From NCBI RefSeq assembly GCF_018861005.1, contig NZ_JAHKQL010000003.1:1-64000 (forward strand): a stretch of DNA of 64,000 nt. Direction: 5' to 3'. Every line of letters starts with the position of its first letter. Position 1 is the stretch's first letter. This document shows positions 1 through 64,000 of this stretch, in pieces. This DNA comes from Polaribacter vadi. Lineage in GTDB: Bacteria > Bacteroidota > Bacteroidia > Flavobacteriales > Flavobacteriaceae. A model generated the notes under the pieces. It had not been told where the DNA came from. It made no database searches and saw only the letters and a list, made by a program, of their open reading frames with translations. The position numbers and the translations under genes are program-made.

Positions 1-30
1 TATATTTGGTAAACCAATTTGGTCAACCAA
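1..30 (+). promoter_or_regulatory. Promoter with tandem GntR-type operators (module A)
   Basis: TATATTTG at 1-8 fits the flavobacterial -7 box TAnnTTTG. The palindrome TTGGTAAACCAA (6-17) overlaps its end, and TTGGTCAACCAA (19-30) follows 13 bp downstream. The same layout precedes five other units in the locus. TGGTnnACCA-type palindromes are typical of FadR-type GntR regulators, and one is encoded at 15752-16456. Repression by blocking the -7 box is an inference. The -33 element lies outside the window. Confidence 0.8.
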
Positions 31-45
31 TTTTTAATTCCGTAT

Positions 46-2352
46 ATGAAATCCTATTTTTACTTATCTGTTTTTGTTGTTATTGTCCTTTTTACATCTT
101 GTAATAAAGTGGAAAATAACATCTTTGTTTCTAATGTTAATGAATTAGCTGAAGCTTTAAAAAGTGTAAAAGCTGGTGATGATATTGTACTTAAAAATGG
201 TACTTATAAGGATGTTAATCTAAAATTTATAGGTGAAGGTACAGGAGAAAATCCTATTACATTGAGTGCAGAAACTCCTGGAAAGGTTTTTATAGAAGGT
301 GAGTCTAGTTTAGAGATTAGTGGAAATTATTTAAAAGTTAATGGGTTGTTTTTTAGAAACGGGCATTCACCAAAAACTAATGTAATTGCTTTTAGAACTT
401 CTAAAAAAGATGTTGCTAATCATAGTACAGTTTCTAATTGTGTAATTCTAGATTTTAATAATTTACAAAGAGATCAAGATAATCTTTGGGTACAGTTTTA
501 TGGTAAACACAACGAATTAAGTAATTGTTATTTGGCAGGTAAAACAAATGGTGGGCCAACAGTTAGGGTAGATTTAAAAGGAAATCAGAGTATTAGAAAT
601 TATCATAAAATCGTTAATAATCATTTTGGTCCAAGACCTAGAAAAGGTGGTGCAAGAGGAGAGACCATTCAGTTAGGTAGTAGTTTTACATCAATGTCGC
701 CAAGTAATACAACTATTGCAAATAATTTGTTTGAAGAATGTAATGGAGAGGTAGAAATTATATCAAGCAAAACCAATTTTAATATCATTAAAAATAATGT
801 TTTCTATAAAAGTGAAGGTTCTGTGGTTACAAGACATGGTAATTATGTAACTGTAGATGGTAATTATTTTATTGGTGATGGTGTTAATGATCAATTTGGT
901 GGAATTAGAATTATAAACACTGGTCATTGGGTAATTAACAATCTGTTTTATAAAATAAAAGGTAAGAATTTTAGAAGTCCGATTGCAATTATGAATGGAA
1001 TTCCAAAATCGCCTTTAAATAGATATAACCAAGTAACAGATGTAGTTGTAGCATACAATACGTTTGTAGATTCAGATTCACCTTTTCAGTTTGGTGTAGG
1101 TACAAATATTGCACAAGCTGCTGTTTTGCCAAAATCTGAAATTAGATCTGCAAGACCTATAAGAACAGAAGTTGTAAATAATGTAATTTATAATTCTAAA
1201 GGTGATTCAAACCCAATTATAGAACATGATAAAGCAGATGGCGTAACATTTGCAAGTAATATTATTGATAATAATGGAGTAGAATTTTCAATGAGAAAAG
1301 GGTTAGTTACAAAAGAACTTAAGTTAAAAGATGTTGGGTCTGATATTTCTGTGCCAACCTCTGGTTTTGGTGATGTAGAACCTTATTCTGGTTTTGATTT
1401 CGAGAAAATCACTAATGATTTATTAGGTAAAACAAGAGTAAATTCTAATCAAGTAGGTGCTATTTTAAGTGCTGAAAGTGTTAATTTAAATTTGTTAGAT
1501 AAAACTAAATACGGTACAGATTGGTACTCTAATGAAATTGAAAAGAAAGACCCAGTAACGCATAATGTAGTAAATGTTGATGAATTAGTGACTAAATTAA
1601 AGGCTGCAGAAAGTGGTGATATTATCAATTTAAATGATGGAACTTATGCAATTCCAAATTCATTAATTATTGATAAGTCAATTACAATTCAATCTAGTAA
1701 TAAATCTGAAATTTTATATTCTGGTGATGAAAATACACCTGCAATACAATTACAGCCTTATGGAAAACTAGTATTGAAAAACATAAAACTAAAAGGAACA
1801 AATACACAATATGCTTTAGCTAGTTTAAAAGAAAATATGTCTAACCATTTTGGTTTAGAGGTTATCGATTCTGAAATCAGTAACTTTAATTTTGCACTTA
1901 AAGTTTTTAAACAGTCATTTTCTGAAGAAATTACTTTTAAGAATACAACTATCATAAACTGTAAAAACGGATTAGAATTATCTGAAGAAACAAATGATAG
2001 AGGTGATTATAATACCGAATTTTTAACCATTGATAATTGTAAATTTAATAATGTAAAAGAAAATGTGATCGATTATTATAGAGGTGGTTATGATGAGTCT
2101 ACAATTGGTGGTAATTTATTGGTAACAAACTCAACATTCACAGATTGTGGAGCATCAGAAAAAAATAGAATTTTGATTAATCACAGAGGAATTGTAAATG
2201 TAAAAATCAACAATAATGTATTTAAAAATAATAAAGTAAAATTAGTTGCTTTATTGTGGGGTGCAAAAAACAATACACAATCAAATAACACTGTTACAAA
2301 TTCTGGAATTATAAAAACAGAAGAGAATTTGAAGCAAAAATTAATGTATTAA
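46..2352 (+). CDS. Alginate lyase, PL6 family, surface lipoprotein
   Basis: A 768-residue polysaccharide lyase of family PL6 (chondroitinase B/alginate lyase type), which cleaves alginate by beta-elimination. A lipobox ending LFTSC puts the lipidated Cys at residue 19. The N-terminal half is a parallel beta-helix, opening with the PL6-typical VKAGDDIVLKNGTYKDV. The catalytic pair appears as Lys242 in EIISSKT and Arg263 in TRHGN, 21 residues apart, the spacing known in the PL6 enzyme AlyGC. A second beta-helix begins near residue 500, as in two-domain PL6 enzymes. The ATG at 46 is chosen because the TTG at 19 lies inside the operator and would add nine residues before the signal peptide. PL7 follows 25 bp downstream. 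Preference for mannuronate or guluronate cannot be read from the sequence. Confidence 0.92.
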   Translation: MKSYFYLSVFVVIVLFTSCNKVENNIFVSNVNELAEALKSVKAGDDIVLKNGTYKDVNLKFIGEGTGENPITLSAETPGKVFIEGESSLEISGNYLKVNGLFFRNGHSPKTNVIAFRTSKKDVANHSTVSNCVILDFNNLQRDQDNLWVQFYGKHNELSNCYLAGKTNGGPTVRVDLKGNQSIRNYHKIVNNHFGPRPRKGGARGETIQLGSSFTSMSPSNTTIANNLFEECNGEVEIISSKTNFNIIKNNVFYKSEGSVVTRHGNYVTVDGNYFIGDGVNDQFGGIRIINTGHWVINNLFYKIKGKNFRSPIAIMNGIPKSPLNRYNQVTDVVVAYNTFVDSDSPFQFGVGTNIAQAAVLPKSEIRSARPIRTEVVNNVIYNSKGDSNPIIEHDKADGVTFASNIIDNNGVEFSMRKGLVTKELKLKDVGSDISVPTSGFGDVEPYSGFDFEKITNDLLGKTRVNSNQVGAILSAESVNLNLLDKTKYGTDWYSNEIEKKDPVTHNVVNVDELVTKLKAAESGDIINLNDGTYAIPNSLIIDKSITIQSSNKSEILYSGDENTPAIQLQPYGKLVLKNIKLKGTNTQYALASLKENMSNHFGLEVIDSEISNFNFALKVFKQSFSEEITFKNTTIINCKNGLELSEETNDRGDYNTEFLTIDNCKFNNVKENVIDYYRGGYDESTIGGNLLVTNSTFTDCGASEKNRILINHRGIVNVKINNNVFKNNKVKLVALLWGAKNNTQSNNTVTNSGIIKTEENLKQKLMY

Positions 2353-2377
2353 TTAACTCTTTTAAATAAATAGTAAA

Positions 2378-3421
2378 ATGAAAAAATCAATCTTAATACT
2401 TGCTGCTGTAACTGTATTTTTTGCTTGTAAAAACAATTCAAAAACAAATGCGGATAAAATTACTAATACTAAAGAAGAGATAAAATACCCAAGTGATGTT
2501 TTACCTTTTTTAGATGAATGGAAAATTCTTTTGGGTGATGGTACTTACCAAGATTCATTAATAAATTATAAAAAAGATGATTTTTTCTATGTAGAAAATG
2601 ATGGAAAAACGGATTGGGTGGTTTATAAAACACCAAATTCTGGTGTAACTTCTAGAACATCTAAAAACACAAGAACAGAATTAGGGCAAAAAGAACATTG
2701 GATTCCTGAGGTTGGTGGTAAATTAACAGGTACTTTAAAAGTGCAACACGTTTCTATTTCTGGTGATGCACGAGTTGCAGCTTCTTACTCAGTTGTTGTT
2801 GGTCAAATTCATAGTGATGAAGGTCATGAAAATGAACCAATAAAGATTTTTTACAAAAAATTTCCAGGTCATACAAAAGGTTCTGTTTTCTGGAACTACG
2901 AAATCAATACAAAAGGCGATAATTCTGGTAGATGGGATTTTTCAACAGCAATTTGGGGTAATGATATGTCTGTAGTTGGTAATGCAACAGATTCTTACCC
3001 AGAAGAACCAGAAGATGGTATAGAGTTAGGTGAAGAATTTAGTTACGAGATAAATGTTTATAAAGGTATTATGTATTTGACTTTTACCAGTGAAGGACAT
3101 AAAACTGTAAAATTCACCAAAAACTTATTAAAATCAGATTTCTCAACAAAAGAAGAAGTGCCACAACAAATTTGGGATTTATATGCTGCAATTGGTAGAG
3201 ATGGTATTGAAAGAGAGACTGCTTATGCAGGAGAAATTCAGTATTTTAAACAAGGTGCATATAACCAAACTAATGGTAAAAGTCCAGAAGACAATATTGT
3301 TTGGTATACAGGTTCAGAAACATATAATGGAGATATTGCAAAGCAATACGCAAACGGATGTTACTCAGAAGTATGGTTTAGAGAAGCTACTGTTGGTGCA
3401 AGTACGCAACCTATTCAATAA
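2378..3421 (+). CDS. Alginate lyase, PL7 family, lipoprotein
   Basis: A 347-residue PL7 (alginate lyase 2) enzyme with a jelly-roll fold, probably an endolytic lyase at the cell surface. The lipobox ends FFAC, with the Cys at residue 17. The three PL7 blocks are present: RTELG at 99-103 (catalytic Arg), QIHS at 143-146 (the Gln and His of the active site), and YFKQGAYNQ at 289-297. The first block is RTELG rather than the common R(S/T)E(L)R, so the second Arg is replaced by Gly. It lies 25 bp after the PL6 gene, the two forming one unit closed by a strong hairpin directly after the stop. Confidence 0.92.
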   Translation: MKKSILILAAVTVFFACKNNSKTNADKITNTKEEIKYPSDVLPFLDEWKILLGDGTYQDSLINYKKDDFFYVENDGKTDWVVYKTPNSGVTSRTSKNTRTELGQKEHWIPEVGGKLTGTLKVQHVSISGDARVAASYSVVVGQIHSDEGHENEPIKIFYKKFPGHTKGSVFWNYEINTKGDNSGRWDFSTAIWGNDMSVVGNATDSYPEEPEDGIELGEEFSYEINVYKGIMYLTFTSEGHKTVKFTKNLLKSDFSTKEEVPQQIWDLYAAIGRDGIERETAYAGEIQYFKQGAYNQTNGKSPEDNIVWYTGSETYNGDIAKQYANGCYSEVWFREATVGASTQPIQ

Positions 3422-3456
3422 ATATGAAATCAATAATATTATTGATTTCATATTTT
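3421..3456 (+). terminator. Perfect 17-bp-arm hairpin after PL7
   Basis: AATATGAAATCAATAAT at 3421-3437 is followed at once by its exact reverse complement at 3438-3454, starting at the last base of the PL7 stop codon. The tail (TTATTAAG) is only weakly T-rich, so it may stabilise the 3' end as much as terminate. Confidence 0.65.
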
Positions 3457-3502
3457 ATTAAGTGTTTAGTGTTCAAGTTTTTAATAAAGTGTTAATTAAA
3501 TT

Positions 3503-3560
3503 TTGATAATTCAAATTTTATTGTATTTTTGGTAAACCAATGTGGTAAACCAGATTGGTA
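3503..3560 (+). promoter_or_regulatory. Promoter with tandem GntR-type operators (module B)
   Basis: A complete promoter: TTG at 3503-3505, 18 nt, then TATTTTTG at 3524-3531 (TAnnTTTG). Operator cores TGGTAAACCA lie at 3530-3539 and 3543-3552, and a third half-site TGGTA starts at 3556, all in 13-bp register. It drives the gene at 3595. Confidence 0.82.
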
Positions 3561-3594
3561 TATTAATTATTAACTATAAACTAAACACTTAATT

Positions 3595-5145
3595 ATGAAA
3601 AAAACATTACTTTTTTTTGTTACTTTAATCAGTACCTCATTATTTGCGCAAGACCCTGTGATTTATAATGATACTTTTTCAGAGATACCAAAAGCAGAAG
3701 GAACTTCAGATTGCTCTTGTTCTTTTTGGATTAACAAAGATTTGGGAGATCAAGCTGAAACTTCTAATTGGAATTCATCTACAATTCAAGGGGTTAAATT
3801 TGACAATGCAGAATCTGATTTAATTTATCAAGAAGTTGCTGTATTAGCAAATACAGAATATAAATTAACCTACAGGTATAGAATAGGTGATCCAGATGAT
3901 AATAGTGTAGAGAGTAAAATTGAATTTAGAATTTTAGCTGGTTCTGGGTATAAAGCAGATTATACTCCAGTATATTATGATGATGCAACTACAAAGCCTA
4001 CTTCTGGTTTTGGTTACGAAACTATTGCAGATGTTGAAAATTCAGCAAATAATTTAAAGGTAGAAGAGGTTGTTTATCCTGGAGATGATGATGATTATAT
4101 TGCGGAATTTACTTTTAATTCAGGAGATAATACAAGTATTGCTATCTTAGGTAGAGGAATAGGAAGACCAAATACTCCTCCTTCTGACGCAAGTGATAGT
4201 CGTCCATGGCAATGGTCTTCAGGGGATCAAGAAACAAGATTAGATTATATTAAATTAACTAATGAAAGTGATGTAGATAATGGAGGTTCAGATGATGTGG
4301 TTATTCAAAATGCTACTTTAGATCTGGTTGAAAGAGATGGTCAATCTGATTGTTCTTGTGCTGGTTGGCAAAATAAAGATTTAGGAGATCAATTAGAATC
4401 TTCAAGTTGGAATAGTAGCTCTTCTTTTGGTGCTAAATTTGATGAATTAGAGTCAGATATTATGTATCAAGAAATAGCGGTTTCTCCAAATACCAATTAC
4501 GAGTTTACTTACTTATATAATTTTGAAGATAAAGCAACAGGTGACCCAGCTTCATCTTTAGATGTAAGAATTTTAGCAGGTGCTAATTATACTTCAGGTT
4601 ATTCACCATCTTATCCTACCCCTTTTGCGGCTAGTTCAACTGGTTACGGATATACAGAGATTACTGTTACTGAAGATAGTAATAATAATTTAGCATCAGA
4701 TGTTGTAACAGCTCCAGCTGATACAGATTTTAGAACAGGAACTTTAACTTTTAATAGTGGTGATAATACAAGTGTAGCTATTTTCTTAAGAGGAATTGGA
4801 CGTGATGTAGCACCAAGTGATGGTAAAGATTATAATTGGTCTAATGGAAGTTCAGAGATTAGAATTGATGAAGTAAGTATTTCTGTTGTAGCAACTGCAT
4901 CTGTAGATGATTTTTTCAATTCTGAATTAAATGTTTACCCAAATCCAGCAAAAGAATTTGTAACTATCTCAACACTTGAAAAAATAGATCACGTAGAAGT
5001 ATTTAACTTGTTAGGTAAACAAGTAATTAAAACTTCTAAATTAAATAATAATATTTTAGATGTATCTTCTTTATCAAAAGGAGTGTATTTATTAAAACTT
5101 ACAAGTGGTGATTCTGTAGCTACAAGAAAGTTAATTAAGAACTAA
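3595..5145 (+). CDS. T9SS-exported protein with two copies of an unrecognised binding-type domain
   Basis: A 516-residue secreted protein. It has a signal peptide ending SLFAQ, two repeats of about 190-200 residues, and a C-terminal T9SS type A sorting domain of about 75 residues (from NVYPNPAKEF to GVYLLKLTSGD). Each repeat starts with a Cys pair and a shared block (SDCSCSFWINKDLGDQ near 37; SDCSCAGWQNKDLGDQ near 255), and holds EYKLTY/NYEFTY, FRILAGSGY/VRILAGANY and NSGDNTSIAI/NSGDNTSVAI strands, as in beta-sandwich carbohydrate-binding modules. No catalytic motif is visible. Its place between alginate lyases, behind its own operator-controlled promoter, suggests an alginate-binding surface or secreted protein; that role is an inference. 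Confidence 0.75.
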   Translation: MKKTLLFFVTLISTSLFAQDPVIYNDTFSEIPKAEGTSDCSCSFWINKDLGDQAETSNWNSSTIQGVKFDNAESDLIYQEVAVLANTEYKLTYRYRIGDPDDNSVESKIEFRILAGSGYKADYTPVYYDDATTKPTSGFGYETIADVENSANNLKVEEVVYPGDDDDYIAEFTFNSGDNTSIAILGRGIGRPNTPPSDASDSRPWQWSSGDQETRLDYIKLTNESDVDNGGSDDVVIQNATLDLVERDGQSDCSCAGWQNKDLGDQLESSSWNSSSSFGAKFDELESDIMYQEIAVSPNTNYEFTYLYNFEDKATGDPASSLDVRILAGANYTSGYSPSYPTPFAASSTGYGYTEITVTEDSNNNLASDVVTAPADTDFRTGTLTFNSGDNTSVAIFLRGIGRDVAPSDGKDYNWSNGSSEIRIDEVSISVVATASVDDFFNSELNVYPNPAKEFVTISTLEKIDHVEVFNLLGKQVIKTSKLNNNILDVSSLSKGVYLLKLTSGDSVATRKLIKN

Positions 5146-5168
5146 CAATTATATTGAAAACTGAAAAT

Positions 5169-5201
5169 AAGGACTCATTAATTTGAGTTCTTATTTTTTT
5201 T
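5169..5201 (+). terminator. Intrinsic terminator between the duplicated-domain gene and PL17
   Basis: AAGGACTCA (5169-5177), loop TTAATT, TGAGTTCTT (5184-5192; one G-U pair), then A and eight T. It ends about 11 bp before the PL17 start. No clear new promoter fits in that gap, so PL17 probably depends on partial read-through. Confidence 0.75.
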
Positions 5202-5212
5202 AAAAATTGAAA

Positions 5213-7465
5213 ATGAATTACCATAAAGCGCTTTTATTTGTTCTATTAATTGCCTTTTCTTGTGGCAAACAAGAAAAAGTATTGGTTTCTGATTCTAATA
5301 GTCAACATCCAAAATTAATTCTTACTGCACAAGGTGTTAAAGATATTAGAGCACAGTTAGGTACTATTCCAATTTTTGATAATTCTTTACAAAAAGTAAA
5401 AGAAGAAGTAGATGCAGAAATCGCTCTAGGTATAGAAACACCAATACCAAAAGATTATTCTGGGGGCTATACACATTCTAGGCATAAACGTAATTGGTTT
5501 ATATTACAAAAAGCAGGTGTATTATATCAAATTTTAGATGATGAAAAATATGCAAAGTATGTAAAAGACATGTTAATGCAATATGAGGAAATGTATAAGA
5601 CATTGCCTTTACATCCAAAAACAAGATCTTATGCAAGAGGTAAATTATTTTGGCAATGTTTAAACGATTCTAATTGGTTGGTATATGTAAGTCAGGCCTA
5701 CGACTGTATTTACAATTATCTAACAGAAGAAGAACGTAATAAACTAGAAACAAATTTATTTAAACCATTTGCAGATCATATTTCAGTAGATAGTCCGCAA
5801 TTTTATCAAAGAGTTCACAACCACAGTACTTGGGGTAATGCAGCTGTTGGTATGATTGGTTTAGTAATGGATGATGAAGAATTAATTCAACGTGCTCTAT
5901 ATGGTATTAAAGGTAAAGAAATGGATAAAACTGCAAAAGATGATGATGGTGGTTTTATTAATAAGTCTGGTAAAGCAGGTTTTTTAGCCAATATAGAAGA
6001 GCCTTTTTCTCCTGATGGTTATTATAATGAAGGCCCTTATTATCAAAGATATGCAATGTATCCTTTCTTAATTTTTGCAGAAGGATTGCATAATGTAAAG
6101 CCTGAGTTAAAGATTTTTGAATATAAAGAAGGTGTACTTTTAAAATCTATAAATGCACTTTTAAATTTATCAGATGCAGATGGCGATTTTTTTCCTTTAA
6201 ATGATGGCCAAAAAGGTATGTCTTATTATACAGGTGCTTTAGTTACAGCTGTAGATATTTCTTATAAATATGGTAGTCAAGATGCTGGTTTATTAAGTAT
6301 TGCAGAAAAACAGAATAGTGTTTTGTTAGATGATTCTGGCTTAGCAGTTGCATTAGGTATTAGAGAAGGAAAAGTAAAATCTTTTGAGAAAAAGTCAATT
6401 AATCTTTCTGATGGGCCAAAAGGAAAACAAGGTGGAGTAGGTATTTTAAGAAATCAAGACATGGAGCTTGTTTTTAAATATGCTTCTCAAGGTTCAAGTC
6501 ATGGTCATTATGATAAATTATCTTACTCATTATATGAAAATGGAGAAGAAGTAATTCAAGATTATGGTTTAGCACGTTTTGTAAACATCGAACAAAAAGG
6601 AGGTGGAAATTATTTGAAAGAAAATAAAACTTGGGCTAAACAAACCATTGCACATAATACTGTTACTCAAAACGAAACTTCTCATTATCAAGGTAAATAT
6701 GAAATTGGAAGTCAAAATCATCCAGACTTACATTATTTTTCTTCGGATGATGAAAACGTTCAAATAGTAAGCTCTAAAGTTAGTAATACATATTCAGGTA
6801 CAGAAATGCATAGAACTATGGCTGTAATCAAAGATCAAGATTTCGAAAAGCCATTTGTGTTAGATATTATGAAGGTAGAAGCTGAGAGTAAGAATCAATA
6901 CGATTTTCCTTTTTACTATTTTGGGCAAGTTTTAGATGCAAATTTCGAATATAAAACGCCTAAATCTTTAAAGCCTTTAGGTAAGAAAAATGGGTATCAG
7001 CATTTGTTTTTAGAAGGTGAAGCAAAAGCTACTAACGAAAACAGTAAATTCTCTTGGTTTAACAATAATAAGTTTTATACGTTAACTTCTATTACAAATA
7101 ATAAAGACGAATTACTTTTTACAAGAATTGGTGCAAACGATCCACAGTTTAATTTACGAAGAGATCCTGCTCTAATTTTAAGAAGAAATAATGTTAAAAA
7201 TACAACCTTTGTTTCAGTAATTGAATCACATGGTAGTTATAGTGCAGTTTCAGAATCTGCTTTAAATTCTAAAAGTAGTATTGTTAAATTACAAGTAATT
7301 TTAGATTCTGATTCTTATACAGCTATAGAAATAACAAGCATAAAAGGAAATACAAAATTATTTATTACATCAAATAAAAACGCTTCGAAAGAAGCAAAGC
7401 ATACTTTAAGCATAAAAGGTAAGAACTATTCTTGGGTAGGAGCTTACCACTATAAACAAATTTAA
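5213..7465 (+). CDS. Oligoalginate lyase, PL17 family, lipoprotein
   Basis: A 750-residue PL17 exo-lyase: an N-terminal alpha-toroid alginate lyase domain (about 30-350) and a C-terminal heparinase II/III-type beta-sheet domain (about 400-740). It releases unsaturated monouronate from alginate oligomers. Active-site blocks are RVHNHSTW (Asn203, His204) and EGPYYQRY (Tyr276/Tyr277), matching the Asn-His and Tyr of characterised PL17 enzymes, and SSHGHYDKLSYSLY carries a conserved metal/active-site His. The lipobox ends AFSC, with the Cys at residue 17. The ATG at 5213 is preferred to the TTG two codons earlier because it starts the signal peptide. KdgF follows 18 bp downstream, so the enzyme and the next catabolic step are co-transcribed. 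It probably faces the periplasm. Confidence 0.92.
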   Translation: MNYHKALLFVLLIAFSCGKQEKVLVSDSNSQHPKLILTAQGVKDIRAQLGTIPIFDNSLQKVKEEVDAEIALGIETPIPKDYSGGYTHSRHKRNWFILQKAGVLYQILDDEKYAKYVKDMLMQYEEMYKTLPLHPKTRSYARGKLFWQCLNDSNWLVYVSQAYDCIYNYLTEEERNKLETNLFKPFADHISVDSPQFYQRVHNHSTWGNAAVGMIGLVMDDEELIQRALYGIKGKEMDKTAKDDDGGFINKSGKAGFLANIEEPFSPDGYYNEGPYYQRYAMYPFLIFAEGLHNVKPELKIFEYKEGVLLKSINALLNLSDADGDFFPLNDGQKGMSYYTGALVTAVDISYKYGSQDAGLLSIAEKQNSVLLDDSGLAVALGIREGKVKSFEKKSINLSDGPKGKQGGVGILRNQDMELVFKYASQGSSHGHYDKLSYSLYENGEEVIQDYGLARFVNIEQKGGGNYLKENKTWAKQTIAHNTVTQNETSHYQGKYEIGSQNHPDLHYFSSDDENVQIVSSKVSNTYSGTEMHRTMAVIKDQDFEKPFVLDIMKVEAESKNQYDFPFYYFGQVLDANFEYKTPKSLKPLGKKNGYQHLFLEGEAKATNENSKFSWFNNNKFYTLTSITNNKDELLFTRIGANDPQFNLRRDPALILRRNNVKNTTFVSVIESHGSYSAVSESALNSKSSIVKLQVILDSDSYTAIEITSIKGNTKLFITSNKNASKEAKHTLSIKGKNYSWVGAYHYKQI

Positions 7466-7483
7466 ATAAAAAAATAAAAAAAA

Positions 7484-7861
7484 ATGAAACGATTTAGTGA
7501 AAAGTACGTCATCGCAAAAGACATGGAATGGGAAAACCTTGGTGGAGGAGTATCAAGAAAATTCTTGGGTTACGATAATCAAATCATGATGGTAAGTGTA
7601 AAGTTTGATGAAGGAGCATTAGGTTCTCCACATCAACATTTTCATACACAAGCTACTTATTGTGTTTCAGGTAAATTTGAGTTTGAAATTGATGGTGTAA
7701 AACAAATTGTAGAAGCTGGAGATGGTGTTTATATAGAGCCAAACTTATTACATAGCGCAGTTTGTTTAGAAGAAGGGCAGTTAATAGATACATTTAGCCC
7801 TGTTAGAGAAGATTTTTTAACAGGTGATGGTCCATCTTATTTTGGAGATAAAGAATCATAA
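7484..7861 (+). CDS. kdgF: KdgF-like cupin, unsaturated monouronate to DEH
   Basis: A 125-residue single-domain cupin. KdgF proteins speed the conversion of 4,5-unsaturated uronate monomers to linear DEH (4-deoxy-L-erythro-5-hexoseulose uronate). The metal-binding cupin motif is visible as PHQHFHTQ (His50, His52, His54, Gln56), with the distal His90 in NLLHSAV. The C-terminal FSPVREDFL is a hallmark of the KdgF subgroup. It has no signal peptide, so it is cytoplasmic. It is the last gene of the PL17 unit, right after the enzyme that makes its substrate. Confidence 0.9.
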   Translation: MKRFSEKYVIAKDMEWENLGGGVSRKFLGYDNQIMMVSVKFDEGALGSPHQHFHTQATYCVSGKFEFEIDGVKQIVEAGDGVYIEPNLLHSAVCLEEGQLIDTFSPVREDFLTGDGPSYFGDKES

Positions 7862-8034
7862 ATTTTTTTTGAACTTATACTTGAAGTTTCGAAATCAATA
7901 AATTTTATTCAACTTCAGGTAACAAATAAGATGATTTGTTAAAAAACAGGTCTCTTTTTTGATATATTTTGTTTTAAAGCTATAAAGTTTATGAATTTTT
8001 TAACAAAAAAATTAATTTTTATAAAAAAAACATA

Positions 8035-8064
8035 TATATTTGGTAAACCAATTTGGTAAACCAA
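8035..8064 (+). promoter_or_regulatory. Promoter with tandem GntR-type operators (module C)
   Basis: TATATTTG at 8035-8042, with perfect palindromes TTGGTAAACCAA at 8040-8051 and 8053-8064, 13 bp apart. It precedes the first SusC gene by about 90 nt. It is the most symmetrical of the six modules and would control the SusCD/lipoprotein operon. No TTG is seen at the expected -33 distance. Confidence 0.82.
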
Positions 8065-8150
8065 TTGAGTGATTCAAAGAATTTTTGTGTAAAAACAAAT
8101 TTAAAAACTAAAGTTTTGATTATAAACAAAACAATTTAAATCAGTTAACT

Positions 8151-11100
8151 ATGAATTTAAAAATAAAATCAGTGTTTTTTGTAGTGCTTTTATTCTGTAC
8201 ATCTTTGTATGCGCAAAATGAAGTTACGATAAAAGGAACTGTTACTTCTCTGTCTGATGGAGAACCTGTTTTAGGTGCAAACATTATTATAGTTGGTACT
8301 AAAAAAGGAGCAAGTACAGATTTTGATGGAAAGTATACATTAAAAGTAAAAAAAGGAGATATAATTCAATTTACGTATTTAGGTTTCAAATCTAAAACCA
8401 TTACATACTCTAATCAATTAACATTAGATGTAGCTTTAGAAGAAGATGCAGATGTTTTAGATGAAATTGTAATAGTTGGTTATGGAGACCAAAAACAGAA
8501 AAATGTAACTAGTGCTTTAACTAAAGTTTCTGGAGATGATTTACAAAACCAAGCAGTATCTCGTGTAGAAGATGCACTAAAAGGTAGAGTTGCAGGTTTA
8601 AGGATTCAAGTTGTTTCTTCAGAAGCTGGTGGTGATCCTAAAATTACATTAAGAGGGCCAGGTTCTGTAACAGGTTCATCTTCACCATTAATTGTGGTAG
8701 ATGGTGTTATCTTAGGTACAGATTCAGATATTTTAGGTTCTATTGATAATAATAATATAGAGTCTATTAGTGTTTTAAAAGATGCTTCTTCAGTTGCTAT
8801 TTATGGTTCTAGGGGTGCAAATGGTGTAATTTTAATTACACTTAAAAAAGGAGTTGTAGGTAAAACAACTTTCTCTTACAATACTTTTACAGGATATAAG
8901 TACGCAGATAATAATGATAATTTTAATACATCTATTGCTCAAGAAAGATCTAGATTAAATGGTTTACAAAGTACTGTTGATGCAATATCTACAACTAGTG
9001 CAAATTATGATAGAATTATTAATGATTACGAAACTGCTTATGCAGAATTAGAAGCTATGGATTTTATTGCTTCTTTAGGAAGTGGAGAAAAAAATTTACA
9101 AGATGAAGTCTTTGAAGGTGGTTTTATTAAAAATCATTCTTTCTCAGTAAGAGGAGGTACAGAATTAACAAGTTATTCAGCTTCATTAGGGTATTTAGAT
9201 GATCAAGGTATTGCTGTTAAAGATAACTTTACTAAGTATAATGTAAGAGTTAAAGTTGATAGTAAATCAAAAAATAAGAAAATTAAATATGGTGGTAATC
9301 TTCGTGTAAATTACAACGATCAAGAAAAATTACCAGCAAGATTTACTGATCCTTTAAGACAAATGGGGCATATTCCATTATACTTAAATGAAGAACACTT
9401 AAAATATGTAACACAATTTTCTACAGATGTAGGTGTATCAACAGATGCAGGTAAATTATTCGAAAATTTAGGTGTTGGTAGTTATGGTTTTTCTAGAGCT
9501 TTCGATCATGTTTTTACTAAAGATCCAGCAAACCCAAGATCAATATTAAGAGATCCTGTTACAGGATTACCAGTAGCTAGTCCATTAACCTCTGGAGGTT
9601 TAACATTATCTACTACTAAAAATGTTCATCCTTTAGTTCACTTTTTAGAAAGATCTAGAACTAAGAAAAAATTAAGTTTAAATGCATCTTCTTATTTAGA
9701 TTTTAAATTAGCAAAAGGACTTAATTTTAGACAAACAGTTTCTGGTGTTTTTAGACACAATAAATCTAATGAAGCAGATTATTTATATGGTCAAGAAAAT
9801 AGAGATCAAGAAGCTTATCGTTTAGAAAGAAGAGACGAGTTAAACCAATTTACTTTCGAAACTCTTTTAAAATATAATAGAGAATTTGGTAAGCATGCTT
9901 TAAATTCAGTTGCTGGTTTTGAGTATATGGAGTCTCATAATTACAGACAAGAATCAGAAGCAGTTGGGTATACTAACGATTTTAATGATAATATTGCACT
10001 TGCAGATGGTGGAACAACATATACAGATAATGCAAGCGAAAAATTAGTTTCTTATTTTGGTAGATTAGATTATAGTTATGATGATAAATATTTATTTCAA
10101 TTATCATTACGTAGCGATTCTAGTACAAGATTTGGGCCTAATACAAGAACAGGATTTTTTCCTGCAGCATCTTTAGGTTGGATTTTATCAAACGAGAAAT
10201 TCTTGGAATCTAACGATTTAATTTCTTTCTTTAAAGTTAGAGCAAGTTATGGTGTTTCTGGTTCTAATAATATTTCTAATAACATTTTCGAATCATTATA
10301 TAGATTCGAAGAAACATATAGCACAATTAGTTACAATGGGCAAACAGGTGTAAAAGGAACAACTTTAGCAAATCAAATTTTAGGTTGGGAAAAGTTAATT
10401 GAATTTAACCCTGGTATAGATGTAACTTTTGGTAGAGGTCTTGTTAATTTAACTGCAGATTACTATATTAGAACTAGTGAAGATTTACTTTTATTAGCGC
10501 CAGTTTCTGCAACTTATGGTACAGATAGTTGGTTGCAAAATCTTGGAGAGGTTCAAAACGAAGGTGTAGAACTTGAATTAAGTTCTAGAATTATGAGAAA
10601 AGATAACTTCAGATGGAGTGCTTCTGGTCAGTTTTCATTAAATAGAAATACTGTAAAAAGTTTAGGAAACAATGAGCAAATTATTTCTAGAATAGATCAA
10701 GATACAAGACCAACAGAATTTATAGCAAAAGTAGGTCAGCCAATAACATCTTTTTATGGTTGGGTTTATGATAAAGAAATTCCATTAGAATGGGTAGATA
10801 ATCCTTTTAATAGATTTAATAATGATTTTGCAGATGTTTATGTAAAAGATTTAAATGGAGATGGTATTATAGATGATGATGATAGAACAGAATTAGGTAG
10901 CCCTTACCCAGATTTCGAATGGGGTTTTAACTCAGATTTCTCAATATATGATTTTGATCTTTCTTTCCAATTTCAAGGATCTCATGGAGCAGAAGTTAGA
11001 GTGGCAGATTTAGATCAATTATATTATGCAAGTGAATCTGCAGTAAACGAAGTGTCTAATTTTCCAGATAGAGATTTAACAGTTCACAGAAGGTTTACAG

Positions 11101-11381
11101 ACGACCATATTCAAGATGCATCTTTTGTAGCATTAAGAAATTTAACGGTAGGTTACACTTTTCCAGAGGCTATTACAGATAAGTTAAACTGTAATAAACT
11201 TAGATTGTATTTAACAGGAGAAAATTTATTATTCTTTACAGCTAAAGGTTATGAAGGTTTTAATCCAGAAGCACAAGGGCAAACATCTAACAATGCAAAT
11301 ACGCCTTTAACAGCTGGTTATCAAAGAGGAGATGGACCTGTAGTTAAAACAGTTTCAGCAGGTATTAACTTTCAATTTTAA
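8151..11381 (+). CDS. susC: SusC-family TonB-dependent oligosaccharide transporter (first pair)
   Basis: A 1,076-residue outer-membrane TonB-dependent channel. The order is a signal peptide ending SLYAQ, a carboxypeptidase-regulatory-like domain (about 25-105, VTSLSDGEPVLGANI), a TonB box region (DEIVIVGYG), a plug domain with LRGPGSVTG and IVVDGV near 165-185, the SusC block DASSVAIYGSRGANGVILI, then a beta-barrel ending in an aromatic residue (INFQF). It lacks the extra STN domain of SusC proteins that signal to anti-sigma factors, which agrees with control by the local GntR repressor. SusD starts 6 bp downstream. The alginate-oligomer substrate is inferred from context. Confidence 0.95.
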   Translation: MNLKIKSVFFVVLLFCTSLYAQNEVTIKGTVTSLSDGEPVLGANIIIVGTKKGASTDFDGKYTLKVKKGDIIQFTYLGFKSKTITYSNQLTLDVALEEDADVLDEIVIVGYGDQKQKNVTSALTKVSGDDLQNQAVSRVEDALKGRVAGLRIQVVSSEAGGDPKITLRGPGSVTGSSSPLIVVDGVILGTDSDILGSIDNNNIESISVLKDASSVAIYGSRGANGVILITLKKGVVGKTTFSYNTFTGYKYADNNDNFNTSIAQERSRLNGLQSTVDAISTTSANYDRIINDYETAYAELEAMDFIASLGSGEKNLQDEVFEGGFIKNHSFSVRGGTELTSYSASLGYLDDQGIAVKDNFTKYNVRVKVDSKSKNKKIKYGGNLRVNYNDQEKLPARFTDPLRQMGHIPLYLNEEHLKYVTQFSTDVGVSTDAGKLFENLGVGSYGFSRAFDHVFTKDPANPRSILRDPVTGLPVASPLTSGGLTLSTTKNVHPLVHFLERSRTKKKLSLNASSYLDFKLAKGLNFRQTVSGVFRHNKSNEADYLYGQENRDQEAYRLERRDELNQFTFETLLKYNREFGKHALNSVAGFEYMESHNYRQESEAVGYTNDFNDNIALADGGTTYTDNASEKLVSYFGRLDYSYDDKYLFQLSLRSDSSTRFGPNTRTGFFPAASLGWILSNEKFLESNDLISFFKVRASYGVSGSNNISNNIFESLYRFEETYSTISYNGQTGVKGTTLANQILGWEKLIEFNPGIDVTFGRGLVNLTADYYIRTSEDLLLLAPVSATYGTDSWLQNLGEVQNEGVELELSSRIMRKDNFRWSASGQFSLNRNTVKSLGNNEQIISRIDQDTRPTEFIAKVGQPITSFYGWVYDKEIPLEWVDNPFNRFNNDFADVYVKDLNGDGIIDDDDRTELGSPYPDFEWGFNSDFSIYDFDLSFQFQGSHGAEVRVADLDQLYYASESAVNEVSNFPDRDLTVHRRFTDDHIQDASFVALRNLTVGYTFPEAITDKLNCNKLRLYLTGENLLFFTAKGYEGFNPEAQGQTSNNANTPLTAGYQRGDGPVVKTVSAGINFQF

Positions 11382-11387
11382 TTAATT

Positions 11388-12965
11388 ATGAAAAATATAT
11401 ATAAAAATATAATAGTTTGTTTTTCTTTTATGACTTTATTGACAAGTTGTGAAACAGAACTAGACTTAAGCAACCCTACTGCACTTTCTTTAGAAGAGTT
11501 GTTACAAACAGATGATGGTTTTATAGCCTTAGCAAATGGTGTTTTAGATGCATATCAAAAAGTACCAGCTAATGAGTTCTATTTAACAGAATTAAGATCA
11601 GATAATTCAAGAGCAAATTCAGAAAATGGAAATTTCCCATTAATTAGTTCTTATAATGTAGATCCTAATAATGGAGATGTTGCAACGTATTATTCTAATA
11701 ATATGCATACAATTAAACATGCAAATACAATTATAGATAATCGTTTTTTAGCATCAGAAAGTCAACAATATGCTGTTGGTGAAGCTTATTTTATGAGAGC
11801 TTTATGTCACTTTAATTTAGTAAGAGCTTATCAAAATGTACCTTATATCGATAAAGTTTTAGATGTAACTACAGAAGAAGCTTTAGATTATCCTCAATTG
11901 CCAGAAGCAGAGGTTTATGCAAATATTATTGCAGATTTTAAAACTTCTATTGCTTATTTAGATGGAGCAACACAAAACAAATATCGCCCATCAAAAGGTG
12001 CAGCAATTTGTTTAGCAGCAAAAGCATATTTAAGTCAGCCAAGCCCTAATTATACAGAAGCAGAACTTTTATTAGCATCAGTAGTGCAAAATAATTCTGA
12101 TTATAATTATGATTTGTTATATACTGATAGAGCAAACGCAGAAGATTTTGATGGAGATGGTATAGTTTCAGATAGTGAGTATTATGCAACTTTAGCAATT
12201 GATTTTGGAACTGTATTTGGAAATGATTATACAGGCGGATATCAAGAAGGAGAAATAGTTTTAGATGCAGATTGGTCTAATAATTCAGGTTTAGAGTTAA
12301 ATGATGAAATAATCTTTTCAATTGCTTATGATTTAGTAAGTAGTGATAATTATGCAACTAGTGATAGTGGTTTGGATGATCAAGTAGAAACAGATTCTGA
12401 GTCTCATAGTTTTTCGATGACTTTACAAGGACCATCAAATGGTGTTAATATTGCAACTTTAGAACTTTTAGATGTAATGACACCAGTATTACAGCCTGTA
12501 AGATTTCCTGTAACTTTTGATGCAATTTCTTACAACCCAGCAGATATTACTAATGATACTTTTAATGCTAAGTTTCCTACGGATGGTGAAATAGGAGATA
12601 ACGATTGGATTGTTTTAAGATATGCAGATGTATTATTATTATATGCAGAAGCAATTTTAGCAGGTGCAGACTCAACTACAGATATTAGAGCAATTGATGC
12701 TTTTAATCAAGTAAAAGCAAGAGCTGGTTTAGAAGAAGTAGCTAACTTAACCAAAGCAGAATTATTAGAGGAGAGAAGAGTTGAGTTTGTTTATGAAAAC
12801 CAACGTTTATATGATTTAGTTAGATTTGGAGAAGCAGATAATGTTCTTGGTGCTTTTTCAACAGCTAATAGTTTAAATTATACAAGTGGTAAAAAATACC
12901 TACCTTTTCCTCAAAGAGAAATGGACAATTTACCTAATTTTTATTCACAGAATAATGGATATTAA
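11388..12965 (+). CDS. susD: SusD/RagB-family surface glycan-binding lipoprotein (first pair)
   Basis: A 525-residue SusD-like lipoprotein that caps its SusC partner and binds glycan. The lipobox ends LLTSC (Cys21), followed by acidic residues typical of Bacteroidota surface lipoproteins. SusD signatures are GEAYFMRALCHFNLVRAY (TPR-like helices), DWIVLRYADVLLLYAEA and LLEERRVEFVYENQRLYDLVRFG near the C-terminus. The 6-bp gap after SusC and 12-bp gap before the next gene mark one operon. Confidence 0.95.
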   Translation: MKNIYKNIIVCFSFMTLLTSCETELDLSNPTALSLEELLQTDDGFIALANGVLDAYQKVPANEFYLTELRSDNSRANSENGNFPLISSYNVDPNNGDVATYYSNNMHTIKHANTIIDNRFLASESQQYAVGEAYFMRALCHFNLVRAYQNVPYIDKVLDVTTEEALDYPQLPEAEVYANIIADFKTSIAYLDGATQNKYRPSKGAAICLAAKAYLSQPSPNYTEAELLLASVVQNNSDYNYDLLYTDRANAEDFDGDGIVSDSEYYATLAIDFGTVFGNDYTGGYQEGEIVLDADWSNNSGLELNDEIIFSIAYDLVSSDNYATSDSGLDDQVETDSESHSFSMTLQGPSNGVNIATLELLDVMTPVLQPVRFPVTFDAISYNPADITNDTFNAKFPTDGEIGDNDWIVLRYADVLLLYAEAILAGADSTTDIRAIDAFNQVKARAGLEEVANLTKAELLEERRVEFVYENQRLYDLVRFGEADNVLGAFSTANSLNYTSGKKYLPFPQREMDNLPNFYSQNNGY

Positions 12966-12977
12966 AATCGCTTAATT

Positions 12978-14174
12978 ATGAAAAAATATTTAATAAATTT
13001 AAAATATATAGTTTTAGGGATTTTTATATCTCTAACCTCTTGTGTAGACGATACTTTGCCAGATGTTGGTGATTTAGAAGATTTTACAAGCCCAACACCT
13101 TTTTATAGTGTTGCAGATGTCTCTTCTTCAGAGTTCGATTGTAATGATGTAGAATTAATTGCAAATTATGATTTCAATTTTCAAGCTGGTTCTAATTTAG
13201 CCGTAAATGGTACACAATATTTATGGTCAGTAACACCATCAGAAGGTTTAACTTTAATCAATAAAGATTTACCAGTATTACAACAATCAATAGATGCTCA
13301 ATTATCTGCAGTAGTTGCTTTAGAAGCTGAAATTGCTAAATTAGAGTTTAAGATTCCTTGTGAATCTAATCCTGATAAAGTAACTGTAATGGAAGCTCAA
13401 ATAGCAGATTTAGAAATAGCTTTACAAGAAGCTGAAGATGCTGTTACAGATGAAGTAAAACAAAACGTTGCAGAATTAGAAGCCCAAATTGCTAGTTTAC
13501 CAGCTGCAACTTTACAAGATCAAGAATTAATATTTTCTTTTCCTGGTCCAGATGTTTATACAGTTGGTTTAACAGTAACAGATGAGCTTGGTAAATCAGA
13601 ATATACAGAAAAAATAATAACGGTTAATCAAGCAGTACCAACAATACCAGTTCCAGAAATTGCTGAGCCTGGTTTTGAAGATAACAGTTTATTTGACGGT
13701 ACAGGAGATGGTAGAGCTTCTTGGGATGTGCCAAGTCCAAGAGTAAATTGGAACCCTTTTGGTCAAGATTCATTTTCGGGAATACAAATCAATACCAAAG
13801 TAGAAGGTGTTTTACCAGAAGGTACACAAGCTGCTAAATTTCCATCTGATGGAGGTAGAGTTGCTTATCAAGAAATCGAAGTTACACCAGGAGCAACATA
13901 CGTGTTAACGTATTTTACAGGATTTAATGTAGATGTTTATGGTACAATGACTGTTTCTGTATTAACTCCAGAAACCTCTTCATATACAGAAGCTAAACAA
14001 GAAGCAAATATATTAGGTTCTAGAGTAGATAATAATGTGGGTAGAGTTGCAGATGTTTTCAAAAAACACGCAATTACTTTCGAAGCAGGAGAAAATGAAT
14101 CTGTTATAATTTTTGCAACTAATACAGGTGTAGAAACAAGATTAGATTTATTTGATATCGTTGTTAAACAATAA
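12978..14174 (+). CDS. SusE-position surface lipoprotein: PKD-like domain split by a coiled coil, plus C-terminal sandwich domain
   Basis: A 398-residue lipoprotein (lipobox ending LTSC). Residues about 40-85 look like the first half of a PKD-type Ig domain (NGTQYLWSVTPSEG). A charged stretch at about 90-180 with repeated Ala/Glu/Leu heptads (LEAEIAKLEF, MEAQIADLEI, ELEAQIASLP) reads as a helical hairpin or coiled coil. The PKD strands then resume (FSFPGPDVYTVGLTVTDELG). The C-terminal 165 residues form a beta-sandwich of the type seen in carbohydrate-binding modules (AYQEIEVTPGATYVLTYF). It sits where SusE/F-type binding proteins sit. Binding of alginate is inferred. Confidence 0.75.
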   Translation: MKKYLINLKYIVLGIFISLTSCVDDTLPDVGDLEDFTSPTPFYSVADVSSSEFDCNDVELIANYDFNFQAGSNLAVNGTQYLWSVTPSEGLTLINKDLPVLQQSIDAQLSAVVALEAEIAKLEFKIPCESNPDKVTVMEAQIADLEIALQEAEDAVTDEVKQNVAELEAQIASLPAATLQDQELIFSFPGPDVYTVGLTVTDELGKSEYTEKIITVNQAVPTIPVPEIAEPGFEDNSLFDGTGDGRASWDVPSPRVNWNPFGQDSFSGIQINTKVEGVLPEGTQAAKFPSDGGRVAYQEIEVTPGATYVLTYFTGFNVDVYGTMTVSVLTPETSSYTEAKQEANILGSRVDNNVGRVADVFKKHAITFEAGENESVIIFATNTGVETRLDLFDIVVKQ

Positions 14175-14196
14175 ATAGTTTTTAAAATTTTATATT

Positions 14197-15696
14197 ATGT
14201 TTTATAAATTAAATAAAAAATTCAATACAAGTTTCGCTCTAATATTTATGATGTTGTTAGGCTTTCTTTCATGTACTGATAATGGTTATGAAGAGTTTGT
14301 GCCACCAACAGGTAATATAAACGATATTCAGCCAACAACACTTTTTACGTCAAGTACTAGTGCAGATTCTAATTTAGAATTAGTGTTTAGAAGTTATTCT
14401 ACAGATGCTATTTCTTATGCTTGGGATTTTGGTGATGGAGGATCATCAACAGAAGCAAACCCAGATTATACATATACAACAGGTGGTTTATATAAAGTAA
14501 ACTTAACAACAACAAGTTCAGATGGCTTAATAGCTATAGATTCTGCTCAAGTTGCACCGATTTATGCAGATTATAGTTTTTCAATAATAGATTCTCAAGT
14601 TACTTTCGATAATATGAGTACTGGAGTAAGTTCATTAGTTTGGGATTTTGGAGATGGTTCTACAGCTTCTTGGGAAGCTGCAGATGGTTTAACAGACCCT
14701 AATTATAGTCCTGTTCACACCTATGCAACAGCAGAAACTTTTGATGTATCACTTACAGCAACAACTTTTTTAGGTAAAGAAGTAACAGTTACTAAAAAAG
14801 TAGAAGGTTTAGTTTTAGCAGCAATTCCAGATTTTAGTTTTACAACAAGTTCTTTAACAGCTTCTTTTACAGACGCTTCTCTTTTAGCAATATCTTATAG
14901 TTGGAATTTTGGAGATGGAAACACATCAACAGATCAAAATCCAGTACATACTTTTGCTACTAGAGGTACTTATGATGTAACATTAACAATTACCAATAGT
15001 GCTAATGTTCCTAGAAGTATTACTAAATCTGTACCTGTAGGTGGTGTAGAACCAACATTTAAAGCAATTGTTTTAAATGGAACTGCAGATGATTTTCAAA
15101 ATGAAACAGGAGACAATGCAGATGCTTGGGATATGACTCCAAATAGTACAGTAAAACTCGATTCAGATGGTGGGGCTACTTCAGATAGTCCTTATAGAGC
15201 TTTATGGTATAATTCAGATTTAGATAGTTGGTTAGATACTGCCTTTGGTGATAATAGCGAACAACCAGGTTCGTCTAGTGATGGTAATAAATTTGCAGGA
15301 TTAGGAGATAGAGGCGTAAAAATAAATGAAGCAAGTCGTCGTTTATACCAAGTAGTTACTGTAGAAGTAGGAGTAGAGTATACCTTTACTATCGATTCAC
15401 GTTCTGAAGCAGAAGGTGTAAATACAGAAGTATTTATTTTAAATAATGAAATTACAACAGAAGATACTATTAATACAGAAGATCAAAGAGATAAGAATGC
15501 AGATGCATATTTATTAATTGATAATGATTTTAATTCATCTAAAGCTTCTTCTTCTAGTGATACTTTTACTACGAATACTTTTACATTTAAACCTTCAACA
15601 ACAAAAGTTGTAATTTATGTTAGAGCTCTAAATGCTATTGATGGTTCAAATGAAGTATTTTATGATAACATAGATATCATTACACCAGGGTTTTAA
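14197..15696 (+). CDS. Surface lipoprotein with three PKD domains
   Basis: A 499-residue lipoprotein with lipobox FLSC near residue 26. Three PKD domains follow one another, each with the hallmark WDFGDG or WNFGDG (about 76, 152 and 247). The rest (about 290-499) is a beta-sandwich-like region with YQVVTVEVGVEYTFTI, related in pattern to the C-terminal domain of the preceding protein. It probably projects a glycan-binding domain from the outer membrane and assists the SusCD pair. It is the last structural gene before the regulator, 22 bp after its neighbour. Confidence 0.8.
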   Translation: MFYKLNKKFNTSFALIFMMLLGFLSCTDNGYEEFVPPTGNINDIQPTTLFTSSTSADSNLELVFRSYSTDAISYAWDFGDGGSSTEANPDYTYTTGGLYKVNLTTTSSDGLIAIDSAQVAPIYADYSFSIIDSQVTFDNMSTGVSSLVWDFGDGSTASWEAADGLTDPNYSPVHTYATAETFDVSLTATTFLGKEVTVTKKVEGLVLAAIPDFSFTTSSLTASFTDASLLAISYSWNFGDGNTSTDQNPVHTFATRGTYDVTLTITNSANVPRSITKSVPVGGVEPTFKAIVLNGTADDFQNETGDNADAWDMTPNSTVKLDSDGGATSDSPYRALWYNSDLDSWLDTAFGDNSEQPGSSSDGNKFAGLGDRGVKINEASRRLYQVVTVEVGVEYTFTIDSRSEAEGVNTEVFILNNEITTEDTINTEDQRDKNADAYLLIDNDFNSSKASSSSDTFTTNTFTFKPSTTKVVIYVRALNAIDGSNEVFYDNIDIITPGF

Positions 15697-15700
15697 TATA

Positions 15701-15728
15701 TTGCATATCAAAATTCTATTTATCTTTG
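15701..15728 (+). promoter_or_regulatory. Promoter of the GntR regulator gene, without operators
   Basis: TTG at 15701-15703, 17 nt, TATCTTTG at 15721-15728: a near-ideal flavobacterial -33/-7 promoter. No TTGGTnnACCAA palindrome is present, unlike the six modules of the locus. The regulator is therefore probably made at a basal level without autoregulation at this promoter, with added read-through from the SusCD operon. Confidence 0.7.
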
Positions 15729-15751
15729 CAGATTTTAATTAAAATATAATT

Positions 15752-16456
15752 ATGAAGTTAGACATACTTACAAAATCAGAAAACTCTGATGTGCAGAAGG
15801 AAATTATTTCTAAAATAAAAGATTTAATAAATTTTAAAAATTTAGAACCTGGAGATAAACTTCCTTCTGAAAGAATGCTATCTGAAAAATTTGAAGTAAG
15901 TAGAAGTAGTGTAAGAGAAGCTATACAAAGACTAGAATTTTACGGTTTATTAAAATCTATACCTCAGAGTGGAACATTCGTAGCAAATATTGGTGTAATT
16001 GCTATGAATGGAATGATTGAAGATATTTTAAGGTTAAATGAACCAGGTTTTAAATCTTTAGTGGAAACAAGAATTTTATTAGAATTAAAAACGGTAAGAC
16101 TTGCTGCTACAAGAAGATCAGAAGCAGATTTAGTAAACTTAGAAGAAGCGTTAAATGCTTATAGAGATAAAGTAATTAATGGAGAAGATGCTGTGCAAGA
16201 AGATTTGTTGTTTCATTTAGCAATTGCAAAAGCAAGTGGTAATAGTACTATGAATACTTTTATGTTAATCATTACTCCAGAAATTATTACAAATTTTCAA
16301 AAACATCATGTTTGTGATGCGGGTCTTTCTCAAAGAGGTATAGGAGATCATCAAGCTATTTTCGATGCAATTAAAACACAAAATCCACAATTAGCAAAGC
16401 AAAAAATGAAAGATCATTTTAAAGAACTTTATAGTTATTGTTATAACATAGAATAG
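15752..16456 (+). CDS. GntR-family (FadR/FCD) transcriptional regulator of the alginate locus
   Basis: A 234-residue regulator. Residues about 11-78 form the GntR winged helix (PGDKLPSERMLSEKF, then SRSSVREAIQRLEFYGLL, wing PQSGTFV). Residues about 90-230 form the all-helical FCD effector domain, with the metal/ligand-binding Asp and His residues in EDLLFHLAIA, GDHQAIF and MKDHFKEL. FCD regulators commonly sense uronates or other organic acids. The locus contains six promoter modules with TGGTnnACCA palindromes, the operator type of this subfamily, so it is very likely their repressor, released by an alginate breakdown product such as DEH or KDG. The inducer is inferred. Confidence 0.92.
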   Translation: MKLDILTKSENSDVQKEIISKIKDLINFKNLEPGDKLPSERMLSEKFEVSRSSVREAIQRLEFYGLLKSIPQSGTFVANIGVIAMNGMIEDILRLNEPGFKSLVETRILLELKTVRLAATRRSEADLVNLEEALNAYRDKVINGEDAVQEDLLFHLAIAKASGNSTMNTFMLIITPEIITNFQKHHVCDAGLSQRGIGDHQAIFDAIKTQNPQLAKQKMKDHFKELYSYCYNIE

Positions 16457-16546
16457 TGTTTATTAAATAAAAAAACGATTTATAATTTTTTAAATAAAAT
16501 CTAAAAAAAACTTTTTTTTAGGTAGTAGTAATTAATTTAAAAACAG

Positions 16547-16576
16547 TAAATTTGGTTTACCAAATTGGTTAACCAG
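16547..16576 (+). promoter_or_regulatory. Promoter with tandem GntR-type operators (module D)
   Basis: TAAATTTG at 16547-16554, TTGGTTTACCAA at 16552-16563 and TTGGTTAACCAG at 16565-16576, in 13-bp register. It controls the MFS transporter and SDR genes. Confidence 0.82.
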
Positions 16577-16607
16577 AAATTAGTATAACATTTTAGATGA
16601 TAAAAGA

Positions 16608-17891
16608 ATGAAAATTAAAGGATTACGTTGGTGGATAATTGGATTAATCTTTATTGCCACAGTTATTAATTATATAGATAGAACTGCATTTGCCCTTCTA
16701 TGGCCACAAATGGGTGAAGATTTAGGGATGAATCAAGAAGACTATGCCTTTATGTTCAATATCTTCTTAGGATGTTATGCTTTAGGTAAATTTGCTTCTG
16801 GTAAATTATACGATTCTATTGGTACAAGACTTGGTTTTACAGTATCTATTATAGTTTGGTCTTTAGCTTCTATTTTTCATGCTTTTGCACGTGGAGTAAT
16901 TACTTTGTCAATTTTTAGAGGAATGTTAGGGTTAGGTGAAGCTGGTAATTGGCCTGGAGCTGTAAAAAGTAATGGTGAATGGTTTCCTGTAAAAGAAAGA
17001 GCAACTGCTCAAGGTATTTTTAATGCAGGTGCATCAATAGGTAATGTTATTGCTCCTTTTATTATTGTTTTTTTATATACTCAATTTGGTTGGAAAACTA
17101 CTTATATCATTTTAGGTTCAGTAGGTATGTTATGGGTAATTCCTTGGTTATTTTTAAATAAATCAACTCCAGAAAAACACCCTTGGGTAACACAAGAAGA
17201 AAGAGATTTAATAATGTCTAGTAGAATAGACAAGGTAGAAACAACAGAAGTTAAGCAAAAAAGTTTATCAGTATTAAAAATATTGAGTTATAAACAATCT
17301 TGGGGAGTGTTATTATGTAGATTCTTCATTGAACCAATTTGGTGGTTTTTTGCAGCTTGGATGCCAATTTATTTAAATAAAACTTTTGGCTTAAGTATAG
17401 AAGAGATTGCTGCAACAATGTGGATTTCTTATTTAATGGCAGCAGCAGGAAGTATAATTGGTGGTTGGTTTACAGGTGTTTTAATGAAAACTAAATCTGT
17501 AGATGCATCAAGAAAAATAGCAATTAGTGTAGGAGGATTACTTGTCTTTTTAGGTTTTGTTGGTATTATTCAGTTTGTAGGTGAAGATAACTTTATGACC
17601 TTTATTTATTTAGCAGGTTTAGTATTGTTTGGTTTTCAGTTTGCAATTGGTAATGTACAAACTATTTCAAGTGATTTATTTAGAGGACCTTCAGTAGGTA
17701 CATTAGCAGGTTTAGCTGGTACAATTGCAGCAGTTTCACCAATGATAATGAATTGGTTTATAGGTCAAATAACAAAAGGCGGTTCTTACACACCTGCGTT
17801 TATCGCAATTACTCTATCAGTAATATTAGGTGTGTTATCTATTTTCTTCTTTATCAAAAAAATAGAGCCAGTTAGAAAAACAGCAGAATAA
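16608..17891 (+). CDS. MFS hexuronate/DEH-type symporter (ACS family)
   Basis: A 427-residue inner-membrane protein with about 12 transmembrane segments, of the anion:cation symporter group of the major facilitator superfamily (ExuT/hexuronate type). Family features are NYIDRTAFALLWPQM in the first segment, GKFASGKLYDSIGTR in the TM2-TM3 loop, and GLGEAGNWPGAVK. It would carry unsaturated uronate monomers or DEH from the periplasm into the cytosol, between the PL17 lyase and the KdgF/reductase steps. The substrate is inferred from the operator-controlled context; the family is clear. The SDR gene follows 53 bp downstream. Confidence 0.88.
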   Translation: MKIKGLRWWIIGLIFIATVINYIDRTAFALLWPQMGEDLGMNQEDYAFMFNIFLGCYALGKFASGKLYDSIGTRLGFTVSIIVWSLASIFHAFARGVITLSIFRGMLGLGEAGNWPGAVKSNGEWFPVKERATAQGIFNAGASIGNVIAPFIIVFLYTQFGWKTTYIILGSVGMLWVIPWLFLNKSTPEKHPWVTQEERDLIMSSRIDKVETTEVKQKSLSVLKILSYKQSWGVLLCRFFIEPIWWFFAAWMPIYLNKTFGLSIEEIAATMWISYLMAAAGSIIGGWFTGVLMKTKSVDASRKIAISVGGLLVFLGFVGIIQFVGEDNFMTFIYLAGLVLFGFQFAIGNVQTISSDLFRGPSVGTLAGLAGTIAAVSPMIMNWFIGQITKGGSYTPAFIAITLSVILGVLSIFFFIKKIEPVRKTAE

Positions 17892-17944
17892 TCAACAAAA
17901 AATATTAGTAAAAAAACAATAACAAACATTAAAAAGAATACAAA

Positions 17945-18709
17945 ATGAGTACAGTACAAGGAAAAGTAGCAGTAATTACAGGTGCAACTGGAGGAATAGG
18001 ATTTGAAGTAGCAAAAAGATTAGGTAAAGATGGGTATACAGTTGTTTTAAACGGTATTGAAGATGAAGCTGGAGCTGCAAGAATTAAAGAACTTACTGCA
18101 GAAGGAATTACAGCAGAATATTATGGTTTTGACGTAACTAAAGAAGATGAAGTAACTGCAAATATTACTACTATTGGAGATAAATATGGTAAAATTGATG
18201 TTTTAGTAAATAATGCAGGTGGTTTAGGTGGTAGATCTAGATTTGAAGAAATGACTACAGAATTTTATAGATTCGTTATGGCTTTAAATTTAGATTCAGT
18301 TTTCTTTGCATCTAGAGCAGCAATTCCTTATTTAAAGAAAGGTGAGAATGCTACTATTATAAACTATACTTCTAATGCAGGATGGAATGCAGGTGGACCA
18401 GGAGCAGGAGTTTATGGTACTTCTAAAGCAGGAGTTCATGCAATAACTAGAGCATTAGCAAAAGATTTAGCAGAATACGGAATTAGAGTAAATGCAGTAT
18501 CTCCAGGTACAATAGATACTCCTTTTCATAAACAAATTAAATCTACAAAACCAGAAGTTTTTGCTTCTTGGAAAAATAACATTATGTTAGGTAGATTAGG
18601 TCAGCCAGAAGATGTTGCAGGTGTTGTTTCATTTTTAGCAAGTACAGATGCAGCTTTCTTAACTGCAGAAACTATTCAAGTTGGTGGTGGTCAAGCCTTA
18701 GGAATCTAA
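17945..18709 (+). CDS. Short-chain dehydrogenase/reductase, probable DEH reductase
   Basis: A 254-residue classical SDR with a Rossmann fold. Visible motifs are TGATGGIG at 12-19 (nucleotide binding), NNAG at 89-92, Ser143, YGTSK with Tyr157 and Lys161 (catalysis), and SPGTIDTPF. Reduction of DEH to 2-keto-3-deoxygluconate by an SDR is the established route in alginate degraders, and this gene shares a transcript with the uronate transporter. Other oxo-acid or sugar SDRs are possible from the sequence alone. A strong terminator closes the unit. Confidence 0.82.
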   Translation: MSTVQGKVAVITGATGGIGFEVAKRLGKDGYTVVLNGIEDEAGAARIKELTAEGITAEYYGFDVTKEDEVTANITTIGDKYGKIDVLVNNAGGLGGRSRFEEMTTEFYRFVMALNLDSVFFASRAAIPYLKKGENATIINYTSNAGWNAGGPGAGVYGTSKAGVHAITRALAKDLAEYGIRVNAVSPGTIDTPFHKQIKSTKPEVFASWKNNIMLGRLGQPEDVAGVVSFLASTDAAFLTAETIQVGGGQALGI

Positions 18710-18735
18710 TAAGTTTTTATATTTTTTATTACTTT

Positions 18736-18769
18736 AAAGCCATTTTGTTTTAAACAAAATGGCTTTTTC
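18736..18769 (+). terminator. Intrinsic terminator after the SDR gene
   Basis: AAAGCCATTTTGTTTTAAAC pairs with itself and with CAAAATGGCTTT to give a long hairpin around 18736-18766, followed by a T-run. It ends the transporter-reductase unit. Confidence 0.88.
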
Positions 18770-19016
18770 TATTATCCCTATTTAAATTTATTATTACTTC
18801 ATATTAGCCTTTAATTTTAATTATATCCTTTAAATATAATTACTTGTTTTTTCTTTATTTAAAAGTAAATCTTAAGAAGTTTTCATTTTTTCTTTTTTAA
18901 TGTTTTTAATTGTCAAATTCTCTTTTTAAACCCCAGTTTTTACCAAGTTGTTATAACGAATCTTAATATTTTATGAAATAATTAACAAAAAGCTTTTTTA
19001 TTATAAAATATGTATA
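18770..19016. other. Gene-free A+T-rich spacer
   Basis: Between the SDR terminator and the second SusC promoter I see no open frame, repeat or RNA gene, only A+T-rich sequence. It may hold upstream control sites for the second SusC promoter, but none is recognisable. Confidence 0.5.
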
Positions 19017-19058
19017 TATATTTGGTAAACCAAACTGGTAAACCAAAATGGACAGCCA
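19017..19058 (+). promoter_or_regulatory. Promoter with three GntR-type operators (module E)
   Basis: TATATTTG at 19017-19024, TTGGTAAACCAA at 19022-19033, CTGGTAAACCAA at 19035-19046, and a degenerate third copy TGGACAGCCA at 19049-19058, all in 13-bp register. It drives the second SusCD pair through an unusually long leader of about 300 nt. Confidence 0.8.
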
Positions 19059-19214
19059 ATTAACTTTAAAATAGATACCTGCGTATGATGAAAATTATTT
19101 AATTAATTATAAACAAAAAAACAATAAACAATTAGGGTAAGAATTTACTTATCCGAAAAAAAACTAAATCTAAATTATCAGATTCAATCACAAAATAATC
19201 AAAATAAAATTTAT

Positions 19215-19253
19215 TAAAGTAAATAAGATTTCACTTTAGTTTTTCTTTTTTTT
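19215..19253 (+). promoter_or_regulatory. Possible attenuator hairpin in the second SusC leader
   Basis: TAAAGTAAAT (19215-19224), loop AAG, ATTTCACTTTA (19228-19238; one bulged base), followed by a tract with 13 of 14 bases T to 19253. It resembles an intrinsic terminator lying about 190 nt into the leader and 70 nt before the start codon, so it may cut transcription of SusC short. Confidence 0.45.
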
Positions 19254-19274
19254 GATTTATTCTGTAAACCAAAG

Positions 19275-19297
19275 TTCATTCACAAATGCTGAATGAA
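19275..19297 (+). promoter_or_regulatory. Hairpin just upstream of the second SusC start
   Basis: TTCATTCA (19275-19282) and TGAATGAA (19290-19297) form an 8-bp stem with a 7-nt loop, 28 nt before the ATG. It could affect translation or compete with the hairpin at 19215. No known riboswitch class is recognised. Confidence 0.4.
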
Positions 19298-19324
19298 GTT
19301 CATTTTTAAACATAAAATAATATT

Positions 19325-22300
19325 ATGAAATTAAAATTAAAAATAACATTATTGCTTATAATGTTAGTAAATATCTGCTCTTATGCACAAGACAGCTATA
19401 CCGTAAAAGGTACTGTAACATCACAAGCAGATAAAGAAGTTCTTCCTGGGGTTACTGTTATTATACAAGGTACTACAAAAGGAACAGAAACAGATTTCGA
19501 TGGAAACTTTTCTATTGAAGTAAAAACTGGAGATATCTTAGCTTTTTCTTATTTAGGATATTCTCAAAAAACAGTAACAATAACTAATCAGAAAACGATA
19601 ACTGTAAGTTTAGCAGAAGATGCTAGTGAGTTAGATGAAATAGTTGTCGTAGGTTATGGTACTCGTAAAAGATCTCAAATTTCGGGTGCTGTTGCTAAAA
19701 TTGGAGGTGAAGATGTTGCTGCAGTTCAGGTTGCACGTGTAGATGACGCCTTAGCTGGTAAACTTTCAGGGGTTTTAATTCAGAATCAAGATGGTTCACC
19801 TGGTGCTGCTCCAAAAATTCAAATTAGAGCAGCTTCTTCAATTTCAGGAGCTTCAAACCCTTTAATTGTTGTTGATGGTTATCCTATTTCCGGAGGTTTA
19901 GAAACAATTAACCCAAATGATATTGAAAGTTTAGAGATTTTAAAAGATGCTGCTTCTGCTGCTATTTATGGGTCTAGAGGTGCAAATGGAGTTGTTTTAG
20001 TTACAACTAAAAAAGGTAAATCTGGTGAAGCTAAATTTAGTTACAACACTTACTTTAGTACATCTAATAAATATAGAGATAATATTCTTATGTCTGGTCC
20101 AGAATGGGCAGCTCATTCTAGAGAGCAAATTGCTGCAGGAAATTGGGATGCAACAGTTGCAACTCAAGATCCAGCTTTCTTAGAATATAGATTAAGTGCT
20201 TATGAAGATTCTCCTGGTGCAATTAGTCCAGAAGACTGGTTATTTCAAACAGGTATAACTCAAAGTCATGACTTTAGCGTAAGTGGTGGTACTGATGACA
20301 CAAAATATTTTGCTTCAGTTGGTTACCAAAATGCTGAAGGTGTTGTAATTACACAAGGTTTTGAGAGAATGAATGCTCGTCTTAATGTAGATGCGAATTT
20401 AGGAGATAAGTTTAAAGCAGGTTTAAGCTTTAATGGTTTTGTATCAGATAGAGATATTTTAGCTCATGATATGAGAGATTTATTAAGATCTTATGGAGTA
20501 CACTCTATTTATCATACAGAAGAATCTATTGCATTTGTACAACAATTAGACCAACAAGCACAAGCTTTAGGTTTAGCAGCTTTTGATAGTGGTTATAGAG
20601 GATCTACTTATGAAGCTAGTAGTATTTATGAATTAGAGCCAGGTATGGCTGCTCAAGATTGGCATTATGGTAGAGCTAACAATGGTATTGGTGGTTCTGG
20701 TGATGCAGGTCCTGCTGCTAAACTTGATAATGTAGATAGCTGGCAAAAAACATTTTTTGGAAATGTAAGTGGTTATTTACAATACAATATTATAGAAGGA
20801 TTAAATATTAAAACTGTATTAGGTGGAGATATGAAAGATACTCAAACCTATGCACACAGATTATTAGGTTATGATTCTAGAGCAAGAGATTCTCAAACTT
20901 TTATGGATCAAGTAGATTTAAAAGTATCTTCAGTTTTAAGCGAAACTACTTTAAGTTATGCTACAAAAATAGGTAAACATGATATCTCTGCAGTAGCTGG
21001 TGTAGAATTTCAAAACACAAGATTTATTGGTACTAGATTAGATGGTTCTAATGTGCCAGATGAAGCAGTTTTAAACTACAATTTATTCGATCCTGCAGAC
21101 ATCGTTGTTACAGAAACAGATGAAACAAGAGTAAGAGAAAGTGTATTTGGTAGAGTTAACTATTCATACGATGATCGTTTTTTACTTTCTGCTTCTTTAA
21201 GAAGAGATGGTGATTCTCGTTTTGGAGCTAATAAAAAATATGAAACTTTCCCAGCAATTTCTTTAGGTTGGAATTTACATAATGAATCTTTCTTAAAAGA
21301 AAATGAATTATTAAGTAGATTAAAAGTAAGATTTAGTACAGGTTCTTTAGGTACAACGTCTTTCTTAGGTTCTTACGATTCTTTAAGTCTATTAGATCCT
21401 TCTGCTACAATTTATGGAACAGGATATTTAATTCCTTCAAATTCTCCTAATCCAGATTTAACTTGGCAAACAAATACCGAGACTAACTTTGGTGTAGATT
21501 TTGGATTTTTAAATAATCGTTTTACTTTAGGTGTAGATTATTATACATCTGATATTCAAGATATTTTAATTAACCAAGCTCAATCAGAAGTTTTAGGTAA
21601 CCCTTCTTCTATTCTTAATGTTGGAGATGTTGAAAGTTCAGGTTTAGAATTAGAAATAGCTGGTAGCTTAATGAATACTGAAGATTTCTCATGGAATGTG
21701 AGTGCAAACTTATCAACGGTTAATACAGAGATTACTTATTTAGGTGGTTTAGATGAATTACCGCAACAAATTTTTGGAATTAGTGGTAGAGGACCTGTAT
21801 TTAGAAACTACGTAGGTGGTGGAATTGGAGAAATGTGGGGATTAGAAACTATTGGAGATGTAGAAATGAAATACTTAGCTGATGGTACAAGACACCCTAA
21901 TAATGCATCTGGTGAATCGTATGTAGTAGACCAAAATGGTGATGGTGTAATTGATAGAACAAGAACAGTTGCTGATGGTGGAGATTTAGTTCAAATTGGT
22001 CAGAATACACCTGATTTTTACTGGGGTATGTCTCAAAACTTTAGATATAAAGATTTCGATATGTCTTTCCAATTACAAGGTTCTCATGGTGCAGAAGTTT
22101 ATAATATAGATCCACTTTATTATGGTTCTCAATGGGGAGGTAGATTAACTAGCACATTTGACGCAAATAGCGATGGTATTGCAGATCATAATGGAGAACA
22201 CTATACTGCAAACAGAAACCAAACAGATGCTATGGTTCAAGATGCTTCTTATGTTGCATTAAGAAACTTAACTATTGGTTATACGCTTAATTCAGATGTA

Positions 22301-22492
22301 ACAGAGAAAATAGGATTCAGTTCTATTAGATTTTATGGAGCAGCTACTAACTTATTATATTTAATGGGTAGTGATTATACTTCATACAATCCAGAAGGTG
22401 TAAATACTACAGATCCTACAGTGTATGGTGCTCAAGTTGGTGCTAGTCCAGTAGTAAGAAGTTTCACTATAGGTTTAAATGTTAATTTTTAA
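19325..22492 (+). CDS. susC: SusC-family TonB-dependent oligosaccharide transporter (second pair)
   Basis: A 1,055-residue SusC-type outer-membrane channel. Features are a signal peptide ending CSYAQ, a carboxypeptidase-regulatory-like domain (VLPGVTVIIQGTTKGTETDF), DEIVVVGYG before the plug, IRAASSISGASNPLIVVDGY, DAASAAIYGSRGANGVVLV, and a barrel ending LNVNF. It differs clearly from the first SusC in length and in the barrel, so it is not a recent duplicate. Its own operator-bearing promoter places it in the same regulon. It may take oligomers of other length or composition than the first pair; this is inferred. Confidence 0.95.
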   Translation: MKLKLKITLLLIMLVNICSYAQDSYTVKGTVTSQADKEVLPGVTVIIQGTTKGTETDFDGNFSIEVKTGDILAFSYLGYSQKTVTITNQKTITVSLAEDASELDEIVVVGYGTRKRSQISGAVAKIGGEDVAAVQVARVDDALAGKLSGVLIQNQDGSPGAAPKIQIRAASSISGASNPLIVVDGYPISGGLETINPNDIESLEILKDAASAAIYGSRGANGVVLVTTKKGKSGEAKFSYNTYFSTSNKYRDNILMSGPEWAAHSREQIAAGNWDATVATQDPAFLEYRLSAYEDSPGAISPEDWLFQTGITQSHDFSVSGGTDDTKYFASVGYQNAEGVVITQGFERMNARLNVDANLGDKFKAGLSFNGFVSDRDILAHDMRDLLRSYGVHSIYHTEESIAFVQQLDQQAQALGLAAFDSGYRGSTYEASSIYELEPGMAAQDWHYGRANNGIGGSGDAGPAAKLDNVDSWQKTFFGNVSGYLQYNIIEGLNIKTVLGGDMKDTQTYAHRLLGYDSRARDSQTFMDQVDLKVSSVLSETTLSYATKIGKHDISAVAGVEFQNTRFIGTRLDGSNVPDEAVLNYNLFDPADIVVTETDETRVRESVFGRVNYSYDDRFLLSASLRRDGDSRFGANKKYETFPAISLGWNLHNESFLKENELLSRLKVRFSTGSLGTTSFLGSYDSLSLLDPSATIYGTGYLIPSNSPNPDLTWQTNTETNFGVDFGFLNNRFTLGVDYYTSDIQDILINQAQSEVLGNPSSILNVGDVESSGLELEIAGSLMNTEDFSWNVSANLSTVNTEITYLGGLDELPQQIFGISGRGPVFRNYVGGGIGEMWGLETIGDVEMKYLADGTRHPNNASGESYVVDQNGDGVIDRTRTVADGGDLVQIGQNTPDFYWGMSQNFRYKDFDMSFQLQGSHGAEVYNIDPLYYGSQWGGRLTSTFDANSDGIADHNGEHYTANRNQTDAMVQDASYVALRNLTIGYTLNSDVTEKIGFSSIRFYGAATNLLYLMGSDYTSYNPEGVNTTDPTVYGAQVGASPVVRSFTIGLNVNF

Positions 22493-22502
22493 ATAAAATA
22501 AA

Positions 22503-23831
22503 ATGAAAAAAATATATATATTATTAACATCGTTGTTTATAGCAACAGCATGTTCAACAGATTTAGATCAAGCTCCACCAAATTTAGCAAGTGCAGACTC
22601 TTTAACTGATTTTGAAGGTGTTTTGAATGCAGCTTATTACTATCAATTAAGTAGTGTTACTCCATTAGCAGTAATGGGTGAATTTAGATCAGATAACGCA
22701 GTAATGGACGAGGCTCCATATACAGAGTTTGATGTTTACACAAATAATTTGACAACAATGGAAGACCAGTTTTTTGGTCCATTATACACTGCAATGTATA
22801 AGTCTATTTTAAGTGCAAACAATGTTATTGAAAACTCAACAAATGCAACACATATTGCAGAAGCTAAGTTTTTAAGAGCTTTATCTTACTACAAATTAGT
22901 AAAATCTTTTGGAGCTGTTACAGTTAATTTATCTGCGGCACCAAGTTTAACAGATACATCAATCTTAGCTAGAACACCTGCTACAGATGTTTATAACAAT
23001 GTTGTTATTCCAGATTTAAATGATGCTATTGCAGATTTATCTGCTACCATAGATAATGGTAGAGCATCTAAATACGCAGCACAAGCTTTATTAGGTAAAG
23101 TATATGCAGCTATGGGTAATTATGCTAGTGCAGAAACGCAACTTGCAGCTGTTGTAAACGGAGCTTCTGGAGCTGGAATTGCTTTAAAAGATGACTTTAG
23201 CGAAATATTTGGAGCTGATAATGAAATAGAAAATTCAGAAATTATTTTTTCTACTCAAGTATCTAGTTCTATTGTAGATGAATATTCTTTTGGTTCTGAT
23301 TTTTGGAACTGGTTTGTTGGTGATGATTCTAAAGCAGATTTTCCTGTAGATCCAGATTTAGTTGCTGCTTTCGATGCTAGTGATGCAAATGGTGGTGGTA
23401 CAGATTTAAGAAGAGCTGTTACTTTAAGTGATGCGGGTACTACTGCAATTAAATTTCCAAAAGATGGAGGTCTTGGAGGTGAGCATGATTGGATTGAAAT
23501 TAGATTAGCAGACGTTATCTTATTATATGCAGAAGCATTAAATGAAAACGGAAGTACTGCTGCTGCTGTTACTCAATTAGACAAAATTAGAAATAGAGCA
23601 GGGTTAAATAACTCTACAGCATCTACTCAAGCTGAAGCTAGAACTGCAATTTTAGAAGAAAGAAGATTAGAATTAGCTTTTGAAGGTAAAAGATGGGATG
23701 ATTTGGTAAGAACCAATAGTGTTAATGCTGAAATGGGAACAACTGTAAATAGTGATTATTACTTATTTCCAATTCCGGTTTCTGAAATATTAGCAACTGG
23801 TGGTGTAATTACACAAAATTCAGGATATTAA
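22503..23831 (+). CDS. susD: SusD/RagB-family glycan-binding lipoprotein (second pair)
   Basis: A 442-residue SusD-like lipoprotein, shorter than the first by 83 residues. The lipobox ends ATAC (Cys17). SusD blocks are AEAKFLRALSYYKLVKSFG, DWIEIRLADVILLYAEALNE and ILEERRLELAFEGKRWDDLVR, ending in the usual Q-N-x-GY. It starts 10 bp after SusC. No further lipoprotein follows; a terminator comes next, so this pair works without its own SusE-like partner. Confidence 0.95.
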   Translation: MKKIYILLTSLFIATACSTDLDQAPPNLASADSLTDFEGVLNAAYYYQLSSVTPLAVMGEFRSDNAVMDEAPYTEFDVYTNNLTTMEDQFFGPLYTAMYKSILSANNVIENSTNATHIAEAKFLRALSYYKLVKSFGAVTVNLSAAPSLTDTSILARTPATDVYNNVVIPDLNDAIADLSATIDNGRASKYAAQALLGKVYAAMGNYASAETQLAAVVNGASGAGIALKDDFSEIFGADNEIENSEIIFSTQVSSSIVDEYSFGSDFWNWFVGDDSKADFPVDPDLVAAFDASDANGGGTDLRRAVTLSDAGTTAIKFPKDGGLGGEHDWIEIRLADVILLYAEALNENGSTAAAVTQLDKIRNRAGLNNSTASTQAEARTAILEERRLELAFEGKRWDDLVRTNSVNAEMGTTVNSDYYLFPIPVSEILATGGVITQNSGY

Positions 23832-23853
23832 TTTTATTTGATTTGTTTATATT

Positions 23854-23888
23854 AAAAGTCGTTTTGTAATTTTACAAAACGACTTTTT
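23854..23888 (+). terminator. Intrinsic terminator after the second SusD
   Basis: AAAAGTCGTTTTGTAA (23854-23869) pairs with TTACAAAACGACTTTT (from about 23872), followed by TTTTTCC. This is a long, nearly perfect stem with a T-tract. Confidence 0.88.
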
Positions 23889-23910
23889 CCTTTTATATAA
23901 AATATTAGTT

Positions 23911-24762
23911 ATGAAAAATAACAAGGCAATTATTTTTATGATATTTAGTGTAATTGCTTTTGCAATTATGAATGCAGTTGTTAAATACTTATCTGTTTTT
24001 AATGTATATCAAATTGTCTTTTTTAGATCTATAGGTACTTTGGTTTTTACTTTACCATTAATTTTAAAATCTAAAATTCCACTTTTAGGTACCAATAAAA
24101 AGTTATTATTAACACGTGCAATTGTAGGAGTAATTTCGTTAACTTGTTTTTTTCAGTCTTTAAATTATTTACCTGTAGGAACTTCAGTTTCTTTAAGGTA
24201 TACATCACCCATATTTGCAGCCATACTTGCATTTTTTTTATTGAAAGAAAAAATTAAAACCATTCAATGGTTTTTGTTTTTATTAGCTTTTGTAGGTGTT
24301 TTAATGATAAAAGGTTTTGGTGCAGACGTAAATACATTAGGTTTGATATTTGTATTAATATCAGCTGTTTTTCAAGGATTAGTTTTTGTTTTAATTCGTA
24401 AAATTGGTAGCAAAGAACATCCTTTGGTAATTATCAATTATTTTATGGTTACAGCTTTTGTTTTTGGCGGATTAATGTCTATCAACAATTGGATAAACCC
24501 AAAACCAACAGAATGGCTTTTATTACTAAGTTTAGGTGTTTTAGGTTATATTGGTCAGTTATATATGACCAAAGCTTTTCAGACCAATGAAACCAATCTT
24601 GTTGCTCCTCTTAAGAATTTAGAAGTAATTTTTGCAATAATTATAGGTGCTTTTTGGTTTGGAGAAATCTATAATTTATTAACACTTTTAGGTGTTTTTC
24701 TAATTCTATTTGGTTTAGTTTACAATATTTACATCAAAAGAAAAAACACACATCAAAAATAA
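23911..24762 (+). CDS. EamA/DMT-family permease
   Basis: A 283-residue inner-membrane protein with about ten hydrophobic segments in two EamA repeats (first ends near residue 130; second about 140-275). Typical motifs are FFRSIGTLVFTLP, GTSVSLRYTSPIFAAILAFFLLKEK and NLVAPLKNLEVIFAIIIGAFWFGE. The family exports or imports small metabolites; the substrate cannot be assigned. It lies between the terminator of the second SusCD unit and a convergent PL6 gene 5 bp away, with no operator of the alginate type in front, so it need not belong to the alginate regulon. Confidence 0.85.
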   Translation: MKNNKAIIFMIFSVIAFAIMNAVVKYLSVFNVYQIVFFRSIGTLVFTLPLILKSKIPLLGTNKKLLLTRAIVGVISLTCFFQSLNYLPVGTSVSLRYTSPIFAAILAFFLLKEKIKTIQWFLFLLAFVGVLMIKGFGADVNTLGLIFVLISAVFQGLVFVLIRKIGSKEHPLVIINYFMVTAFVFGGLMSINNWINPKPTEWLLLLSLGVLGYIGQLYMTKAFQTNETNLVAPLKNLEVIFAIIIGAFWFGEIYNLLTLLGVFLILFGLVYNIYIKRKNTHQK

Positions 24763-24767
24763 CAGTT

Positions 24768-27149
24768 TTACTCTTTTAGTAAACCAATTGTATCAATATC
24801 ATTATTTTCTTTTAGCAAAACAGATTTTTTACTTGGTATAAATAAATCGTTCTTTTCCCATTTTGGGTTCTTGTATAAAAGATTCTCTTTTTTAGCTCCT
24901 TTGCTTATTTTTACAAAACCACTATTGTAGATTAAAGAATTGGTTATAAAATTGAATTTACCTTTTAAGTCTATTGGTGTTTGAGTTTTATAACTGTTCT
25001 CAAACACAGAATTTTTAATTTCTACAATTTGAATTCCGTTAGTTTTTAAAATTTTCCCTTTTTCTTCATTAAATACATTGCTAAAAATGCAGTTTGTAAC
25101 TATTAATTTACCTCCTGGAAGATCTTCTAAAGGGGTAGTTCTAACATAATTTACTGCAGCTTCTTCAATATCTTTAAAAACACTGTTTTCTAAGATTATA
25201 AAGTTTGCATTATAAAAACCCATAACATCTTTATCGTAAGATAAATTTAAGCCTCTATAACTGTTTTCGAACATAGTGTTTACAAAGCTTAAGGTATCTG
25301 CTTTAGTGCCATTATATGCCTTAAAAATAGATCCTCCATCTTTGTTTGTAAAGTTTTTGAATACAACATTATTTACAAATAAATTATAAAGACCTTTTTC
25401 TTTTTTATCTGGTGATACAATTGCATATTTTACATTAGAGGCTTCACCATCAATAGTAACATTTCTTAACGTTAATTTTGCGCCTTCGTTAACTCTAAAA
25501 AAATAACTCAAAGGTTTTTCTAAACCATCTCTAGATTTTATGATTGTTGCACCTTCTTTATCACCAATAATTGTAATTTCTTTGCTAATTTTTATTGTTT
25601 TTTCAGCAACATACTCTCCAGTATTTAAACGAATTGTAGATCCAGGTGCAGCTTTATCTATGGCTTTTCTTAAAGTTTCTGTACCGGGTTTTACTGCAAT
25701 ATCAGCAGGTTTAATAATTGGAGCTACTATATCTGGTTTCCAACCTGGACCAGCTCTTAAACCTAAGGCTTTAGGTAATTTTGTAGCATCTAAATTAAAA
25801 GCGCCAGCATTAAAAATTTGTCTAACAGCTTTTGTAATATCTCTTTCCGGACTTTTATCATTTTTAGAAACAACCAATAAATCTGGATTTTGTTTGGTTG
25901 GAATTGGAAAACTCTTAATTTCTTTCCAGTCTATTTTTGTGTTTTTAAACCCTTTTACAGGAGCTCCTTTAGCATCAATATAATTATTATTAAAATTGAT
26001 GTTAGCAGTTTCATCTACAAATAATACGTTTTCTGATGCTGAACTATGATAAAATATATTGTTAGCAAAGTTTACATTTTTAGGTGATAATGATTTTTCA
26101 TCATCTTTACCTTCACCAAAAGCAATTGGTCCAGAATTTATAATTGTATTGTTTTGAATATCTACATTATTTACTTGATGGTATCTGTTTAAAGGCGAAT
26201 TTGGAACACCATTCATCAATACAAGAGAACCTCTATAACCATCGCCTAACAAACCAACCATTAAATTATTTCTGATGATATGCCCTGCATTTATAACTCT
26301 AATTCCACCAGTTTTAGAAACTCCGTTTCCTAAAAAAACATTTCTTTCTACTAAAGCATTATTTCCATGACGTAAGGTTAAACAACCTTTACTACCCACA
26401 AATAAATTATCTCTAAAAATATTATCACCAGATTTGTTTGATATAATTTCGATTTCTCCATCACAATTGGCAAAAATATTTCTTTCTACAATTGTTTTAG
26501 AAGATTTCATCGAATTTGCACTTGTACCAATTCTGATAGTTTCTCCTCCATTTGTACCTAATTCAGGTCTAGATCCGAAGAAATTATTATCTATTTTATG
26601 ATTGTTTTCTATGTGTTCTTCGCCTTTTAACCAAACTACAACAGTAGTTCCAGGGCTTGTTTTACCAGTAAAATTATTATGATCTACTCTGTTATTTTTT
26701 CCCCAAATATCTACCCAATGATCTTTAATTCCGTCTGCAACTTTGTAATAAGAAATCGTTGAATTTGCAAAACGGCAGTTGTTTGCAAAGGTTTTAGAAT
26801 CTTTACGAAACTGAACAACAGATTTATAATTAGAATCACCGTCTTTAAACCACAAACCGCTTACAATTACATATTCGCCATAAATATTTAAGGTAGAATT
26901 ACCAGAAATGATAACTTCTCCTGCAGTTTCTGCCTTTACAACAATTGGGTTTCCATCTACACCATTACCAAAAGCGTTTATTTTTACATCTTTCCAAATT
27001 CCATTTTTAAGAATTATGGTTGTACCTGGAACTGCATTTTTAATAGCAGTATTATATTCGTTAATGTTAGAAACTAAAGTTTCTTGAGCATTTGTTTTTA
27101 AACTGGTTAAAGACAATATTATGATTAAAATTAGTGCTATTTTTTTCAT
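24768..27149 (-). CDS. Alginate lyase, PL6 family (second copy), Sec-exported
   Basis: A 793-residue two-domain PL6 lyase on the minus strand. The start at 27149 gives a signal peptide ending LKTNAQ without a lipobox Cys; an upstream in-frame ATG at 27197 would put 16 polar residues before it. The first beta-helix has AVPGTTIILKNGIWKDV. The catalytic Lys (in EIISNKS) and Arg (in TLRHGN) are 21 residues apart, as in the first PL6. A second helical domain begins near residue 490 (KAAPGSTIRLNTGEYV). The first PL6 is a lipoprotein and this one is not, so the two probably act in different places (surface versus periplasm) or on different block types. Its promoter has the same operator pair. Confidence 0.9.
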   Translation of the reverse strand: MKKIALILIIILSLTSLKTNAQETLVSNINEYNTAIKNAVPGTTIILKNGIWKDVKINAFGNGVDGNPIVVKAETAGEVIISGNSTLNIYGEYVIVSGLWFKDGDSNYKSVVQFRKDSKTFANNCRFANSTISYYKVADGIKDHWVDIWGKNNRVDHNNFTGKTSPGTTVVVWLKGEEHIENNHKIDNNFFGSRPELGTNGGETIRIGTSANSMKSSKTIVERNIFANCDGEIEIISNKSGDNIFRDNLFVGSKGCLTLRHGNNALVERNVFLGNGVSKTGGIRVINAGHIIRNNLMVGLLGDGYRGSLVLMNGVPNSPLNRYHQVNNVDIQNNTIINSGPIAFGEGKDDEKSLSPKNVNFANNIFYHSSASENVLFVDETANINFNNNYIDAKGAPVKGFKNTKIDWKEIKSFPIPTKQNPDLLVVSKNDKSPERDITKAVRQIFNAGAFNLDATKLPKALGLRAGPGWKPDIVAPIIKPADIAVKPGTETLRKAIDKAAPGSTIRLNTGEYVAEKTIKISKEITIIGDKEGATIIKSRDGLEKPLSYFFRVNEGAKLTLRNVTIDGEASNVKYAIVSPDKKEKGLYNLFVNNVVFKNFTNKDGGSIFKAYNGTKADTLSFVNTMFENSYRGLNLSYDKDVMGFYNANFIILENSVFKDIEEAAVNYVRTTPLEDLPGGKLIVTNCIFSNVFNEEKGKILKTNGIQIVEIKNSVFENSYKTQTPIDLKGKFNFITNSLIYNSGFVKISKGAKKENLLYKNPKWEKNDLFIPSKKSVLLKENNDIDTIGLLKE

Positions 27150-27221
27150 ATATCTATAAGTTTTACTTGCTTTATTTTTATTCAATAAATGAGCCAAAAT
27201 ATAGTAAAGCTATATATTTAA

Positions 27222-27251
27222 TTGGTTTACCAAATTGGTTTACCAAATATA
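27222..27251 (-). promoter_or_regulatory. Promoter with tandem GntR-type operators (module F)
   Basis: On the minus strand TATATTTG lies at 27251-27244, followed by two perfect TTGGTAAACCAA palindromes at 27235-27246 and 27222-27233, 13 bp apart. It controls the second PL6 gene and marks the right edge of the alginate regulon. Confidence 0.82.
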
Positions 27252-27265
27252 CGATAAAATTATAA

Positions 27266-30200
27266 TTATTTTCTAATCAAACTAAAATTTCCAGTTCTAC
27301 TTTTTATTTGATCTTGTTGGTTGACTAATATTGCTCTAAACCAGTAGTTGTTAGAACTTAAAATGTTTCCATTATACGTACCATCCCAACCCAAATCATT
27401 AATAGTAAAGGTTGTAATTTGTTTACCATATCTGTTAAATATACTGATGGTACCTTCTTTATAATAACTTTTATTAATTCCTTTAATTTGCCAGTAATCA
27501 TTGTTTCCATCTGCATTTGGAGTAAAATAATCAGGAAAACTTATTAAGGAAATTTCAAAAGGCACACTACCACAATTATTTAAATCGTTAACCTCTAATA
27601 TATAATTCCCGCCTTCTAAATTTTCAAAATTAGGATCACTTTGATAATTAAATAAAACATTTAAATTATCATCTAAAAGTCTAAATTCATAATCTCCTAA
27701 TCCTAAATTAGAGGTGTTTATTTTAATAAAATTGTTTTCAGAATCGTCTTGTACTTCAATATCATTTATTGTGATTTTTGAAACAGAAGATTCTTTGATT
27801 AGAATTTCTTCTTTGTCAGAATCACATCCATAGATAGAGGTTGCTATAACATTGAAGGTGCCTCCTTTATATACAGTTGTGGAAAATGAATTGCCAACAA
27901 TATTATTATTTTCATCTCTCCAAGTGTAAGAATAATCAGAATTAGGGTTTTCTACTGTAATTTCTAACTGAGAGTTATTTGTGATACATATAATATCGTC
28001 TGAAATTAAATTTACAGTTGGTTTTTCTCTTACTATAAAATCGATAGTAGTTTCTTCAAAACAAATATCATAAGTAGGGTTTTCTAAACGAACTTTAATT
28101 GTTTGAGAAGATGTATAAAAAGGATTTGGTAAAGGACTAGGTAATGCATTATTATTCTCATCAAAATATTTTACTATCAAATTAGTTTGGGTGCCTATAA
28201 TTGTGCTTTCTATGTTGGAAGTATCAAAACCAATAATTCCATCAAAATCGTCATCACATTCTTCTTGTGGTAAAATAGGATTTGCAATTGGTACAGTATT
28301 TACTATAAAGTTAATCGTAGTTTCATCATAACATTTACCATCTAAATCTTTAGAGTATGTGTTTTCTATTTTAACAGTAATATTTTGAGTTTTTGTTATA
28401 AACGGATTTGGTAAAGGGCTTGATAATTGTGAACCATTTTCATCAAAATAAGTAACAGTAACATCTGTTTGACTACCTATAATTGTATTTTGAATTGTAG
28501 ATGTATCAAAAGAATAAAACCCATCTCTATCATTATCACATTCTGGATTTATAGTTACTGAATTTGCAATAGGTATGTTTTCTACATTTAAAGAAATATG
28601 AGCACCTAAACCTAAGCAGTCGTTATCAAATTTACTATCAACTCGAATGTAAATATTTTGTTGATTTGGGTAGCCAATATTTTGATAATTTGTTATATCA
28701 GTTATTGCATTTTCTTCAGCTAAAGCATCATCTTCATTTCTATAATAATTGATAATTAATAGTTGACCAGTTGGAAAAATATTTTCAATATCTGAAGTTA
28801 CTGAACTAAAATTGAAAGTAGCAATGCCATCAGTTGTATTTGTTCCATCATCACATTGATAAAATGAATTTAATAATGTTGCAGGAATTTGAGTCGTAGA
28901 AACAAAAAGATTTACTTCACTTACTCTATAACATCCATTTGAGTTTTCTACTCTAGCCCAAACTTTATCTACACTTACAATTTCGTTTTTATAGGTTGTA
29001 ACATCAGTTATTGAAACTCCATTATTTTCAGCATCTATTTTTTCTTCATAAAAAGTGATGGTATAATCATCGGAATTTGTAATAATTTCTTCTTTTACTT
29101 CATTTAAGTTGAAAAAGCTAAAGCCATTAATATCGGAATTGTCACATTGTTTTAGAGAAACAGGTGTGTTGATGTTTGGTGCTTCAAAAATTTCAATTTC
29201 TTTAGGTATTGTATAGCTAGTATTATCTAAGTGAACCACTTCTGCAGTAACATTATAAATGCCTGGACTAGAAAATTGATGATTTACATCAATATCAGTA
29301 GAAGTATTATTTGCGCCAGAACTTGGATCATCAAAATTCCAAACAACAGACTTTATTTCTGATTGATTGGTTAAACTAAGATTATTTGTTAAGTTACTAC
29401 AAGTATTATCATTGGTAATTTCGAAAGGAAGTATTGTTTTTGCTTCTCCATTTACTGTTATAAAAAAGTTAGCATCTGGTATTCCTAAATCAGAGGTTTT
29501 TTTAAATTCATTATAAGGAGGACAACCTCCATTATAAGATTTAAACCAAGAGATACCATTATCTACTTTTGTTCCTGCTGCAAAAGCTACAGCAGCACTA
29601 GATAAACTAGAGAGTTGTTTTACCTCAACTAGAATTTTTTTTACACTTGCATCAATAATTATTGGATTATCAAAATAAATAATTGATATATGAGCATTTT
29701 GAGGACTTCCAAATTTTGATAAACTTTGACTTTTCCCTATAAGTTTTGTTTCCGAAAAAGAATCAGGGAAATCATCATCAATTTCATAGATGTTAAATTC
29801 AATATTAGTATCCCATTCATTAGACTCTACTATACCAATTTGACCTGAATTAATAATATATTCTTCATTTTCAGTAATTCCAAAGTCTGATAAATTAAAA
29901 GTTTTTGACCAACTAACTCCACCCCAACTACATCCATAAATACCAGTTTCAAATACTTCATCACTAACATTAGAAGACAATGTTAAATTTGATTTTGTAT
30001 TAATTAGACTTCTTTTTTCTCCTGTAACATTAATAAAAAAATTAGCATTTGGTTTTGGACTATCTAATTTATCAGTTGTTGTCCAAGAATATTTTCTACA
30101 ACCGCTAAACCAAGAAACATCACTGTCTTGATTTGTACCTGCAATTAAAACTTTCTTATAATTAGAATTATAAATATCATCAGATTGTGAGATAGTAACT

Positions 30201-30613
30201 AAAATATTAGTAGCCTTTGATGGAATAACAATAGCTCTATTAAAATTAATGGTAATGATTTCTGGAGTACTCCCAATTTCAGGAGTTGTAACAGATCCTC
30301 CTCCAAGATATGTTGTATTTGAGTTTGGGAAATTATCATCAATACTAAAAACTCCTATGCTTATTCTTGCTCCATTGTATGAGTTGCTAATTGCAGTTTG
30401 TCCAGAAGTAATTATAAATTGATCTGTTTCAGAGATTCCAAATTCAGAAAGTGTAAATGTTCTAGCCCAAGACTCTTCATCATCACAAGATTCCCAATCA
30501 GTTTTTATTGGTGTATTCCCTACATTATGAGTAAGTGTAATTTGTGAGTTAATGTTTAAATAAAATAAAAAGCAAAAAATAAATAGAGGTAAAAGTCTTT
30601 TCATAGACTTCAA
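27266..30613 (-). CDS. Large secreted PKD-type protein with T9SS type B sorting domain
   Basis: A 1,115-residue secreted protein with a signal peptide ending YLNINSQ (a start three codons in, at 30604, is equally possible). Two similar N-terminal segments (about 25-200 and 210-390) each hold a block on the pattern TFTLSEFGISETDQFII / TFNLSDFGITENEEYII. A PKD-like domain (VVWNFDDPSSG) follows near 425, then several repeats with ADPILPQEECDDDFDG-like blocks (QCDD/ECDN/ECDD, D-x-F-D). The C-terminal 85 residues are the gliding-motility-associated type B sorting domain (YFTPNADGNNDYWQIKG, FNRYGKQI, GWDGTYNG). Its substrate or partner is unknown. Its upstream flank is a comM 3'-end remnant. Confidence 0.82.
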   Translation of the reverse strand: MKSMKRLLPLFIFCFLFYLNINSQITLTHNVGNTPIKTDWESCDDEESWARTFTLSEFGISETDQFIITSGQTAISNSYNGARISIGVFSIDDNFPNSNTTYLGGGSVTTPEIGSTPEIITINFNRAIVIPSKATNILVTISQSDDIYNSNYKKVLIAGTNQDSDVSWFSGCRKYSWTTTDKLDSPKPNANFFINVTGEKRSLINTKSNLTLSSNVSDEVFETGIYGCSWGGVSWSKTFNLSDFGITENEEYIINSGQIGIVESNEWDTNIEFNIYEIDDDFPDSFSETKLIGKSQSLSKFGSPQNAHISIIYFDNPIIIDASVKKILVEVKQLSSLSSAAVAFAAGTKVDNGISWFKSYNGGCPPYNEFKKTSDLGIPDANFFITVNGEAKTILPFEITNDNTCSNLTNNLSLTNQSEIKSVVWNFDDPSSGANNTSTDIDVNHQFSSPGIYNVTAEVVHLDNTSYTIPKEIEIFEAPNINTPVSLKQCDNSDINGFSFFNLNEVKEEIITNSDDYTITFYEEKIDAENNGVSITDVTTYKNEIVSVDKVWARVENSNGCYRVSEVNLFVSTTQIPATLLNSFYQCDDGTNTTDGIATFNFSSVTSDIENIFPTGQLLIINYYRNEDDALAEENAITDITNYQNIGYPNQQNIYIRVDSKFDNDCLGLGAHISLNVENIPIANSVTINPECDNDRDGFYSFDTSTIQNTIIGSQTDVTVTYFDENGSQLSSPLPNPFITKTQNITVKIENTYSKDLDGKCYDETTINFIVNTVPIANPILPQEECDDDFDGIIGFDTSNIESTIIGTQTNLIVKYFDENNNALPSPLPNPFYTSSQTIKVRLENPTYDICFEETTIDFIVREKPTVNLISDDIICITNNSQLEITVENPNSDYSYTWRDENNNIVGNSFSTTVYKGGTFNVIATSIYGCDSDKEEILIKESSVSKITINDIEVQDDSENNFIKINTSNLGLGDYEFRLLDDNLNVLFNYQSDPNFENLEGGNYILEVNDLNNCGSVPFEISLISFPDYFTPNADGNNDYWQIKGINKSYYKEGTISIFNRYGKQITTFTINDLGWDGTYNGNILSSNNYWFRAILVNQQDQIKSRTGNFSLIRK

Positions 30614-30625
30614 AAATATGAAAAA

Positions 30626-30688
30626 TTACCTCAACCAACCATCTCTGTCTAAACTTCTGTATTGAATTGCTTCTGCAATATAATTACG
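30626..30688 (-). pseudogene. Diverged remnant of the comM 3' end
   Basis: The minus strand reads IAEAIQYRSLDRDGWL-Arg-stop, matching the last codons of comM at 45147-45848 (same 16 residues, then Gly-stop). Within those 16 codons the differences are all synonymous (GCT/GCA, CAG/CAA, TAT/TAC, GAT/GAC, CTA/TTG). Homology stops about two codons further upstream. This piece therefore diverged inside a functional comM allele, not as a decaying duplicate. Confidence 0.85.
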
Positions 30689-30708
30689 GAATTTGTATCT
30701 GTTATTAT

Positions 30709-32265
30709 CTAAATTTTGATAATCTTTTTTGTCTGAATTCCTTTATCAGAGATAACTCTTAAAAAATATATTCCTTGAGTTTTATTTTCAAAATTAATGG
30801 TCATTTTATTTTGATTACTTTTTTTTGAATAAACGATTTTACCATTTATATCAAAGATGACAACCTGTTTTAAGAATCCTTCTTTTAAACTCACTTTTAA
30901 TAGATTTACAACAGGATTAGGAGCAATTGAAATAGTATCTAAAAAGAAATTATTTTCTATTGATAACACTTCATTATTTAAATAATAAGCTTCAAAATCT
31001 GATAAAACTAATGTATTACCACTGTTATCTGTTACATCATTTTCATTTTTTAACTGTAAAGAAACAAGTCCTATTTCTGAATTTATATCTGAAATATTTA
31101 CTTTGAATTGCGTCTTTGATAATGGTTCTACAGAAGAAATTGCTAAAGCATTTGCTGCTGCTCCTTTTAGCTTAAAATCAGTTTTATCAACGTTTAAAAC
31201 ATCTTCATTAAAATCAACAATAAACCACCAGGAGTCAGCATTTGTATCTACAGAAACAGTATGTATTAAAGGTTTATTAATATCGTAAATTATCGCTAGT
31301 TTATTTGAAATTTCATTTTGATTATTATCTTCATCTATAGTTGAACTCTCTTTAACTTGCGCTGATAAAAGACCTTGAGAAAGAGGAATAATTTCTACTT
31401 TAAAGTTTTTTGAATCTATTTTAGTGAAAGAAGAAATAATTGCATTTTCTATAATAAAATCAGATGCATCAAAGCCTATTATGTTATTAGAAAAAGAAAT
31501 GTTTAATGGAATTGGAACTATATTTAAATTACTAGCGTTAGAAATAGTAACTGTTGTTGGGTTTTCATTTACAGTAGAAGTAACTGTAACTTCATACGTT
31601 GTTAAAACTGCTTCGTTTTCTGATAAAACTTTGTAAATAATTGGATTCCTAAAATCTTTAGTTGAATTGCCTGACTCTTGTAAAATAGCATCCACAAAAA
31701 CTTTTGAACGAATACTTGAATTATAAACAGGAATTAATGTACTCAAATTTGTGTCTTTTGGCAACACAATATTTATTTTATCAGAAGAAATATCTTTACT
31801 TAGAGCAGTTATTCCTAAAAAATTAAAAGAACTAAAAACAGCTTTATCACTTAATGCAGGACTTGCAATACTATAGGATTGAAAAATTCCACCAACATTA
31901 CCATCAAGAGCAAAAGTTTCATTTTTATCAATATTTACAACTACATCTTTAGCGCTATCATATATTTTAAAGTTGATAATTTCATTATTCGTATTTGCAT
32001 AAACCGATAAATAAGCCACATATTTACTTACATTAGCTTCATAAATAACATTAGAAACACCTCTTATTTCTCCATTTACAAAAGCTGCAACTTTGTCGTT
32101 TGTAGCTGTTAAGGTTTTACCATCTATATTTAAAAAGGTAGTAAATGTCATACTATATTGATAATTGGATGTGTTTACAGTCCAATTTGGGTCTTGAGCA
32201 TTTAAATTTTGGACCCAAAAACTAGTGAATGCTATGCACAAAATTTTATAGATAATTGTTTTCAT
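30709..32265 (-). CDS. T9SS-secreted protein with shared N-terminal WSVN-type domain
   Basis: A 518-residue protein: a signal peptide ending NLNAQ; a domain of about 120 residues (PNWTVNTSNYQYSMTF, VAAFVNGEIRGVSN, NFKIYDSAKD); a segment beginning FNFLGITALSKDI that resembles Ig-like repeats in surface proteins; bacterial Ig-type regions; and a T9SS type A sorting domain (IAPNPVVNLLKVSL to GIYFLRVISDKG). It is paralogous over its first ~400 residues to the gene just upstream, which ends 3 bp before this ATG, so the two are likely coupled. A related WSVE-type domain occurs in the 2,854-residue neighbour. Confidence 0.75.
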   Translation of the reverse strand: MKTIIYKILCIAFTSFWVQNLNAQDPNWTVNTSNYQYSMTFTTFLNIDGKTLTATNDKVAAFVNGEIRGVSNVIYEANVSKYVAYLSVYANTNNEIINFKIYDSAKDVVVNIDKNETFALDGNVGGIFQSYSIASPALSDKAVFSSFNFLGITALSKDISSDKINIVLPKDTNLSTLIPVYNSSIRSKVFVDAILQESGNSTKDFRNPIIYKVLSENEAVLTTYEVTVTSTVNENPTTVTISNASNLNIVPIPLNISFSNNIIGFDASDFIIENAIISSFTKIDSKNFKVEIIPLSQGLLSAQVKESSTIDEDNNQNEISNKLAIIYDINKPLIHTVSVDTNADSWWFIVDFNEDVLNVDKTDFKLKGAAANALAISSVEPLSKTQFKVNISDINSEIGLVSLQLKNENDVTDNSGNTLVLSDFEAYYLNNEVLSIENNFFLDTISIAPNPVVNLLKVSLKEGFLKQVVIFDINGKIVYSKKSNQNKMTINFENKTQGIYFLRVISDKGIQTKKIIKI

Positions 32266-32268
32266 ACC

Positions 32269-33561
32269 TTAGTTTTGATGTGGGTTAATAGCAGAGTTTA
32301 GTAATACATTAGAAGCCTTGTCTTTAATCGAATTAGTCCCTTTTATGTTTAGTGAAACTGCACCTTTAATATCATCTATATTCGTAATTGTGACTATATA
32401 TTTTGAATCAGTTTCTTTGGTTAACGCAATCTCAGAATCAGAAACACTTTCAAAATCGGTTACAGATACATTTTCTACAGCTTCACTAAAAATTACAATG
32501 AACTCCAAAGTATCGTTATCAGTTATTTCATCTATTGGATTATTTCTTTTGGTGGATAATACATAAGGATTTACAATATCATAATTGAATACTAATTTGT
32601 TGGAGGCTAAATTTCCAACATCACCAGTATTTTGAACTGAATTTTCAGGAAGTTCTATTGAAAATTCTCCTTGCTGAATAGGAACAATTTGAATTGAATA
32701 ATTTAAATCGTTGTTTTTTTCTACGGATAATACAATAGCATTTGTTACAGAAATAGTTTCTTTTAAAAGATTGGTAAGTGGAGTACTAGTCTCTAAATTT
32801 ATAAGCAGTGGTGCTTTGTTTACAAAAAGTCCAAAATCACTTGTTAAAACAATTTCTGGAGGATTTGAACTTTCTGTTTCTATTGTAACATTAACTTCAT
32901 ATGCTATAAGTTTAGATTCGTCTTCTGATAAAACTTTATAGATTACTGGATTTGTAAAATCTTGTTTTGAAACTCCAGAGGTTTGTTTTTCATTATCAAC
33001 CAAAAATGAAGCGCCATCACTTAAAGAAAAATCAACAATTAAATTTGTTAAATTTGTTTCAAAAGGTAAAACAATATCAATCTTGTTATTTGTGATCGTT
33101 TGAGAAGTACTTGTAACTCCAGAAAAAGCAAACGAGTTTAAAATAGCCCCAGCATTTAATGCGGGTTTTGCAATACTAAAAGATTGTAAAATTCCACCAA
33201 TATTACCATCAATAATAAAGTCTTGAGTTTTAACAACATCAATTACATTATCATTTGTACTGTCATAGATTTTAAAAGAAATGGTCTCATTATCGGTATT
33301 TGCAAACACAGATAAATAGGAAACATACTTATTTAAACTAGCTACATATTCTACACTAGAAACTCCTCTTATTTCATCATTTACAATAGCAGCAACTGTA
33401 TCATCTAAAGATGTAAGAGTTCTGCCGTCAATATTTAAAAAGGATGTAAACGTCATACTATATTGATAACTAGCAGTATTTACAGACCAATTAGGATTTT
33501 GAGCTTTTATGTTTAATGTGATTAAACATAAGAATAGAAAAATAAAATAGCTTTTAATCAT
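32269..33561 (-). CDS. Paralogue of the downstream T9SS protein, lacking the sorting domain
   Basis: A 430-residue protein with a signal peptide ending NIKAQ and the same N-terminal domain (PNWSVNTASYQYSMTF, VAAIVNDEIRGVSS, SFKIYDSTND) and Ig-like segments as the 518-residue neighbour. It ends (SAINPHQN) where the neighbour continues into its T9SS sorting domain, so it lacks any export signal beyond Sec. It may stay in the periplasm, be carried by a partner, or be a truncated copy. It lies 1 bp after the giant LamG gene and 3 bp before the paralogue. Confidence 0.7.
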   Translation of the reverse strand: MIKSYFIFLFLCLITLNIKAQNPNWSVNTASYQYSMTFTSFLNIDGRTLTSLDDTVAAIVNDEIRGVSSVEYVASLNKYVSYLSVFANTDNETISFKIYDSTNDNVIDVVKTQDFIIDGNIGGILQSFSIAKPALNAGAILNSFAFSGVTSTSQTITNNKIDIVLPFETNLTNLIVDFSLSDGASFLVDNEKQTSGVSKQDFTNPVIYKVLSEDESKLIAYEVNVTIETESSNPPEIVLTSDFGLFVNKAPLLINLETSTPLTNLLKETISVTNAIVLSVEKNNDLNYSIQIVPIQQGEFSIELPENSVQNTGDVGNLASNKLVFNYDIVNPYVLSTKRNNPIDEITDNDTLEFIVIFSEAVENVSVTDFESVSDSEIALTKETDSKYIVTITNIDDIKGAVSLNIKGTNSIKDKASNVLLNSAINPHQN

Positions 33562-33562
33562 C

Positions 33563-36500
33563 TTATTTTTTAACTATTTTCTTAATAATACTCTTTCCAT
33601 TAGAAGCGCTTAACTTCATTAAATAAACTCCTTTTGCTAAATTAGAAGTATCTACAGTAGTAATATCTTTATTGGTAGAAATTGTATTTACACGCATACC
33701 AATTGTATTAAATATTTCTATTTTAGTAACCTTGTCTGTTTGTAAAGAAGCGTTTATAATCAGACTATTTGAAAACGGATTTGGATACACAACAACATTA
33801 CTTAAAAACACATCTTCAGTTGATAAACTCTTTGCATTTAATACCACTGGGTTTTTAAGGTTACCAAATACTTTATTGTTTTCAAAAACAAAACTAGTAG
33901 TAACATCGACTTCAGTATTTCCATCAGAAATTATAAACTTTAAAGCATCATTTGTATTACTGAAAACAGCAATAAAACTCATTCTTTTCTCATTCAAAGT
34001 AACAATTGGAGATGTTCCTCTTAAAACACCTTCAGCATCATATACTAAAATTGTATTAAACTTACTATTGGCTATAACTTCTGCAACAACACTCATATTT
34101 ACACTGTATTTTGCAAACTGAGCAATTGTTTCTGATGAATGCTCTTGACCTGTTGTGTTTGATTTTTGTTGGTGATTAGAGTTTGGATAGTTCAATGTCT
34201 GTGCAACTCCAGATTTTATCATATACCCTATATTAGATTGCATATAATTAAGTGTGCCACTCCAACCAGAATTTGAATCGTAAATTGCAAAATTGTACTG
34301 ATCTTTTATAACATCACCATCTGTGGGATTATAATTAGCAAGTGCTTCTTCTAAACTTATATTTCTGTGAATTGGGTATGCCAACCAGTTCCAACCTTCA
34401 TTAATTACAATATGAACATTTGCTTCATCTACATCATTCCCAATTAATTTTAATAAATTTTCATTGGCTAGTTTTACTTTATACATTTTGGTGTTTTCTA
34501 AAGTAGTTAAAGAACCAAACCAATCGTTATTTTCGTAACGTGTAAATTCATTTTGAGATTTAATTTGATCATCGTCTTCTAAAATTAGCCCATCAAAAGT
34601 TGATTTGATATTTACAAAATTATCGTGTTCAACAAAGAAAGAAGCCCAAGTCCAACCTTTATTTAATAAAGTAGTTTGCTCGGAAAATTGAGCTCCAGAA
34701 AACACAACAGGTATTGTTTTTGACCCTAATACTTCATTCTGTAAAAAGAGTGTGTTTGTTGAACTATTAACTGCTGCTATTAATACTTTTCCGTTTAAAG
34801 CATCCCAAATTTTAAAGGTTACTTCTTCACCACTTGTAACATTGCTGTATGCAGTTAAGTACACAAAATAGCTATCAAAAGCATCATCATATTGTAAATA
34901 AGCTTCTCCTCTAGGTGTATCATTTACAAAAGCACCAACTTTAGTGAATTGATCTCTAGAAAATATTTCATTAATTTTAATTTTCCCAATAATATTCATA
35001 GTATTGGAATAATCAGGAGCTTCTACAGACCAATCAGGAGCAGGTGTTATCACTCTTAATGATAAAGTTAATCTATCATTAAATCCAGATGCAGTTTCTA
35101 AATAGATATCTGCATTATAAATACCCATTGATAATTCTTCATCAATTCTAAAAATAACTTGCTTTGTGGTATTTGGGGCTACAGAACCATCAATATTATC
35201 AGCACTTATCCAAGTTGGCAAACCACTAATTGAATAGGTATGATTGCTACCCCCTTTATTCACAATATCCATTGTAAAAGAATAGACTTCGTTTACAATT
35301 TTTTCAGTTACAATTTCTTTAGTTTGGTTTTGTGTAAACCATTCTATTTCTTGCTTACTTACTAATGCTGACCAAGTTATTGGAGATAATTGCTCGTTAA
35401 AATGGGTGTCATTCATTCTAGAAACAGAGAAATCTAAAATTTGACTTTCAAAAAGCGACCATTCTTCTTCTGTTAATGTTGGTGTAATAATCATTTGATC
35501 ACCATTAATAACAGTAGAAAAAGGAATGTTTGTAAACTTTAATTTCGGTTTTAATGGTGGTGAATCTTGGGTGTAATTTTGTGTTGATGCTGCACTTAAT
35601 ATTGAAAATGAACTACTAACTGTATTATTTACAAATAAATGATTGTATTTAGGTCCTTTTGTAGTGTTGCCGTCTTCTTGATTAAAATCTGTATATAATA
35701 GTAAACCTTCAGAATCTCGTTCAATTTCAAAATAACGATCTCTTTTAATTTGTTGTAAACTCCTTGCAGTATTCCACAAACGAATTTCATCTAAATTTCC
35801 TGTAAAATGATTGTCAATGGATTCATTTAAATCAAAATCTTCAAATAATCTTGCTCCAATTATAATCCTATTTCCAGAAACACCACCAATATTTACAGAA
35901 GAAACAGAACTAGTTTCTAAAGCATTTACATAGGTATTTAAAGAGCCACCTCTTTTTAGAACCAAAGCAATATGATGCCAAGTATCATCTGCAACAGATA
36001 CATTTGTTAAGTTGTAAGAAATGTTTTCTGACAATAATTCAAGATTACCATCGGCTTTCATGTTTATAGACCATTTATTTCTAAAACCATTGGATTGTTC
36101 TGATTCATCATCATTTCCTCTACCATTAGAAAAAATAGTTCCCACACTTGCTGTGGCAGTTTTTATCCAGAAAGAAAGTGTTATATCTTCTACTTCAGTT
36201 AGTTGTACAAAGCCTACATTTTCTAAAGATAGATAAGTATTGTTTTCAAAAGCATACCCAGTTCCTTTTGGTTTAATAGCCCAATCTAAATTTACAATTG
36301 CGTTTCTACTTTTAGCTTTATCAATACCAACTTTACCATTTCCTTCATCTAAAATCCAGTAGCCTAATAAATTTAATTCTCTACCTGTTAACGTTTTGTC
36401 TTTTGCTACTGTTGCTTGCGCTGGTGTAAAAGTTTTTGACCAAAAACGAAGATCATGAATGCTTCCTTTCACATTGTTACCACCAATAAAAATTGAACTG

Positions 36501-39500
36501 TTAGAATTGAAGTCTAAATCACTTGTTAAATTTGTATTACCAGTTAGTGCTAATTCAGCTCCGTTTTCAAAAATTAATAATTGAGGATTTGCTCCTGTTT
36601 GATATACTAATGAATAGAAATTATATTGAGAAGAATCTATAGTTGCTTTTACTGATTTTCCGCCTAAACTAAATGTAAGTTCGCTACCATTTAAACTAGC
36701 ATTAATTCCGTTTTCTTGTGAAATTAATGTGCCAGGTGTTGCAAGTGTTGTTGCATTTTTAAACCAAAACTGTAAGGTAAAAGAACCATTTGGCAATATT
36801 TGATTTGGCAATTCAATTTGATTTGCTCCACCATCTAAAAATACAGAAACACTATGATCTATTTCTTGCTGATTGCTTAAACCTGTTACTTTAATATTTG
36901 TAGCTCCGCCTTTAAAAATATCTTCATTATATCGTAAAGAAATATCTTCTCCAACATCTAAAATACCATCAGAAGGTTGTGGTGTACCAAATTGAATAGG
37001 TGCATTTAAATTGATAACCCCTGTAACAATATCAGATTCAAAGGTTACATCAGCAGTACAATAAGAAACTGCTTTAAATTCGTAGTTACCATCTGGTATT
37101 TTTTCACCAATAATATTCCAGTTATAGGTAAATTCTGCATCTGAATCCTCTATAACTATATCATCAGCATTGCCACCGTCAGTAATTTTGAATTCTTCTG
37201 TTCCATAATAGGTTTTAAACTTTATCCAATTCGCAGAACTAGCATTTCTATATTGCAATTCTATTTTTTTAAAACTTGCAAAATTGGTATTAAAATCTGT
37301 AAATGTAATTGGTAATGTATTTGTAGTTATGGTACCCACTGCATCTTTAGAATACGCTTCCGTTCTATTAAAAATAAAATTATTTTGTGGTGCAGAAACA
37401 GTTACTTCAGAACAAGAAGGTTTAAACTCAACAGAAACATCTATAAAAGTATCAGAATCAGTAAGACCATCACAAGGACTTTTTAAATACACTCTAATAT
37501 TATCATACTTAAAAGTGCTTGATGCCGATGTTTTATATACTTCAAAAGGAAATTCTATGGTTTCATTAAAAGGAATATATACATTTACACCATTGGTTTC
37601 TATATTTGTGGTTGCACCGTTTAAAGTTAGGGCATCTACTTCTATAATGTATTCTAAATCTGATTTTGTTACACTCGTGTTTTTTAATATTAAATTAAAC
37701 AAAGCACCACTATTTTCTGGAATGTCTGTTAATGTTGTTACGCCTTCTACACCTATTTCTGATTGATATACAGCAACTGTACCTGCATTCAATTCTTCGC
37801 CACCAGTACCTACCAAAGCTTCATCAAAACCTATATTGTTATAATAGTTAGAAATAGTTACTTTTTCATTAGGGCAAGAAGTTGCACCACCTTTTGTTAT
37901 AAAAATTGGTCCAAAACCGTCAAATAAATTTACAATATCTATGGCTAAAAAATTATCTTCATCATTATCTTTTAAAGTATAGGAAATAGTTGCTGTTAAA
38001 TCTTCATCTGTAGAAAAACCTGTTTCATCTACAAGAGAAGAAGTACCAGTTATACTACCTACGGCTCCTACATCATTAAGAAGCAAACCCAGTTGCCCTA
38101 TAAATTCAGTAGACATATCTATTGTTTTTGTGTAGCTTTTTGATGTGATTATAGAAGTACTAACAGAAGAAGTAAACTCACCAACACCAGCATCTATACT
38201 TATATTTGATTGAAAATTATCAGTAAATAAATTATTTAAAGTAACTTGATGAGAATCAAATTCCGTTAAGTCATATTCTTGTTGTAGTATAAATGGTAAG
38301 TCCATTAATTCAGTTAATCTTGCTTGTCTTTCTATATTTTTTATTTCAATGTCTGTAGTTAATTTAGCTTCTAAAGTTTCTCTTTCTTTTAAAGCTAAAT
38401 ATTTATCTCTTTCATTATTTTGAATTATTTTTTGCCATGAATCTACCTGATCTAAATAGAATTGTCTAGTTTTTGGTGCTTCTGGGTCTGTAGATGTTGT
38501 TGCTACAGTTTCTGGTGCTGTATTTCCTTTAGTTATTAAATTAGGTATTAAGGTTTCTATAATATGCCTTTGTGTGTAGATAAAGAAAGTATTTGTAGGT
38601 TGCTCTGCAACAAAGTAATCTTCTTTAAAACTAATATAAAGGTCGTTACCATTTGCATCTTTAACAAGAATATAAGGAACTTCTGTATTCTCTTTTAAGG
38701 TAGGTATCGTTGTTGTGATAAATGTTTTATTACAAATTCCATAATATTCATTTTTAGCATTCCCGATATAAATATCTGCATCTGCTCCTACATCGTTTGG
38801 GTCATCACTAGTTGATATTGTTTTATTAAATTCATAGGTTTCTGTAGAAGAACCATCTTCATTTAATTGTTGTGTTTTCGAAAAGTTAGTATCAGCAGTA
38901 CCTATGGCGCTAACTGCTAAACCAACAGTGAAAAAAGGAGTCCCAGCATTACTTTCAAATGTAGGACCAACGCTAACGAATAATCCACCTCCTACAGAAC
39001 CTTCTTCTGATGAACTATTTGACTTTTGAAAAGAGATTGTAGTCCCTTTTTCTATAGTTGCAAAACTATTAGAGCCTGGTGGATCTCTTAAAATAATGTC
39101 TGGTACTTCTGGAGCTACTGTTACAAAAATTGTACCTTCTGGTTCTATTGCACCAACAACGATACCTTTAGTTCTTACATCTTCTATATTTGAGATATTT
39201 ACAGATGTATCATCATCAAGAATGTATGCTATGGAGATAGTATTTGAGAACCCAGCATCTACAGAAGGATTTGGTTTAGCTGCTTGAAAAGTATATAGAT
39301 ATTGTGCTACGTCACCTTGTCTCGCAAATTTTATACGTGGATCTCCAGCAGGCGCTAAATTATTATTAATATTAAATCTACCTTCATTATAATATTCTTT
39401 AGTTTCTTCATTTGCAACATCATCTTTGTTTATATAGTTTTGAGTTACCTCAAAAACCATAGAATAATCATTATTTTGTAAATATAATGGCACCTCCAAA

Positions 39501-42127
39501 GTACTAACATCAAAAGCAGTATCTCCAATACTATATTCCTCTTCAAATTGTTGTGTTATCAATTTTAAACTTACTGTAGAGTTATATCTAAAACTTTTTT
39601 TATAATGAAATGGCTTAGAATAAAGTTCTGTACCATCTTTTGTTGTATATTTAACAGAATCTAAAACTGGTGTTGCTGATAATTTTAAGGATTCAGTGGT
39701 AGTAGCAATGGCATTGTTAATTGCTGAATTTGAAGTGATTTTAACGTCTCCTGCTTTTATAAAATAAGTAAAAGGAATTAAAGAAGCACTATATTCACCA
39801 GTTACAGGATTTGTAGGAATTATAACCTCAAAAGTATTTACATCAACACTTTTTCCTTTTAAGATAATATTTGCTACACCAATATTGTTGGTTGATGAAA
39901 TCATTTCTTTTTCTTCGTCTTCAGTTCCTGCTTCATTGGTAAATTCAAATGCACCATCCAAACCAAAACCTATCGGTTTATCCGATTCTATTTTACCACC
40001 AACAACTCTACCAACTAATGATATTCTTGTAGTATCTATAAACCATCTTGGGCTAATTTGATCTTCAAAAAAATCAAACGATCCAGAGGCTGGAAAAAAG
40101 CCTGTATGAGAAAAAGTATGTCCATCTTTTCTAACTTCAATTTTATGCTTACCAATAGGAACACTTACGCTAAAATTTCCTTCAGCATCGGTTTCTACTG
40201 GAACATTATCTTCATTAATTACAACGACGCCATCTATATATACAAGGGCTTTTTCTAAACCAACCACTGGGTATTGTTTTAAAGAACCACCTTCATAAAG
40301 GTTATTTGTTGAATTTATACTACCACCTTCGTAATAATATTCTCCTTTATTAATGATTTCAGTTCCATTAATTCTATATTGGTTATACCCATAATCTTCA
40401 ATTTGTGCGCCTGCATAAGCATCTTCATCTACAGCGTTAAATACATTTTGAACATTATACACAGCTCTACCATTAAATTTAAAAGAAGAAATATCTTTAA
40501 AATTTAACTGATTTACAACACTTGATTCCGCTCCTAAAAATACAGTTTGACTGGCAGGTTCAAATGCATGTACACCAAAAGAAGGTGTAACAACAAAAGA
40601 CTCTCCAGTACCAGAATACCCAATACTAGCAATAGCATAACTACCATTTGCATCTGTAACTCCAAAAACACCTAACTGATTTTTTGTAGGTGTTACTGAA
40701 CTAAAAACAACACCACTTCCAAAAAAACCATCATTTTTGTTTTGACGAAATCCTTTTCTAGAGAAATCATATACATTGTTCCCTTCTTTTTCATCCATTC
40801 TTAAGTAAATACTTAAATCGGTTTCAGCACCACTTAAATACCTTCTAAAATCTCTTCTTATTTCTTTAGCAGAAAGTGCTCTTTGCCAAATTCTAACTTC
40901 ATCTAAATGCCCTGTATATCCTCCTCCTTGAAAACCTTGTCCTAAAGTTACTTTATCAATGGTAGTATCTACAACATAATTTTGACGCTCACTTATGTAT
41001 ACAGTAGGTTTTAAAACGGCAGCAATTGCTGCTTCAGTATCTGTAGCAGGTATGCTATCAGAACCAGAAACTCCATCTATATATGTTTGGGTAATTTCTC
41101 TTCCATTAAGATAAAGTTTTGTTGTACTTCCTTGTTCAAAAACCGCAGAAATATGAATAAAAGTGGTATCTGTTAAAGAAGAAATATTTTCAAAAACATC
41201 ATTTCCTTCATTGTCTATTTCTCCTGTTGGGTAAGAACCGCTGAGATGAATTGTTTGCCATTTATCATTTATTATCAGATTTAAACCTATTTTATGAATG
41301 CCATTTTCTACATACTTACCTCCATTTAATTGTATTTGATTGCCATCTCTGGTGTTTCGCAGAGACATAATATAGTTCGATTTTGTAACCCAAGTTTGCA
41401 AAGTTAATTGGTTGGTAGGTATTTCATATTCAATGTCATTAATTTCTAGAAAACCTTTTGTAAACTGTAAACTAGATCCAGAATTGTTTTCTGCCCCATT
41501 TGCTTCTGCAAAAACAATAACATCTTGCACTGGGCTACCACCATCATAACTTATAGATCCAGAAACTGTGGCAGTTGGGTTTCTAAACCCAATACCTTCT
41601 ATAAAAGTAGTATATAACTCTTCAATAGGTGAAACACCAACAGCTTCAATTTTATATTCATATAAAACTCCACCTTCTATTTGGGTATCATCATACTCAA
41701 AAACATCTTTACTAACGCTACCAATTAATTGCACTGATGTTACACTCCCTAATTCTTTTCTATAAATATTAATTTTTTCTATTTTCTCTTGATTTGCACT
41801 CAAGGTCCATTTAATATTTATTCGATTGGTATAATATCCTTTAGAAACTTCTAAACCACCTTTTGGATGAAAGGTTGAAGCTATATAAAGTATACTATAA
41901 GGAAAACCAATGGTGGTAGGTTTTATAGATAGATTACTACTTGTATAATAAGAGCCAGAAAGAACGCCACTTCCTACTTGCATTTGAATTTGCAAATTAT
42001 TGTTAGCTGCATCAGATTTATAATCTACTGCTGCAGTGCCCAGAAAAACTTGGGGATCGCTTTGTTCTTGTGCCTTGGCAACATACGTTACCAAACACAT
42101 ATATAAAATGTATAATATTTTTTTCAT
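33563..42127 (-). CDS. Giant T9SS-secreted LamG-domain surface protein (2,854 residues)
   Basis: Signal peptide ending VAKAQ. Visible in order: a fibronectin III-like segment (INIKWTLSANQEKIEKINIYRKE) near 100-180; a LamG/jelly-roll domain near 215-440 ending in GHLDEVRIWQRALSAKEIRRDFRRYL; carboxypeptidase-regulatory-like repeats (YEYKI, GNFSVSVPIGKHKIEVRKDG); a long middle part with a short coiled coil (YLALKERETLEAKLTTDIEIKN is part of it); two more LamG domains in the third quarter (ILPNGSFTLQFWF, GNLDEIRLWNTARSLQQIKRDR); a WSVE-type domain related to the two downstream proteins; and a C-terminal T9SS type A sorting domain (VYPNPFSNSLIINA to GVYLMKLSASNG). It is a candidate adhesin or surface scaffold. 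No enzyme motif is visible. Confidence 0.8.
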   Translation of the reverse strand: MKKILYILYMCLVTYVAKAQEQSDPQVFLGTAAVDYKSDAANNNLQIQMQVGSGVLSGSYYTSSNLSIKPTTIGFPYSILYIASTFHPKGGLEVSKGYYTNRINIKWTLSANQEKIEKINIYRKELGSVTSVQLIGSVSKDVFEYDDTQIEGGVLYEYKIEAVGVSPIEELYTTFIEGIGFRNPTATVSGSISYDGGSPVQDVIVFAEANGAENNSGSSLQFTKGFLEINDIEYEIPTNQLTLQTWVTKSNYIMSLRNTRDGNQIQLNGGKYVENGIHKIGLNLIINDKWQTIHLSGSYPTGEIDNEGNDVFENISSLTDTTFIHISAVFEQGSTTKLYLNGREITQTYIDGVSGSDSIPATDTEAAIAAVLKPTVYISERQNYVVDTTIDKVTLGQGFQGGGYTGHLDEVRIWQRALSAKEIRRDFRRYLSGAETDLSIYLRMDEKEGNNVYDFSRKGFRQNKNDGFFGSGVVFSSVTPTKNQLGVFGVTDANGSYAIASIGYSGTGESFVVTPSFGVHAFEPASQTVFLGAESSVVNQLNFKDISSFKFNGRAVYNVQNVFNAVDEDAYAGAQIEDYGYNQYRINGTEIINKGEYYYEGGSINSTNNLYEGGSLKQYPVVGLEKALVYIDGVVVINEDNVPVETDAEGNFSVSVPIGKHKIEVRKDGHTFSHTGFFPASGSFDFFEDQISPRWFIDTTRISLVGRVVGGKIESDKPIGFGLDGAFEFTNEAGTEDEEKEMISSTNNIGVANIILKGKSVDVNTFEVIIPTNPVTGEYSASLIPFTYFIKAGDVKITSNSAINNAIATTTESLKLSATPVLDSVKYTTKDGTELYSKPFHYKKSFRYNSTVSLKLITQQFEEEYSIGDTAFDVSTLEVPLYLQNNDYSMVFEVTQNYINKDDVANEETKEYYNEGRFNINNNLAPAGDPRIKFARQGDVAQYLYTFQAAKPNPSVDAGFSNTISIAYILDDDTSVNISNIEDVRTKGIVVGAIEPEGTIFVTVAPEVPDIILRDPPGSNSFATIEKGTTISFQKSNSSSEEGSVGGGLFVSVGPTFESNAGTPFFTVGLAVSAIGTADTNFSKTQQLNEDGSSTETYEFNKTISTSDDPNDVGADADIYIGNAKNEYYGICNKTFITTTIPTLKENTEVPYILVKDANGNDLYISFKEDYFVAEQPTNTFFIYTQRHIIETLIPNLITKGNTAPETVATTSTDPEAPKTRQFYLDQVDSWQKIIQNNERDKYLALKERETLEAKLTTDIEIKNIERQARLTELMDLPFILQQEYDLTEFDSHQVTLNNLFTDNFQSNISIDAGVGEFTSSVSTSIITSKSYTKTIDMSTEFIGQLGLLLNDVGAVGSITGTSSLVDETGFSTDEDLTATISYTLKDNDEDNFLAIDIVNLFDGFGPIFITKGGATSCPNEKVTISNYYNNIGFDEALVGTGGEELNAGTVAVYQSEIGVEGVTTLTDIPENSGALFNLILKNTSVTKSDLEYIIEVDALTLNGATTNIETNGVNVYIPFNETIEFPFEVYKTSASSTFKYDNIRVYLKSPCDGLTDSDTFIDVSVEFKPSCSEVTVSAPQNNFIFNRTEAYSKDAVGTITTNTLPITFTDFNTNFASFKKIELQYRNASSANWIKFKTYYGTEEFKITDGGNADDIVIEDSDAEFTYNWNIIGEKIPDGNYEFKAVSYCTADVTFESDIVTGVINLNAPIQFGTPQPSDGILDVGEDISLRYNEDIFKGGATNIKVTGLSNQQEIDHSVSVFLDGGANQIELPNQILPNGSFTLQFWFKNATTLATPGTLISQENGINASLNGSELTFSLGGKSVKATIDSSQYNFYSLVYQTGANPQLLIFENGAELALTGNTNLTSDLDFNSNSSIFIGGNNVKGSIHDLRFWSKTFTPAQATVAKDKTLTGRELNLLGYWILDEGNGKVGIDKAKSRNAIVNLDWAIKPKGTGYAFENNTYLSLENVGFVQLTEVEDITLSFWIKTATASVGTIFSNGRGNDDESEQSNGFRNKWSINMKADGNLELLSENISYNLTNVSVADDTWHHIALVLKRGGSLNTYVNALETSSVSSVNIGGVSGNRIIIGARLFEDFDLNESIDNHFTGNLDEIRLWNTARSLQQIKRDRYFEIERDSEGLLLYTDFNQEDGNTTKGPKYNHLFVNNTVSSSFSILSAASTQNYTQDSPPLKPKLKFTNIPFSTVINGDQMIITPTLTEEEWSLFESQILDFSVSRMNDTHFNEQLSPITWSALVSKQEIEWFTQNQTKEIVTEKIVNEVYSFTMDIVNKGGSNHTYSISGLPTWISADNIDGSVAPNTTKQVIFRIDEELSMGIYNADIYLETASGFNDRLTLSLRVITPAPDWSVEAPDYSNTMNIIGKIKINEIFSRDQFTKVGAFVNDTPRGEAYLQYDDAFDSYFVYLTAYSNVTSGEEVTFKIWDALNGKVLIAAVNSSTNTLFLQNEVLGSKTIPVVFSGAQFSEQTTLLNKGWTWASFFVEHDNFVNIKSTFDGLILEDDDQIKSQNEFTRYENNDWFGSLTTLENTKMYKVKLANENLLKLIGNDVDEANVHIVINEGWNWLAYPIHRNISLEEALANYNPTDGDVIKDQYNFAIYDSNSGWSGTLNYMQSNIGYMIKSGVAQTLNYPNSNHQQKSNTTGQEHSSETIAQFAKYSVNMSVVAEVIANSKFNTILVYDAEGVLRGTSPIVTLNEKRMSFIAVFSNTNDALKFIISDGNTEVDVTTSFVFENNKVFGNLKNPVVLNAKSLSTEDVFLSNVVVYPNPFSNSLIINASLQTDKVTKIEIFNTIGMRVNTISTNKDITTVDTSNLAKGVYLMKLSASNGKSIIKKIVKK

Positions 42128-42151
42128 AATTTAAGTTTTATAAAAAAAAGA

Positions 42152-43090
42152 TTATAATTTTATAATGTAGTTTACACCATAACTACTTGGTCTAACTTCA
42201 AGTGTAGTTGCAGTAGTATTACCTGTAGTACCTGTAACTGTATGAGAATGACTACCACCCCCACTAGTAGTAGACTTATTATCGGAGCCATCATTACCAT
42301 TAGCAACACTAGTATAATACTCGGTTCCTCCATCACCTTCAGTACTTAATTCAACTAAACCTACACCTGCATAAGTTGTTGCTTTATCTTTCCATATTTT
42401 AGTTGTGTGGCTATGAGCCCCTTTACTATCAGTGTTTAAATTACTACCTGCAGCATGTGTGTGCTGGTTTAACCTTGTTTGTTGATTTTGGGTTGCTTTT
42501 AAACCAATTGCATCAACATTAGATTCTGCAGGAGTACCCACACCTTTTAAAAATCTTCCATTTAAATTAGGAGAATTTTCGCTACCTAATAATGTTCTTA
42601 AAGCTTGAGAATCTGGGATAGACGAGATATTAAGACCATCACACAGCACCCAACCTTTTGGCGCATTTTCACCTAAGAAGGGCATTATTGCACCTGTAGG
42701 AACACCATTTTCTGCTCTTTTAGCATAATGAGCGTAAGGTGTATATTGAAAAGGCTTGTTATAAATCTCAATATTATTACCATTTGGAGCTACAGAAATT
42801 TTTAATGTTAAATTATCTAACGAAAAGTCAATACTATTAAATGTTGCACCAGACGCATTTCCGTTACCTACAATGTGTGAAAAAACTCCAAAAAGATCGG
42901 TTTTAATCACTTGTGTTTCCTCAAAAAGTGGTGCGTCACTGCCTTCAGAAATTATAAATGTAAAGGTTAAATTTTGATCTGTAAGTGCAGCACCTGTAGC
43001 ATCTCTGGCAATTCCTTGAACAGCTATACCTTGTGCAAAAGAGATTGAAGTTAAAAATAAAAATAATAATGTGCTGTAGACTTTTTTCAT
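42152..43090 (-). CDS. Secreted protein with phage tail-collar-like domain
   Basis: A 312-residue protein with a signal peptide ending SISFAQ. Residues about 20-120 form a beta-rich N-terminal domain common at the start of Bacteroidota surface proteins (VQGIARDATGAALTD). Residues about 130-180 match the phage tail-collar domain (GAIMPFLGENAPKGWVLCDG, LNGRFLKG), and the rest has the His-rich tail-fibre pattern (NQHTHAAGSN, GAHSHTT, GSHSHTVTGTTG) ending EVRPSSYGVNYIIKL. There are no other phage genes around it. It starts the operon of the giant LamG protein, 24 bp upstream, so a structural or adhesive role with that protein is likely. Confidence 0.82.
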   Translation of the reverse strand: MKKVYSTLLFLFLTSISFAQGIAVQGIARDATGAALTDQNLTFTFIISEGSDAPLFEETQVIKTDLFGVFSHIVGNGNASGATFNSIDFSLDNLTLKISVAPNGNNIEIYNKPFQYTPYAHYAKRAENGVPTGAIMPFLGENAPKGWVLCDGLNISSIPDSQALRTLLGSENSPNLNGRFLKGVGTPAESNVDAIGLKATQNQQTRLNQHTHAAGSNLNTDSKGAHSHTTKIWKDKATTYAGVGLVELSTEGDGGTEYYTSVANGNDGSDNKSTTSGGGSHSHTVTGTTGNTTATTLEVRPSSYGVNYIIKL

Positions 43091-43312
43091 AATGTTAGGT
43101 TTAGATATTCTTTTAAGTGGAATAAAAATACCCAGAACCTAATCTTTAGAAGAATTTTAGCTGTAACGAAAAGTAACAATTAATAAGTAACTGAAAGTTA
43201 ATATATTAAAAAGTATAATTATATGGATTTATTGACTTTAAATAAATAAAAAAATTGGATTCTATAAAAAATCAGTGATAATAAAAGACTTAAAACAATC
43301 GATTTTTGTTTT

Positions 43313-45058
43313 CTAAAGGCTTTGAAAAAGTGTTTCAAAAGACTCTTCTTTGGTGATTTTTAGTTTGGCTCTAGACCTTTGTCTTGTTACTCGAATACTT
43401 GGGCGTCCAACACCTAACATAGCAGCCATTTCTTTGTCTGATAACGAAAGATAAGTAAGACAACAAAAACGAACTTCTGACTCCGTTAATTTTGGATATC
43501 GCTTTTTTAAACTCATTACAAAACGTGGATGCACTTTATTATAATATTGAAGAAACTCACGCCAATCTTCATCAGTTAGTATTACTTTTTTAGAAAGTGC
43601 TTTTTGCTGTGCTTCTTGTATAAACACATTCAGTTGCTTTTTAGAAGCATTTAATTCTTGGGTAACTTTATCAACTTCATTTAACAGTGTGTTCTCTTGT
43701 TGTTTCGCTTTCTGTTTAGATTTTCTATAGCTAAAATAGGTTATAATAAGTAGCAAGCCTAAAATGAACAAACCAATATTTCTACGTTTAATATTATCGT
43801 TTTTAATTTGTAATGCTGTTTCTGCTTCTTTTTTTAGTTGATGCTTATTATAAGCTTGCTCTACATTAGCACCTCTAAATTGATTGTTTTTTCTTTTTAA
43901 ACTATCTAGTGAAATAAAAGTAGAATCTGCATAAGTCAATGCAATATTGGGTTGCCCAATTGTTTTATAAAATTTAGATAAAACAGGGTACAATTTGCTG
44001 AGTCTTTTTATGTCTTTTGAAGTATGAGCTGCATAAGTTGCTTTATCTAAAACCTCTTTTGCTTTCTTGAAATCACCTTTTCTTAAGTAGATGTCTGCTA
44101 TTAAAATAAGTGCATTACTAGCATTTCCCCAAACTTTTACTTTGGTAGTAAAATCTGCATCCTTTTGTAGCAAAGGCAAAGCATCGTTATAATTGCCTTG
44201 TAAATACAAATTCTCGCCTAAATTACCACCAGAAACTGCTTTCATAAGACTGTCGCTAGAGAAACTCTTATTCGTTAAAGGTAAATCATAAACTCTCTTA
44301 AAGTAAAAAGTAGAGGAGTCTAGTTGCTGATTTTCGCGATAATAGACACCTAAATTATTATTAATACTCCTATAGGTTTTATCTTTAGGTGAAATTAATT
44401 TTGAACCTTTAGGATAGTCCATATTTAATGCTTTTACGGAATAAATAATTGCATTAGGTAGATCTTCCATATTATAATAGCAACTAGTAAGCACTCTATA
44501 ATGTTCTAAAAGAGTTGCTGGAGAAATATTTGTATCATTTTCTTTATGGATTTTCTCTATATTTTCTCTTAAAATCCAAATTCCTTTTTCTATATTTTTA
44601 AATTCCTCTTTTGCATATAAAAGCTTGTATGCATACTGAAATTTCGCGGTGGTTTCAATCCATAAAATTTTAGAATTGGTTGCTTTTTCAACTACTTTTT
44701 CTAAAATTTTAATAGACTCATAATTTGAAACATAAGTGCTTCCTCTAGTATAGTATTGCCAAATTCCAGCATACATTTCAAGACCAGAGTTTTGATGAGT
44801 TGCAGCCAATTTTTCTATTTTTTGAAACAGTTTAAGTAGCGTAGCCTTTTTTATTTCTCCTCTATTTATTTTTATTGTCCTCCAAATATTAGATAACGGA
44901 GCCTTTTCAGTAATAAGAATAATAGAGTCTAAAGCAGGTAAATGCAAAACTTGTAGTAAAGAATCTACTTTAGCATCTGTAAGATTACTTTGTGCAGTTG
45001 CTTGAAATGAAACAGCAATAAAGAGTATTAATGTGAATCTTCTAAGTAGATGAAACAT
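43313..45058 (-). CDS. TPR-transmembrane-HTH (LuxR-like) signal transducer
   Basis: A 581-residue protein of a design common in Bacteroidota: a signal peptide ending ATAQ, periplasmic tetratricopeptide-like helices (about 60-380), one transmembrane helix near 425-440 (IGLFILGLLLIITYFSY), a coiled coil (about 445-490), and a C-terminal helix-turn-helix (TESEVRFCCLTYLSLSDKEM, then VGRPSIRVTRQRSRAKL). It would link an envelope cue to transcription. It lies 222 bp upstream of, and in the same direction as, the collar/LamG genes, which are its likely targets. Confidence 0.85.
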   Translation of the reverse strand: MFHLLRRFTLILFIAVSFQATAQSNLTDAKVDSLLQVLHLPALDSIILITEKAPLSNIWRTIKINRGEIKKATLLKLFQKIEKLAATHQNSGLEMYAGIWQYYTRGSTYVSNYESIKILEKVVEKATNSKILWIETTAKFQYAYKLLYAKEEFKNIEKGIWILRENIEKIHKENDTNISPATLLEHYRVLTSCYYNMEDLPNAIIYSVKALNMDYPKGSKLISPKDKTYRSINNNLGVYYRENQQLDSSTFYFKRVYDLPLTNKSFSSDSLMKAVSGGNLGENLYLQGNYNDALPLLQKDADFTTKVKVWGNASNALILIADIYLRKGDFKKAKEVLDKATYAAHTSKDIKRLSKLYPVLSKFYKTIGQPNIALTYADSTFISLDSLKRKNNQFRGANVEQAYNKHQLKKEAETALQIKNDNIKRRNIGLFILGLLLIITYFSYRKSKQKAKQQENTLLNEVDKVTQELNASKKQLNVFIQEAQQKALSKKVILTDEDWREFLQYYNKVHPRFVMSLKKRYPKLTESEVRFCCLTYLSLSDKEMAAMLGVGRPSIRVTRQRSRAKLKITKEESFETLFQSL

Positions 45059-45146
45059 AGTATATAGAAACGCTTAAAACCTTTTGAGTAAAAGCGTGTA
45101 TGGTTTTTTGTTAGTTATTGCTAATATAATATAAAATGTTAGGTTT

Positions 45147-45848
45147 CTAACCTAGCCAACCATCTCTATCTAAACTTCTATACTGAATAGCTTCTGCAAT
45201 ATGATCTGGAGAAATAGCATTAACTTTAGCTAAATCTGCTATAGTTCTAGATACTTTTAGAATTCTGTCATAAGCTCTTGCAGAAAGGTTTAGTTTTTCC
45301 ATGGCTGTTTTTAAAAGCGATAAACTTTCTGGTGATAATTTACAGAATTCACGAATCTGTTTTACACTCATTTGTGCATTATAATGTGTGTTTTCAAAAT
45401 CTTTAAAACGATTTGATTGAATCTCTCTAGCTGCTGTAACTCGTTTTCTAATTTCTACGGATGATTCTCCTTTTCTTTCTTCGGATAATTTTTCGAAAGG
45501 AACAGGAGTAACTTCTATATGAATATCAATTCTGTCTAAAAGTGGCCCAGAAATTTTACTCAAATAACGTTGCATTTCTTGTGGAGTAGAAGTCATGGGC
45601 GAATTTGGATCATTAAAAAACCCTGAAGGAGAAGGATTCATACTTGCAACCAACATAAATGAACAAGGATAAGTAACTGTAAATTTAGCTCTAGAAATAG
45701 TAACATCTCTATCTTCCAAAGGCTGACGCATAACTTCTAATACCTCTCTTTTAAATTCGGGTAATTCATCTAAAAATAAAACTCCATTGTGTGACAAAGA
45801 AATTTCACCAGGTCTTGGGTATTGGCCTCCACCAACTAAAGCTACATT
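45147..45848 (-). pseudogene. comM: comM, 3' part (disrupted by a 7-kb element)
   Basis: C-terminal ~233 codons of a ComM/YifB AAA+ ATPase. The frame opens at the element border with NVALVGGGQYPRPGEISLS, contains the Walker B block VLFLDELPEF, and ends SLDRDGWLG. Joined to the part at 52846-53682 it gives HHTISN-VALVGGG without gain or loss of a base and a protein of 511 residues, the normal family length. ComM helps branch migration during natural transformation. Without excision of the element this half has no start of its own except a weak internal TTG, and it lacks the Walker A half, so it is inactive as it stands. Confidence 0.92.
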
Positions 45849-45871
45849 CTACATACTATTTAAAAGTGTGG
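45846..45871. repeat. Left attachment site with terminal inverted repeat
   Basis: The host ATT (45846-45848) is followed by an element end reading CTACATACTATTTAAAAGTGTGG. TTTAAAAGTGTGG (45859-45871) recurs inverted at the right end, and with a 2-base gap the match extends to ACTA-TTTAAAAGTGTGG. Half-sites of this kind, with a very short shared core, are usual for large serine integrases. Confidence 0.8.
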
Positions 45872-45881
45872 TAATAATTAT

Positions 45882-46091
45882 TTAGTAATTGTAAACTATG
45901 TTTTCTCCTACTAACTTTGCAATTTTACCAATTTCTATTTCGCTGAAATCGTCAATATAAATTACAACTTTTAAGTTGTTTTTTCTAGCGTAGTCTATAG
46001 ATGTTTCGATTTCATCAGTATTAATGCTTTCATTTAATTTTATTACTCCTTTGTCGTTATTTTCAAAATCTTCAATGCTTAATAATTTCAT
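45882..46091 (-). CDS. Small acidic protein of unknown function in the element
   Basis: A 69-residue protein that starts 22 bp after the serine recombinase stop and ends next to the left attachment site. It is rich in Asp, Glu, Ile and Lys, with no Cys, no signal peptide and no motif I recognise; the middle (NLKVVIYIDDFSEIEIG) suggests an alpha/beta fold. Its place downstream of the integrase makes it a candidate recombination directionality factor or an accessory protein, but that is position-based inference only. Confidence 0.55.
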   Translation of the reverse strand: MKLLSIEDFENNDKGVIKLNESINTDEIETSIDYARKNNLKVVIYIDDFSEIEIGKIAKLVGENIVYNY

Positions 46092-46113
46092 TTCATTTCA
46101 TTTATTTACTTAT

Positions 46114-47841
46114 TTATTTAAAAAAAGAATTAAAAAAAACATCATTTGAAATTTCTTCTTTTGTATTGAAAACTATAACTTTCTTAGGTGAAATATTATA
46201 TAAATGATTACTAAAATTATTTAAAAGAGTAGGGTTGTCCTCGATTTTAAAAAAAATCTCTATTTTAAATTCCCCAAAATTCTTACCATTTTTAATTACA
46301 ATTTTTTGTATTGAATTAGTAATTATTTTTCTAGCTAATATTGTTTTTTTATTGTTTAACTCTAAGCTGTTAACAGAATCACTTAAGCTTTTTATTTTAT
46401 CCAAACCCTCACTAAACATAGAAATTCCTTTACTAATCAAACTAAAAGATTTAATCTTATAAAAAGTATCAGAAGTTAAAGCATTTTGATTCTTAATTAA
46501 TTCTTCGCTTACTTTATTTTGTTCATTAATATCTTCTTCAATCTCCTTAATTTTCAAATCCAAAACTTCTTTCGAAATTTCACTACCTGCATATAAATCT
46601 AAAATTTTTAAATACTTTTGGTTTAATTTTTCTAACTTTAATTCTACTTGTTTCAACTTTTTAAGATTCTGTTTAAGTTTCATACTGTGGTTTTCCTTAG
46701 TTAGGTTAGTATTTATATAATTATCAATTTCTCTTTTTAAGAATTCTGAATTTTCAAATTCGTTCCAAATTAATTTATTAAGTTTAAAAAGATTTATACC
46801 CCTTGAACCACAATTGGTATGAGTGTGTCTTTTTGAAGTACACCTATATATATATTCTCCTCTGCTAACTTTTATTCTGCCCTCCATATTATTACCACAC
46901 TTACCACATATAAGAAGACCGGCTAGAAGCCTAAAGTATTTGGGAGTTCTTTTTTTTGAAATTGCATTTTGTTTTCTTTTGGAGGCTATTTGGTTAAAAA
47001 CTGTTTTACTAATAATTTTGGGACTTTGAACCTCATTATATAAATTATTTCCTTTTTCATCTACTCCAACCTTAAATTTTCTTACACCATAAAGAATACT
47101 ATTTTTAAACATTTCGTTTATGGTTCCAGGGTTCCATAAATTATCTAGATGAACTAGTTCAATTTCAGAATCTTTAGTAATTTTATTTTTAAATATTATA
47201 GTTTTTGATTTTCTTGTTAAAACCTTTTGTTTATTCAATATGTTAGCAATTTTGTTAGTACCCCAATTATTTTTTAAATACCAATCAACAATTTGGTGCA
47301 TAACTTTTACCTCTTCCTTATTCAAACTTAAAGTATTGTCCTCATTTTTTTTATAACCATAAGGAATATTTGGTTTTGTATAAATTCCCTTTCGATTTGC
47401 AGAAATATTACCCATTTTAAATCTATTAACTCTGGTTGCATTGTCGTGTTGTGCAACTACTTTCATTAAGTCAAAAATAAATTGGTCTTGGGTATTTTGA
47501 AAATTGTATTTTCCGTTACTAGTAAATAATGTTACCCTTTTTTCCTGCAATATATTACTAAGATAAGCTTGGCTAATTTGATTACGACTTAAACGTGTAA
47601 TATCAAAAGCATATAAGTATTTTATTTTACCTGATTTTATTAGTTCTAAAATAGAAGAGTAAATAGGTCTATTAGTTAAATCTTCATAACTAGCACTTTT
47701 TCCTAATTCTTTATGCACAATAAATCGAAGATTATGTTTTTCAGCAATTTTTTTTCCAATTATAATTTGTTCATCAATAGACAAATCCTTTTCGACTTGT
47801 TGTTTAGTGCTTACTCTAGCATATATATGTAATTTTTCCAA
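46114..47841 (-). CDS. Large serine recombinase (integrase of the element)
   Basis: A 575-residue site-specific recombinase. The N-terminal resolvase-type catalytic domain (about 1-150) has YARVSTKQQ with the nucleophile Ser11, and DITRLSRNQ. A recombinase domain (about 160-270) starts IPYGYKKNEDNTL. Then come a zinc ribbon (CGKCGNNMEG ... YRCTSKRH ... NCGS, around 310-350) and a coiled coil (about 375-450). This is the full architecture of phage-type large serine integrases. It lies next to the left border, so it is the most likely enzyme for insertion into comM. Confidence 0.93.
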   Translation of the reverse strand: MEKLHIYARVSTKQQVEKDLSIDEQIIIGKKIAEKHNLRFIVHKELGKSASYEDLTNRPIYSSILELIKSGKIKYLYAFDITRLSRNQISQAYLSNILQEKRVTLFTSNGKYNFQNTQDQFIFDLMKVVAQHDNATRVNRFKMGNISANRKGIYTKPNIPYGYKKNEDNTLSLNKEEVKVMHQIVDWYLKNNWGTNKIANILNKQKVLTRKSKTIIFKNKITKDSEIELVHLDNLWNPGTINEMFKNSILYGVRKFKVGVDEKGNNLYNEVQSPKIISKTVFNQIASKRKQNAISKKRTPKYFRLLAGLLICGKCGNNMEGRIKVSRGEYIYRCTSKRHTHTNCGSRGINLFKLNKLIWNEFENSEFLKREIDNYINTNLTKENHSMKLKQNLKKLKQVELKLEKLNQKYLKILDLYAGSEISKEVLDLKIKEIEEDINEQNKVSEELIKNQNALTSDTFYKIKSFSLISKGISMFSEGLDKIKSLSDSVNSLELNNKKTILARKIITNSIQKIVIKNGKNFGEFKIEIFFKIEDNPTLLNNFSNHLYNISPKKVIVFNTKEEISNDVFFNSFFK

Positions 47842-47907
47842 AATTTATAGAATTTAAAATTATACTAGTTAAAAGAAAAAAAGAAAAAAATGTTTTTTTT
47901 TAAAAGG

Positions 47908-47942
47908 TTTTGGTTTAGGTTTTATAAAAAGTTAAACCAAAA
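47908..47942. repeat. Inverted repeat between the two recombinase genes
   Basis: TTTTGGTTTA (47908-47917) and TAAACCAAAA (47933-47942) are exact reverse complements separated by 15 bp. They lie in the 134-bp gap upstream of the serine recombinase start. There is no T-tract on either side, so an operator or recombination site is more likely than a terminator. Confidence 0.45.
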
Positions 47943-47975
47943 AAAACAAAAGTTTTGTTTATATAATAAATTGTA

Positions 47976-48542
47976 TTATAAATTTAAATAGATTTCTGCG
48001 ATCTCCTCTTGTTTAATCCCTAGGTAAATTCTTGTAATAGAAGGACAAGAATGATTAAAAATACTACTAAGAATCATTAAGGCTTCGTCAGTTTTACCTA
48101 AATTTTCATAAACACGTCTCCCAAATGTTTTCCTAAGAGAATGCGAACTAATATTTCCACTGCAACAAATATTAAAATCTTTACAAGCTTTTCTTAAAGA
48201 AGAATTTACATATTGTAAACTAATAACTTTAGAATTATATCTATTTAAAAACACAAAATCCAAATTACAAGTACCAAACGAATCATAAGAACTTAAAATT
48301 AAACTTTTTAAAACAGGATTTAAAGTAATATGACGAACTTTAGAAGTTTTTTGTTCAGGTAGCAAAATAAAATCGACATTTAAAATTTGAAACCATCTTA
48401 AGTTTAAAATGTCGCCAATCCTTAATCCAGTAAATACCCCAAAACCTACTATTAATGAAATTTTAGGAAGCTTAACCTTTAAATTAGAAATTAAAAAAAT
48501 AGCATCGTTAAAATTAAAATAACCAGATGTATAACTTTTCAT
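47976..48542 (-). CDS. Minimal tyrosine recombinase
   Basis: A 188-residue protein holding only the catalytic domain of tyrosine recombinases. All active-site positions are visible: Arg41 (TGLRIGD), Lys68 (or Lys65) in the beta-hairpin, His134 and Arg137 (HSLRKTFG), His164 (FNHSCPS) and Tyr173 (RIYLG). The usual N-terminal core-binding domain is absent, the length resembling that of FimB/FimE-type invertases. It could resolve multimers of a circular form or control an invertible site; no obvious invertible segment is seen in the element. Confidence 0.88.
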   Translation of the reverse strand: MKSYTSGYFNFNDAIFLISNLKVKLPKISLIVGFGVFTGLRIGDILNLRWFQILNVDFILLPEQKTSKVRHITLNPVLKSLILSSYDSFGTCNLDFVFLNRYNSKVISLQYVNSSLRKACKDFNICCSGNISSHSLRKTFGRRVYENLGKTDEALMILSSIFNHSCPSITRIYLGIKQEEIAEIYLNL

Positions 48543-48724
48543 TGTAATGTCTTTCTTAAAATTATAAAAAAATAACTAGAAATTAAAAGATAAAAATTAA
48601 AATTATCTAGAAAGTAATTTTTTTACATATATATCTTCTACGAGAATCCTGTAATTGTGTCTTAATTAATGGTTTAAAAAAAACAAATTCATTGTAAACT
48701 TTTTATAAGAGAAAATTATACACA

Positions 48725-50113
48725 ATGAATTATATGTTACCTGAATCTTCAATTAAAGAGTTAAAAAGTTTAATTGAATTAAGAAATGAAAAACACACAA
48801 CACAAAAGCTAAAAATAGAATATGCCTATATGATTTATGGGTTCATAATTAATATTATAATGTTTAATAAAAAAAATGGAATTGAAGGTTCTGTCTCAAT
48901 TCACTCTGAAGCATTAAAAAAAATATATTCAAGATATTACTTATATACTAACTTTCTCGTTAAAATGAATTTCTTGTACAAGAAAAATTATTACAAACCA
49001 AAAGGGAAAACAAATGAATATGATATACATCATAGATTTTATAGTGATAAGTTTGAAATGGTTAAGAAAGAAAAAAGAGTTAAAATTGACTATAAGGATA
49101 TGTATAATTCTTCAAAACATTTAAAACCATATTTATTTCTAATAGAAAATTTTAAAAATTTAAATTTTGAAACAAAAAAAGCTTTAGAATATACGGTTAA
49201 ATTACATACTGATAATAAAATAAATAACTCACAATTTTTATATTATAATTATAGGATAGCTAAAATTGACTCTAAAAATTTTGACTTTAAAAGACCTGTC
49301 ACTGATAAAAGATTTCATTCAACACTAACAAATACACCAAAGCAACTAAGAAAGTTCTTTAAATGTAATAAAAAGAACCTTTTTAACTTAGATTTAAAAA
49401 ATTCACAACCATTTTTTTTGGCTGCTATTCTTCATTTAATAATAAATAAAGATTTACAAGTTTTGGAGAATCTTAAAGCGGTATTATTAAAAGTAAAAAG
49501 TAAAAAGTCAGATATACCCTATAATTATTATAAAATAATAAAAAGTTTGATGGCTAGAGAATTTTTGGAATCGGAAATAACAGAAATAAACTCTTTTATT
49601 CAATCAACCTGTAAAGGTGAGTTTTATGAGTATTTATTAAAGAATTTAAATTTTAAAAGAGACGAAAATAATAATATTTATAATTACAAATATTCTGCAC
49701 AAAAAAAGATTCGAGAAATAAAATATTATAATAAAAATGAAGAAGATTTTTTAAATAAAAGAGATTATGCCAAAAATGCTGCTTTTCAAGTTTTTTTTTC
49801 ATCTGCAAAAACAAAAGATTCTGATGCCTTACAATTAAAAAAAACCTTACCTACAGTTTGGGATATAACTAAAGTTTTAAAGGGAGAGTATTCAAGTAAT
49901 TTTGCTGTTTTGTTACAAAATATTGAAAGTTATATAATTTTAGATTTATGTTCAAAAAAGATTAATAAAACGTTAAAAGCGAATATTTACACTATACATG
50001 ATAGCATTGCAACTATAAATGAATTCGTTATAGATATTAAAGATATTATTATAAATGTTACTAAAGAAACATTAAAGATTACTCCAACAATTGAGGTTGA
50101 AGAATGGGTTTAA
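48725..50113 (+). CDS. Divergent family A-like polymerase (TV-Pol-like)
   Basis: A 462-residue protein, the only plus-strand gene of the element. Three blocks fit the palm/fingers motifs of superfamily A polymerases: motif A NLDLKNSQPFF (Asp223), motif B Arg346-x3-Lys350-x6-Phe-Phe in KRDYAKNAAFQVFFS, and motif C IHDS (His425-Asp426-Ser427). The block HSTLTNTPKQLRKFF precedes motif A. No 3'-5' exonuclease domain is seen; the N-terminal 180 residues may be a DNA-binding or priming region. This fits the transposon/virus polymerase (TV-Pol) family described for mobile elements and small DNA viruses, proposed to act as primase-polymerase. The assignment is by motif only. Confidence 0.72.
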   Translation: MNYMLPESSIKELKSLIELRNEKHTTQKLKIEYAYMIYGFIINIIMFNKKNGIEGSVSIHSEALKKIYSRYYLYTNFLVKMNFLYKKNYYKPKGKTNEYDIHHRFYSDKFEMVKKEKRVKIDYKDMYNSSKHLKPYLFLIENFKNLNFETKKALEYTVKLHTDNKINNSQFLYYNYRIAKIDSKNFDFKRPVTDKRFHSTLTNTPKQLRKFFKCNKKNLFNLDLKNSQPFFLAAILHLIINKDLQVLENLKAVLLKVKSKKSDIPYNYYKIIKSLMAREFLESEITEINSFIQSTCKGEFYEYLLKNLNFKRDENNNIYNYKYSAQKKIREIKYYNKNEEDFLNKRDYAKNAAFQVFFSSAKTKDSDALQLKKTLPTVWDITKVLKGEYSSNFAVLLQNIESYIILDLCSKKINKTLKANIYTIHDSIATINEFVIDIKDIIINVTKETLKITPTIEVEEWV

Positions 50114-50138
50114 AGATAGCTTTAACGATATAAACAAA

Positions 50139-51152
50139 TTAGTTCATATTAACTATAAATTCTTTTTGAGGGTCTTCAAATAACCATACTTTGCTTTTGT
50201 CTGCTAAGTTTTTATTTGAAGACTGTCTTCTTGCGAAATCTTTCCAATTTAAATATGTTGTGGTAGCACCTCCAAAATTTAAGTTAGATTTAGCACAAAT
50301 ATTATTTAATGAACTCATTTTATGCTCATCTACTTCACCGTCGCTTGTAACTGCTTCAATAAACCATAGTTCTTTTGTTTTTGGATTAATGAAAATAGCA
50401 TCGGGAAATGCATCTTCAATTCCCAAAGAAATACCATAAGATTCCATTAATTTTTTTTCCTCTTCGCTTATTCTGTCTCCATCAGAATCATCCTTGTAAA
50501 CTAGTATAAAATCTGGTAAAAAATGCTTAGCATATAAATTAATAGACATTTGAATTAAAAACTCATGTCCTGAACTTTCTTGCAATATCTTTTCTTTATT
50601 AAATGCTTCTAGCTGTATTTCCAATCGAGTACGTTTGGAATCTTCTTTTATCCAATTTTGTAATTTATTATTAAGTTCATCTTTAGATTTTATTTTTAAA
50701 ATATCTCTAAAATCAGAGTTTAACCTATAACAACTATTAGGAGATTTGGCTTTTATATGACCATTTTTAAAAGTACTAGATTTTGAATCATATGTATAAG
50801 CCTCTATTGCTCCTAACTCCTTTAATGGTTTTATCCAATAATCTCTTCCTTCCCTATCTAATTTGTTTCTCCCTCTTAAAAAAATCCCTACATAACAAGC
50901 TAGATGTGCTGTTGTAGCACCATCAGAGAATTTAAACTTGTTTTTGGTACTACTAAATAAAGAATTTAGATTGTTATCTAATAAAGCAAATACAATTTCT
51001 GTTAAATCTAGTGTATAAAGATCAATTTTTTTTAGAACACAAGCAATATCAATTCTACTAATTCCTTGAAGTTTAGTTGGGACTAAATATTTTTTCTCTT
51101 TGGATAAACGTTTAAAATACTCATCTATTTTTTCACCTTTTTTCTTAATCAT
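50139..51152 (-). CDS. Type II restriction endonuclease, BsuBI/PstI family
   Basis: A 337-residue protein. The C-terminal third has the BsuBI/PstI-type nuclease core: FPDAIFINP (Asp251) followed by LWFIEAVTSDG (Glu266) and a Lys-rich helix, a variant of the PD-(D/E)xK arrangement. The N-terminal part (about 1-150) resembles the helical recognition domain of the family (ARRYVGIF-like block ACYVGIFLRGRNKL). Known members cut CTGCAG; the same specificity here is likely but unproven. The partner methyltransferase lies 62 bp upstream in the same direction. Confidence 0.88.
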   Translation of the reverse strand: MIKKKGEKIDEYFKRLSKEKKYLVPTKLQGISRIDIACVLKKIDLYTLDLTEIVFALLDNNLNSLFSSTKNKFKFSDGATTAHLACYVGIFLRGRNKLDREGRDYWIKPLKELGAIEAYTYDSKSSTFKNGHIKAKSPNSCYRLNSDFRDILKIKSKDELNNKLQNWIKEDSKRTRLEIQLEAFNKEKILQESSGHEFLIQMSINLYAKHFLPDFILVYKDDSDGDRISEEEKKLMESYGISLGIEDAFPDAIFINPKTKELWFIEAVTSDGEVDEHKMSSLNNICAKSNLNFGGATTTYLNWKDFARRQSSNKNLADKSKVWLFEDPQKEFIVNMN

Positions 51153-51214
51153 TTAATTTTGCTTTACAAGTTTTTGTAAAACAAACATAATCAAATTACT
51201 AAAGGTTTGAAAGT

Positions 51215-52717
51215 TTAAATGCTGTCTAAAATAGTTTCAATTTTTAAATTTAAATCTTCCATAGATTTATAATTTAGTTCACCAATTTCTATAATAGTTT
51301 TCTTATTAGGGAATGGAATGTTTTTTAATTCAGTTGCACTTACTTGTGTATTTCCATTAAAAATTGAGAAATAATTATCATATATATTAGTATTTAATAA
51401 ATGACTAATTCCTTTAGTCATGTATTTACTTAGTTTGATTTCTTTGGAATAAATATAGTTTAACTTGTTTTCAAAGCCGAATCTATCAAAGTTGTAATCA
51501 TCTTTTAACAAAGGAGCAGCAATTATCCTTCTCTCATCATCTTTTGTGCTAAACCTCCTAACAAGAATATAATTATCATTAGCTCTTAATTGTTTTTCAA
51601 TTTTAGAATCTAATATCAAACTTTGTTTATTAAATTTTGATTTTATAGGAAATTCGATGTAACCATGCATAACATTATTAAGCCAAATTAAAGGAACTAA
51701 TTTTTCACTATAACTAGTTAAATTAGGTTTACTTCTAAAGTTAACTACTGGTCCAGTCGAGACTGTTAATTTAAAATCTGCTAATAAATTTTTAAATTTT
51801 TTAAAATAATTAATTAAATATTCATCTTGGTTAGAAGTTGGTAAAAACAGAAAATAGTGCTTAGAATGTAAATCAATTAGATAATCAATACTGTAAAGTC
51901 TAAAGTTATTTTTAGATAAGTCTTTAATCCCTTCACTTGTAGTAATTCTAACTTTATATGTTTCATTATGTATTTTTGGTACAGCCATATAGATTAAGTT
52001 TTCTTGGAGTACTTTTTCTTCTTTGAAAGCTTTTTTTCTTGATTTAAATAAATGAATTTTTTCAATTTTTAAATTTTTAAATAAGAACTCTCTATATTTT
52101 TCAAAATATACACCAGATGCAAAACTTCTTGGTATAATAAATACTGTTTGACCCTTAGGTTTTAGTAGTAATGCACTAATAGCAGAAAAAGCTGCGTAAA
52201 TATTAGTAATTTTTAATACACTTACTAATTTAGTTAGAGGATTTGTTTTGTTTAATTTAAAATACGGAGGGTTACTAATAATTAAATCATATTTTGCAGT
52301 TTTAAACGAACTATTTTTGTTTAAAACTTTGTGATTCAGAGTAACAAAATCTTCTTGAATAATATTAAATGCAAAATTTATACCTTTTTCAGAACATTTT
52401 TCTTTTAGGGAAGTCAAGTTTGTGTTTAAAATATTGGCAACTTTTTTATCAATTTCATAAGCAGTCAAACATATTTCTAATTTTTCATTTAAACTTGAAA
52501 GTATGTGTTCAATTAGACTTATAGAAAGTGTTCCAGTTCCTGCACCCGGATCCAAAATAGAAATATTTTTCCCTAAATTTTCAATATTAAACAAACTAGA
52601 CATAAAATGAGATACTTCATGTGGAGTAAAATATTGACCAAAACATTTTTTGTGTTCTTCATTAGTGTCTTGTCTATATACAACAGCAGATTCAACAGCT
52701 TTTTCTAGTACTTTCAT
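51215..52717 (-). CDS. N6-adenine DNA methyltransferase of the RM pair
   Basis: A 500-residue methyltransferase. The order is GQYFTPHEVSHFM (about 27-39), the AdoMet-binding motif I ILDPGAGTG (Asp56-Gly62), and the catalytic motif IV NPPY at 149-152, with a target-recognition region in the C-terminal half. This order (I before IV, N-terminal GQYFTP) is that of gamma-type N6-adenine methyltransferases such as M.PstI. It protects the host from the endonuclease downstream. It is the first gene from the right border. Confidence 0.92.
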   Translation of the reverse strand: MKVLEKAVESAVVYRQDTNEEHKKCFGQYFTPHEVSHFMSSLFNIENLGKNISILDPGAGTGTLSISLIEHILSSLNEKLEICLTAYEIDKKVANILNTNLTSLKEKCSEKGINFAFNIIQEDFVTLNHKVLNKNSSFKTAKYDLIISNPPYFKLNKTNPLTKLVSVLKITNIYAAFSAISALLLKPKGQTVFIIPRSFASGVYFEKYREFLFKNLKIEKIHLFKSRKKAFKEEKVLQENLIYMAVPKIHNETYKVRITTSEGIKDLSKNNFRLYSIDYLIDLHSKHYFLFLPTSNQDEYLINYFKKFKNLLADFKLTVSTGPVVNFRSKPNLTSYSEKLVPLIWLNNVMHGYIEFPIKSKFNKQSLILDSKIEKQLRANDNYILVRRFSTKDDERRIIAAPLLKDDYNFDRFGFENKLNYIYSKEIKLSKYMTKGISHLLNTNIYDNYFSIFNGNTQVSATELKNIPFPNKKTIIEIGELNYKSMEDLNLKIETILDSI

Positions 52718-52727
52718 TAATTATGTT

Positions 52728-52807
52728 AACCTTAAATTTATTCGATACAAACTAAACAAATTTAAATTAAATATAATGATTAATACTTCGATATTAAACT
52801 TAAGGTT
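52728..52807. repeat. Inverted repeat upstream of the methyltransferase gene
   Basis: AACCTTAAATTTA (52728-52740) and TAAACTTAAGGTT (52795-52807) are reverse complements in 12 of 13 positions. They flank the only promoter space of the RM operon, so they may be a control site; alternatively they extend the right attachment region, which starts 17 bp further on. Confidence 0.45.
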
Positions 52808-52823
52808 TGTGGTATTTAAAATT

Positions 52824-52848
52824 CCACACTTTTAAACATAGTCTTATT
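52824..52848. repeat. Right attachment site with terminal inverted repeat
   Basis: CCACACTTTTAAA (52824-52836) is the exact inverse of TTTAAAAGTGTGG at the left end. CATAGTCTT follows, then the host ATT (52846-52848), where the comM frame (TISN) resumes. Confidence 0.8.
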
Positions 52849-53682
52849 TGATATTGTGTGATGAGGACTTCTAAATGGTCTTTGATATAATAACCCGTTA
52901 TTTTTTGTTTTACCAACTACAGAATGAATTTTAGTGGTTTCTAAAGCTTCGTGTAAAGTCATTGGTGGTAAAATACTTGGTAATCTTTTTGCTAACATTG
53001 TTTTCCCAGATCCTGGAGGACCTATTAAAATAATGTTATGACCACCTGCTGCTGCAATTTCCATACAACGTTTTATAGATTCTTGCCCTTTTACATCAGA
53101 AAAATCGAATTCTGGAAAATCTATGTTTTTATAAAACTCAGCTCTTGTATCAACAATGGTGGGTTCAATTTTGTCATCACCATTAAAATGATTAATTACC
53201 TCTAAAATATTATCAACTCCTAAAACTTCTAAATCGTTAACAATGGCAGCTTCTTTGGCGTTTTCTTTGGGTAAAATAAAATATTTAAAACCTTCTTCTC
53301 TGGCTTTTATAGCCATTGGTAAAACCCCTCTTATGGGTTGTAAACTTCCATCCAAAGAAAGTTCGCCCATAATAATATAATCATCAATATTTTCTGATTT
53401 TATTTGATTTGAGGCTGCAAGAATTCCGACAGCTAAAGTTAAATCATAGGAAGCACCTTCTTTTCTGATATCTGCAGGAGCCATATTTATGATAATTTTT
53501 TTACCAGGAAGTTTGTAAGAATTATTGTTTAAGGCTGCAGAAATTCTGTAAGAACTTTCGCTAACGGCTTTGTCTGGTAAGCCAACAAGATGATAGCCTA
53601 TACCTTTGTCTATGTTAACTTCTACAGTAATTGTTGTAGCTTCAATTCCAAAAACAGCAGATCCAAAAACTTTAACGAGCAT
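52846..53682 (-). pseudogene. comM: comM, 5' part (disrupted by a 7-kb element)
   Basis: N-terminal 279 codons of ComM/YifB: MLVKVFGSAVFGIEA, the N-terminal ChlI-type domain, SFDVKGQE-like block (FDFSDVKGQESIKRCMEIAAAG) and the Walker A motif GPPGSGKTMLAKRL near residue 217. The native frame ends at HHTISN, where the element begins; read-through adds nine element-coded residues (ending FKSVEF) before a stop. Walker B lies on the other side of the insert. Upstream, only 29 bp separate its start from the ELWxxDGT gene, which has displaced its original upstream region. Confidence 0.93.
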
Positions 53683-53711
53683 TTTTTTCTTTAAAGATAA
53701 ATAATTTTTTT

Positions 53712-56681
53712 TTACTCAATTATAAGTTTTTGTGTCAATTTTTTATTGTCGGAAATAATTTCTAAAAAGTAAATTCCTTTAGTTAAGTTATTTACATTAA
53801 GTTTTGTTTCTAGTGTATTTTCAATATGTTTTTTAATAATAAGATTACCTCTTATATCGTAAATATTTAATTTATTAAACCACTTACCACTTTTAATGTT
53901 AATAAAACTATTTGAAGGGTTAGGGTGGATGCTTATTTTATTTAATTTATCAGTACTTTGAAAAGTATGTAAATTTAATACTGATAAATTAGGAGTCATT
54001 ACAAAAAGTTCTTCTCCACTTAAATCTGTACGTCCAGAAAAATAAAGATTATCACCACTAGATGTTAAATTGTATTTATAAGAATATTCACTTAAACTAT
54101 CATCATTTGTAATTACAATATTTAGCGATTTTGGTTCATTTAAATTATCGTTAAGGTATTTTATTTCATTATTATCAGTAGTATAAAATAGGTTGTTTTT
54201 ATGACATTCAAATAGTGAACTATTTAAAGAGCTATCAATGTCTAATTTTTCTGTAATGTTACCATCCGTTCTCCATAATTCAGGTACATTTGTATACCAA
54301 TAATCTGTTATTGTAAAATAAATATATTTACCGCATTTAATTAAATTTTCAATTGATACAGTAGATATTGTTGGGTGATTTAGGCCTTCATAAAGTAATT
54401 TTGTTCCATTTGCTGTTCCATCTGTTTTATACAATCCATACCTATTGCTAATATCTTTTAATCTAGAAATAAAAAATAATTCATTATTTAATGTGATATT
54501 CGTATTTATGTTTAAATATGATGGTAAATCTGAAAGTGTTGTGCCGTTTGTTGTTCCATCTGAGATCCAGTAACCTCCAGAAGAATTATTAATTAAAAGT
54601 TTATTGTTAATTTTATTTATATAACCTATGCCAGAATATGTAGTAAAAACAATTTCTGTACCAGATTGTGTACCATCTGTTTTCCATAGCGAAGAATTAG
54701 ATGGGATATTTGCATTAAAATATATGTAACCATTTAATTCAGTAAAATACATTGAATTACTAGAGCCTCCTTCTGCATTATACCCTGTACCATTTCCGAC
54801 TGTATTTATATCTTTTAGCATAAATGTACCTTGTTCTGAACCATTACTTACCCAAGGTTCAAAGCCATGAACGCCATCATTAGCAGAAAAATATACTTTA
54901 TTATCTGATGCATAGAAATATTGCTTATTGTTATGATTTCTTAAACTACTACCATCAGATCTTATATCTTTAATCATAAATGTACCTTCTTCAGTACCAT
55001 CACTAATCCAAGGTTCGTATCCATTAGAATTATCATGAGCACTAAAAAACAATTTATTATTTATAACAACTGTTTCAGATAAATCATCGATGTTGGAGTT
55101 TTCACCAATCCTTTTAACCATGATAGTTCCATTTATTGTTCCATCACTAGAGAATAGTTGGTTCCCAAATTCTTGTTCATTAGAGCCTCTAAAGAAAACT
55201 TTTCCATTTACATCTGTGAGTTTAGCTGGAGCACTACTAGTTGAATAATTTAAATCTTTGAAGAAATTTGTTCCTTGAAGAGTACCATCAGTTACAAATA
55301 ATTCATTTCCGTTTTTTTGGTTTTTTCCTGAAAAAAAAGTTTTATCATTGAAAGTACAGAAATATTCTTGAGTAGATGAGGTATTTGGGGTTTCTACATT
55401 GGGTATTTGTATTGTGCCATTTTCAGTTCCGTCAGAAACCCAGAGTATTCTCTGGTTAGAATTAGTACTTGTTGTATAAAAAAGAATCTTATCATTTGAT
55501 TCATCAACATGGATTTTTTCAATCCAAACAGATGCCTCTCCTTCATTTATATCCTTTACTAATTTTGTTCCGTCTTCAGTACCGTCACTTGTCCATATTT
55601 CTGTTCCATGAATATTATCATTACCTAAAAAATAAATTTTATTATTTAATTTTTTAAAAATATTGTTATAAGATAACCCGTTAAAATTAGATTTATCGAT
55701 GTTTTTTACTAATGTAGTACCAGCCTCAGTTCCATCACTTTTCCATAATTCAGCACCATTAATACCATCATTAGCTGCAAAAAGTAAATTTCCATTTAAT
55801 TCTATTCCTTTAAATTCTGTATTACTAGAAGCTGTTCCGTCTCTAATATCTTTAACCATAACTGTTCCAGTTTCTGTTCCATCACTTCTCCAAAGTTCGT
55901 AACCGTAAAAGGTTGTACCAGTGTAATAATTATCTGATGTTGCATAAAAAAAGAAAAAATCATTAGAGACAATGAAGTTTCCGTTTAAACTACCATTACC
56001 ATTGTTGTTGATATCTTTAACTAAAATAGTACCGGCTTCAGTTCCATCACTTTTCCATAACTCTTTCCCATGAGTTCCATCATCTGCTGAAAAATAAAGA
56101 AAATTATTAAAAACAAATAAATTAAATGGAGAACTATTACCATTTGTATTTATATCCTTTACCAAATTAGTCCCTTCTTCTGTGCCATCACTAACCCATA
56201 ATTCGTAGCCATTTACACCATCTGTTGCATTAAAATAAACTTTATTATTAAAAGCTACTAAATTACGTGGTGGATTGTAGGTGCTAGAATTATTAGATTT
56301 GATATCTTTCACTAAAACAGTACCCTCTTCAGTTCCATTACTTTTCCATAATTCTGTTCCATGAATTCCATCGTTTGCCGTAAAAAAAAGAATATTATTT
56401 AAAATAGTAAATGAATTTGGACTAGAAGAATTACTCCCTTGATTAATATCTTTTATTTTATAGGTTCCGTCTAAAGTTCCATCAGAAAACCATAGTTCTC
56501 TTCCAAAATTATCAAAATATCCATCTGTAGCTGTAAAATAAAATCCAGATTGTGATGCAATTAAGTTTTGTGGATGACTATCTTCTTGAAAATTTAATTC
56601 AATTTTAGTAGCTTCGATAGATTGGCCAAATGAAATTTGAAGATTTAAAATAAATAAAAATATTAAGTATGTTTTTTTCAT
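53712..56681 (-). CDS. T9SS-secreted ELWxxDGT-repeat protein
   Basis: A 989-residue protein with a signal peptide ending LQISFGQ. It has more than ten repeats of about 45-60 residues with the core G-x-E-L-W-x-(S/T)-D-G-T-x-x-G-T-x-L-V-K-D-I, a beta-propeller-like repeat of surface and secreted proteins. The C-terminal ~75 residues are a T9SS type A sorting domain (IHPNPSNSFINIKSG to GIYFLEIISDNK). Its role is unknown; many such proteins are probable adhesins or binding proteins. It is framed by comM on one side and by a copy of the comM 5' end on the other, so it entered as an insertion. Confidence 0.85.
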   Translation of the reverse strand: MKKTYLIFLFILNLQISFGQSIEATKIELNFQEDSHPQNLIASQSGFYFTATDGYFDNFGRELWFSDGTLDGTYKIKDINQGSNSSSPNSFTILNNILFFTANDGIHGTELWKSNGTEEGTVLVKDIKSNNSSTYNPPRNLVAFNNKVYFNATDGVNGYELWVSDGTEEGTNLVKDINTNGNSSPFNLFVFNNFLYFSADDGTHGKELWKSDGTEAGTILVKDINNNGNGSLNGNFIVSNDFFFFYATSDNYYTGTTFYGYELWRSDGTETGTVMVKDIRDGTASSNTEFKGIELNGNLLFAANDGINGAELWKSDGTEAGTTLVKNIDKSNFNGLSYNNIFKKLNNKIYFLGNDNIHGTEIWTSDGTEDGTKLVKDINEGEASVWIEKIHVDESNDKILFYTTSTNSNQRILWVSDGTENGTIQIPNVETPNTSSTQEYFCTFNDKTFFSGKNQKNGNELFVTDGTLQGTNFFKDLNYSTSSAPAKLTDVNGKVFFRGSNEQEFGNQLFSSDGTINGTIMVKRIGENSNIDDLSETVVINNKLFFSAHDNSNGYEPWISDGTEEGTFMIKDIRSDGSSLRNHNNKQYFYASDNKVYFSANDGVHGFEPWVSNGSEQGTFMLKDINTVGNGTGYNAEGGSSNSMYFTELNGYIYFNANIPSNSSLWKTDGTQSGTEIVFTTYSGIGYINKINNKLLINNSSGGYWISDGTTNGTTLSDLPSYLNINTNITLNNELFFISRLKDISNRYGLYKTDGTANGTKLLYEGLNHPTISTVSIENLIKCGKYIYFTITDYWYTNVPELWRTDGNITEKLDIDSSLNSSLFECHKNNLFYTTDNNEIKYLNDNLNEPKSLNIVITNDDSLSEYSYKYNLTSSGDNLYFSGRTDLSGEELFVMTPNLSVLNLHTFQSTDKLNKISIHPNPSNSFINIKSGKWFNKLNIYDIRGNLIIKKHIENTLETKLNVNNLTKGIYFLEIISDNKKLTQKLIIE

Positions 56682-56705
56682 AGTCTTTATTTTACCAAGT
56701 AGTTT

Positions 56706-56873
56706 CTAAGATTCGTTGTTTAAGGCTGCAGAAATTCTGTAAGAACTTTCGCTAACGGCTTTGTCTGGTAAGCCAATAAGATGATAGCATATACCTTTGT
56801 TTATGTTAACTTCTACAGTAATTGTTGTAGCTTCAATTCCAAAAACAGCAGATCCAAAAACTTTAACGAGCAT
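56706..56873 (-). pseudogene. Duplicated comM 5' end (55 codons)
   Basis: The first ~53 codons of comM and about 25 bp of its leader are repeated here with only three base changes and one T indel against 53526-53707. The frame then reaches a stop (NNES-stop). All three base changes alter the protein (Asp to Asn, Gly to Cys, Val to Ile), as expected for a copy free of selection. This copy probably keeps the ancestral position of the comM start next to ppc. Confidence 0.9.
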
Positions 56874-56910
56874 TTTTTTTCTTTAAAAGTAAATAAAATT
56901 ATGGCATAAA

Positions 56911-56943
56911 AAAAATGCAATCAATATTTTTGATTGCATTTTA
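56911..56943 (-). terminator. Terminator of ppc
   Basis: AAAATGCAATCAA and TTGATTGCATTTT form a 13-bp stem around a short loop. On the minus strand it follows the ppc stop by about 20 bp and is followed by a run of T, so it ends ppc transcription; with A/T tracts on both sides it may act both ways. Confidence 0.85.
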
Positions 56944-56964
56944 GTTTGTTTTTTTAAGAATGTT

Positions 56965-59544
56965 TTAAGCTGAATTTCTACTTGCATTAATGTTACCAAA
57001 TAAAGAACGCATTACCATTTTTTCATAAACTTCTATTTCTGCTTCATTACCTTCTTCTTTCTGTAGGTCTTGAATTTTCTTTAAAGCATATTGTTGAATA
57101 GTTAACAATGGTAAAACAATATTTTCTCTTATTTCTATAGAGGCTTTTCCTACAGGAAAGTTTTCCATTAACTCTTTATGACCAGTTAATTTTAGTAAAA
57201 GACGTTTTGTTGTTTTATATTCTTCAAAAATTAATTTCCAAAATTCTCCAAAAACAGGATCATCTGCCATATAAGCTGTTAAGCCAAAGAAAGATTTTGT
57301 TAAACTCATCATACTATTTTCTAGTAAAGTTTTAAAGAAATCTGATGAGTTATAGAAATCTACAATTTCATCAAATCTACCTGCATCTTCGTATTTTTTT
57401 AGTGCAGTACCTACACCAAAAAATCCTGGAACGTTTTGTTTTAACTGACTCCAACTACCTACAAAAGGTATTGCTCTTAATGCAGAAAAGTCTAAAGTAT
57501 CAGAATTAGAACGTTTACTTGGTCTACTACCAATATTAGTTTTTGCATAGTATTTTAAAGTACTCATTTTTTCTAAATACGATAAAAACTGAGGATGATT
57601 TTTAAAATCTACGTAAGTTTTATAACTAGTTTCAGCTAAATCATTGATAATAGTTCTATGACTATCATTCAATTGATCTTTTGTAAAAACTTCATTTTTA
57701 ATACCAGAACTTATTAATTGTTCTAGATTGTATTGAGAAGAGTCTAATGTTCCAAAATTAGAACTAATTGTTTGCCCTTGAATAGTTAATTGTATTTCTT
57801 TGTCTTCTATAGTTGGTCCTAAAGAAGCATAAAATTGATGTGTTTTTCCTCCTCCTCTTGCAGGTGGTCCTCCACGTCCATCAAAGAAAATAACTTCAAT
57901 ATCAAATTCTCTAGATATTTTTGTTAAAGCTTCTTTTGCTTTAAAAATACCCCAATTTGCCATTAAATAACCACCATCTTTTGTTCCATCAGAAAAACCT
58001 AACATTATTGTTTGTTGATTTTTTCTTTTAGATAAATGGTATCTATATGTTTTATTAGTATATAACGTACGCATTACATCACTTGCATTTTCTAAATCGT
58101 CTACAGTTTCAAAAAGAGGAATTACATCTACTGGTAATTCGTTTTCAAAACCACATAAATTTAGCATTGCAAAAGTTTGCATTACGTTTAATGCTGATTG
58201 GTTATTACTAATAATATATCTATTTGCACCACGTTCTCCATTTCTTTGCTGAATGGTTTTTAAAGCATAAATTGATTCTATGGTTTTAACAGACATTTCA
58301 TCAGATAAAATTTTAGGATCTATATTACCTTTAACTATAGCTAAAATTTCAATTTGTTCGCTTTCTGATAAACGTTGGTAATTTTCTGGAAAAGTAGTGT
58401 CTCCAGCAGCTAATAAATCATCAACTATTTGAGTAAATGCTTTGTGATGTACTCTACTGTCTTGTCTAATATCTAAAGTAGCAAAGTGAAAACCAAAAAT
58501 TCTTACTTTATTAATAAAGTCATTTAATTCTTCAATAAATAAAGAATCATGTTTTTCTTTAATAATGTTTCTTGCGTCTTCTAATTCTTGTAATAATATT
58601 TTTTGAGAAAAATTTACTTTCGCATAACTTCTAACAACATGTTTATACAAACGTTTTTCTATTCTTGCTAAAATTTCTTGAACACCATCAAAAGTAAAAC
58701 GTCTTTTTAAACGTCTTACATCTCTATAGTAGCTTCTTAATATAGATTGACGCAATCTTTCTGCTACATCTAAAGTAATTTGTGTAGTTACAAATGGATT
58801 ACCATCTCTGTCTCCACCAGGCCAAAAACCAAGATCTATAATTTCATTATCAGTAGGATGACCATCATATATATTATTCTGAATGTAATTGTAAATTTTA
58901 CTTACAGAGTGGTAGAATACATTTTCTAAATACCAAATTAAACTTACAGCTTCATCAAAAGGTGTAGGTTTAGATTTTTTGTAAAATGGAGTTTTACCTA
59001 ATTGAGCCAACAATTTTTTGATTAATAATAAATCGTCGTTTTGTATAGCTTCATCTAAGTCTGTAATAATACCTAGAACAGAACCTGGGTAAAATTGTGT
59101 TGGGTGAGCAGTTAAAACGATACGTACTTTAAAATCTTCTAAGTATTTTTTTAATTCTTCTTTTTTGTTGCTTAAAATTGCAGATTCCTTAGAGTTACGT
59201 AAAGTACCAAAACCATCCATATTATTTACAATAGGAAAAGCGGCATCTTCAATAGCATCAAATAATACAACTAAACGTTCTATATATTGTATAAATTGAA
59301 AAAGTAAATCATTTTTTTCGTTATCAGTTGGTGAGTCTTGATATTTCTTAAAAAACTTTTCAATTATTTGTGTTGGATTTTTTCCGTTCTTAAAACCTTT
59401 TTCACAAATCTTTTGAAAAAGAGGCAATAAAACACCTGTATTGCTTATTGTATCGAAAGGTAGTGTTGTGAATATGCTACTATAAATTTGATATTTAGAT
59501 AACACATTGTCATTAAATCTTGTTAATTCTGGTAATGCAGACAT
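56965..59544 (-). CDS. ppc: Phosphoenolpyruvate carboxylase
   Basis: An 859-residue cytosolic enzyme that makes oxaloacetate from PEP and bicarbonate. Conserved blocks are VLTAHPTQ (catalytic His near 147), WPGGDRDGNPFVT, and the mobile loop FFDGRGGPPARGGGKTHQFYASL, the Bacteroidota variant of the classical GRGG(S/T)xGRGGGP loop. The C-terminus is NASRNSA, in place of the (Q/R)NTG ending of proteobacterial enzymes. The length is close to the family norm. It stands alone, with its own terminator. Confidence 0.93.
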   Translation of the reverse strand: MSALPELTRFNDNVLSKYQIYSSIFTTLPFDTISNTGVLLPLFQKICEKGFKNGKNPTQIIEKFFKKYQDSPTDNEKNDLLFQFIQYIERLVVLFDAIEDAAFPIVNNMDGFGTLRNSKESAILSNKKEELKKYLEDFKVRIVLTAHPTQFYPGSVLGIITDLDEAIQNDDLLLIKKLLAQLGKTPFYKKSKPTPFDEAVSLIWYLENVFYHSVSKIYNYIQNNIYDGHPTDNEIIDLGFWPGGDRDGNPFVTTQITLDVAERLRQSILRSYYRDVRRLKRRFTFDGVQEILARIEKRLYKHVVRSYAKVNFSQKILLQELEDARNIIKEKHDSLFIEELNDFINKVRIFGFHFATLDIRQDSRVHHKAFTQIVDDLLAAGDTTFPENYQRLSESEQIEILAIVKGNIDPKILSDEMSVKTIESIYALKTIQQRNGERGANRYIISNNQSALNVMQTFAMLNLCGFENELPVDVIPLFETVDDLENASDVMRTLYTNKTYRYHLSKRKNQQTIMLGFSDGTKDGGYLMANWGIFKAKEALTKISREFDIEVIFFDGRGGPPARGGGKTHQFYASLGPTIEDKEIQLTIQGQTISSNFGTLDSSQYNLEQLISSGIKNEVFTKDQLNDSHRTIINDLAETSYKTYVDFKNHPQFLSYLEKMSTLKYYAKTNIGSRPSKRSNSDTLDFSALRAIPFVGSWSQLKQNVPGFFGVGTALKKYEDAGRFDEIVDFYNSSDFFKTLLENSMMSLTKSFFGLTAYMADDPVFGEFWKLIFEEYKTTKRLLLKLTGHKELMENFPVGKASIEIRENIVLPLLTIQQYALKKIQDLQKEEGNEAEIEVYEKMVMRSLFGNINASRNSA

Positions 59545-59761
59545 ATTTCTTGAAATTTAGTGATGTGAAATTACAAAAAACCAAAAATAAAGAACCTAGG
59601 TTTTTAGGAATAATGTCTTTAAAAAATTGCGAAAATGATAGAAATTTACGCCTGTTTTTCTGAAATGTTTAATTTCTATTCAGCTGTGCTGATTTTGTTA
59701 TTTTTTATACCCTTTTAAAGGTTTTTATTTGATGAAACCTTTTGTTAATACAATGATTTTA

Positions 59762-61729
59762 TTATTCTTTATTAAAGTTTTCTACTCCTTCTTTTAACCA
59801 AGAATAATAAGTATCTCTGTCTGTATATTGTTGTGCAGAATTTAAAATCTCTAAATCAGGACTTAATAAAATATAATAAGGTTGTGATGCGTTTTTAAAA
59901 TTGATAACTTGAAATGTAGACCATTTATCTCCAACAGTTTTTATTTTTTTAATTTTACCATTTGGTTTTAAAAAGTCGAATTGTTGTGCTTCTGGTAATG
60001 CTTTCTCATTATCATCTACATACAAAGAAATTAAAATATAATCTTCTTTTAAAGTTTGATAAATGTCTGGTTCACTCCAAACATTTTCTTCCATTTTTCT
60101 ACAATTTACGCAGGCCCAGCCTGTAAAATCTAATAAAATAGGTTTGTTAACTTCTGTTGCTTTTGCTAAACCTTCATCAAAATCTTTATAGCAATCTAAA
60201 CCTAAAGGGCAATCGCTTTCTTGTTCATAAATACTATAAAATTGTGGAGGAGGAAAACCACTTAATAAACTTAAATTCCAAGTAGGATTTTTTAAAACTC
60301 CAGGAGTAATATAAATGATAAAAGAGATAACTAAAACCCCAAAAGAGATTCTTGAAAATGATAATTTTTTGATTGGAGAATCGTGTGGGAATTTAATTTT
60401 AGCAAATAAATACAAGGCTAAGCCTATAAAAATAATTACCCAAATTCCGATAAAGATTTCGCGTTTTAAAATATCCCAATGCGCAACTAAATCTGCATTC
60501 GATAAAAATTTGAAAGCTAAAGCTAACTCTAAAAAACCTAAAACTACTTTGGTTGTATTTAACCATCCACCAGATTTTGGTAAAGAATTTAACCAATTTG
60601 GGAACAAAGCAAACAATGCAAAAGGCAAAGCCAAAGCCAAACCAAAACCAGACATACCTGCTGTTAACTGTGTTGCTCCACCATCCGAAGTTAAAGAACC
60701 AGCTAAAAGAGAACCTAAAATTGGGCCTGTACAAGAAAAGGAAACGATAGCTAAAGTTAAAGCCATAAAAAAGATTCCAATAATTCCGCCAACAGAGGAA
60801 GCAGAATCCATTTTATTACCCCAAGAACTTGGTAAAGTTATTTCGTAAAAGCCGAAGAAAGAAAAAGCAAAAAACACTAAAACAGCAAAAAAGAAAATGT
60901 TTAACCAGACATTAGTAGAAATTGTATTTAAAATTTCTGGATCTAAATTATCTAAAAAGTGAAAAGGTAAACTTAGTAATATGTAAATTAAGATGATAAA
61001 AAAACCATATAAAATGGCATTAAAAATTCCCTTCTTTTTATTTTCTGATTGTTTTGTGAAAAATGAAACCGTTAACGGAATCATAGGAAAAACACAAGGC
61101 GTTAAAAGTGCTAATAAACCACCAGCAAAACCAAGAAAAAAGATACTAAATAATCCGTTTGAACTTTCTGATTCTGCGTCAGAAGTGTTTATTAAAAGTT
61201 CAGTATTTTTTAATCCTAACTTTAATTGTTTTGTTAATGCTGCACTTCTTTCATCAACAGTATTCGAAATTTTAATTTGATTATTAGTAAGTGAAACTGT
61301 AAAATCTTCATCGATATTTATACAAGCAGTTTCACAAACTTGACCAAAGAAATTTAATTTTACTTGCGTGATTTTTTTGTTGGTTAATTGAATTCTTTGA
61401 GAAATTTTTGCCTTCTCTTTAAAAACAACTTCTTCTACTTCCCAAACATCAGAATATTTTTTAAATGTATCTTTTTCATCAGCTTTACCAATTAATTTAT
61501 AGCCAGTTTCGCCATCAGGAATTGTGATTTCTAAAGGTAAAGAAGCCCCATCAGGATTGTATTGTGAGTACAAATACCATCCTTTGTATAATTTAGCATT
61601 AAAAATAATATCGTATTCTGTGTCTGATATTTTCTTAACAGAAGTTGCAATGGTTATGGGATCATTTTCTGTTTGTGCTTTTAAAAAAAAAGCAGTGAAA
61701 AGGATAAATAGCGTGATGAATTTCTTCAT
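59762..61729 (-). CDS. dsbD: DsbD-type thiol:disulfide interchange protein
   Basis: A 655-residue membrane protein that passes electrons from cytosolic thioredoxin to the periplasm. It has a signal peptide ending FFLKAQ, a periplasmic N-terminal DsbD-like domain (about 25-180, with FGQVCETACINI), eight transmembrane helices (about 190-480; LLTPCVFPMIPLTVSFF and SFSCTGPILGSLLAG carry the paired Cys), and a C-terminal thioredoxin domain with WACVNC (Cys540 and Cys543). Its start codon overlaps the tilS stop by one base (TAATG), so the two are translationally coupled. Confidence 0.92.
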   Translation of the reverse strand: MKKFITLFILFTAFFLKAQTENDPITIATSVKKISDTEYDIIFNAKLYKGWYLYSQYNPDGASLPLEITIPDGETGYKLIGKADEKDTFKKYSDVWEVEEVVFKEKAKISQRIQLTNKKITQVKLNFFGQVCETACINIDEDFTVSLTNNQIKISNTVDERSAALTKQLKLGLKNTELLINTSDAESESSNGLFSIFFLGFAGGLLALLTPCVFPMIPLTVSFFTKQSENKKKGIFNAILYGFFIILIYILLSLPFHFLDNLDPEILNTISTNVWLNIFFFAVLVFFAFSFFGFYEITLPSSWGNKMDSASSVGGIIGIFFMALTLAIVSFSCTGPILGSLLAGSLTSDGGATQLTAGMSGFGLALALPFALFALFPNWLNSLPKSGGWLNTTKVVLGFLELALAFKFLSNADLVAHWDILKREIFIGIWVIIFIGLALYLFAKIKFPHDSPIKKLSFSRISFGVLVISFIIYITPGVLKNPTWNLSLLSGFPPPQFYSIYEQESDCPLGLDCYKDFDEGLAKATEVNKPILLDFTGWACVNCRKMEENVWSEPDIYQTLKEDYILISLYVDDNEKALPEAQQFDFLKPNGKIKKIKTVGDKWSTFQVINFKNASQPYYILLSPDLEILNSAQQYTDRDTYYSWLKEGVENFNKE

Positions 61730-63075
61730 TATATGGTGGTGATTTTTAAATAATTTTCAGTGTTTTTAGTTGATGAAAAACGACGATCTTGTCTGTGGTT
61801 TATCACCCAAATAATTTCGTTATCTACATTACAAAGTAACCAAGTATGTTCTTTTTCTAAGAGCGAAAATTTTTCGTCTTTAAAGTATTTGCTCAGTTTC
61901 TTTTTTCCTAGCATTCCTGTTGGATAAAGATAGTCTCCATTTTTCCATTTTCTAACAAGCAAAGGGTATTTTAACAAATCTTTATCAATGTAAATAGTCT
62001 GTTTATTTTCTTTTGATTTTTCATCAATATCTTCTAAAACTAAATGAATTGGAGTTGTTATTTCTGATTGATCTTTCTGTATTTTAAATGTCATTTCTTG
62101 CGAAGTTGACAAATCTATTTTAGATAAAATTAAAAAGTCTCTATCTTTTAATAATCTATGGGTTTTAGAAAAAACTTGTTTACCAGATTGTGCTGATAAT
62201 AAATCGTAAACATCATGCCATTCTGTAAAATTATAATCCTTTAAAAGTTGATATAAATAGGCTTTTGGATTAGAAAGTTTATTAATTTTAGCAATTGTAT
62301 ATTTTGTTATTTCTAAAGTTGAAGATGAATCTTTTTTGATAATTTTTGATGAAACATCTTGAATTCTATCTTCAATTATTTGCTGCGATTCTTGTAAGTT
62401 TTGTAAAGATTTCGCAAAAGTTTCTAACAAACTCGGATTGATTTCCTTTAAAATAGGTACTACTTGATGCCTAATTTTATTACGTACATATTTGGTTGAT
62501 GCATTGCTTGCATCTTCTCTCCAATCAATATTATTGTTTTTGGCATAATTCAGAATTTCATCCCTTGTAAAAGGTAAAAGTGGACGAACAATATTTCCGT
62601 TTTTTTTGGGAATTCCAGTAAAACCATCTAAGCCAGAGCCCCTTGTTAAGTTGATGAGAAAAGTTTCTAAATTATCATTTGCATGATGTGCTGTTAAAAT
62701 ATAATCGAAATTATGTTTTTCTACTAGTTCTTGAAACCAAGTGTAACGTAATTCTCTTGCTGCAATTTGAGTAGAAAGCTTATTGTTTTTGGCAAAAACA
62801 GCAGTGTCAAAATTAATTGTAAAGATTGGTTTGTTGTTTGCTCTGGCAAGTTTTGCTATAAACTCTTCATCTAAATCACTCTCTTTTTCTCTAAGTTTAA
62901 AATTACAATGTGCTAAAGAAATGTCTATTTTTAATTGATAAAAAAGATGATGAAGAACAACAGAATCTACACCTCCAGAAATGGCAAGCAATAGTTTTTT
63001 ATCCTTTAAAAAAGGAAAATTATTATTGATATGTTCTTTGAAGTTCTGAAGCATTTGCGCATCAAAAATACGCAA
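61729..63075 (-). CDS. tilS: tRNA(Ile)-lysidine synthase
   Basis: A 448-residue cytosolic enzyme that modifies C34 of the tRNA(Ile) CAU anticodon to lysidine, essential for AUA decoding. The PP-loop SGGVDS lies at 33-38. Family blocks are HCNFKLREKESDLDEEF, TAHHANDNLETFLINLTRGSGLDG and RPLLPFTRDEI. A C-terminal TilS domain (about 370-445) has VRKWKNGDYLYPTGMLGKKKLSKYFKDEK. It lies 10 bp after the hydrolase gene and overlaps the dsbD start. Confidence 0.95.
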   Translation of the reverse strand: MRIFDAQMLQNFKEHINNNFPFLKDKKLLLAISGGVDSVVLHHLFYQLKIDISLAHCNFKLREKESDLDEEFIAKLARANNKPIFTINFDTAVFAKNNKLSTQIAARELRYTWFQELVEKHNFDYILTAHHANDNLETFLINLTRGSGLDGFTGIPKKNGNIVRPLLPFTRDEILNYAKNNNIDWREDASNASTKYVRNKIRHQVVPILKEINPSLLETFAKSLQNLQESQQIIEDRIQDVSSKIIKKDSSSTLEITKYTIAKINKLSNPKAYLYQLLKDYNFTEWHDVYDLLSAQSGKQVFSKTHRLLKDRDFLILSKIDLSTSQEMTFKIQKDQSEITTPIHLVLEDIDEKSKENKQTIYIDKDLLKYPLLVRKWKNGDYLYPTGMLGKKKLSKYFKDEKFSLLEKEHTWLLCNVDNEIIWVINHRQDRRFSSTKNTENYLKITTI

Positions 63076-63085
63076 TTCTTGTCAT

Positions 63086-63907
63086 TTAAATTTTAGAATT
63101 CAACCAGTTTACAACATCTTGTAGCATTTCTTCTTTACAAAGATCATTGTGTAACTCATGATAACCACCTTCATATAATTTTAAAGTAGCAAATTCTGAA
63201 TTATTTGCAAATTCTTCTGTGCCTTTATAATCGATAATTTTATCATCTGTTCCATGTAATAAATACATTTGTGTTTGTAGTTTACTCGCATTTTCAATAG
63301 CCCATTTGCCAGTTTCTATAAAGGTTAACGAAAAATTAGGGCTAATTTTATTATGCACTAAAGCATCATTTACATATTTATCAACTTCTGTTTGATCTCT
63401 AGAAATATGAGAAGCATCTAGTTCATTTCCCATAGTTATTGAGGGTGCAATTTTTTGTAAAATTTTTCCAGCTGCTAATTTGATTTTTGGTGGTTGAAAA
63501 GCTAGTTTTAAAAACGGACTAGTTGCAATAACTCCTTTTAATTGATGCTTTTTTCTTAATGTATAATTGATTACTGCATTTCCGCCCATAGAATGTCCGT
63601 ATAAAAAAATGGGTTTGTTTGGGTATAATTCTTTTGCTTTAGCTATGGATTTTGAAATGCTTTCTAAAACCGCTTCAAAATTGGGATTATGGCCTCTTTT
63701 ACCTTCTGTTTTTCCATGACCAAAATGATCAAAAGCAACAACAGCAAAATCATTTTCAGTTAATTTTTTTGCAACATGTTTGTAACGATTAGAATGTTCG
63801 CCCATTCCATGTGCTAAAACTACAACAGCTTTGGTTTCTTTTCCTTGCCAATATCGACCGTAAAATTCAGTGTTATAAATATTAAAATTGAATTCTTTTT
63901 GAGTCAT
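63086..63907 (-). CDS. Alpha/beta hydrolase, monoacylglycerol lipase-like
   Basis: A 273-residue serine hydrolase without a signal peptide. The oxyanion block is LAHGMGEHSNRY (31-42) and the nucleophile elbow GHSMGG has Ser106. The acid is in LLHGTDDKIIDY and the His in GGYHELHND. The HGxxEHxxRY block is typical of monoacylglycerol lipase/lysophospholipase-like hydrolases (Hydrolase_4). The natural substrate is not known. It is first in a compact unit with tilS and dsbD. Confidence 0.88.
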   Translation of the reverse strand: MTQKEFNFNIYNTEFYGRYWQGKETKAVVVLAHGMGEHSNRYKHVAKKLTENDFAVVAFDHFGHGKTEGKRGHNPNFEAVLESISKSIAKAKELYPNKPIFLYGHSMGGNAVINYTLRKKHQLKGVIATSPFLKLAFQPPKIKLAAGKILQKIAPSITMGNELDASHISRDQTEVDKYVNDALVHNKISPNFSLTFIETGKWAIENASKLQTQMYLLHGTDDKIIDYKGTEEFANNSEFATLKLYEGGYHELHNDLCKEEMLQDVVNWLNSKI

Positions 63908-63917
63908 ATTAGTACTA

Positions 63918-64000
63918 TTAATTTGTTGCTTTAATGTCGTCAGAAGTATTTGATTTCTGGTCTTTACCCATAGAAACGAGTTGGTAATTTAAGGAATCTT
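63918..64000 (-). CDS. C-terminal end of a gene running off the window
   Basis: The minus strand reads DSLNYQLVSMGKDQKSNTSD, then DIKATN and a stop at 63918, 10 bp before the hydrolase start. The NYQLVSMGKD...DDI pattern resembles the calcium-loop end of GspG-like major pseudopilins, but 26 residues are too few for a firm call. The tight spacing puts it in the hydrolase-tilS-dsbD unit. Confidence 0.5.
   Translation of the reverse strand, partial: DSLNYQLVSMGKDQKSNTSDDIKATN

Follow-up and report, generated by a model that had tools for sequence, protein, structure and literature searches.

Polymerases of the TV-Pol group were named by Iyer, Abhiman and Aravind in 2008 and were described from mobile elements of bacteria, including Flavobacteriales, that carry gamma-delta resolvase or lambda integrase genes and occupy hot spots with restriction-modification (RM) operons (PMC2579912); a primase-polymerase activity was predicted for them. 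CcPol of SCCmec, placed in TV-Pol in the same 2008 study, has family A polymerase activity and constitutes a primase together with MP; priming depends on MP, and the system works with a helicase (PMC7581432, PMC10061031). CcPol-MP was described in Bacillota, and the term "Bacteroid" is absent from PMC10061031.

Here, a window of 64,000 nucleotides from Polaribacter vadi was analyzed, in which a sequence-only reading had placed a divergent, TV-Pol-like family A polymerase inside an integrative element. Both parts of this assignment were borne out by AlphaFold2 and Foldseek, by conserved motifs and by exact element ends. The same reading had spoken of a little-described class; because TV-Pol mobile elements with these recombinases, in Flavobacteriales and near RM operons, have been in print since 2008 (PMC2579912), the kind of element is already known. 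The locus is probably a small element that is mobilized by a large serine recombinase (LSR) and targets yifB/comM, carries an RM pair as cargo and encodes, as its one replication protein, a TV-Pol-like polymerase with a winged helix.

Ends and insertion site of the element

The element spans positions 45846..52848 (7,000 bp, with a crossover ambiguity of 3 bp, AAT/ATT). Its ends were deduced from the empty site HHTIS(N/D)-(V/I)AL in the uninterrupted yifB of five genomes of the same genus and four of the same order. The host gene yifB/comM (Mg-chelatase family, helicase) is split after the codon ending HHTISN into an N-terminal part (52816..53682, minus strand; ChlI and Mg_chelatase domains), whose last codons run into the element, and a C-terminal part (45147..45797, minus strand; Mg_chelatase C-terminal domains); the two are joined in relatives. 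Up to residue 282 the N-terminal part is 93% identical to the intact yifB of genome G397. The left attachment-site arm, CTACATACTATTTAAAAGTGTGG (45849..45871, plus strand), and the right arm, CCACACTTTTAAACATAGTCTT (52824..52845, plus strand), form an imperfect inverted repeat. Joining the element ends yields an imperfect palindrome in which CCACACTTTTAAA and TTTAAAAGTGTGG flank the AAT/ATT core. This combination of a short core, inverted-repeat arms and an exact gene split is the layout of an LSR attP site. The GC content of the block is ~22-28% versus ~30% in the surroundings. The genome contains one copy of the element, with no sign of a multicopy or excised form. An iteron array was not found inside the element, the internal repeats being AT-rich noise.

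The neighborhood of yifB shows further irregularities. Its first 61 codons recur at 56691-56873 (minus strand), 90% identical and with an internal TAG, upstream of the gene for a secreted ELWxSDGT-repeat protein of 989 aa (53712-56681). This gene is thus flanked by yifB starts, which gives the impression of an insertion that regenerated the 5' end of yifB. In G398, a genome of the same genus, the yifB match ends at residue 244 of 282 (L093/L127), suggesting at the sequence level another, polymerase-free interruption of the gene.

Gene content and recombinases

The element starts with a small minus-strand open reading frame (ORF) of 69 aa (45882..46091) that belongs to no Pfam family. It is followed on the same strand by the gene of a 575-aa LSR with Resolvase, Recombinase and zinc ribbon domains (46114..47841) and by that of a 188-aa tyrosine recombinase comprising the catalytic domain only (47976..48542; Phage_integrase, E 3.9e-14). 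The polymerase gene lies on the plus strand (48725..50113, 462 aa). The cargo consists of two minus-strand genes encoding a BsuBI/PstI-type restriction endonuclease (50139..51152; PF06616, E 6.9e-14) and its partner, an N6-adenine DNA methyltransferase of the Eco57I/N6_Mtase type (51215..52717; PF07669, E 4.4e-16), which together form a type II RM pair. The two recombinases and the RM pair noticed earlier from the sequence thus agree with Pfam.

The two recombinases differ in their relation to the ends. Since the attP arms are inverted repeats in an LSR-type layout, the LSR is likely the integrase of the element; a related LSR in G049 likewise lies in yifB. Of the earlier claim of two recombinases, their presence therefore stood, with the qualification that the attachment sites match the LSR only and that the tyrosine enzyme is accessory; as a candidate integrase the latter was rejected because the sites are LSR-type and its N-terminal domains are missing. 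A further reason was that the genomes with relatives of ~190 aa, 3 of 199 in the family, are not listed with a polymerase match. Such catalytic-domain-only tyrosine recombinases, 38-42% identical, were seen in three other genera (L161-L163).

No helicase or single-stranded DNA-binding protein (SSB) partner was recognized among the ORFs of the element (ORF list and Pfam), and a D5 helicase is absent. Nor did the ORF list contain a same-strand ORF of at least 60 aa adjoining the polymerase gene that could be a candidate OB-fold SSB partner; an 82-aa plus-strand frame (50191-50439) is antisense within the endonuclease gene. The earlier description of a self-replicating element was therefore overstated for these 7 kb. 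Without a recognized MP or helicase, the polymerase would be self-sufficient, borrow host parts or be a relic.

Predicted fold and conserved motifs of the polymerase

An AlphaFold2 model of the 462-aa protein built with 49 sequences reached a pLDDT of 86 and a pTM of 0.85. A comparison of a predicted structure with the family A palm and fingers had been proposed as a check, and it turned out in favor of this fold: every one of the top 50 Foldseek matches in the PDB was a family A polymerase (probability 1.00 and E 1.9e-4 for the best; seven below 0.001), among them apicoplast Pol, Bst, Taq, Aquifex PolI and Pol theta. The TM-scores to these entries were low (0.2-0.3), as may be expected from moved domains and a different N-terminus, and the evidence for the fold is therefore the uniformity of the matches and not close superposition. 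Among viral models, the Foldseek matches included a DNA polymerase I annotated in a marine phage (E 4e-14) and, at a lower rank, the replication protein of the Zamilon virophage, a homologue of the Sputnik TV-Pol. In the model, motif B forms a helix (345-358) and motif C a strand-turn-strand (422-431), a hairpin with R196 (strands 197-199 and 212-214) comes before the palm, and helices 150-162 and 168-182 are placed where the two antiparallel thumb helices would be expected. As claimed before, the protein has no exonuclease domain, according to both Pfam and the model.

Sequence comparisons alone were less informative. Scanning the protein and 23 homologues against Pfam, NCBIfam and PHROGs yielded no consistent match, a PDB sequence search with two profiles gave no credible match, and hhalign against Flavobacteriales PolA was non-significant (E 0.052), with motif C aligned. 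The lack of a Pfam, NCBIfam or informative PHROG match would suit a DNA-binding regulator in which the motifs arose by accident. This reading is largely refuted by the exclusively family A matches in the top 50 and by the invariant motifs, and we regard it as extremely improbable. The predicted fold is thus that of a divergent family A polymerase without an exonuclease domain.

The ORF and the residues named before were as claimed, with D223 in LDLKNSQP, R346-x3-K350-x6-FF and H425-D426-S427. The order of motifs A, B and C of superfamily A was correct; their spacing, described as right, was not, because the R196-D223-R346-D426 gaps of 27/123/80 differ from those of DNA polymerase I (38/49/127 in the host's own PolA). 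Chance does not explain the co-occurrence of the three motifs: of 148 unrelated ORFs with a comparable length, none contained the strict ordered pattern, and shuffling the protein produced it in 0.2% of cases. In 24 homologues retrieved by a whole-protein search without use of a motif, L133, R196, D223, S227, Y301, K350, E401, H425 and D426 were invariant, and R346 was conserved in at least 90%.

Similar values were obtained with a wider set of 82 sequences, which includes some homologues fetched with patterns containing motif A, so that motif A conservation is biased there and free of this bias in the set of 24. In the region of the hairpin arginine and motif A (49310..49411, plus strand), R196, D223 and S227 were found in 81/82 and Q228 in 78/82 sequences. 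Motif B, the O-helix equivalent (49760..49798, plus strand), reads R346-x3-K350-x3-F354-x3-F358 (R 75/82, K 81/82, Y/F at 358 in 76/82), and motif C (49997..50005, plus strand) has H425 and D426 in 79/82 and S427 in 63/82. The two aspartates on whose conservation the assignment had been staked, D223 and D426, are thus kept in 24/24 homologues and in 81/82 and 79/82, respectively, of the wider set. Motif B follows the pattern of the PolI O-helix, which is made up of R754, K758, F762 and Y766. The steric-gate position of PolI is D+5 (Glu710); the equivalent position here is the nearly invariant Gln, which comes after the nearly invariant Ser. The HDS of motif C is as in T7 RNA polymerase and unlike HDE; these differences might relax the choice of sugar. 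TV-Pol is described as having a conserved Asp in the fingers; between residues 230 and 376 of the 82-row alignment, no Asp column was conserved at 85%. The dN/dS values of 0.12-0.16 in seven homologue pairs correspond to purifying selection.

The N-terminal domain

Residues 1-125 (48725..49099, plus strand) were also modeled alone (pLDDT 84) and gave the succession helix, helix, strand, helix, helix, strand, strand. Foldseek of this part found no match below E 0.001. Because the weak matches were largely winged-helix proteins, including DnaD, plasmid Rep initiators and the replication terminator protein (RTP), the predicted structure is probably a winged-helix DNA-binding domain that stands in place of the exonuclease domains. 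It may bind an origin.

Homologues and their gene neighborhood

Homologues of the polymerase were detected in 32 of 397 Flavobacteriaceae genomes at E 0.001 and, by profile, in 13 of 296 genomes across the phylum; the named records belong to Flavobacteriaceae, Weeksellaceae, Hymenobacteraceae, Chitinophagaceae and others. At 19 of 29 Flavobacteriaceae loci, genes for a full-length tyrosine integrase and a short HTH_17 protein lie upstream on the strand of the polymerase, the excisionase-like HTH_17 gene often only 3-15 bp before it. Several of the integrase genes are located beside a tRNA gene, and repeats of the tRNA 3'-end were found at 2 of 15 tRNA-adjacent loci tested, within the sequenced stretches analyzed. 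In a genus-mate (G320), a 40-bp tRNA-Arg repeat bounds a polymerase element of 10.8 kb with genes for an integrase, DUF3871, AAA_24, the polymerase, a cytosine methyltransferase and a possible partner endonuclease. The polymerase of this element (L132, 9523-11580) bears a C-terminal GIY-YIG and NUMOD1 homing-endonuclease-like module and differs in this tail from TV-Pol, which was described without nuclease fusions.

One typical flavobacterial integrase-HTH-polymerase module was encountered on a contig of 4.9 kb that had been assigned to a Methanosarcinaceae archaeon (L038), probably through a binning error. Plasmids gave no tblastn match with the window protein or with the family consensus. 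With the window protein alone, tblastn of phages gave no match and a search of viral contigs no close relatives; the family consensus matched four unannotated records of uncultured phages of 595-735 kb. In these megaphage-size genomes (LR756501, LR756503, LR756504, LR756511), the stretches resemble the hairpin and motif A region of the polymerase.

The conserved coupling with integrase and excisionase-like genes, and not with a helicase, could point to an active family A polymerase that serves integration and excision (gap filling, junction resolving) or repair of the element instead of its replication; the helicase-type families recurring among 98 neighbors were likewise restriction-type. LSR and tyrosine integration, though, leave no gaps to fill, yet the polymerase is kept when the recombinase is swapped. 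It is also present in a whole prophage (see below), and its closest characterized relative primes DNA (PMC7581432). Such a service role is accordingly unlikely.

The downstream cargo is rich in defense genes, namely type I R subunits, a GajB-like helicase, PbeC/DndD-like proteins, DRT UG39 and PDC-S28. PADLOC families were matched by 7 of 10 large downstream proteins, one of them weakly; because size decided which proteins were scanned, the proportion is not a rate of defense richness. Together with the RM pair of the window, this surrounding would also fit a polymerase that is itself an anti-phage component traveling with the RM cargo, comparable to Abi and DRT reverse transcriptases. We consider this very unlikely, since the cargo varies between loci while polymerase, integrase and HTH gene stay in fixed order, and since the polymerase occurs in a prophage and similar stretches occur in megaphage genomes.

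The LSR form in yifB and in a prophage

An LSR of the type in the window was found at E 1e-40 only in the window and in G049 among 349 genomes of the family. In G049 it is encoded 99 bp from the polymerase gene, in an element of ~26 kb that cuts yifB at the same codon and carries a type I restriction subunit and AbiJ as cargo. In Flavobacterium sp. UBA2787 (L070/G696), polymerase and LSR genes lie inside a 37-kb insertion, again at the same yifB codon. With its genes for a portal, a head protease, a tape measure protein and an endolysin, this insertion (G696, C12 ~300370-337500; L180, L181) is a prophage. Its polymerase belongs to the same family as that of the window, and no other replication gene was present among its annotated genes, the annotation being partial. 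In a member of Chitinophagaceae (L067), polymerase and LSR genes abut yifB at approximately residue 216. The LSR form thus uses the same codon in three of four cases (window, G049, G696/L070) and another position in yifB in L067. Every full-length LSR of this kind beside a polymerase was, where placeable, inserted in yifB. Two weaker, partial LSR matches were noted near other polymerases (L040, L159).

In the tree, the polymerases of the window, of G049 and of L067/L070 fell into three separate parts, and those of the window and G049 each stood beside tyrosine-integrase elements, from which it follows that the recombinase was exchanged more than once. The window polymerase is a long branch (1.68; grouping support 96/87) with a best identity of 29%, and it is without the HTH gene and the other neighbor genes common in relatives. 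At three loci (L018, L028, L061), the polymerase gene is split into two ORFs, a sequence pattern that suggests decay in some elements.

The long branch, the missing HTH/X partner genes, the split genes elsewhere and the shortness of the element next to relatives of 26-37 kb in the same site would be in line with a relic of a larger element or phage, whose polymerase would be inactive and whose 7-kb remnant would persist by LSR and RM addiction. The polymerase ORF is full-length, however, with all catalytic residues intact, the other genes of the element are likewise open frames, and the attachment arms are paired; a relic is therefore an improbable explanation.

Proposed replication of the element

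Under the preferred reading of a small LSR-mobile element with a TV-Pol-kind replication protein, excision by the LSR would yield a 7-kb circle. The polymerase would then bind the element DNA via its winged helix and make or extend the first DNA on the opened circle, and a host helicase and the replisome would finish the copy, which the LSR would then re-integrate. The RM pair would protect the host from phages and penalize loss of the element. Polymerase activity, priming, origin binding and circle replication are steps that we infer; CcPol offers the best precedent for them. A bolder version, that of a single-protein replicon, is rather unlikely. In it, an origin-binding winged helix and a primer-independent family A polymerase, joined in one chain, would supply everything needed for replication in a class of Bacteroidota integrative elements and temperate phages. 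These would switch between tyrosine integrases directed at tRNA genes and serine recombinases directed at yifB/comM, and their cargo would be anti-phage defense.

Primases that belong to neither of the two canonical families are rare, and CcPol-MP depends on a second protein. A 7-kb element with exact ends, whose polymerase has a built-in DNA-binding domain and no recognized partner, offers a very simple setting for asking whether a single protein is enough both to initiate DNA and to elongate it. The yifB site, common to small elements and a prophage and to at least three polymerase clades, links polymerase elements and phages to the loss of ComM, a helicase with which other bacteria recombine foreign DNA into their genomes and by which they may thus rid themselves of such elements.

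Comparison with known systems

The window polymerase is likely a member of TV-Pol. It shares with this group an exonuclease-free family A core of ~400-600 aa with the hairpin Arg, two palm Asp and the RxxxK fingers helix, as well as a location in elements with a resolvase or lambda-type integrase near RM operons and members in Flavobacteriales. It differs in that its N-terminal domain is modeled as an alpha/beta winged helix, whereas that of TV-Pol is all-helical, and its element differs by the lack of a D5 helicase and the LSR in yifB. The best match among 164 ORFs of Microcystis phage LMM01 was the transposase-adjacent MAP_030 (E 0.0048, N-terminal domain only), which we infer to be the published LMM01 TV-Pol.

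With the PolA-SSB primases (CcPol-MP), the locus has in common a family A polymerase beside one or more LSRs in an integrative element; CcPol, though, lacks the TV-Pol N-terminal domain (PMC7581432, PMC10061031), and the window element is without a recognized OB-fold partner or helicase. Pipolins, to which the element had been likened, also combine integration, a recombinase, a polymerase and variable cargo, but their piPolB is of family B and that of the window of family A, so that the parallel is an analogy only. The comM islands of Acinetobacter (AbaR and others) reside in the same comM/yifB gene and carry defense cargo; AbaR is Tn7-like, whereas the window element has an LSR and a polymerase (PMC11472951). 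Against this background, two features appear to be new: the LSR/yifB form with exact ends, which recurs in at least three separate polymerase clades and in a prophage, and the integrase-HTH-polymerase gene order in Flavobacteriaceae beside varied, defense-rich cargo.
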